Shown piece after piece: positions 1 through 33,029 of a stretch of 33,029 nucleotides of DNA. The notes under the pieces were generated by a model that was not told the origin of the DNA, ran no database searches, and saw only the letters and a program-made list of their open reading frames with translations. Numbering within the stretch: position 1 is the first letter of the stretch; the number at the start of each line of letters is the position of its first letter. Made by a program: the position numbers and the translations under genes. Source of the stretch: Bacteroidales bacterium (lineage in GTDB: Bacteria > Bacteroidota > Bacteroidia > Bacteroidales > UBA7960); assembly GCA_003560165.1 (NCBI GenBank), contig PWJC01000159.1:1-33029 (forward strand), in the 5' to 3' direction.

Positions 1-2157
1 AGAAAAGCAATACAAGAAAACCTGAAATCACCACAACGGCGTTAAAAAGGATGGCCTTCCCGGTTCCTGTCATGGTAGCATATAAGGCTTCCATGTTGTC
101 CAAACCATTTTGCAGGTGCATGCGGTAGTTTTGCAGAAAATGAATGGCGTAGTCTATGCCTATTCCGATGGCAATGCTTGAAAGCAGCGCAGTAGTAGTA
201 CTTAGCGGTATACCCAGCAATCCCATAACTCCAAAACTAATTAACGCTGTGATAAGAATAGGTACTGAACCAATCAGGCCAGCTTTGATGCTGCGAAACA
301 TCAAGCTGAGCAATACCAACACAAGTAACAGTGAAATGGCAATGCTCATAATTTGCCCTTCCAGTATCAGCCCGATAAATACCAGGGCTTTGTATCCCGA
401 ACCTGCGTAATTGATTTCCACGTCATATTGAGCAAAGGGCTCCCGGAATGTTTCAATCACTTCCAGTGCTTCGTTGATGGTTTTGGAGTCGTCGCCCTTG
501 AGCTGAAAGGTAACATTGATACGGTTGTAATCGTAGTTTACCACTTTGAGCAGGTTTTGCGGGTCACCCGACATTTCGTACAACAACAGGTACTGAGCCA
601 CCATATCTGAGCTGTGCGGGATGACATAGTACTTTTCCTGGTCTTCGTTCATCACTTTGTTCATACGCTTGAGATAGTCGGCCAGGGAAAATGAGTTGCC
701 TGTTTTTTCCAGCTTCACGGTTTGCTGCTGCATTTCATCCACCAGCCTTAGAATTTCAGGTTGTTTGAAAGCATCGGCATGCTTACTTTCCAATACTACA
801 TTGAGCGTAGAGGTGCCACCAAACCTGCTATTGACAAAATCATCGGTCAACACAATCTCGCTGTCCTTTTCGAAATTGCTCAGAAAACTGGAGTTAATCC
901 AAACTTTCTGGATACCCCATACGGATATAAGCACTATCACAGCCACAGAAACATATACTTTCAATTTGTTTCTGAGCAGTAAATCAGCCCATTGGTTGAG
1001 CCATGATGCTTTTTGTAGAACATCTTCTGAGTTTGTTCTTTGCCGGGGCTTATATCCCAGCAGCACCACTGCAGCAGGCAGAAAAACCAGCGCCAGCAGG
1101 TAGGCCACAAAAATGCCAAAGGCGGTAAAAACCCCGAAGTATTTGATGGGGAATATCTGTGAGCCAAGCAAGGAAACAAATCCTATCATGGTAGTTGCAG
1201 CTGCCATGGAAAGAGGTTTCCACAACACCTTTACATATAATGCAGCGCCTCATAGATATCACCATATGGGAATTTTTTATAATACTGATTAAGATGGTTA
1301 AAGAAGTATATGCCGTAGGCTACTCCAATGGCAATGAGCATAACCGGTATCATAGTAGATACAGAATAGATGGGCACCCCCAGGGCTGACATCATCCCAA
1401 AAGCCCAGATGGAGCTGACAAAAACACTGAACAGGGTTGCCCCGGAAGCACGAAAACTACCCAGTAATAAGTACAACACAACAGCAATAACCGCCAGTAC
1501 GATGGGTACCATGCGCTTCATATCGGCCGGCCCCAGTAGTGCCATGGTGCCTTCTACTATGGGACGCCCGGCCACATAAATGGTTTCATCTTCACTCTCA
1601 AATCCATGGGCAAAAGCCATTATCTCATGATAAAACTCCTGGGTAAACGCGTCGCTGTGCAAGCCTGCAATAATCAATGCCACGGTTTCATCTTCCGATA
1701 CCAGCCTGCCATATACCATATCGTTGGTGCGCACCTGTTGCCGAAGGTCTTCCAGTCTTTCAGGAGATGCGGGCACACGACGGTAAAAGGAGCGTACATC
1801 AAGCCCCCACTCAGTTCCGGTAATGTTATCGGCAGAATAGAGTGACATCACATGATTGGAATCAAACTCGGGCATATCCTCCAAGGCTTCTGTTATGTCA
1901 CGAATTTTTTCCAGGGTTTGCGGGTTGCAGATACCTTGTTTGTTTTCAATGGCAATGAGAATACCGTCTTTGATATTGAACCAGTCTTCTGCCATATCGC
2001 TATATACAAAGGCAGGATGGGTGCGGGGCATGTACTCATCCAGGTTGGTTTCCATGCGGGCGTTTTCTTTCATTTCGAAAATAAAATACACGCTCACTGC
2101 CACAACTAAGGCTACCGTAATCCAGGCAAGGGTTCTCATGTTTTTTTGGTTTTTCAT
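1..2157 (-). pseudogene. RND/MMPL-superfamily exporter, truncated by window edge and split by a frameshift near 1231-1250
   Basis: ORF 1231..2157(-) starts MKNQKNMRTLAWITVALVVAV and ends in a TM segment (GVAYGIYFFNHLNQYYKKFPYGDIYEALHYM*). In the neighbouring frame the minus strand stays open where I translated it (about 541-1200) and continues the fold: KVLWKPLSMAAATTMIGFVSLLGSQIFPIKYFGVFTAFGIFVAYLLALVFLPAAVVLLGYKP. Could also be a sequencing indel. Confidence 0.8.
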
Positions 2158-2164
2158 TGCTTAA

Positions 2165-2186
2165 AGTTTGTTAATATTAACTAACT
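2165..2186. promoter_or_regulatory. Predicted TetR-family operator upstream of the exporter
   Basis: AGTTTGT-TAATATTA-ACTAACT, 7-bp arms with N8 spacer and one arm mismatch. Same geometry as 2881-2902. Confidence 0.6.
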
Positions 2187-2273
2187 TGTGATTTTAACTA
2201 AAACCGTTATCTGCACGACAACGGTTATTTTTGAACTTTTACTTTATTCCTAACATTCCCTCGCCAGGCTGTC

Positions 2274-2855
2274 TCAGTTTTTTTGTATCAGAATCTTTAC
2301 AGATGTCAATAATTTTCCACCATCTTCCTTAATGCTAAAACTGTAGCCTGAAAACTGCCATATTTTCACGAAAAGTCTCAAAGACCCCATTACCGTCACA
2401 GCCAGATGGTCTGCACTAATATCATCGCGTATCTCTCCGTTTTGCTGGCCTTGTTTTATAATTTGGGTAAGGATGGTTGCATTCTTATCAATTACATCCG
2501 CAATTTTTTTCATCAAAACAGGCTCACCCCTAAATAATTCCTCCGAAAATATGACTGACACCAAACTGGGGTTTCCGGCAAAGCGCTCAAAATGACGAGT
2601 AAAAAGGTGTTCTATTTTTTCTGTAGCAGAAATACAGCTATGCAGTTCTTTTTCAAATATTTCACGGGTGCTCTCCTTGAACAAATCCAGAATGGCTAAC
2701 AAAATTTCAATCTTGTTTTCGAAGTGTCGGTAAATGGCAGGCTCGCTGATACCGATTTCCCGGGAAATATTTTTCATGGTCAAACCTTGGATGCCCTTCT
2801 CGTTGATAAGCCTCAGTGCCACATCGATAATTTCTTGCTGTCGTTCGGTTTTCAT
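2274..2855 (-). CDS. TetR/AcrR family transcriptional regulator
   Basis: 193 aa with N-terminal HTH: RQQEIIDVALRLINEKGIQGLTMKNISREIGISEPAIYRHFENKIEILLAIL. Co-directional with and just upstream of the exporter. Confidence 0.93.
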   Translation of the reverse strand: MKTERQQEIIDVALRLINEKGIQGLTMKNISREIGISEPAIYRHFENKIEILLAILDLFKESTREIFEKELHSCISATEKIEHLFTRHFERFAGNPSLVSVIFSEELFRGEPVLMKKIADVIDKNATILTQIIKQGQQNGEIRDDISADHLAVTVMGSLRLFVKIWQFSGYSFSIKEDGGKLLTSVKILIQKN

Positions 2856-2880
2856 GCGCTTTCATTTTTAAACAGTACAA

Positions 2881-2902
2881 AGTTAGTTTCTATTCACTAA
2901 CT
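2881..2902. promoter_or_regulatory. Predicted TetR-family operator upstream of tetR
   Basis: Perfect inverted repeat AGTTAGT-TTCTATTC-ACTAACT, 26 nt upstream of the regulator start. Confidence 0.65.
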
Positions 2903-3013
2903 AACAAGCATTATGATTGGATTTTTCTTTTTTTAACATTTATACATCATTATTCATGGATTCTTCATTCGATCTTTCATTGCCACAACGCAGCACTCCC
3001 GTGGTTTAAGCAT

Positions 3014-6000
3014 TTAATGCAATTTCACCAGATCCCGCAATTCATCGTTAGAAAGCTCCCCGATCCAAGCCTCACCAGTATCTACGGTCATGTCGGCCAG
3101 CTCTTTTTTTTCTTTCAGCATTTCATCGATGCGTTCCTCGAAGGTGCCTTTGCACAGGGGGCGGTATACCATCACATTGCTTTTCTGCCCGATTCGAAAG
3201 GTGCGATCGGTAGCCTGTGCTTCCACAGCAGGGTTCCACCACAGGTCGTAATGGATGACATTATTGGCTGCTGTTAAGTTAAGGCCTGTCCCACCTGCCT
3301 TAAGCGACAGGATAAAAATCTTATGGTATGACTTATGCTGGAAATGATCCACCAATTCATCGCGTTTTTTTCGGCTAAGGCCTCCGTGAAGAAACAGCGG
3401 CAGCAGGCCTGTCTGCTTCTGTATGATCTGCGTAAGCAGGTCGCCCATTTCCTTATATTGAGTAAAGATGAGTGTTTTCTCGCCGTTAAGCAGTATGTTT
3501 TCAAGCAGTCTGAGCAGTAACTGTGCTTTACCTGATTGCCCGGGCAGTACATCACCTTTCTTCAGATAATGCACAGGATGGTTACAGACTTGCTTTAGGG
3601 CAGTCATCATCTTCAATACCAGCCCCCTCCGCTCGATACCTTCGCTCTTCTCGATTTTTTCCATCACCTCTTGCACCAGGCCCTCGTATATGGCAGCCTG
3701 TTCAGTGGTGAGTGGACAATAAAGGGTGTTCTCTATTTTGTCAGGCAGATCGCTGATAATGGATCTGTCTGTTTTCAGTCTGCGTAAAAGAAACGGACGT
3801 GTAACTTTACGAAATATTTCCGCTTTGTGGCGATCATGCTCCTTTTGGATAGGATTGGCAAATGTTTCCTGAAAGTTTTTCAATCCACCCAGGTACCCTT
3901 TGTTGATAAAATCGAAAACGCTCCAGTAGTCGCTGAGTCTGTTTTCTACCGGCGTACCGCTCATGGCAATTTTTACATCTGCTTTAATCTTTTTAATGGC
4001 CTTGGTTTGTTCTGCCGATGGATTTTTTATGGCCTGCGATTCATCTATAACCACCACATACCAGCGGGGCCTGGAAAGTACCGTATAATCATTGCGTGCC
4101 AGTCCGTAGGAAGTGAGCAGCACATCGTATTCTTCCGCAGGCAAAGCCCGTTGGGCACCATGATACACCGCAGGGACGAGGCCGGGAGCAAATTTTTCCA
4201 ATTCCTTTTGCCAATTGGAAAGGAGGCTGGTGGGAGCCACTACCAATGCTTTCCGCTTGTCATTGATAAGCCCCGAATCCTTAAAGTGTTGGAGTGCAGC
4301 AATAACCTGAATTGTTTTTCCCATCCCCATATCATCAGCAATCAGAGAGCCCAGTCCCAGCTTGCTATTGGCAACAAGCCATTGATAACCTGATATTTGA
4401 TAAGGTCTTAAAGTGGCATGGATGCCAGCGGGTACACCCAGCTTGTCGGGTGTGAGCAATCCTTTGATTCTCCTTTTTAAGTCATCATTGATCAGCACAG
4501 GCGCGTTTTCATGTTGTTCCGCCAGGGTGGCCCTGAGCAGATCCAACGATGAAAGTTCATTCCTGCGCGAAAGCTGCTTGCGTAGTTTTTCCAGATCATC
4601 CGGGTTTACCAACAGATAGGCGTTTCTGTATTTAATTAGTCCCCGCTTTCTACCTACCAGATCATAAAAATCATGTTCAGCTATGATCGTATCACCCAGT
4701 GCCACACCCCAGTCATAATCGAGAATATCAGTTATGGAGGCAAAGCTTTGTAAACGGCTGCTTTTCTTCTCGTTTATGCGAAGGCCGGCCACGGGTCTAA
4801 TGAGGTGCTTCAGGGTCGGAGGCAACGCAATGCTGATGCCCAGCATTTTTATCAATGGAAGAACCTCCAGCAGGATATCCTCAAAAGCGTCAGCCGGATA
4901 CCACCTGCCCTGATCGTCATCCAGGGCGCTATCCAAATCCGGAAAGTAATCCGCCAGCAACGCAAGGTCTCTCAGCAGCGGAATCTGTTGATCTGTCAGA
5001 CCTGGTTCTTTCATAAAATCCGAAAGACTCAGCACTTGCGACATCCCGCTCAGCTCCACATCAACAGATACCCTAAATCCACCGTTCGTATCGTCTTCAT
5101 CGACCCTGAGCAGCGGAATGGTATTGCCCTGAACCAAAAACAAGCGACGAAGCCAGATATGAATAATAGAAGGTATGGAATTTTTTTTTGGTCCAAAAGC
5201 AATGATATGACCGGCAAAGAACATGGATATCAGCGGATGCCGGTTGCTGTATCCCGGTGTACTTAAGGCATCCATATTCACACACTGAATGAAAAACAAA
5301 CGTGCCAGGTTGCTGCAGAACATGTTAAGCTGCTCTTCAGCTTTTAAAGGGATGATGATGCCTTTTTTCGGATCATCAGTGTGGTAAACCAAGTTCAACT
5401 GGGTAAGCCTTCTTTCAAAATGTTCGCATTGCTTGCTGACTTCCACATCCATGCGGGCAGGTATCCATTGAATGGTATATGATCCGGGTTCAACAGACAA
5501 AAGGCGCGGTACCAGGGCAGCATGTGCCATAAGGGCCTGTACAAACCCAAACATATCCCAAAGTATTTGAAATGAGGGATCATACAAGGCAAGCCGGTTT
5601 TCTGCGGCCAACCGTTCCAGATGAGACAAGGCGTACATCAAGCCATGATCCTTATCCTGATTGCCATCGGCATCCAATACCCGTGCATCCAGTACAAGGT
5701 GTTCGTCAGCAATCAACTGCAAACTACTTCCCGGAAGCATTTGAATTTCTTTGTCATCAACAGGATGCTGAAATTTGCGGGCGAAACGGCTGAGTTTCTT
5801 TAGCGATTCTTTGATAATTTCTCTAAAATCACGATCATAGAAGATGGGATTGGGAACCAACACCTTACCTAAAAAACCCGTCATATCAGGCAATAGGGTA
5901 AAGTCTGGCAGTTCCAGCTGCTCCGCATCTTGTGTTTTTTGTATTGAATCTGCCGCAGATAAGAGTGAAGTCAGTTTGAGAATATTCTCTTGTTTGAGCT

Positions 6001-6523
6001 CTTTAGCTTTGATGCCTTTTTTCTCCATGGCCTTTATCATATCAAGTCCATGCAACTCAAAAACCAGGAAGGGGTTCTCATCAATACTCGCAGCAATGAT
6101 GTATACCACAGAGGCAATATGTTTGCAAGGAACTGCCCAGTCAGGACAGGAGCAACTCATCTGAATGTCGCGCCAGCTTTTGGGGAAAATCTGAATACCT
6201 TGCGATTCCGCAATCTTCAATAAACCGGCAGGTAATTCGCGGTTGAGCAATCGGGACAACAGGATGCGATTGTTGAGAACCGAACTCAGTAACTGGTTTT
6301 GTTCATCCAGGCTGAACAAGGGAACAACCATCTTTACTTTATAGGGAGAAGGTCTGGTTCCGGCTACACGGGCATGAATTACATTCTTTTTATACTCAAT
6401 GCCCTTCACCGCACCTTTGGAAGCATAATTGCGTCCGCGGGGCAAACGGTTGCTGTAATCAATCTTTTCGAGGGCATTGAGCCATTGCAGCCCCCACCAG
6501 GTTCTGCCATATTTTTGGGCCAT
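3014..6523 (-). CDS. SWIM zinc-finger SNF2-family DEAD/DEAH helicase
   Basis: 1169 aa. SWIM motif CSCPDWAVPCKH; Walker A DDMGMGKTIQ; DESQAIKN; MSGTPVENRLSDYWS; C-terminal helicase motifs FILSLKAGGTGLNLTAANNVIHYDLWWNPAVEAQATDRTFRIGQ. Confidence 0.95.
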   Translation of the reverse strand: MAQKYGRTWWGLQWLNALEKIDYSNRLPRGRNYASKGAVKGIEYKKNVIHARVAGTRPSPYKVKMVVPLFSLDEQNQLLSSVLNNRILLSRLLNRELPAGLLKIAESQGIQIFPKSWRDIQMSCSCPDWAVPCKHIASVVYIIAASIDENPFLVFELHGLDMIKAMEKKGIKAKELKQENILKLTSLLSAADSIQKTQDAEQLELPDFTLLPDMTGFLGKVLVPNPIFYDRDFREIIKESLKKLSRFARKFQHPVDDKEIQMLPGSSLQLIADEHLVLDARVLDADGNQDKDHGLMYALSHLERLAAENRLALYDPSFQILWDMFGFVQALMAHAALVPRLLSVEPGSYTIQWIPARMDVEVSKQCEHFERRLTQLNLVYHTDDPKKGIIIPLKAEEQLNMFCSNLARLFFIQCVNMDALSTPGYSNRHPLISMFFAGHIIAFGPKKNSIPSIIHIWLRRLFLVQGNTIPLLRVDEDDTNGGFRVSVDVELSGMSQVLSLSDFMKEPGLTDQQIPLLRDLALLADYFPDLDSALDDDQGRWYPADAFEDILLEVLPLIKMLGISIALPPTLKHLIRPVAGLRINEKKSSRLQSFASITDILDYDWGVALGDTIIAEHDFYDLVGRKRGLIKYRNAYLLVNPDDLEKLRKQLSRRNELSSLDLLRATLAEQHENAPVLINDDLKRRIKGLLTPDKLGVPAGIHATLRPYQISGYQWLVANSKLGLGSLIADDMGMGKTIQVIAALQHFKDSGLINDKRKALVVAPTSLLSNWQKELEKFAPGLVPAVYHGAQRALPAEEYDVLLTSYGLARNDYTVLSRPRWYVVVIDESQAIKNPSAEQTKAIKKIKADVKIAMSGTPVENRLSDYWSVFDFINKGYLGGLKNFQETFANPIQKEHDRHKAEIFRKVTRPFLLRRLKTDRSIISDLPDKIENTLYCPLTTEQAAIYEGLVQEVMEKIEKSEGIERRGLVLKMMTALKQVCNHPVHYLKKGDVLPGQSGKAQLLLRLLENILLNGEKTLIFTQYKEMGDLLTQIIQKQTGLLPLFLHGGLSRKKRDELVDHFQHKSYHKIFILSLKAGGTGLNLTAANNVIHYDLWWNPAVEAQATDRTFRIGQKSNVMVYRPLCKGTFEERIDEMLKEKKELADMTVDTGEAWIGELSNDELRDLVKLH

Positions 6524-6551
6524 TGAAAGCTTTTGTAAAAAAATGAATAAA

Positions 6552-6559
6552 CAAAAATA
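6552..6559 (-). promoter_or_regulatory. Possible Bacteroidota -7 element for the SNF2 helicase gene
   Basis: Reverse complement reads TATTTTTG (TAnnTTTG), 28 nt upstream of the start. A -33 TTG lies at slightly long spacing. Confidence 0.35.
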
Positions 6560-6649
6560 ACAGAATCAATAATCATTTTAACCCAAGTCTTTCAAGGAAT
6601 CGATGGAGGTCCTCCTGAAACAGCTAACTTAACTCGTCTATTAAAACAT

Positions 6650-6667
6650 TATACCCCTTTGGGTATA
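6650..6667. promoter_or_regulatory. Putative HipB operator O1
   Basis: TATACCC-CTTT-GGGTATA, perfect inverted repeat. Confidence 0.7.
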
Positions 6668-6689
6668 TATTGGTCATCAAGAAATTAAT

Positions 6690-6707
6690 TACACCCAAAC
6701 AGGTATA
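6690..6707. promoter_or_regulatory. Putative HipB operator O2
   Basis: TACACCC-AAAC-AGGTATA, same motif as O1, 40 bp downstream of it. Confidence 0.65.
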
Positions 6708-6729
6708 ATTTAAATTTTTTTATTATATT

Positions 6730-6747
6730 TACACCCGAAAGGGTATA
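6730..6747. promoter_or_regulatory. Putative HipB operator O3
   Basis: TACACCC-GAAA-GGGTATA, 40 bp after O2 and ending 3 nt before the hipB ATG. Confidence 0.7.
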
Positions 6748-6750
6748 TGT

Positions 6751-6987
6751 ATGAAAAAATCAATGCATCCACTTCCGGCATTTCTCAAAGAAAAGAGGCA
6801 AAAGTTGAGAATGACGCAGCAGCAGCTTGCAGTTAAATCCGGGGTAGGTCTGAGGTTCATCCGTGACATGGAACAGGGCAAAGCTTCCTTGAGGATGGAT
6901 AAAGTTAACCAGGTTCTGCTGATGTTTGGGCACGAACTTGGCCCGGTGCCTCTGGACCGCAATAGACTGATCGATGAGGATAGCTAA
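6751..6987 (+). CDS. hipB: HipB-like XRE-family HTH antitoxin
   Basis: 78 aa: LPAFLKEKRQKLRMTQQQLAVKSGVGLRFIRDMEQGKASLRMDKVNQVLLMFGHELGPV; first gene of a hip-type operon. Confidence 0.88.
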   Translation: MKKSMHPLPAFLKEKRQKLRMTQQQLAVKSGVGLRFIRDMEQGKASLRMDKVNQVLLMFGHELGPVPLDRNRLIDEDS

Positions 6988-7300
6988 AGTATATTATCAC
7001 GACAAAATAGCCGGTATTCTGTCAGAAACAGAAGAAGGTTACGTTTTTCGATATGACACTGACTACCTGCAGGCAAGAGAAGTTGAGCCTGTGAGTCTTA
7101 CATTACCTCTAAGCGAAGAACCATATCTCAGCAAAGTAATGTTTCCTTTTTTTGACGGCTTGATCCCTGAGGGTTGGTTGCTTGATATTGCGGAGAAAAA
7201 CTGGAAAATTGATGCACGTGACCGCATGGGACTCTTACTTGCCTGTTGCCACGATTGCATAGGAGCTGTAAGCATCAAAAACGACAGCAAGATCATATAA
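6974..7300 (+). CDS. HipA N-terminal-domain protein (HipS-like)
   Basis: 108 aa: KVYYHDKIAGILSETEEGYVFRYDTDYLQ...VSLTLPLSEEPYLSKVMFPFFDGLIPEGWLLDIAEKNWKIDARDRMGLLLACCHDCIGAVSI. This is the HipA N1 domain as a stand-alone ORF, overlapping hipB by 14 nt. Confidence 0.85.
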   Translation: MRIAKVYYHDKIAGILSETEEGYVFRYDTDYLQAREVEPVSLTLPLSEEPYLSKVMFPFFDGLIPEGWLLDIAEKNWKIDARDRMGLLLACCHDCIGAVSIKNDSKII

Positions 7301-7302
7301 GG

Positions 7303-8253
7303 ATGGAAAATAGACGGTGTTTATATTGTTATCAATTGCTGAGCATGGAAGACCAGGATATTCATGCTGCCTGCAGCAAAAAAATCTTTGGTTCCTCTGT
7401 GCCACCTCTGTTGCCCTATTCGGAGGCGGAGATGTATGAACTGGGCTTGCAAGTGATTAGAAGTCAGGCTGTGGTTACCGGAGTTCAACCTAAGCTCTCG
7501 CTTCACCTTGAGCCGCCAAAAAAGAGGTACATGACACAAAAATTTACCATTGTAGGTCTTTGGGGAAGCTACATCCTGAAACCACCTACGAATCAATATC
7601 CCAGCTTGCCTGAGCTGGAAGACCTAACCATGCATCTGGCAGAATCCTGCGGCATTACAACAGTACCTCACTCGCTGATAAGGCTGCAATCAGGTTCACT
7701 TGCCTATATCACTAAACGGGTCGACAGAAAAAAATCACAGAAAGTTCACATGGAAGACATGTGTCAGCTAACTGGTCGTATGACCGAATATAAATATAAA
7801 GGATCTTATGAGCAAATCGGGAAAGCCATCTTAAAGCATTCTGCAAACCCACTTTTGGATGCAGTTAATTTTTTTGAACAGGTAATTTTTTCATTTCTTA
7901 CCGGCAATAATGATATGCATCTGAAAAATTTCTCGCTGATTAAGCAGCCAGATGTTGGGTGGGTTCTTTGTCCGGCATACGACATGGTACCCTCTGCACT
8001 GGTTGTGAAAGGAGATACGGAAGAAGTGGCGTTGAACCTCAATGGGAAAAAGCGGAAAATCAACAGCAATGATTTCCGGTCGGCCATGAAGAAGTGTCAT
8101 ATACCCGCAAAGGCAACAGATAATATATTCAGCAAGTTTGAAGGAGTTGATAAAAAGTGGGAAGAACTGGTGGAGGTCAGCTTCCTTCCCGAATATCTAA
8201 AAAAAACTTATTTAAAACTGGTTGGCGATCGAATGAAACGGCTTTATGAATAG
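7303..8253 (+). CDS. HipA-like Ser/Thr kinase core (HipT-like)
   Basis: ORF 7246..8253 with likely start at 7303 (MENRRCLYCYQLLS), 2 nt after the HipS-like stop. TGVQPKLSL loop, catalytic NNDMHLKNFSL, metal-binding AYDMVPSAL, N-terminal CLYC...HAAC pair. Confidence 0.88.
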   Translation: MENRRCLYCYQLLSMEDQDIHAACSKKIFGSSVPPLLPYSEAEMYELGLQVIRSQAVVTGVQPKLSLHLEPPKKRYMTQKFTIVGLWGSYILKPPTNQYPSLPELEDLTMHLAESCGITTVPHSLIRLQSGSLAYITKRVDRKKSQKVHMEDMCQLTGRMTEYKYKGSYEQIGKAILKHSANPLLDAVNFFEQVIFSFLTGNNDMHLKNFSLIKQPDVGWVLCPAYDMVPSALVVKGDTEEVALNLNGKKRKINSNDFRSAMKKCHIPAKATDNIFSKFEGVDKKWEELVEVSFLPEYLKKTYLKLVGDRMKRLYE

Positions 8254-8453
8254 GCGCGCTGCGGTATTTTTCCCAATTTTATTTACTGAATGCTAATATA
8301 AACCAATTTTTTTCACCCTGATTTGGGTTGATAGGTACATCTGTTGAATCGATGAACCTTCCTGTTCCTAAAATAACAAAGCCATGAAAAGCATAGATGG
8401 TTAGGAGTGCGACATTATGGATTGCCTTGAGAAAATGAATTAAAAAGCTTGTT

Positions 8454-9854
8454 TTACTTCCCGATACAAAACTTTTCAAAAATAGCCCCAAGGATTTCGT
8501 CGGAGGTGACCTCGCCGGTGATGCTGCCCAGGTGGTGGAGGGCCGAGCGCAGGTCGATGGCCAGCAGATCGCCCGGGATCCGGTTCTGCATGCCCGTGCG
8601 CACTTCGGCTATCGAGCGGGCTGCAGCCGACAGGGCCTCGTAATGCCGGGTATTGGCCACCAGGGTATCGTGTTTTTCGCCGGGGGCCGAGGTGGCCGAC
8701 CGGAGCAGGCTGTCGGTGATCAGCCCGATGTTCTCCTTTCGTTTGGCTGAAATAAAAATGGTCTCCAGGTCGACCAGGTTTCGGAAGTTTTGGGGGATCT
8801 CCTCCATGAGGTCGATCTTGTTGGCAATGAGCATCAGGCGTTTGTCCTTGTCCCCCACCCTTTCCCTGAACTCCCGGATGGTTTCGGTGATCTCTTCCAG
8901 GCCGGTGGTGCTGGCATCGAAGAGGTAGAGGATGATGCTCGCCTGGCGGATCTTTTCGTAGGTGCGCCCGATGCCCACCGTTTCAATGGCGTCACGGCCC
9001 TTGCGCAAACCGGCGGTATCGATGAACCGGAAAGCCACCCCCCCGATGCTGATGCTGTCTTCGATGGCGTCGCGGGTGGTGCCGGGGATCTCGCTGACAA
9101 TGGCGCGTTCTTCGTTGAGCAGGGCGTTGAGCAGGGTGGATTTGCCTACATTGGGTTTGCCGATGATGGCCACCGGTATGCCGTGCTTCAGCACATTGCC
9201 CATGGAAAAGCTCTCCATCAGCCGCCTGACCTCGCTTTCGATGTCGTTGAGCAGGGCCGAAAGTTCTTCGCGGTTGGCAAACTCCACATCCTCTTCAGTG
9301 AAATCCAACTCCAGTTCGATCAAAGAGGCAAATTCGAGCAATTGGGCCCGCAAATCGGCAATCCGCTTCGAAAAATGCCCCCTCATTTGATGGAATGCGA
9401 TCTGACGGGAAGCTTCGGAGTTGGAAGCGATCAGGTCGGCCACGGCCTCGGCCTGCGACAGGTCCATGCGGCCGTTGAGAAAGGCCCTCATGGTGAATTC
9501 GCCGGGCCTGGCCATGCGGGCGCCCCGGTCGATCATCAGCCTGAGGATCTGCTGCCGGATATAGGGAGAACCGTGGCAGGAGACTTCGACCATGTGCTCT
9601 CCGGTATAGCTGCGGGGAGCCTCGAATTTGGTCAGCAGCACCTCATCGATGGGCAGTTCGCCATCCACGATCTGCCCGTAAAGCATGCGACGGGGCCGGG
9701 CCCCTTCAAGGCGTTGTTCCTTATGCATGGGGACAAAGATCTGCCCGGCAATGTCGAATGAGGACGGCCCGGAAAGCCTCAGCACGGCAATGGCTGCCAT
9801 ACCGGGAGCCGTGGCCGGGGCACAAATGGTATCGCCCGGATTGTAGCCTTGCAT
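8454..9854 (-). CDS. mnmE: tRNA uridine-5-carboxymethylaminomethyl(34) synthesis GTPase MnmE
   Basis: 466 aa. [23 protein letters not shown]-terminus, [21 protein letters not shown], and C-terminal FCIGK hallmark. Confidence 0.98.
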
Positions 9855-9887
9855 GACGTGTACGGTTTATCAGCCCAAAAGAGCCGC

Positions 9888-10199
9888 TTATTTGTTTACC
9901 TTTCCGATCTTCTCCTCTACCGAAGCCACCTTCGCATGCATCCGCCCGCTCTTTCCCTTGCGGATATCGAGCTTTATGGCCGAATACACCCTGTTGCTGT
10001 CCTCCCCGATCAAACGGTACGCCTTCCCGACAAGTTCCAGCAAGGGCTCAAGCGACCCGGCCTCGACTATGCTGCCCATGGGCGTAAGCTGATAGTCGAA
10101 CCAGCTCTCGCGGATCATGTCGATGATGCGGCTCACGTATTCGCTGACACTTTCGCCCTTGTCGGTGGGGAACATCGAAAACTCCATCAGAACAGACAT
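9888..10199 (-). CDS. MTH1187-family thiamine-binding protein
   Basis: 103 aa: [60 protein letters not shown]; family-typical. Confidence 0.82.
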
Positions 10200-10272
10200 A
10201 ACTGTATTTTGGTTTTTTGGATATCATCATCGAAATTACACAAGCCCCGCATGGTTTCAAAGGGAATGATCG

Positions 10273-10280
10273 TATATTTG
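10273..10280 (+). promoter_or_regulatory. Bacteroidota -7 element for sucD
   Basis: TATATTTG (TAnnTTTG) 36 nt upstream of the ATG at 10317; -33 not clear. Confidence 0.45.
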
Positions 10281-10316
10281 AAAAAAAATGAACGTACCCG
10301 ATATAAGACAACAACC

Positions 10317-11195
10317 ATGAGCGTACTCGTAAATAAGGATTCAAGGGTGGTGGTGCAGGGATTCACCGGAACGGAAGGTAGTTTTCATGCATCCCAGATG
10401 ATCGAATACGGCACCCGTGTGGTGGGCGGGGTTACCCCCGGCAAGGGCGGGCAGACCCATCTCGATCTGCCGGTGTTCAACAGCGTGAAGGAAGCCGTGG
10501 AAAAAGCCGGTGCAAATGTCAGTGTCATCTTTGTGCCTCCGGCCTTTGCCGCCGATGCCATGCTGGAAGCAGCCGATGCCGGCATCGGGGTGATCGTCTG
10601 CATTACCGAAGGGATCCCGGTCCAGGACATGCTGATGGTAAAGGAATACCTTAAAAACAGGCCGTCGCGCCTCATCGGCCCCAATTGCCCCGGGGTGATC
10701 ACCCCGGGCGAAGCAAAGGTGGGCATCATGCCGGGCTTCATCCACCAGCCCGGCCGCATCGGCATTGTGTCCCGCTCAGGCACCCTGACCTACGAAGCGG
10801 TTGACCAGGTAACCAAGGAGGGTTTGGGCCAATCCACCTGCATCGGTATCGGAGGAGACCCCGTCCCGGGCACCACCATGAAGGAAGCGGTTCAGCTTTT
10901 AATGGAAGATCCGGGCACCGATGCCATTATCATGATCGGAGAGATCGGAGGCGGAATGGAGGCCGAGGCAGCCAGGTACATCCGCGACAATGGGACCAAA
11001 CCCGTGGTCAGTTTCATAGCCGGGGCCACCGCCCCCAAAGGCCGCACCATGGGTCATGCCGGTGCCATCATCGGGGGGAAGGAAGATACCGCCGAAGCAA
11101 AAAAAGAGATTCTGAAACAATGCGGGGTGGTGGTGGTGGAATCTCCGGCCGACATCGGGAAAAGCGTTGTACAGGTCTTAAAAGGCAGAGGATGA
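10317..11195 (+). CDS. sucD: Succinyl-CoA synthetase alpha subunit
   Basis: True start inside ORF 9849..11195: [51 protein letters not shown]; active-site GHAGAIIGG. Confidence 0.96.
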
Positions 11196-11196
11196 C

Positions 11197-12651
11197 TTAT
11201 TCTTCTTCCGGAATGGGATGAAATTGCAGGGCGCCGATATCCGGTCGCTGCAGCCGGCTCCTGCCTGCAAGGTCGTAAGGGACCCCGGCGGCAACCGAGG
11301 GGTTTCCCGCCCCTATGGCGGGAGAACCTTCCTTAAGCCTGAAATCATGTTCTCCGGGCTCGTTGAACAGGGGGTCGAGATTGACCAGGGGGTTGACGAA
11401 GGCTTCGGAGGTGGTAGAAAGCCGGGTACGCAGCAGGCAATGGTCAAAGGTGTATTCCATCTCGCTTCCCGGGGCCAGGTCAAAAGCGATCTCTTCCTGA
11501 TTGCTTCCATAAATAATGCTGTTTCCGAAAAACAGATGGTCGAAATCCCTTTGCTGGATATTTCCGTCGATGTCTTCGTAATAATTGTTGATGATCACCG
11601 AGGGGGTATTGCGGATGCCGGTACGGTAATAATTGGCAATGGTCAGATGCCGGAAATCGTAATGCCCGCCCAGGGCGAGTACCAGGGCGTGGTCACCACA
11701 GTTGGCAATGGCCATGTTCTCGCCCACCACATGGCTGCCCTGGGCCAGCAAGCCTGCCAGGCTCATGTTTTTGATGACAGTATTGCTGATTTGCAGGGTC
11801 GGATGGACCTGGCTGCCGAGGGTGTCGACATGGAGGCCCACCGTGCCATTCTTTATCAATGCGTGATCGATTGTGTGGTTTTTGCTGTTGGCAGTAAGCC
11901 ATATACGCCCCCATTGCCCGGGCTGGTCGCGGTAAAAGGATTCCAACCGGTCGCCCTGGATGCTCACCGGGTTTTCGCTGCTGCCGGCAATTTCCAGGGT
12001 GGAGCGCTGAAGGAATACCAGACTGGAGTTGTTGTGCATGTGAACACGGGTGCCTTCTTCCATCCTCAGGGTCACATCGGGGGCTACCACCGCCAGCCCG
12101 TAAACCACATACGGGAGATGCGATGTCCAGCTGGTGTTTTGGTCGATCACGTGATAGGATACGCCCGACTGGGGATCGGTGTAATTCGGGTGGATAAAAT
12201 GAGCATCCTGTCCCCAGGCTACCAGCTTAACATCCTGAATGTTGTTGTTGGTGTTGAACACCACGCTGTCGACAATGGTCAGCGGAAGATCCTGGTTAAC
12301 CGGGTCGACGGTGACTTCTACGAATACGAAGAGGCTGTCGTTTGCCTCGATGGCCACATCATGAAGCATGGTTCCGGAGCGCCCGTCGACATTGATGCGA
12401 AAAAACGATTGACTTCCTCCGGCCAGGGACACCGTAGAGAGATTGATGCGGCGGTTGTGGGTGTTGTACACCCTGAACGATCGTGTGGACGAACCCAGGC
12501 TGGTGAACACGGTGTCGAAAAGCAGGGAATCGTGCGAAAAGGAAAGGCTGAGCGAGGGGTCGGTATCAAAACCATCGTCCCTGCAAGAAAAAAAAGACAT
12601 TGCAACAAGGACGGCGGCAAAAAAAAGGATCAGTGAACGAAAATAATACAT
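11197..12651 (-). CDS. Right-handed parallel beta-helix lipoprotein
   Basis: Start MYYFRSLILFFAAVLVAMSFFSC with lipobox (ORF extends to 12681). Repetitive beta-helix body and C-terminal GSPAIGAGNPSVAAGVPYDLAGRSRLQRPDIGALQF. Confidence 0.85.
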   Translation of the reverse strand: MYYFRSLILFFAAVLVAMSFFSCRDDGFDTDPSLSLSFSHDSLLFDTVFTSLGSSTRSFRVYNTHNRRINLSTVSLAGGSQSFFRINVDGRSGTMLHDVAIEANDSLFVFVEVTVDPVNQDLPLTIVDSVVFNTNNNIQDVKLVAWGQDAHFIHPNYTDPQSGVSYHVIDQNTSWTSHLPYVVYGLAVVAPDVTLRMEEGTRVHMHNNSSLVFLQRSTLEIAGSSENPVSIQGDRLESFYRDQPGQWGRIWLTANSKNHTIDHALIKNGTVGLHVDTLGSQVHPTLQISNTVIKNMSLAGLLAQGSHVVGENMAIANCGDHALVLALGGHYDFRHLTIANYYRTGIRNTPSVIINNYYEDIDGNIQQRDFDHLFFGNSIIYGSNQEEIAFDLAPGSEMEYTFDHCLLRTRLSTTSEAFVNPLVNLDPLFNEPGEHDFRLKEGSPAIGAGNPSVAAGVPYDLAGRSRLQRPDIGALQFHPIPEEE

Positions 12652-12737
12652 CCGGATGTCTTCAGAACCATGTCCAAACAAAAGAACGAAAGCCCCGTCA
12701 TTATGTTATAAACGGGCCAAAAAAAACAGCAAAATCG

Positions 12738-12767
12738 TTTGCGGCAAGCAAAATTAATGTAATTTTG
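12738..12767 (+). promoter_or_regulatory. Bacteroidota sigma-ABfr-type promoter for the TPR gene
   Basis: TTTG (12738-12741), N18, TAATTTTG (12760-12767); ATG at 12787. Confidence 0.65.
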
Positions 12768-12786
12768 CATCCTAAATCACGAACCC

Positions 12787-13476
12787 ATGGCAAAAAGCAA
12801 AAAGTCGCAAAAGGAAGAAAAAAACATTGTTGCCGTAGAGCAGGCACTCAGCCGTTCGGAACAGTTTATCGAACGCCACCAGAACAACATCATTTATACG
12901 GTCGCCATCATTGTCCTTCTGATTGCAGGGTATATCGGATATACCCGCTTCATTCTCGAGCCCAGGAACAGAGAGGCCCGTGCCGAGATGTTCATGGCAG
13001 AAAAATATTTTGAAAGGCAGGATTTTGAACTGGCCCTGGAGGGAGATGCCGAGTACCCCGGATTTCTGGAAATCATTTCGGACTACCGCAGGACGGATGC
13101 AGCCAACCTGTCCCGGTTCTACGCTGGCATCAGCCTGATGCAACTGGGCGAATGGGAAGAGGGCATCGAATTCCTCGAAAAGTTCCGAAAGCGCGATCAG
13201 CTGTTGGGAGCCATGGCTTTCGGTGCCATCGGCGATGCCTATTGGCAACTGGGCGACACCGAACGGGCGGCCAGGTACTACCGGCGTGCCTATGAATACA
13301 AGCCCAACGATCTGACCACCCCGGCCTATCTGATGAAAGCAGGAATGTTGTTTGAATCGGAGGGCAGGTACGCCGACGCTCTTTCCCGCTACAAGCGAAT
13401 CCGCGACGAATACCGCGACAGCGCCGAAGCACGGGACATCGAGAAATACATTGCCCGCGCAGAGGCAAAGCGATAG
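12787..13476 (+). CDS. Tetratricopeptide repeat membrane-anchored protein
   Basis: 229 aa. Single TM (NIIYTVAIIVLLIAGYIGYTRF) followed by TPR-like repeats (AFGAIGDAYWQLGDTERAARYYRRAYEYKPND). Confidence 0.85.
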   Translation: MAKSKKSQKEEKNIVAVEQALSRSEQFIERHQNNIIYTVAIIVLLIAGYIGYTRFILEPRNREARAEMFMAEKYFERQDFELALEGDAEYPGFLEIISDYRRTDAANLSRFYAGISLMQLGEWEEGIEFLEKFRKRDQLLGAMAFGAIGDAYWQLGDTERAARYYRRAYEYKPNDLTTPAYLMKAGMLFESEGRYADALSRYKRIRDEYRDSAEARDIEKYIARAEAKR

Positions 13477-13536
13477 GCTTTGCCTGTTTGCTGGCCCCCC
13501 CGCCCCCGTATCACAAACAGCCCATCCACGCCAGCC

Positions 13537-14061
13537 ATGTGTGCCAAAAAAAAGAATCTTTCTTCTGTTGAAGGTCTTCCCGTTCCCGACGCAAGCAATA
13601 TGTGTTTCGGCATCCTTACCTCAGCCTGGAACAGCCAGATCACCGAAGCCCTGCAGCAGGGGGCTGTAAATACCCTCAAGGCCCACGGCGTAAAGGACGC
13701 AGACATCATCATTCACAAGGTACCCGGCAGCTATGAACTTCCGCAGGCTGCCGCCTATATGATCAGGGAATTGCCGGTAGATGCCGTTATTTGCCTGGGT
13801 TGTTTGATCCAGGGCGAAACCAGGCATTTTGAATTCATTTCGCAGGCGGTGGCCAATGCCTGCATGACCATAGGCCTGGAAACATACAGGCCGGTGATCT
13901 TCGGGGTACTTACCACCGACACCTTCGAACAGGCCGCGCAGAGGTCGGGCGGGAAGCACGGCAACAAAGGGGATGAAGCCGCAGTGGCAGCCATTCAGAT
14001 GATTCACCTAAAGCGAAAGATGAAATCGGATAGCCAGGAATTCAGGGATACAGTACAATAG
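13537..14061 (+). CDS. ribH: 6,7-dimethyl-8-ribityllumazine synthase
   Basis: Start MCAKKKNLSS within ORF 13480..14061. Motifs FGILTSAWNSQITEALQQGA, VPGSYELPQAA, CLGCLIQGETRHFEFI, GVLTTDTFEQAAQRSGGKHGNKG. Confidence 0.97.
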   Translation: MCAKKKNLSSVEGLPVPDASNMCFGILTSAWNSQITEALQQGAVNTLKAHGVKDADIIIHKVPGSYELPQAAAYMIRELPVDAVICLGCLIQGETRHFEFISQAVANACMTIGLETYRPVIFGVLTTDTFEQAAQRSGGKHGNKGDEAAVAAIQMIHLKRKMKSDSQEFRDTVQ

Positions 14062-14096
14062 GTCATTCCCAAATCAGGAAACGAAAACCGCATTCC

Positions 14097-15068
14097 ATGC
14101 AAAACCCGCATTTGCGTATCGTATTCATGGGCACACCCGGTCTGGCCGCTCATGTGTTACAGTCCATTGTCGAAGAAGGGTATACTGTGGTTGGCGTGGT
14201 CACTGCACCCGACCGCCCTTCGGGAAGGGGAAGGAAAATCCGTTTTTCGGCCGTAAAGGAATATGCGATCAGCCGCGGACTTCCGCTGTTGCAGCCCACC
14301 AACCTGAAAGACCCCGGATTTACCGGCAGGCTGCGTGAGTTCCGGCCCGACCTGCAGGTGGTGGTGGCCTTTCGCATGCTGCCCGCTGAGGTATGGTCGC
14401 TGCCCCCCCTGGGTACCTTTAACCTGCATGCCTCTCTATTGCCCGACTACCGCGGGGCAGCCCCCATCAACTGGGTCATCATCAGGGGTGAAAATGAGAC
14501 CGGGGTGACAACTTTTCTGATCGATCAGCAGATAGACACAGGCAATATCCTGTACAGGAAAAGGATCCCACTAGCACTCTACGAAACGGCAGGAAGCCTG
14601 CTGGAAAAGGTAAAGACCGAGGGCGCTGGCCTGGTGTTGCTAACCATCGAGGCCGTCGCTGCCGGGAAAGTAGAACCCAAAAACCAGGATGTCTACGTGA
14701 GCGAACCCGCCTTATTGAACAAGGCGCCAAAAATACACAAGGAAGATTGCCGGATCCGCTGGGACAGGCCCTGCCGGGAAGTTGTCAACCTGATCCATGG
14801 CCTGAGCCCCGCCCCCGGGGCATTTTGCACCCTGAAAGATGAGCAGGGCCGGGAGTTCAATCTGAAACTGTTTGAAGCAAGACCCGAACCGGAAAAGCAC
14901 CTCCACGCCCCGGGCTGCCTGTTTACCAACAACAAAAGCCAGATCCGGTTTTCCACTCCCGATGGATATGTCAGGGTACTCCGTTTGCAGTTGCCAGGTA
15001 AAAAACGGATGGATACCGAAGAACTGCTGAGGGGATACCGTTTTCATAGAGCGGTTCCTGAGCCCTGA
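14097..15068 (+). CDS. fmt: Methionyl-tRNA formyltransferase
   Basis: 323 aa. FMGTPGLAAHVLQSIVEEGYTVVGVVTAPDRPSGRGRK, FNLHASLLPDYRGAAPINWVIIRGENETGVTTFLID. Confidence 0.98.
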   Translation: MQNPHLRIVFMGTPGLAAHVLQSIVEEGYTVVGVVTAPDRPSGRGRKIRFSAVKEYAISRGLPLLQPTNLKDPGFTGRLREFRPDLQVVVAFRMLPAEVWSLPPLGTFNLHASLLPDYRGAAPINWVIIRGENETGVTTFLIDQQIDTGNILYRKRIPLALYETAGSLLEKVKTEGAGLVLLTIEAVAAGKVEPKNQDVYVSEPALLNKAPKIHKEDCRIRWDRPCREVVNLIHGLSPAPGAFCTLKDEQGREFNLKLFEARPEPEKHLHAPGCLFTNNKSQIRFSTPDGYVRVLRLQLPGKKRMDTEELLRGYRFHRAVPEP

Positions 15069-15118
15069 AAAAGCCGAAACCCCTTATGTGGCCTGCAAAG
15101 GCTGCATTTTGACCTGAG

Positions 15119-15148
15119 TTATCAACAAAACCCCCGATTTTATCAACA
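15119..15148 (+). repeat. Two direct copies of TTATCAACA, 21 bp apart
   Basis: 15119-15127 and 15140-15148, in the fmt-HU intergenic region; resembles the DnaA-box consensus TTATNCACA with one mismatch. Confidence 0.4.
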
Positions 15149-15195
15149 ATTTCTCATATTTCCCGCTTTGGGCTTTCATTTTCGGTGAAATAACA

Positions 15196-15203
15196 TATAT
15201 TTG
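15196..15203 (+). promoter_or_regulatory. Bacteroidota -7 element for the HU gene
   Basis: TATATTTG (TAnnTTTG) with upstream TTTG at 15167-15170 (N25, somewhat long). Confidence 0.45.
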
Positions 15204-15255
15204 CATTGGTTAATGGAAACTTCATTCTATTTTTTAACCACAAAAACTTAAAAAA

Positions 15256-15528
15256 ATGAACAAAGCAGAATTGATTGATGCCATCGCATCCGAAGCAGAC
15301 CTGACCAAGGCAGATGCCAAGAGAGCACTGGACGCTTTCATTGGTGCTACCACCAACGCATTGAAAAAAGGTGAGCGGGTGGCCCTGGTAGGTTTTGGGT
15401 CATTCTCCGTATCTAGCAGGGAAGCGCGCAAGGGTAGAAATCCACAAAGCGGTATGGAAATTACCATCCCGGCCAAGAAGGTGGTCAAATTCAAGGCAGG
15501 GACCGAACTGGCCGACATGGTTAAGTAG
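15256..15528 (+). CDS. HU-family DNA-binding protein
   Basis: 90 aa: [82 protein letters not shown]. Confidence 0.97.
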
Positions 15529-15547
15529 GCACCTTATTGAAACAGGA

Positions 15548-15575
15548 CCCCGGCTGTTCGCCGGGGTTTTTTTTT
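15548..15575 (+). terminator. Rho-independent terminator after HU
   Basis: CCCCGGC-TGTTC-GCCGGGG followed by nine T. Confidence 0.92.
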
Positions 15576-15657
15576 AAAATCCGGGCAATCATTCGTATTT
15601 TTACCAAATAGCCGGGAGATCACTCCCTGTGTGGCTGCATTGTATAATACATCCGAC

Positions 15658-16698
15658 ATGAGCATTGAAGACAAGCTTAAAAAGTTCGATCCCAGTGGGG
15701 TGGCCAATACTTCGAACAATATATTCGGGCTACCTTTCAGCCCTGCCGAGTCAAGGCTTGTCTTCATTCCCCTGCCCTGGGACGTAACGGTCTCCAATCA
15801 GAGCGGAGCCGCCAACGGACCCCGGAATATCCTGGAATGTTCCTACCAGACAGACCTCTATGACCCATTGGTACCCGGGGCATGGAAACAGGGCATGGCC
15901 ATGGAAGACATCGATCCGTCTGTCCTTACCCAAAACCGGCACTACAGACCTCAGGCCGAACGCATCATTTCGCTCCTGGAATCGGGAGGCAATGTGCAGG
16001 AGAGTGATGAATTTCAGGCCATGCTCAACAGGATCAACCAGGCCTGTGAGCACATGGCCATTGAGCTGGAAATGAAATGCCTGCAGTACCTGGAAAACGG
16101 ACAGATCCCCTTTGTGGTTGGCGGGGATCACAGCACCTCCCTGGGCCTGATCAGGGCCCTGGCCCGCAACCACGACTTTGGCATACTGCAAATCGATGCC
16201 CATGCCGATATGCGAAATGCCTACCAAGGTTTTATCCACTCCCATGCCTCGGTCATGTACAATGCACTGCATACCGAAGGGGTGGAAAAAATTGTTCAGG
16301 CAGGCATCCGGGAACTCTGCCCCGAGGAAATACAACTTATATCGTACAGGCACAAACAGGTTCAGACATTTTTTGACCACGACCTGCACCAGCGTTTGTT
16401 TGAAGGGGAAAACTGGGCAGAGATTTGCCACGACATTATCGGGCGGCTACCCGACAACATCTATGTGAGCCTGGACGTAGACGGTCTCGATCCTTCGCTC
16501 TGTCCCGGCACCGGCACCCCCGTGCCGGGCGGGCTGACCTATAACCAGGTCCTCTTCCTGCTCGCAGTGGCTTTCAACAGCGGGAAGCGAATTATCGGTG
16601 CCGACCTGGTGGAAACCGGAGCTGGTCCGCTCGACGGCGTGGTCTCATCCAGGCTGCTATTCCGTATGGCCGGCATGATGATCAAAAGCAATCAGTGA
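15658..16698 (+). CDS. Arginase/agmatinase/formimidoylglutamase-family ureohydrolase
   Basis: Start MSIEDKLKKFD in ORF 15631..16698. Mn-binding motifs GGDHS, DAHADMR, DVDGLDPS; GTGTPVPGG. Confidence 0.92.
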   Translation: MSIEDKLKKFDPSGVANTSNNIFGLPFSPAESRLVFIPLPWDVTVSNQSGAANGPRNILECSYQTDLYDPLVPGAWKQGMAMEDIDPSVLTQNRHYRPQAERIISLLESGGNVQESDEFQAMLNRINQACEHMAIELEMKCLQYLENGQIPFVVGGDHSTSLGLIRALARNHDFGILQIDAHADMRNAYQGFIHSHASVMYNALHTEGVEKIVQAGIRELCPEEIQLISYRHKQVQTFFDHDLHQRLFEGENWAEICHDIIGRLPDNIYVSLDVDGLDPSLCPGTGTPVPGGLTYNQVLFLLAVAFNSGKRIIGADLVETGAGPLDGVVSSRLLFRMAGMMIKSNQ

Positions 16699-17444
16699 GC
16701 ACCATGCAGGAACTCCCGAGAATGTCGCCGGAACAAAAAAAACATTTGCTGGCCCTTTTGTCGGGACGCATTACCCCAAGGCGGCTGGCGAAGATGAAGC
16801 AGGTGGTGAAGAAGCGAACCCGCCACCTCACCCTGGTTCTGGAAGATATCTACCAACCGCATAATGCGAGCGCTGTTCTGCGTTCCTGCGAATGTTTCGG
16901 CATACAGGATGTGCACATTATCGAGAACCGGAATATTTATCAGGTAAATCCCGACGTGGTACTGGGGGCAACAAAATGGCTCACTCTCCATCAATACGCT
17001 GCCGAAGAACACAATACACGAAGCTGCATTGAAAGGCTGAAGCAGCAGGGCTACCGCATTGTGGCCACCACCCCCCATCAGAACGACTGCCTGCTTCCCC
17101 ACCTGGAGGTGGACCAAAAAACGGCCCTGCTGTTTGGTACCGAACTGGAAGGCCTCAGCCGGGAGGCCATCGAAATGGCCGATGCCTTTGTGAGTATCCC
17201 AATGATGGGATTTTCCGAAAGCCTGAATATTTCGGTATCAGCAGCCATTTGTCTCTACCACCTCACATCAAAGATCAGGAAGAGTGTCGATTCGTGGACC
17301 CTGGATGAAGAAGAGAAAACCGACATCCTGATCAGCTGGATCCTTCAATCGGTACGCAATCCCGACGCCCTGATAAACCACCTCAGGCAGCAGCCCGGAA
17401 AGGCACAGGGTCAAACTCCCGGCCCGGACTGCGGTTTGCCGTGA
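16695..17444 (+). CDS. trmH: SpoU/TrmH-family tRNA (guanosine-2'-O)-methyltransferase
   Basis: RTRHLTLVLEDIYQPHNASAVLRSCECFGIQDVHIIE, LLFGTELEGLSREAI, IPMMGFSESLNISVSAAICLY. Start may be GTG 16695 or ATG 16704. Confidence 0.92.
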   Translation: MSTMQELPRMSPEQKKHLLALLSGRITPRRLAKMKQVVKKRTRHLTLVLEDIYQPHNASAVLRSCECFGIQDVHIIENRNIYQVNPDVVLGATKWLTLHQYAAEEHNTRSCIERLKQQGYRIVATTPHQNDCLLPHLEVDQKTALLFGTELEGLSREAIEMADAFVSIPMMGFSESLNISVSAAICLYHLTSKIRKSVDSWTLDEEEKTDILISWILQSVRNPDALINHLRQQPGKAQGQTPGPDCGLP

Positions 17445-18835
17445 TGGGAAACCCTTTGTACGATAAGTTCCCTGAAGCGCTGTCCCCTCTGCTCAAAATC
17501 CCTGAAGGCATTATAGCTGGCTGCCGCCGGCGAAAGCAGGCAAAGTCCGCCACGGGGGGTATTCCTGATAGCATATAATACGGCCTGGTCAAAGCTTTCT
17601 TCCCATTTGCAGTGCTTGCCCTCAAAACCCGGAACACCCCTGGCAACAGACAGCATGCGCCGGCCGGCATTGCCCGTAAACACCAGCAACCCGATCTGCG
17701 AACTTGCCAAAAAATCCATTAACCGGTCGTAGGACACCCCGCGGTCAGCACCCCCCAGTATCAGGGTGGTTGCCCCCGGGAATGACCTGACGGCCTCCAT
17801 GGTGGCTTCCGGAATGGTGGCGATGGAATCGTTGACGAATTCAACCCCCCCGAAGCTGCCAAGGTATTCGAGGCGATGAGGCAGGCCCCAAAAGGAAGCC
17901 ACTGCCCTGGTTACCGGCCCGGCTTTTGCCCCGAACAACAGGGCAGAAGCAGCGGCAGCCTTGATGTTCTGCAGGTTGTGCTGGCCTGGCAGGTGGTGGT
18001 TAATACAAGCATCCGGCAGTACTGCCCTGGAGGTTGATGTGATAAGATTGAGTTGGCCGCTTTCACAAAAGACCCCCCCCCATCCCAGGCGGGGCCTCCC
18101 CAGGCAGATCCGTGAAGCCCCGCTTTCAATGCCTGCCAGCTTGTTGCTGATGGCAGGGTTTTCGGGATCGAAGATCAGAAAGTCGTCCGGCTGCTGCCAA
18201 CGGGCAATGTTCAGCTTGGCTTGCTGATAGGCCTCGTAGGAGGCGTAGTGATCGAGATGCTCTTCAAAAATGTTCAGCAATACGGCAATATGTGGCGAAA
18301 CCCCGATATCCTGCAACTGGTGGCTGCTCATTTCGAAAACAATGCAGGTGTCGGGGCCCACGGCATCCAAAGCTTCAAAACAGGGCAGGCCGATATTGCC
18401 CACCAGCACCGATGGCATGGAGGCCTCCATCAGCATATGACGCAACAAACTGGCCGTGGTGCTTTTGCCCTTGGTGCCAGTGATGCCGGCCACCTGTTTA
18501 CGGAAGAACTCCAGGAACAATTCGGTTTGCGAACTGATGCGCCCCTGAACTCCATGTCCTTCAAGTTGTTTCAGAGGTATGCCGGGCGATTTGATGATGA
18601 TGTCGGCCTCTTTGAGTCCTGCCAGGTAATTTTCACCCAGAAAGCTGGTGGTATTGCAATCGGCCGCGCCGCCCAACGGCAAGGGTCCGATGGCCGGATT
18701 GCGGTCGCATATGAAGATGGGAAGCTCAGGGATGCTGCCGCGCAGCCACTTGTAGCTGGAGCGTCCTTCCCTGCCAAAACCCAGGATGGCGACTTTTTTA
18801 GCTGCAAAATACCTTTGAAGCAATATGGAGTGCAT
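17411..18835 (-). CDS. murD: UDP-N-acetylmuramoyl-L-alanine--(D- or L-)glutamate ligase (MurD/MurD2 family)
   Basis: Likely start MHSILLQRYFAAKKVAILGFGREGRSSYKWL in ORF 17411..18871. GTKGKSTTASLL, EMSSHQLQD, NIFEEHLDHY, HRLEYLGSFGGVEFVNDSIATIPEAT, LILGGADRG, LLSPAAASYNAFRDFEQRGQRF. Confidence 0.94.
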   Translation of the reverse strand: MHSILLQRYFAAKKVAILGFGREGRSSYKWLRGSIPELPIFICDRNPAIGPLPLGGAADCNTTSFLGENYLAGLKEADIIIKSPGIPLKQLEGHGVQGRISSQTELFLEFFRKQVAGITGTKGKSTTASLLRHMLMEASMPSVLVGNIGLPCFEALDAVGPDTCIVFEMSSHQLQDIGVSPHIAVLLNIFEEHLDHYASYEAYQQAKLNIARWQQPDDFLIFDPENPAISNKLAGIESGASRICLGRPRLGWGGVFCESGQLNLITSTSRAVLPDACINHHLPGQHNLQNIKAAAASALLFGAKAGPVTRAVASFWGLPHRLEYLGSFGGVEFVNDSIATIPEATMEAVRSFPGATTLILGGADRGVSYDRLMDFLASSQIGLLVFTGNAGRRMLSVARGVPGFEGKHCKWEESFDQAVLYAIRNTPRGGLCLLSPAAASYNAFRDFEQRGQRFRELIVQRVSHHGKPQSGPGV

Positions 18836-18846
18836 GGTCAGTGGGG

Positions 18847-20277
18847 CTAGGTTGAAGGGGAATCCCTGCAAGGGAGGTTCCCCTTTACAGGGAGTGCCGA
18901 ACCAAGCAGGCGGTCAAAAAAAGGCGGCAGGAAATGATCCCTGCCATAAAATCTCATGAAAGGCTGTAAGCTTGTATTGACGTGCTTCGGGTAAAGGGGG
19001 CCCTGCCGGTAGTGATTCAGCAAGGGGGGCAATGCATTCCCTTGTTTCAGCCGGCATGCAACGACATGGGCCAGAGCCACATTAACTTCTTCCACCGTAC
19101 CCACGCATTCGAAGGGCTTGTTCGGGGAGACTCCGGTAAGGTCGTCGAGGGTGGCCAACAGGGAGGCATCGGCAAACAGATCATGCCCGAAAATCGCTTT
19201 CAAGGCGTTGGAAGGCATAAAAGGAGAGAGGATGATGAAGGTGAACAGGCATTTGGGGCAAATGCCGCACCACCGGTCGGTTTTGCTGCCTGCATTGCAG
19301 CTTTTGAACGCCTGGTGGTATTGGGTATGGCGACTGAACATGGCGGCGATCTGCAGTTCGTTTAGTGGCCTGAGCAGACTAAAGTAATTGAGGTCACCTC
19401 CGACGTAAAGGTCAGTGTAGGTACGAAAATCCCGTTCGAACTCCAGGGATTTGCTGTACTGATGATTGATCATGGTGCCTGGTACCGAGGGTTCGTTGGC
19501 GCTTGATTCGTTCGACAGGGCAATATGACGGATACCGGCCAGTCGGGCGGTCAGTAGCGAGGCAAAGGCCAGCATGGCCGAAAAAGGGGTATGCCCGTTC
19601 AGGTACCCGTGTTCGTTCAATTCGAGAAGGAAGGGGTCTATTTCCCTGTCGAGGGTTAGCATACTGCCTTCTGCAAAGCCAGCGGCAGCCACTACCTCCC
19701 TGATGGCGCCCCGTGGGTTAATTGCAAAGGGAGAAAGCTGCATGCCACTGCCTTTGAGCAGTTCGATGCTTACCGCCGAATCCTTTCCACCGCCCACGGG
19801 AACCAGCACCCGGCCGGCATCGGAGGGGGTTTCGGTCCTGGCAGGGATGGAGGGGGTGCCGGGGGGTGAGTCGAACCGGACAAAATCCTTTTCGGGAATG
19901 GGAATTCCGTTGGTATAAAGGAACTCTCCCAGGCCGGCCAAATAGAGTTTCTGCCACCATGCCTGCTGTGAGGCTGTCAGTTCAAAGGGAAGGATCATCG
20001 CCCGGGGCGAACAGAAGGCCTTCCAATAACTGAGCATCTCGATCATGCCCAGGTGGAATACAATCGAAGAGATCTTTGCCGGGTCAGTCGCGGCCAGGCG
20101 GCCGGGGCCAGGGTGAAACTTAAGCCTGGGTTTGAAATCCATTCCGGGCCCTGCACTGAAGGTGAATTCCACTTCCAGTACTTCGCCCGACGCACGGTAG
20201 CTGAAATCCTGGTATACGAATTCAGGATGCTGTTTCCTTAATAACAGGTATTTTTGATAGTTATCGCTCCGCTTCAT
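18847..20277 (-). CDS. MurL-like UDP-MurNAc-L-Ala-L-Glu epimerase candidate
   Basis: 476 aa with ATP-pyrophosphatase-like VLVPVGGGKDSAVSIELLKG, SNESSANEPSV, and C-terminal KTDRWCGICPKCLFTFIILSPF. Directly upstream of murD in the same operon. Confidence 0.75.
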   Translation of the reverse strand: MKRSDNYQKYLLLRKQHPEFVYQDFSYRASGEVLEVEFTFSAGPGMDFKPRLKFHPGPGRLAATDPAKISSIVFHLGMIEMLSYWKAFCSPRAMILPFELTASQQAWWQKLYLAGLGEFLYTNGIPIPEKDFVRFDSPPGTPSIPARTETPSDAGRVLVPVGGGKDSAVSIELLKGSGMQLSPFAINPRGAIREVVAAAGFAEGSMLTLDREIDPFLLELNEHGYLNGHTPFSAMLAFASLLTARLAGIRHIALSNESSANEPSVPGTMINHQYSKSLEFERDFRTYTDLYVGGDLNYFSLLRPLNELQIAAMFSRHTQYHQAFKSCNAGSKTDRWCGICPKCLFTFIILSPFMPSNALKAIFGHDLFADASLLATLDDLTGVSPNKPFECVGTVEEVNVALAHVVACRLKQGNALPPLLNHYRQGPLYPKHVNTSLQPFMRFYGRDHFLPPFFDRLLGSALPVKGNLPCRDSPST

Positions 20278-20324
20278 TTGAACATTGGCAGACTTATTGT
20301 TGTTTTCCCCTTAGAAACTCATAC

Positions 20325-20332
20325 CAAAAGTA
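20325..20332 (-). promoter_or_regulatory. Possible -7 element for the murL-murD operon
   Basis: Reverse complement TACTTTTG fits TAnnTTTG, ~48 nt upstream of the start; no clear -33. Confidence 0.35.
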
Positions 20333-20388
20333 AGAAAATCCACTTACTGTTTGGAGAGCTCAGAAAAGATTAAACCCATACCTGTTGC

Positions 20389-20955
20389 ATGAAGCCTGAC
20401 AAACACATCCCATCGAGCGGTAAGTTGCTGGTGAGCGAACCGGCCCTGCGCGATTTTTATTTTTGCCGCAGCGTGGTATTGCTTGTGGAACACAAGCCGG
20501 AAGAAGGCAGCATTGGCCTGATCCTCAATAAACCCATACATCTGAAGCTAAATCAGGTGGTCAAGGAGTTTCCTGACAACGACTTCCCCCTTTTTCTGGG
20601 AGGGCCGGTACATCCCGAACGCCTTTTTTACCTGCATACCCTGGGAGAGAAAGTGCCCGGCAGCATCGAGATCATCCCCGGCCTGTTTTGGGGCGGGGAG
20701 ATTGAAAAACTGATGGAAATGATCCGCCTGAAACTGGTCGGACCGGAGCAGGTAAGGTTCTTTATCGGTTACTCGGGTTGGGAATCCGGGCAGCTTGAAC
20801 GCGAAATGATTGAAAAATCGTGGATAGTCACCCAGTGCCAACTGAACACCGTTATGCAAAGGCATCCCGAGAAACTCTGGAGAAATATGCTAAAGGAAAT
20901 GGGCAGCGATTACGCCATCTGGGCTAATTATCCCTCCGATCCCATACTGAATTAG
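20389..20955 (+). CDS. YqgE/AlgH family protein
   Basis: 188 aa: SGKLLVSEPALRDFYFCRSVVLLVEHKPEEGSIGLILNKPI...FLGGPVHPERLFYLHTLG...RFFIGYSGWESGQLEREMIEKSWIV. Confidence 0.95.
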   Translation: MKPDKHIPSSGKLLVSEPALRDFYFCRSVVLLVEHKPEEGSIGLILNKPIHLKLNQVVKEFPDNDFPLFLGGPVHPERLFYLHTLGEKVPGSIEIIPGLFWGGEIEKLMEMIRLKLVGPEQVRFFIGYSGWESGQLEREMIEKSWIVTQCQLNTVMQRHPEKLWRNMLKEMGSDYAIWANYPSDPILN

Positions 20956-20980
20956 GCAGCCTGACGCAGGCCGATCGGTT

Positions 20981-21487
20981 TCAATGCCCGAATATCAACG
21001 AAATCACTTGCCGGGGCCTCACCGTTTCTCCCTTGATGATGCAGTGCGACCGGTTGTAGACCCCTTCCCTTTGTGATAGCGTATTTTCGATCAGCTGCAG
21101 CAACTCCTCCCCTTTCAGCCCCTTCAGCAACGGCCGTTCTTTCCGGGCCATTTCCAGTCGGCGATACAGGCTCAGAGGGCTCATTTTCAAATACACGGTA
21201 ACCCCGTGTTCAAGCATAAAGTCCATGTTGTTGTGGTAACAGGGGGTCCCCCCCCCCGTGGCAACAACCACCCCGGAACTCTGGGCGGTGCGCCGCAGGA
21301 CTTCGCATTCGAGGTTGCGAAACCCTTCTTCTCCCCTCTCTGCAAAAACTCCGGCCACCTTTTGCCCTGCCAGACTTTCAACCTCCTGGTCGATGTCGAC
21401 AAAGTCATAGTCCAGCTTGCGGGCAAGCCGCCTGCCAAACGAAGTTTTTCCGCTTCCCATGAAACCGATCAGGTAAATGCGCATCAT
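20981..21487 (-). CDS. aroK: Shikimate kinase
   Basis: Likely start M(M)RIYLIGFMGSGKTSFGRRLARKL inside ORF 20981..21712; DFVDIDQEVE, FRNLECEVL, VVATGGGTPC, RKERPLL. Confidence 0.94.
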   Translation of the reverse strand: MMRIYLIGFMGSGKTSFGRRLARKLDYDFVDIDQEVESLAGQKVAGVFAERGEEGFRNLECEVLRRTAQSSGVVVATGGGTPCYHNNMDFMLEHGVTVYLKMSPLSLYRRLEMARKERPLLKGLKGEELLQLIENTLSQREGVYNRSHCIIKGETVRPRQVISLIFGH

Positions 21488-21549
21488 AGCCCCTGCCGGC
21501 AAATTTATGGTAAAAACCCCAAAGAACGATGTCGACAGACAAAATACCG

Positions 21550-21557
21550 TAACTTTG
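21550..21557 (+). promoter_or_regulatory. Bacteroidota -7 element upstream of wecB
   Basis: TAACTTTG fits TAnnTTTG; 78 nt upstream of the ATG; -33 unclear. Confidence 0.35.
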
Positions 21558-21635
21558 GGAACCGTGAAACCCCCATGAAAAGGCTTGACACACAGGAAAG
21601 GGCGGAAGAACGATGGAACGACAAAAAATTGTGTT

Positions 21636-22706
21636 ATGAAAATAGTGACCATCATTGGTGCAAGGCCCCAGTTTATCAAGGCGGCTCCCGTGAGCAGGGC
21701 CATGAGGGCCACAGGCGAACTGCAGGAAGTGATCGTTCACACCGGACAGCATTTTGATACGAACATGAGTCAGGTGTTTTTCGATCAAATGCAGATCCCC
21801 CGACCAGACTACCAGCTGGGCATTCACAGCATGGGCCACGGGGCCATGACGGGTCGGATGATGGAAGGTATCGAACAGGTCCTTCTGAAGGAAAAGCCCG
21901 ACTGGGTCATGGTATTCGGCGATACCAATTCCACCCTGGCCGGAGCCTTGGCGGCCGTAAAAATGCAGCTGCCGGTTGCCCATGTGGAGGCCGGACTGAG
22001 ATCGTTCAATATGCGGATGCCCGAAGAGGTAAACCGCATCCTTACCGACCGCATCAGCAGCCTCTTGTTCTGCCCTACCCTGCTTTCCATGGAAAACCTC
22101 ATAAAGGAAGGGTTCGGGCATTTTAACTGCAAGATAATCACCACCGGGGATGTGATGTACGATGCGGCCCTTTTGTTCGCCGGCTCCGCTACCCCGCCCG
22201 AGGGGCTGGCATTGCCCGTGCGTTTCATTCTGGCCACCATTCACCGTGAGGAGAACACCAATAATCTCTCCAGGCTTAGGGATATCTTGGAGGCCATCAA
22301 TGAAATAGCCACCAGCGTACCGGTGATTTTCCCCATGCACCCCAGGACCCGCAAGCTGAGCCACGACCACGGCCTGCCGGCACCTGGCCCGGGGGTCCGT
22401 GTGGTCGACCCACTGGGTTACCACCAAATACTTTATCTGCTGCAATACTGCCAGCTGGTGATAACTGACAGCGGGGGCATGCAAAAAGAGGCTTACTTTT
22501 TTCAAAAACCCTGCGTGACCCTGCGCGAGGAAACCGAATGGGGCGAACTGATGGAGGCAGGCTGCAACCTGTTGACAGGCAGCAGCAAACTTCGCATCCG
22601 GGAGGCCGTGACACGATTTCTGGACCAGGCCCCCGAATTCCCTCCCGGCCTCTACGGAAAGGGGAATGCCTCGGAGGCAATCGCCGAGGCATTCCTTGAA
22701 ACATAA
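21636..22706 (+). CDS. wecB: UDP-N-acetylglucosamine 2-epimerase (non-hydrolyzing)
   Basis: Start MKIVTIIGARPQFIKAAPVSRAM in ORF 21585..22706; VIVHTGQHFDTNMSQVFFDQM, VFGDTNSTLAGALAA, HVEAGLRSFNMRMPEEVNR, TDSGGMQKEAYFF, TEWGELMEAG. Confidence 0.96.
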   Translation: MKIVTIIGARPQFIKAAPVSRAMRATGELQEVIVHTGQHFDTNMSQVFFDQMQIPRPDYQLGIHSMGHGAMTGRMMEGIEQVLLKEKPDWVMVFGDTNSTLAGALAAVKMQLPVAHVEAGLRSFNMRMPEEVNRILTDRISSLLFCPTLLSMENLIKEGFGHFNCKIITTGDVMYDAALLFAGSATPPEGLALPVRFILATIHREENTNNLSRLRDILEAINEIATSVPVIFPMHPRTRKLSHDHGLPAPGPGVRVVDPLGYHQILYLLQYCQLVITDSGGMQKEAYFFQKPCVTLREETEWGELMEAGCNLLTGSSKLRIREAVTRFLDQAPEFPPGLYGKGNASEAIAEAFLET

Positions 22707-22751
22707 CATAAAGAACGGGCTGTTCAATACCCCGGCCCCCTGGCCAACTGC

Positions 22752-24092
22752 CTAAACATACCCCTGGGCGATCATGGCATCGGCCACCTTGACAAAACCG
22801 CCGATATTGGCCCCTTTTACATAATTCACAAAATCCCCTTCCTTTCCGAATTCCTGGCAGGTCTTGTGGATGTTGATCATGATGTTGTGCAGCCGCTGAT
22901 CGACCTCTTCCCTTGTCCACGAAAGGCGGAGCGAGTTCTGGCTCATCTCCAGGCCTGAGGTGGCCACTCCGCCGGCATTGGCGGCCTTCCCGGGTCCATA
23001 GAGGATCTTGTTTGCCAGGAAAACCTCCACGGCTTCGGGTGTAGAGGGCATGTTGGCGCCTTCCGATACACAGATACAGCCGTTCTTGACCAATGCCCTG
23101 GCTTCCTCCTCGTTGAGTTCGTTCTCAGTGGCGCAGGGAAGCGCAATGTCGCATTTCTCCATCCAAGGGCGGGAGACCCCTTCTACGTACTTGCAACCGA
23201 ACTCATCGGCATATTCGCGTATACGGCCCCGTTTGATGTTTTTCAGGTTCTGCACATAATTAAGTTTTTCGGTGTCGATGCCATCCTTGTCGTAGATATA
23301 GCCGCCCGAGTCGGAAAGGGTCACTACCTTGCCGCCCAGTTCGATGATCTTTTGGGTAGCAAATTGCGCCACATTGCCCGATCCGCTGATGGCCACCGTT
23401 TTGCCCCTGATCTCCTCATTGATGGTGGCCAGCATTTCCTGGGCAAAATATACCGTACCGTAACCGGTGGCTTCCGGACGGATCAAACTGCCGCCATACT
23501 CCAGGCCCTTGCCAGTGAACACCCCCGTAAATTCGTTGCGGATCCGTTTGTACTGACCGAACATGAAGCCGACCTCACGACCCCCGACACCGATATCCCC
23601 TGCAGGCACGTCGGTATCCGGACCAATGTGCCGCGAAAGTTCGGTCATCAGGCTCTGGCAGAATCGCATGACCTCCACATCCGATTTGCCCTTTGGGTCA
23701 AAATCAGACCCTCCCTTGCCCCCACCCAACGGCAGCGAGGTCAGGCTGTTTTTGAATACCTGTTCAAATGCCAGGAACTTCAGTACGCCCAGATCAACGG
23801 TGGGGTGAAAACGCATTCCCCCTTTATAGGGGCCGATGGCTGAGTTCATCTCAATACGGTATCCACGGTTTACCTGCACTTCGCCTTTGTCGTCAATCCA
23901 GGGAATGCGGAAAATGATGACCCTTTCGGGCTCGACCATCCGCTCAAAGACTTTCGCCGCCTTGTATTTAGGATTTTCGTCCAAAAAGGGGACGATGGTT
24001 TCGGCCACTTCCTGAACGGCCTGGTGAAATGCCCTTTCGCTGGGATTTTTCGCTACCACGTAATCCATAAACTTTTTTACCTGTGCATCCAT
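22752..24092 (-). CDS. gdhA: Glutamate dehydrogenase, predicted NADP-type
   Basis: 446 aa. GPYKGGMRFHP, LPLGGGKGGSDFDPKGKS, PAGDIGVGGREVGFMFG; nucleotide fingerprint KTVAISGSGNVAQFATQKIIELGGKVVTLSDSGGYIYD. Confidence 0.96.
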   Translation of the reverse strand: MDAQVKKFMDYVVAKNPSERAFHQAVQEVAETIVPFLDENPKYKAAKVFERMVEPERVIIFRIPWIDDKGEVQVNRGYRIEMNSAIGPYKGGMRFHPTVDLGVLKFLAFEQVFKNSLTSLPLGGGKGGSDFDPKGKSDVEVMRFCQSLMTELSRHIGPDTDVPAGDIGVGGREVGFMFGQYKRIRNEFTGVFTGKGLEYGGSLIRPEATGYGTVYFAQEMLATINEEIRGKTVAISGSGNVAQFATQKIIELGGKVVTLSDSGGYIYDKDGIDTEKLNYVQNLKNIKRGRIREYADEFGCKYVEGVSRPWMEKCDIALPCATENELNEEEARALVKNGCICVSEGANMPSTPEAVEVFLANKILYGPGKAANAGGVATSGLEMSQNSLRLSWTREEVDQRLHNIMINIHKTCQEFGKEGDFVNYVKGANIGGFVKVADAMIAQGYV

Positions 24093-24410
24093 TGTTTTTG
24101 ATTGTATTAACGTGAATAATAGATTGTATCTTCAAAACAATGTTAGGCTATTATATGAACGGAAGGTTATTTTGTGAAAAACATATTTATTTTGGTTATT
24201 GCTTGCATATGTCAATTATTTTTATATGAAACCAACCGCATGCTCTTAATAATTCACCAACGCCTGAAAAAGCAGACGAATATATATAGGAGATGAAGCT
24301 TGATCAACAAATAACGTATTTAAGTTAATCCCCTGTGAGCCGAGCCATGCCGTCGGGGTTGGGAATAAATTCGTAATTTCACGCAGTACAAATACAATCA
24401 GGTTAAGCTT

Positions 24411-27400
24411 ATGAAGCAAGATGCCGGCAACGCCCGTAAGGCGCTCAAGATCACGGATAAAACAGATGACCTGTCCGATCAGAAGGCTGTGATCAGCCAG
24501 GAAGATATCCGGAGGTTGCTGGCCGAAAAACAGGAGCGGCTCAAGGAGCTGGGAGCCATACACCAGACCACCTCCATCTTGAAGGAGGAAAAGCCCGTGG
24601 ATGAGATGCTGCAAAGCATAGTGAACATCCTGCCCCCGGCATGGCAGCATCCCGAAGACGCGGCAGCCAGGATTCGCTATGGGGAAAAGGAGTTTAAAAG
24701 CAGGAAAAACCTGGAAGAAACTCCCTGGGTGCAGCGCAAGACCTTTGAAACCATCGACGGCACCGAGGGCAGCATCGAGGTGTTTTACCAGAAGGACTTT
24801 CCCGAAGAGGAAGAAGGACCCTTTTTCATCGAAGAGCGGCATCTGATCAACAACCTGAGCAGCCTGATCACCGGCCACCTCAATACCCGGATCGGCAAAG
24901 AACTGCTCAAGAAGGCCGCACCCGAAAAGGATCAGAAAGACGGGGAAGATGCTCCTGCAAGTCACGCCGCCATGAGCCGGCAACTTTTGCAGAAATTCCT
25001 GAACAAGCACAATTCGGACCGCGACATTTACCACGACCTGATGCAATACAAGGTCAGGGAGATCCTGCTGGTGGCCAACCTCTACGATGCCTATATCATT
25101 GAGCAGGAAGGCAGGTTCTTTGAGCAGGTCACGGGCGAATACTACCAGTTGAACCTTAGCTCGGCCCCCCGCATCACCGGGGTATCCACCCCCGAGGAAG
25201 CCCTCGAAAAAATGCAGGAGAAGCATTTCGACATGGTGATCGTGATGATGGGTGTGGAAAAATCAACACCCATACAGCTGAGCCGCATCATCAAACAGAT
25301 CTACCACAATATTCCCATCTACATGCTGCTGAATAACAACAGCGACATTGCCCTTTTCGAAGACGGGAAAAAACCCATTACCTCCATCGACAAGGTGTTT
25401 GTGTGGAACGGTGATTCCAAGGTATTTCTGGCCATGGTCAAGTACAACGAAGACCGGATGAACGTGGAAAACGACATCCTTATCGGGATGGTCCAGGTGA
25501 TATTGCTGGTGGAAGACTCGGCCAAGTATTATTCGCGCTACCTGCCCATTCTGTATTCGATTGTGATCGAACAGACCCAGCACCTGATTGAGGAGGTGAA
25601 CACCGACGAGCTTTACAAACTACTAAAAATGAGGGTAAGACCCAAGGTCTTGCTGGCCTCGAGCTACAACGAGGCCGTTTTGCTGTACAACAAATACAGG
25701 GAAAATCTGTTGTGCCTGATCTCTGATGTCAAATTTGAAAAAGACGGAAAGATGGATTCCCGGGCCGGCCTCAAACTCGTGGAGTACGCCAGGAAACACA
25801 CCCCCAACCTGCCCACGGTCCTTCAATCGTCCGACCCCGAAAACGCGACCGAAGCCTACAAACTGCAATCGACTTTTGTCAACAAGAACTCCGAAACACT
25901 CAAGCAGGACCTGCAGAGTTTCATCAATTACTACCTGGGGTTCGGTCATTTCATATACAAGGACGAAGAAGGTCGCCGTGACATCGCCGTGGCCAGGTCC
26001 ATGAAGGAGTTCCAGACCCATTTGAAAACCATCCCTGAAAAGTCGCTGATCTATCACGCAAAAAAGGACCATTTCAGCCATTGGCTCATGGCAAGAGGCG
26101 AAATACAAATCGCCAAACGGATCAAGCCGCTGCAGGTGGAGGATTTCTCCTCGCCGGGAAGCCTTCGCGAATACCTGATCGGCGTGGTGGAGCAGTGCAT
26201 TCACGACAAGCAGAAGGGCAAGGTGATCAACTACGAGGAATCGGCCCTGATGGACAAGACCAATGTGGTTAGCCTTTCGCCGGGCTCCCTGGGAGGGAAA
26301 GGCCGTGGTCTGGCCTTCATCAACATGATCATCAACAGCTTTAACTTCAGTGAGCTGGCCCCCGACATCGTGATATGCACTCCGCGGACTTCCATTATCG
26401 GCACCGAAGAATTTGAGCGTTTCATCCACAACAACAACCTTTACAATAAAGTATACGGAGAAACCGATTACGAAAAGATCAAAAAACTCTTTGTGGAGGG
26501 CAGCCTCACCCCCACCCTGCGCAAACGCCTCAAAGCTTACCTTTCCATCATCGAAAAGCCCCTGGCCGTCCGTTCGTCGAGCTTGTTCGAAGACTCCCTG
26601 ATGCAACCCTTTGCCGGCATTTTCGACACCTTCCTGTTGCCCAATAACCACCCCGAGCTCAATGTGCGGCTCGAACAGGTAATGAATGCCATCAAGCTGG
26701 TGTTTGCCTCCATTTTCTCTCCCACGGCCATGGCCTACTTCAAGGCAGTGAACTATAAGATCGAAGAGGAAAAAATGGCGGTGATCATCCAGGAGGTGGT
26801 CGGTCATCCATACAACGGCAGCTTTTATCCCCACATCAGCGGGGTTGCCCAGTCGTACAACTTCTACCCTTACTCTTACATGAAGCCCGATGAAGGCTTT
26901 GCCTCCATTGCCCTCGGCCTAGGCAAATACGTAGTAGAGGGAGAAAAGACCTACCGCTTCTCTCCGGCACATCCGCAACTGGAAATGTATACCCCGAAGG
27001 AGTTGTTCAAAAACTCGCAGGTACACTTCTACGCCGTTGACCTGACCAGGCAAAAACCCGACCTGCTCCAGGGCGAGGATGCCGGGCTGATCAAGCTGGA
27101 GATTTCCCAGTCGGAACAACACGGCACCCTCAAACACTGCGCTTCGGTTTACGATTTCAACAGCGAAAGGACCTTGCCCGGCATAAGCGATCCGGGCCCC
27201 AGGGTATTGAACTTTGCCAACATCCTCAAATATGACTACATTCCCCTGGCCAGGACCATTGAGGTGCTGCTCGACATCATTTCTGAATCGATGGGCACCC
27301 CCATTGAGATGGAATTTGCCGTCGACCTGGAAAAAAACAGGGAAGGTCAGGCATCCTTCTATCTTTTACAGATCAAGCCCCTGATCAAGAACATCATCGA

Positions 27401-27989
27401 AACCGATATCAATATTGACAAAATCGACAACGACCGCCTGCTGCTCTACAGCGAAAACGGCATGGGCAACGGCCGCATCTCTGAGCTGTACGACGTGGTT
27501 TATGTCGATCCGGAACGTTTCGACAAACTGAAAACCGAAAAGATCCGCGACGAGATAGAAGAGATCAATGCGGAAATGTCCGGACAGGACAAAAAATACA
27601 TCCTGATCGGACCGGGCCGCTGGGGAACCCGCGACCGCTTTATCGGCATTCCGGTAAACTGGTCGCAGATATCCAATGCCCGCATCATTGTGGAGATGAG
27701 CATGGAGGATTTTGCCCTGGATGCCTCGCTCGGCTCCCATTTCTTTCACAATGTGATCTCGATGAACGTGGGCTATTTCTCGGTAAAGCACAACGACCTG
27801 ATCGATTACATCAACTGGGATGTGCTCAATGAAGCCCCCCTTGTCAGGCAGACAAGATACCTGCGGCATGTCCGTTTCGAACAGCCCTTGGAGGTGATCA
27901 TGGACGGCAAAAAACGCGCCTCGCTGATCTATTTTGACAACGGCCACGACAAACAGGCCGAAAACCCCGGACCCATTCCCACAGCATGA
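24411..27989 (+). CDS. GAF-like + degenerate receiver + receiver + PPDK/PEP-synthase N-terminal ATP-grasp protein
   Basis: 1192 aa. GAF-like N-terminus (ERLKELGAIHQTTSILKEEKPVDEMLQSI); receiver VILLVEDSAKYY...CLISDVKF...VLQSSDP...FVNKN; ATP-grasp SLGGKGRGLAFIN, LAVRSSSLFEDSLMQPFAGIFDTF, EEEKMAVIIQEVVG; C-terminal ILIGPGRWGTRDRFIGIPVNW...GSHFFHN. Confidence 0.88.
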   Translation: MKQDAGNARKALKITDKTDDLSDQKAVISQEDIRRLLAEKQERLKELGAIHQTTSILKEEKPVDEMLQSIVNILPPAWQHPEDAAARIRYGEKEFKSRKNLEETPWVQRKTFETIDGTEGSIEVFYQKDFPEEEEGPFFIEERHLINNLSSLITGHLNTRIGKELLKKAAPEKDQKDGEDAPASHAAMSRQLLQKFLNKHNSDRDIYHDLMQYKVREILLVANLYDAYIIEQEGRFFEQVTGEYYQLNLSSAPRITGVSTPEEALEKMQEKHFDMVIVMMGVEKSTPIQLSRIIKQIYHNIPIYMLLNNNSDIALFEDGKKPITSIDKVFVWNGDSKVFLAMVKYNEDRMNVENDILIGMVQVILLVEDSAKYYSRYLPILYSIVIEQTQHLIEEVNTDELYKLLKMRVRPKVLLASSYNEAVLLYNKYRENLLCLISDVKFEKDGKMDSRAGLKLVEYARKHTPNLPTVLQSSDPENATEAYKLQSTFVNKNSETLKQDLQSFINYYLGFGHFIYKDEEGRRDIAVARSMKEFQTHLKTIPEKSLIYHAKKDHFSHWLMARGEIQIAKRIKPLQVEDFSSPGSLREYLIGVVEQCIHDKQKGKVINYEESALMDKTNVVSLSPGSLGGKGRGLAFINMIINSFNFSELAPDIVICTPRTSIIGTEEFERFIHNNNLYNKVYGETDYEKIKKLFVEGSLTPTLRKRLKAYLSIIEKPLAVRSSSLFEDSLMQPFAGIFDTFLLPNNHPELNVRLEQVMNAIKLVFASIFSPTAMAYFKAVNYKIEEEKMAVIIQEVVGHPYNGSFYPHISGVAQSYNFYPYSYMKPDEGFASIALGLGKYVVEGEKTYRFSPAHPQLEMYTPKELFKNSQVHFYAVDLTRQKPDLLQGEDAGLIKLEISQSEQHGTLKHCASVYDFNSERTLPGISDPGPRVLNFANILKYDYIPLARTIEVLLDIISESMGTPIEMEFAVDLEKNREGQASFYLLQIKPLIKNIIETDINIDKIDNDRLLLYSENGMGNGRISELYDVVYVDPERFDKLKTEKIRDEIEEINAEMSGQDKKYILIGPGRWGTRDRFIGIPVNWSQISNARIIVEMSMEDFALDASLGSHFFHNVISMNVGYFSVKHNDLIDYINWDVLNEAPLVRQTRYLRHVRFEQPLEVIMDGKKRASLIYFDNGHDKQAENPGPIPTA

Positions 27990-30967
27990 TAACAAAGTAT
28001 TCCAAATACAAATACGACGAGAGTTTCGCTACCGACACCTACGAGTTCAAGGAAATATCCTATGAACACCTGATGCAGAAGCGGATCATCAATGTGCTGC
28101 TCATTTGCAGCAACTACGATGCCTTTATGCTGGAAGAAGACGGCCGCATCAACGAGAAGATATTCCTCGAATACACTTCAAAGAACCTGAGGTACCCCCC
28201 TCAGTTCACCCAGGCTAGCTCGACCGAAGAAGCCTTCAGGCTGCTGGAGGAAAAGCAGTTTGACCTGGTAATCACCATGCTGAACGTGGGCAGGATCGAT
28301 TGCTTTGAGATGGCCCGCAGGGTAAAGAAACGATATCCGAGTATCCCCATTGTGGTACTGACCCATTTTTCGCGGGAAGTATCCATCAAACTCCGCGACG
28401 AAGACCTCAGCTCGATCGACTATGTATTCTCCTGGCTGGGCAACCCGGGACTTTTGCTAGCCATCATCAAACTGCTCGAAGACCGGATGAACGCGGAATT
28501 CGACATAGAACGTGTCGGGGTGCAGGCCATTTTGCTGGTCGAAGATTCGATCAGGTATTATTCGTCCTACCTGCCGACCATTTACCAGGTGATTTTTGAT
28601 CAGACCAACGAATTGATGACCGAGGGGCTCAACGAACACCGCAAGACCCTCAGGATGCGGGCCCGTCCGAAGATACTGCTGGCCAAAACCTACGAAGAGG
28701 CCCTGGGCTTTTACAAAAAGCACAAAGACAATCTGCTGGGCATTATTTCGGATATCAGTTATGCACGCGAAGGCAGCCGGGACGACCAGGCCGGGGTCAG
28801 GCTGGCCAGGCATATCCGCAGGAACAACAAGCAGATCCCCATCCTGCTGCAGTCGTCCGAAAAGTGGGATGCACGGATCAACAAAGACATCGCTGTCAGC
28901 TTCATCGACAAGTACTCCAAGACCCTGTTGCTCGAACTCAAACATTACATAAAGCAAAATTACGGATTTGGCGATTTCGTGTTCAAGGACCCGGAAACCG
29001 GCATGGAGGTGAGCCGGGCCAACAACCTGCATTCCCTGCAGGTGAAGATCAGCCGGATCGCTCCGAAAGTACTCGAATACCATGTATCGAACAATCATTT
29101 TTCGCGCTGGCTCAAGGCAAGGGCCCTGTTCTCGATCGCAAATGTTTTTGCCGACAAAAGCCGGGATGACTTTGGCAATGTTGAGGAAATACGCAGCTAC
29201 CTCATCGATACCATCGCCAACTACCGCCGCACCAAGGGCCGGGGCATCATTGCCAGCCACCTGGACGAATACGCGATCTTCACGAGGCTGGGCGACGGTC
29301 AGCTGGGAGGCAAGGCACGGGGGCTGGCCTTTATCGATTCGGTAATAAACAAATACAAGATCACCAACCACTGGGAAGGGGTTACGGTAGCCATCCCCCG
29401 CACAGTGGTGTTCACCACCGACATATTCGACGAGTTCATGGAGGAAAATGACCTCTACGATTTTGCCCTTGAAAGCAACAGCGACGAAGAAGTGCTCGAA
29501 CGCTTCGTTTACAGCAAAACCCCTTCCAGGATGAAATCCTTTGCCAGGGAGGTGATCGATTCCTTTAAGTCGCCCCTGGCCATTCGCTCATCCAGCCTGC
29601 TCGAAGACAGTCATTACCAGCCATTTGCCGGAGTGTATTCGACCTATATGATATCCAACAACCATCCCGAGCACAACGTAAGGGTTACCCAGCTGGAGCA
29701 AGCCATCAAGAGCGTTTACGCCTCTGTTTTCTTCCAGGAGAGCAAATCATACATCGAAGCCACCTCCAATGTGATCGACGAAGAAAAAATGGCAGTAGTC
29801 ATACAGGAAGTATCGGGACGCTCGTACGGAAGCATGTTTTACCCTACCATCAGCGGGGTGGCCCGTTCGGTCAACTTCTACCCGATAGAGCATGAAAAAT
29901 ACGAAGACGGCGTGGCCAACATCGCCTTTGGCCTGGGAAAGACCATCGTAGACGGGGGAGTTTCCATGAGGTTCTGCCCCAAATACCCCCACAAGGCCTT
30001 ACAGCTGGCCAATACCGAAATTGCGCTTCGCGACAGCCAGCGGGAGTTCTACAGTCTCGACCTGGACCCGGATAAATTCAGGCCGGCCGTTGATGAGACC
30101 ATCAACATGCACAAGCTCAACATTCGCAAATTAGACGCCGAATCTTCGCTGAAATATGTGACCTCTACCTTCGACTACGAAGACCAGATCATCCGCGACG
30201 GTTTGTACGAAAAAGGATCCAGGATCATCACCTTTGCCAATGTGTTGAAGCATGGCAGTTTTCCCCTGGCCGACATTCTGCAGAAACTCCTGAAGATCGG
30301 GCAACGGGAAATGAATAACCAGGTGGAGATCGAATTCGCCGTCACCCTCGATGTAAGCCGCGGAGAGCTGCGTCATTTTCATTTTCTGCAGATCAGGCCG
30401 GTGGTTGAAACCCAGGAAAAGAACCGTATCAAGCTGAAGCTGTGCAAACCCAAAGAAAGCATTCTTATCAGCCAAAATGCCCTGGGTAACGGCATCATCG
30501 AGACCATTCACGATTTCATTTATGTAAAACCCGATACCTTCGATCCGTCGCACACCAATGAAATTGCCGGGGTAATTGGCAAGCTCAACGCCCGGCTTGC
30601 CAGGGAGAAAAGAAATTACATTCTGGTAGGGCCCGGGCGGTGGGGATCGAACGATCCCTGGCTTGGCATCCCTGTAAAGTGGGCTCAGATCAGTTCTGCA
30701 AGGTTGATCGCGGAAGTGGGGATGAAGCATTTTCACATCGACCCCAGCCAGGGAACCCATTTTTTCCAGAACCTCACTTCCTTCCACGTGGGTTACTTCA
30801 CCATCAACCCTTACCTGAAAGAGGGGTTCTACGATGTAGATTTCCTGGACAGGCAGCCGGCAGAATACGAAGACCGCTACCTGAGACATCTTCGTTTTTC
30901 CACGCCTCTGGTCATTAAGATCGATGGCAGCCAGAAAACCGGAATCGTTTTAAAACCAGAAAAATAA
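27986..30967 (+). CDS. Paralog: degenerate receiver + receiver + PPDK/PEP-synthase N-terminal ATP-grasp protein
   Basis: 993 aa. Receiver AILLVEDSIRYY...GIISDISY...LLQSSEK...FIDKYS; ATP-grasp QLGGKARGLAFID, LAIRSSSLLEDSHYQPFAGVYSTY, DEEKMAVVIQEVSG; C-terminal ILVGPGRWGSNDPWLGIPVKW...GTHFFQN. Starts in ATGA overlap with the upstream gene. Confidence 0.88.
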   Translation: MITKYSKYKYDESFATDTYEFKEISYEHLMQKRIINVLLICSNYDAFMLEEDGRINEKIFLEYTSKNLRYPPQFTQASSTEEAFRLLEEKQFDLVITMLNVGRIDCFEMARRVKKRYPSIPIVVLTHFSREVSIKLRDEDLSSIDYVFSWLGNPGLLLAIIKLLEDRMNAEFDIERVGVQAILLVEDSIRYYSSYLPTIYQVIFDQTNELMTEGLNEHRKTLRMRARPKILLAKTYEEALGFYKKHKDNLLGIISDISYAREGSRDDQAGVRLARHIRRNNKQIPILLQSSEKWDARINKDIAVSFIDKYSKTLLLELKHYIKQNYGFGDFVFKDPETGMEVSRANNLHSLQVKISRIAPKVLEYHVSNNHFSRWLKARALFSIANVFADKSRDDFGNVEEIRSYLIDTIANYRRTKGRGIIASHLDEYAIFTRLGDGQLGGKARGLAFIDSVINKYKITNHWEGVTVAIPRTVVFTTDIFDEFMEENDLYDFALESNSDEEVLERFVYSKTPSRMKSFAREVIDSFKSPLAIRSSSLLEDSHYQPFAGVYSTYMISNNHPEHNVRVTQLEQAIKSVYASVFFQESKSYIEATSNVIDEEKMAVVIQEVSGRSYGSMFYPTISGVARSVNFYPIEHEKYEDGVANIAFGLGKTIVDGGVSMRFCPKYPHKALQLANTEIALRDSQREFYSLDLDPDKFRPAVDETINMHKLNIRKLDAESSLKYVTSTFDYEDQIIRDGLYEKGSRIITFANVLKHGSFPLADILQKLLKIGQREMNNQVEIEFAVTLDVSRGELRHFHFLQIRPVVETQEKNRIKLKLCKPKESILISQNALGNGIIETIHDFIYVKPDTFDPSHTNEIAGVIGKLNARLAREKRNYILVGPGRWGSNDPWLGIPVKWAQISSARLIAEVGMKHFHIDPSQGTHFFQNLTSFHVGYFTINPYLKEGFYDVDFLDRQPAEYEDRYLRHLRFSTPLVIKIDGSQKTGIVLKPEK

Positions 30968-30980
30968 TTTCCCATATTCC

Positions 30981-31012
30981 TTTGCTATATCGGCAAAATT
31001 GGCCTAAATTCG
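30981..31012 (+). promoter_or_regulatory. Bacteroidota-type promoter for the second glutamate dehydrogenase
   Basis: TTTG (30981-30984), N20, TAAATTCG (31005-31012; one mismatch to TAnnTTTG). Confidence 0.45.
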
Positions 31013-31073
31013 TCGCGGAATTGCTAATTAATTAACAGCACCCTTTAGTACAAATTTATTAAAACACTCCATT

Positions 31074-32411
31074 ATGAATTTAGAGAAAATAATGTCAGAC
31101 CTGGAACGCAAGAATCCGGGCGAAAAAGAGTTTTTGCAGGCAGCAAGAGAAGTGCTGGAAACCATCATCGATGTGGTGGAGGAAAACCCGAAATACCAGG
31201 CTGCCAATATTATTGAACGGATCACCGAACCCGACAGGGTGATCTCCTTTAAAGTTCAGTGGATGGACGACAAAGGCAAGGTACATGTAAACCGCGGCTA
31301 CCGTGTTCAGTTTAACAATGCGATCGGACCCTACAAAGGAGGCTGCCGCTTCCACCCAAGCGTCACACTGAGCGGGCTGAAGTTCCTGGGCTTTGAGCAG
31401 ATCTTCAAGAACAGCCTGACCACATTGCCCATGGGCGGGGCCAAAGGGGGTTCCGATTTTGACCCCAAAGGCAAGTCTCAGTCAGAGATCATGCGTTTTT
31501 GCCAGGCTTTCATGGCCGAGCTTTACAAATACATCGGTCCCGATACCGACATCCCGGCAGGTGACATTGGGGTAGGTGGCCGCGAGATCGGTTATATGTA
31601 CGGTATGTACAAGAAACTAACCGGCGAGCATACGGGTACATTTACCGGAAAGGGACGCAACTGGGGCGGCAGCCTGATCCGCCCGGAAGCCACCGGTTAT
31701 GGCGCTGTATTCTTTGCCGAAGAAATGCTGAAGACCGTTGGCGAAAAGATCATGGGCAAAACCGTGGCTGTTTCAGGGTTCGGCAACGTTAGCTGGGGCG
31801 CAATTACCAAAGCCACCCAGCTGGGTGCCAAGGTAGTGACCATCAGTGGTCCTGATGGGTACGTATACGACCCCGACGGCATTTCGGGCGACAAGATCGA
31901 TTACTTGCTTGAACTCCGCGCTTCCAACCAGGACATCGTAAAACCCTATACCTACGAATTCCCCAATGCCCAGTTCTTTGAAGGGAAGCGTCCCTGGGAG
32001 CAGAAAGTGGACATTGCCATGCCCTGTGCCATCCAGAACGAACTGGACGCAGAAGATGCCAAAAAACTGGTCGAAAACGGGGTGATGGCCATTTCGGAAG
32101 GGGCCAATATGCCCTGCACAGCAGAGGCCGTTGAGATTATCCAGGCAGCCAAGATCCTTTACGGGCCCGGAAAGGCAGCAAATGCAGGTGGTGTGGCCAC
32201 ATCCGGCCTGGAGCAGACCCAGAATGCCATGAAGCTGAACTGGCCCTCCGCAGAGGTGGAGGAAAAGTTGCACCTGATCATGAAGAACATTCACGAAGCC
32301 TGCAAAAAATACGGACAGGAAGAGGACGGCTACATCAATTATGTAAAAGGCGCCAATATCGCTGGTTTCATCAAGGTAGCCGATGCCATGATCGACCAGG
32401 GCGTAATCTGA
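31074..32411 (+). CDS. Glutamate dehydrogenase, predicted NAD-type
   Basis: 445 aa. GPYKGGCRFHP, LPMGGAKGGSDFDPKGKS; nucleotide fingerprint KTVAVSGFGNVSWGAITKATQLGAKVVTISGPDGYVYDPDGI. Confidence 0.95.
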   Translation: MNLEKIMSDLERKNPGEKEFLQAAREVLETIIDVVEENPKYQAANIIERITEPDRVISFKVQWMDDKGKVHVNRGYRVQFNNAIGPYKGGCRFHPSVTLSGLKFLGFEQIFKNSLTTLPMGGAKGGSDFDPKGKSQSEIMRFCQAFMAELYKYIGPDTDIPAGDIGVGGREIGYMYGMYKKLTGEHTGTFTGKGRNWGGSLIRPEATGYGAVFFAEEMLKTVGEKIMGKTVAVSGFGNVSWGAITKATQLGAKVVTISGPDGYVYDPDGISGDKIDYLLELRASNQDIVKPYTYEFPNAQFFEGKRPWEQKVDIAMPCAIQNELDAEDAKKLVENGVMAISEGANMPCTAEAVEIIQAAKILYGPGKAANAGGVATSGLEQTQNAMKLNWPSAEVEEKLHLIMKNIHEACKKYGQEEDGYINYVKGANIAGFIKVADAMIDQGVI

Positions 32412-32450
32412 TGATATTCCAGGTATCAATGGGGTTTTCCTCCCTATTCA

Positions 32451-32487
32451 CAGGGCCGGATGCAGACAGCATCCGGCCCTGCTTTTT
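32451..32487 (+). terminator. Rho-independent terminator after the NAD-type glutamate dehydrogenase
   Basis: CAGGGCCGGATGC-AGACA-GCATCCGGCCCTG, 13-bp perfect stem followed by CTTTTTC. Confidence 0.92.
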
Positions 32488-32631
32488 CTGGCCCCGCTCC
32501 CCAAGGGATATTGTCATAGTAAATATTTTGATACTTCCAAATTTTTTGTTAAAATAAAATCGCAATCATTATTTTGGCGGCCCCCTGTTTTTTTCCGTAT
32601 TTTTCGCCAGTATTCAACAACACACTACCCT

Positions 32632-33029
32632 ATGCGCATTCGACGGATCCAAAAAACCAACGACAGCCAGCCGGAAACCCAAAAAGAGGTAGACCTGAGG
32701 CTGATGGACGCCCTGCTGGAAAATCTCAGGTACAAAAAGGGCAACCTTATCCCCCTGCTGCAAGGCACCCAAGACATTTACGGATACCTGCCAAAGGCTG
32801 TATTCACACGAATACATCTGGCTACCGGGCTGCCGTTGAACGAAATGTACGGGGTGGCCACTTTCTATGCCCAGTTCAGGCTGGAGCCCGCAGGCAAGTA
32901 CATTGTCAAAATGTGCCACGGAACAGCCTGTCATGTGCAAAGTGTTACGGCCATTACCGACGAACTACTCGACACACTGAATATCAAAGACGGTGAAACC
33001 ACACCCGATGGGCTGTTTACCATAGAAAC
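32632..33029 (+). CDS. NuoE/HydC-like 24-kDa [2Fe-2S] thioredoxin-fold subunit, truncated by window end
   Basis: Own translation, absent from the ORF track: MRIRRIQKTND...LLENLRYKKGNLIPLLQGTQDIYGYLPKAVFTRIHLATGLPLNEMYGVATFYAQFRLEPAGKYIVKMCHGTACHVQSVTAITDELLDTLNIKDGETTPDGLFTIE. Confidence 0.9.
   Translation, partial: MRIRRIQKTNDSQPETQKEVDLRLMDALLENLRYKKGNLIPLLQGTQDIYGYLPKAVFTRIHLATGLPLNEMYGVATFYAQFRLEPAGKYIVKMCHGTACHVQSVTAITDELLDTLNIKDGETTPDGLFTIE

Follow-up and report, generated by a model that had tools for sequence, protein, structure and literature searches.

The locus analysed here raises the question of what is accomplished by two large, adjacent proteins, A and B, that join receiver domains to an ATP-grasp domain of the PEP synthase type. 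Their genes lie within a 33,029-nt stretch of DNA (the window) and are flanked there by two glutamate dehydrogenase (GDH) genes. We found no characterised homologue in the PDB, NCBIfam, Pfam or the literature, and no direct publication on the family, in keeping with the original prediction that no characterised function is known; one annotated relative, from Parabacteroides distasonis, is named "PEP/pyruvate-binding domain-containing protein". As judged from their sequences, A and B are undescribed and probably signal-gated and ATP-using.

Organization of the locus

The open reading frame list and domain searches place gene A (1192 aa) at 24411..27989 and gene B (993 aa) at 27986..30967, both on the + strand and with exactly the lengths first reported. 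The predicted ATGA overlap is present at 27986–27989, where the TGA stop of A lies over the ATG of B. An NADP-type GDH gene, gdh1 (22752..24092, − strand), is divergent from A, and a second GDH gene, gdh2 (31074..32411, + strand), begins 106 bp 3′ of B on the same strand. The terminator scan lists a strong intrinsic-terminator-like hairpin after gdh2 (32451..32481, + strand) and none between B and gdh2, so that A, B and gdh2 may form one transcript. A and B are 38% identical across B residues 25–988, that is, over nearly all of B, and have hundreds of relatives, which argues that their resemblance is not due to chance.

All domains are encoded on the + strand. A begins with a sensor-like region (residues ~38–165, 24522..24905; GAF-like, fold unconfirmed), followed by a pseudo-receiver (25038..25481), a receiver (25491..25931), a linker (25932..26246), a PPDK_N ATP-grasp domain (26247..27398) and a C-terminal domain (27399..27950, GPGRWG...LGSHFFHN). 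B has the same order from the pseudo-receiver onwards: pseudo-receiver (28067..28519), receiver (28520..28969), linker (28970..29260), ATP-grasp (29261..30421) and C-terminal domain (30422..30964).

PADLOC has no match for A or B, and a defence-system reading was rejected on that ground; Rfam has no match anywhere in the window. Elsewhere in the window, a 1169-aa SNF2 helicase that carries DUF3670 and a weakly matching SWIM zinc finger is encoded at 3014–6523 (−), its helicase part scoring against ZorD/DpdE models, and a 335-aa frame with a HipA_C kinase domain lies at 7246–8253 (+). Frames of 472 aa (11218–12636, +; overlapping a long − strand frame) and 476 aa (18847–20277, −) have no convincing Pfam match.

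Receivers and linker

Conservation was assessed over 127 full-length homologues, 83 B-type and 44 A-type. Pfam Response_reg matches the first, degenerate receiver (E 1.1e-9 in B; 9.8e-6 in A, below the curated cut-off), which in all 127 sequences has Met at the phospho-Asp site (Met98 in B) and Trp at the Lys site (Trp150) and is therefore a pseudo-receiver. The second is too diverged for Pfam; it keeps the acidic pair, phospho-Asp, Ser and Lys (E186, D187, D256, S290 and K309 in B, equivalent to E368, D369, D439, S473 and K492 in A), no position having more than one exception among the B-type sequences or any among the A-type. The residues by which a two-component receiver is recognized (acidic pair, phospho-Asp, Ser/Thr and Lys) are thus present across the 127 sequences, bearing out the combination of a degenerate and a canonical receiver that had been predicted, and the second receiver is intact in nearly all receiver-bearing members.

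The predicted (D/N)HFS(H/R)WL(M/K)AR linker motif is found in both proteins, as DHFSHWLMAR in A (residues 553–562, 26067–26096) and NHFSRWLKAR in B (residues 370–379, 29093–29122). The linker stretch of A matches DUF5752 weakly (Pfam E 1.3e-4, below the cut-off). Proteins of ~1000 aa with weak DUF5752 matches in other classes were considered as unrelated outer-membrane proteins, a reading that was rejected: those examined are true homologues, and their DUF5752 match is the linker.

Some relatives consist of the ATP-grasp and C-terminal domains only. The receivers are therefore dispensable, and the core function is not a two-component output as such. Histidine kinase genes occur within the locus in some distant relatives only; in three of these loci (L271–L273) genes for a PAS-HisKA_3 histidine kinase and a LuxR-type response regulator lie between two gdh-B units, and this kinase is a candidate partner for the receivers.

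The ATP-grasp domain

Pfam PPDK_N matches both proteins (E 8.6e-40 and 2.5e-37), as expected from the predicted PPDK/PEP-synthase N-terminal ATP-grasp. All 127 homologues keep the lysine of GGK, the arginine of RSSS, the ED pair, the glutamine of IQE, E781/E783 and the glutamine of LQIRP; the catalytic set in B comprises K443, R534, E540, D541, Q607, E781, E783, Q802 and R804. Of these, K443, R534, E540, E783 and Q802 are also shared by receiver-bearing, receiver-less and fused forms. With catalytic residues that are invariant or nearly so, the second receiver and the ATP-grasp domain both look competent, and A and B look active rather than relics; a dead ATP-grasp in both would have spoken against the original prediction, and the conserved residues show that this is not the case.

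Three results indicate that A and B are not PEP synthases: (i) the phosphohistidine swivel domain (PF00391, GGxTSHAA) has no Pfam match in either protein, and profile and fold comparisons were negative; (ii) the C-terminal PEP/pyruvate TIM barrel, reported as missing in the original prediction, has no Pfam match in A or B, and a C-terminal domain of ~180 aa stands in its place; and (iii) the NCBIfam PEP synthase/PPDK equivalog scores 54 bits, where the cut-off is 883. In an AlphaFold2 model of B, built from 69 aligned sequences (mean pLDDT 83.8, pTM 0.69), the ATP-grasp domain is nearest to rifampin phosphotransferase and HpeI (5HV1, 9GOJ) by Foldseek against the PDB. The source genome also encodes an ordinary PPDK (contig C84), besides a 1371-aa open frame with PPDK_N followed by a classic GGTTSHAA swivel (G000:C2:1516-2805; L121, L125).

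A C-terminal domain without known relative

The most strikingly conserved part of A and B is the C-terminal domain (GPGRWGSxD...DPSQGTHFFQN), whose presence in both proteins had been predicted correctly. Among the 127 homologues, Arg885, Asp890, His925 and Asn929 (B numbering) are kept with one exception, at His925, and R885, W886, D890, H925 and F926 are found in forms with receivers, without them and fused alike. Modelled alone, the domain of B reaches a pLDDT of 88.6 and a pTM of 0.88, and the predicted order of strands and helices resembles that of a phosphohistidine swivel, with His925 opening a helix. Despite this order, a swivel assignment was rejected: hhalign found no similarity to swivel domains from the source and related genomes, a PDB sequence-profile search gave no support, Pfam has no credible match, and Foldseek against the PDB found no fold match (best E 0.087 among 50 listed). 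Based on these comparisons, we treat the domain as without known relative.

Distribution and pairing of A and B

A profile of the C-terminal domain has matches in 130 of the 149 Bacteroidales genomes and in 57 of 346 genomes from a phylum-wide sample. The family is present in the gut and oral genera Parabacteroides, Phocaeicola and Prevotella, and no relatives were found in viral contigs. In a tree of the ATP-grasp and C-terminal domains, A-type proteins, with their N-terminal extension, form a clade apart from B-type (support 0.986), so that A and B are old paralogues and not the product of a recent tandem duplication. Many genomes carry the two unlinked or have just one of them, and a 4-bp overlap of the ATGA type occurs in 9 of 47 adjacent A-B pairs and is lineage-limited. 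Translational coupling had been taken to imply a hetero-complex; the frequent occurrence of each protein alone weakens this idea, and an obligate complex is rejected.

Association with glutamate dehydrogenase

The flanking GDH genes were overlooked in the original prediction, in which the domain order, intact receiver and competent-looking ATP-grasp stand and a two-component output as the core function does not. In a survey of neighbourhoods for conserved pairing, as had been suggested earlier, 57 of the 110 genes encoding the ATP-grasp and C-terminal domains had a GDH gene no more than two genes away, a count that, like the copy-number counts below, is inflated by shared ancestry, an effect that drawing loci mostly from one genome per family limits and does not remove. 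The chance expectation, estimated from one or two gdh genes per ~3000 genes, is well under one in 110, and adjacency to ELFV dehydrogenases is thus beyond chance. The next neighbour families were calcineurin-like phosphoesterase (12), LuxR-type regulator (11), KorB (7) and KorA (5); these KorAB 2-oxoacid:ferredoxin oxidoreductases are probably of the 2-oxoglutarate type. Roughly one in two family members lacks a gdh neighbour; in Parabacteroides and Phocaeicola, B and gdh are divergently oriented, rather than B lying downstream.

The association holds for each protein separately: unlinked A adjoins gdh1 in 7 of 19 loci, and B alone adjoins gdh2 (once gdh1) in 10 of 41. In distant classes several GDH paralogues each have their own partner, in the orders gdh-B-HK-RR-gdh-B-gdh (L271–L273) and gdh-B-gdh-B (L280), and a receiver-less ATP-grasp form of 579–589 aa follows a divergent gdh (L267, L269, L270), with a protein of ~1063 aa next in line. 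Family and gdh copy numbers are correlated (rho 0.60, n = 149 Bacteroidales genomes), and two gdh genes are found in 78 of the 130 genomes with the family and in 0 of the 19 without it, of which 15 still have a GDH. Near A or gdh in five loci (L011, L017, L199, L200, L207) are genes for NuoE/NuoF-like and large FAD/molybdopterin-type subunits, an NAD-linked redox complex.

The A N-terminus and a possible nucleotidyltransferase/phosphoesterase arm

The N-terminal region of A had been read as GAF-like, an assignment we reject, as Pfam GAF matches none of 16 members and a PDB search was likewise without a match. The region shares homology with the N-terminal part of nucleotidyltransferases that belong to this system in other loci; residues 9–146 of one such protein (L083) match 24528–24950 (28%). 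Two loci (L197, L314) have the order A, nucleotidyltransferase with A-like N-terminus, metallophosphoesterase, B, followed in L314 by gdh2. The nucleotidyltransferase is fused to the ATP-grasp protein in L266 and relatives, and the ~1063-aa protein comprises an A-type N-terminal region, ATP-grasp, C-terminal domain and a terminal Pol-beta nucleotidyltransferase.

The nucleotidyltransferase retains a GSx9SDID motif. Only 19 of the 149 Bacteroidales genomes carry it, and it is therefore accessory; all 19 have at least one ATP-grasp family copy, 17 have two or more, and in the two with a single copy this is A-type by score and length. The source genome encodes a 165-aa nucleotidyltransferase overlapping a calcineurin-like phosphoesterase gene (G000:C168:19937-21290; L309:5938-7291), on a different contig from A and B. 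In four further loci (L209, L215, L216, L218) the A-type proteins are 1386–1550 aa long, with ~200–400 extra N-terminal residues without clear Pfam match, and in all four a LuxR-type response regulator of ~217 aa is encoded close by.

Proposed function and alternatives

We put it at slightly better than an even chance that the paralogues A and B regulate GDH in a signal-gated, ATP-dependent manner, forming a post-translational control system; the phylum-wide association of the family points to GDH as the target. The occurrence of receiver-less members beside GDH suggests that the ATP-grasp/C-terminal module would be the core, with the receivers serving as input in one part of the family. A histidine kinase would phosphorylate the second receiver, or signals would reach the N-terminal region of A, and this input would open or close the module, which would in turn modify or bind the neighbouring GDH hexamer, most likely by reversible covalent modification. 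Such a switch would set the balance of ammonia assimilation and glutamate catabolism at the 2-oxoglutarate node. In some relatives the nucleotidyltransferase and calcineurin-like phosphoesterase may add another arm, analogous to the adenylylation of glutamine synthetase. The wider version, in which ATP-grasp proteins gated by receivers and bearing a new, catalytic C-terminal domain control GDH throughout the phylum by covalent modification, with the nucleotidyltransferase/phosphoesterase arm in some species, is tentative and lies on the doubtful side of even.

Adjacency to gdh also fits a shared metabolic role. A and B might be small-molecule phosphotransferases acting on a metabolite of the glutamate/2-oxoglutarate node, with the GDH neighbours supplying or using the substrate and the receivers gating the reaction, as could be expected from their nearest ATP-grasp structures, from the 2-oxoglutarate that KorAB and GDH have in common, and from the existence of split or re-arranged small-molecule dikinases and the re-use of ATP-grasp outside PEP synthase (PMC12167813). 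Known small-molecule dikinases, however, require a swivel phosphohistidine and substrate domains, neither of which is detectable here, and the presence of one partner per GDH paralogue, divergent GDH types included, better fits a GDH-directed role; we regard the small-molecule alternative as unlikely.

An orthodox two-component output, in which a histidine kinase acts through the second receiver to gate the ATP-grasp, the target is unrelated to GDH and the adjacency is historical, appears more unlikely still, because gdh adjacency holds in receiver-less members and separately for unlinked A and B, even though the second receiver is so widely intact, kinase and LuxR-type regulator genes lie inside the locus in L271–L273, and the source genome has 31 HATPase_c matches. 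Finally, a self-contained relay, in which the fully intact ATP-grasp would phosphorylate the near-invariant His925, at a helix start in a diverged swivelling C-terminal domain with swivel-like strand order, for transfer to Asp256 of the same protein's receiver, would amount to a histidine-kinase-like enzyme built from half of a PEP synthase and is very improbable, given the failed profile comparison, the lack of a swivel among the 50 listed PDB fold matches, and the retention of His925 in members without a receiver.

Control of GDH by A and B would bear on an old observation. GDH is a main ammonia-assimilation route in Bacteroidota, and in the 1980s the enzyme of B. fragilis was reportedly found to be reversibly inactivated in vivo. 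To our knowledge, no molecular agent has been identified behind the dependence of Bacteroides GDH on trans-acting genes and nitrogen source reported in the 1980s–90s. Baggio and Morrison (1996), in a title given in PMC4539542, link B. thetaiotaomicron GDH activity to a trans-acting gene downstream of gdhA, and a statement in the same source has the NAD(P)H-dependent GDH of B. fragilis inhibited at high organic nitrogen. On genomic grounds, A/B family members stand out as strong candidates for the GDH regulators so far missing from accounts of ammonia uptake in gut-type bacteria. If this is correct, receivers would gain a new output and the PEP-synthase ATP-grasp a new use, in a family whose C-terminal domain has no known relative; covalent control would make the system for GDH what the adenylylation cascade is for glutamine synthetase.

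Comparison with known systems

With PEP synthase and PPDK, A and B have in common the ATP-grasp superfamily domain and its GGK, RSSS..ED, IQE, E.E and LQ(I/V)R-type motifs, whereas they carry receivers and a new C-terminal domain, and the swivel and TIM barrel are undetectable. The closest solved structures to their ATP-grasp belong to rifampin phosphotransferase and the HpeHI/CreHI/PpsAB two-component dikinases, which differ in having a catalytic-His swivel (HpeH in HpeHI) and a small-molecule site; we know of none among these enzymes with receivers or GDH neighbours. PleD-type response regulators, which appear among the Foldseek fold matches, likewise place tandem receivers, one of them degenerate, before an enzymatic output; in A and B, in contrast, the degenerate receiver comes first, the second has an insertion after strand 1, and the output is an ATP-grasp rather than a cyclase. 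The GlnE/GlnD control of glutamine synthetase, in which a nucleotidyltransferase and a reversal enzyme act on an ammonia-assimilating enzyme, offers an analogy only: the accessory protein of the A/B system has the Pol-beta nucleotidyltransferase fold, whereas here the target would be GDH and the core component is an ATP-grasp protein.
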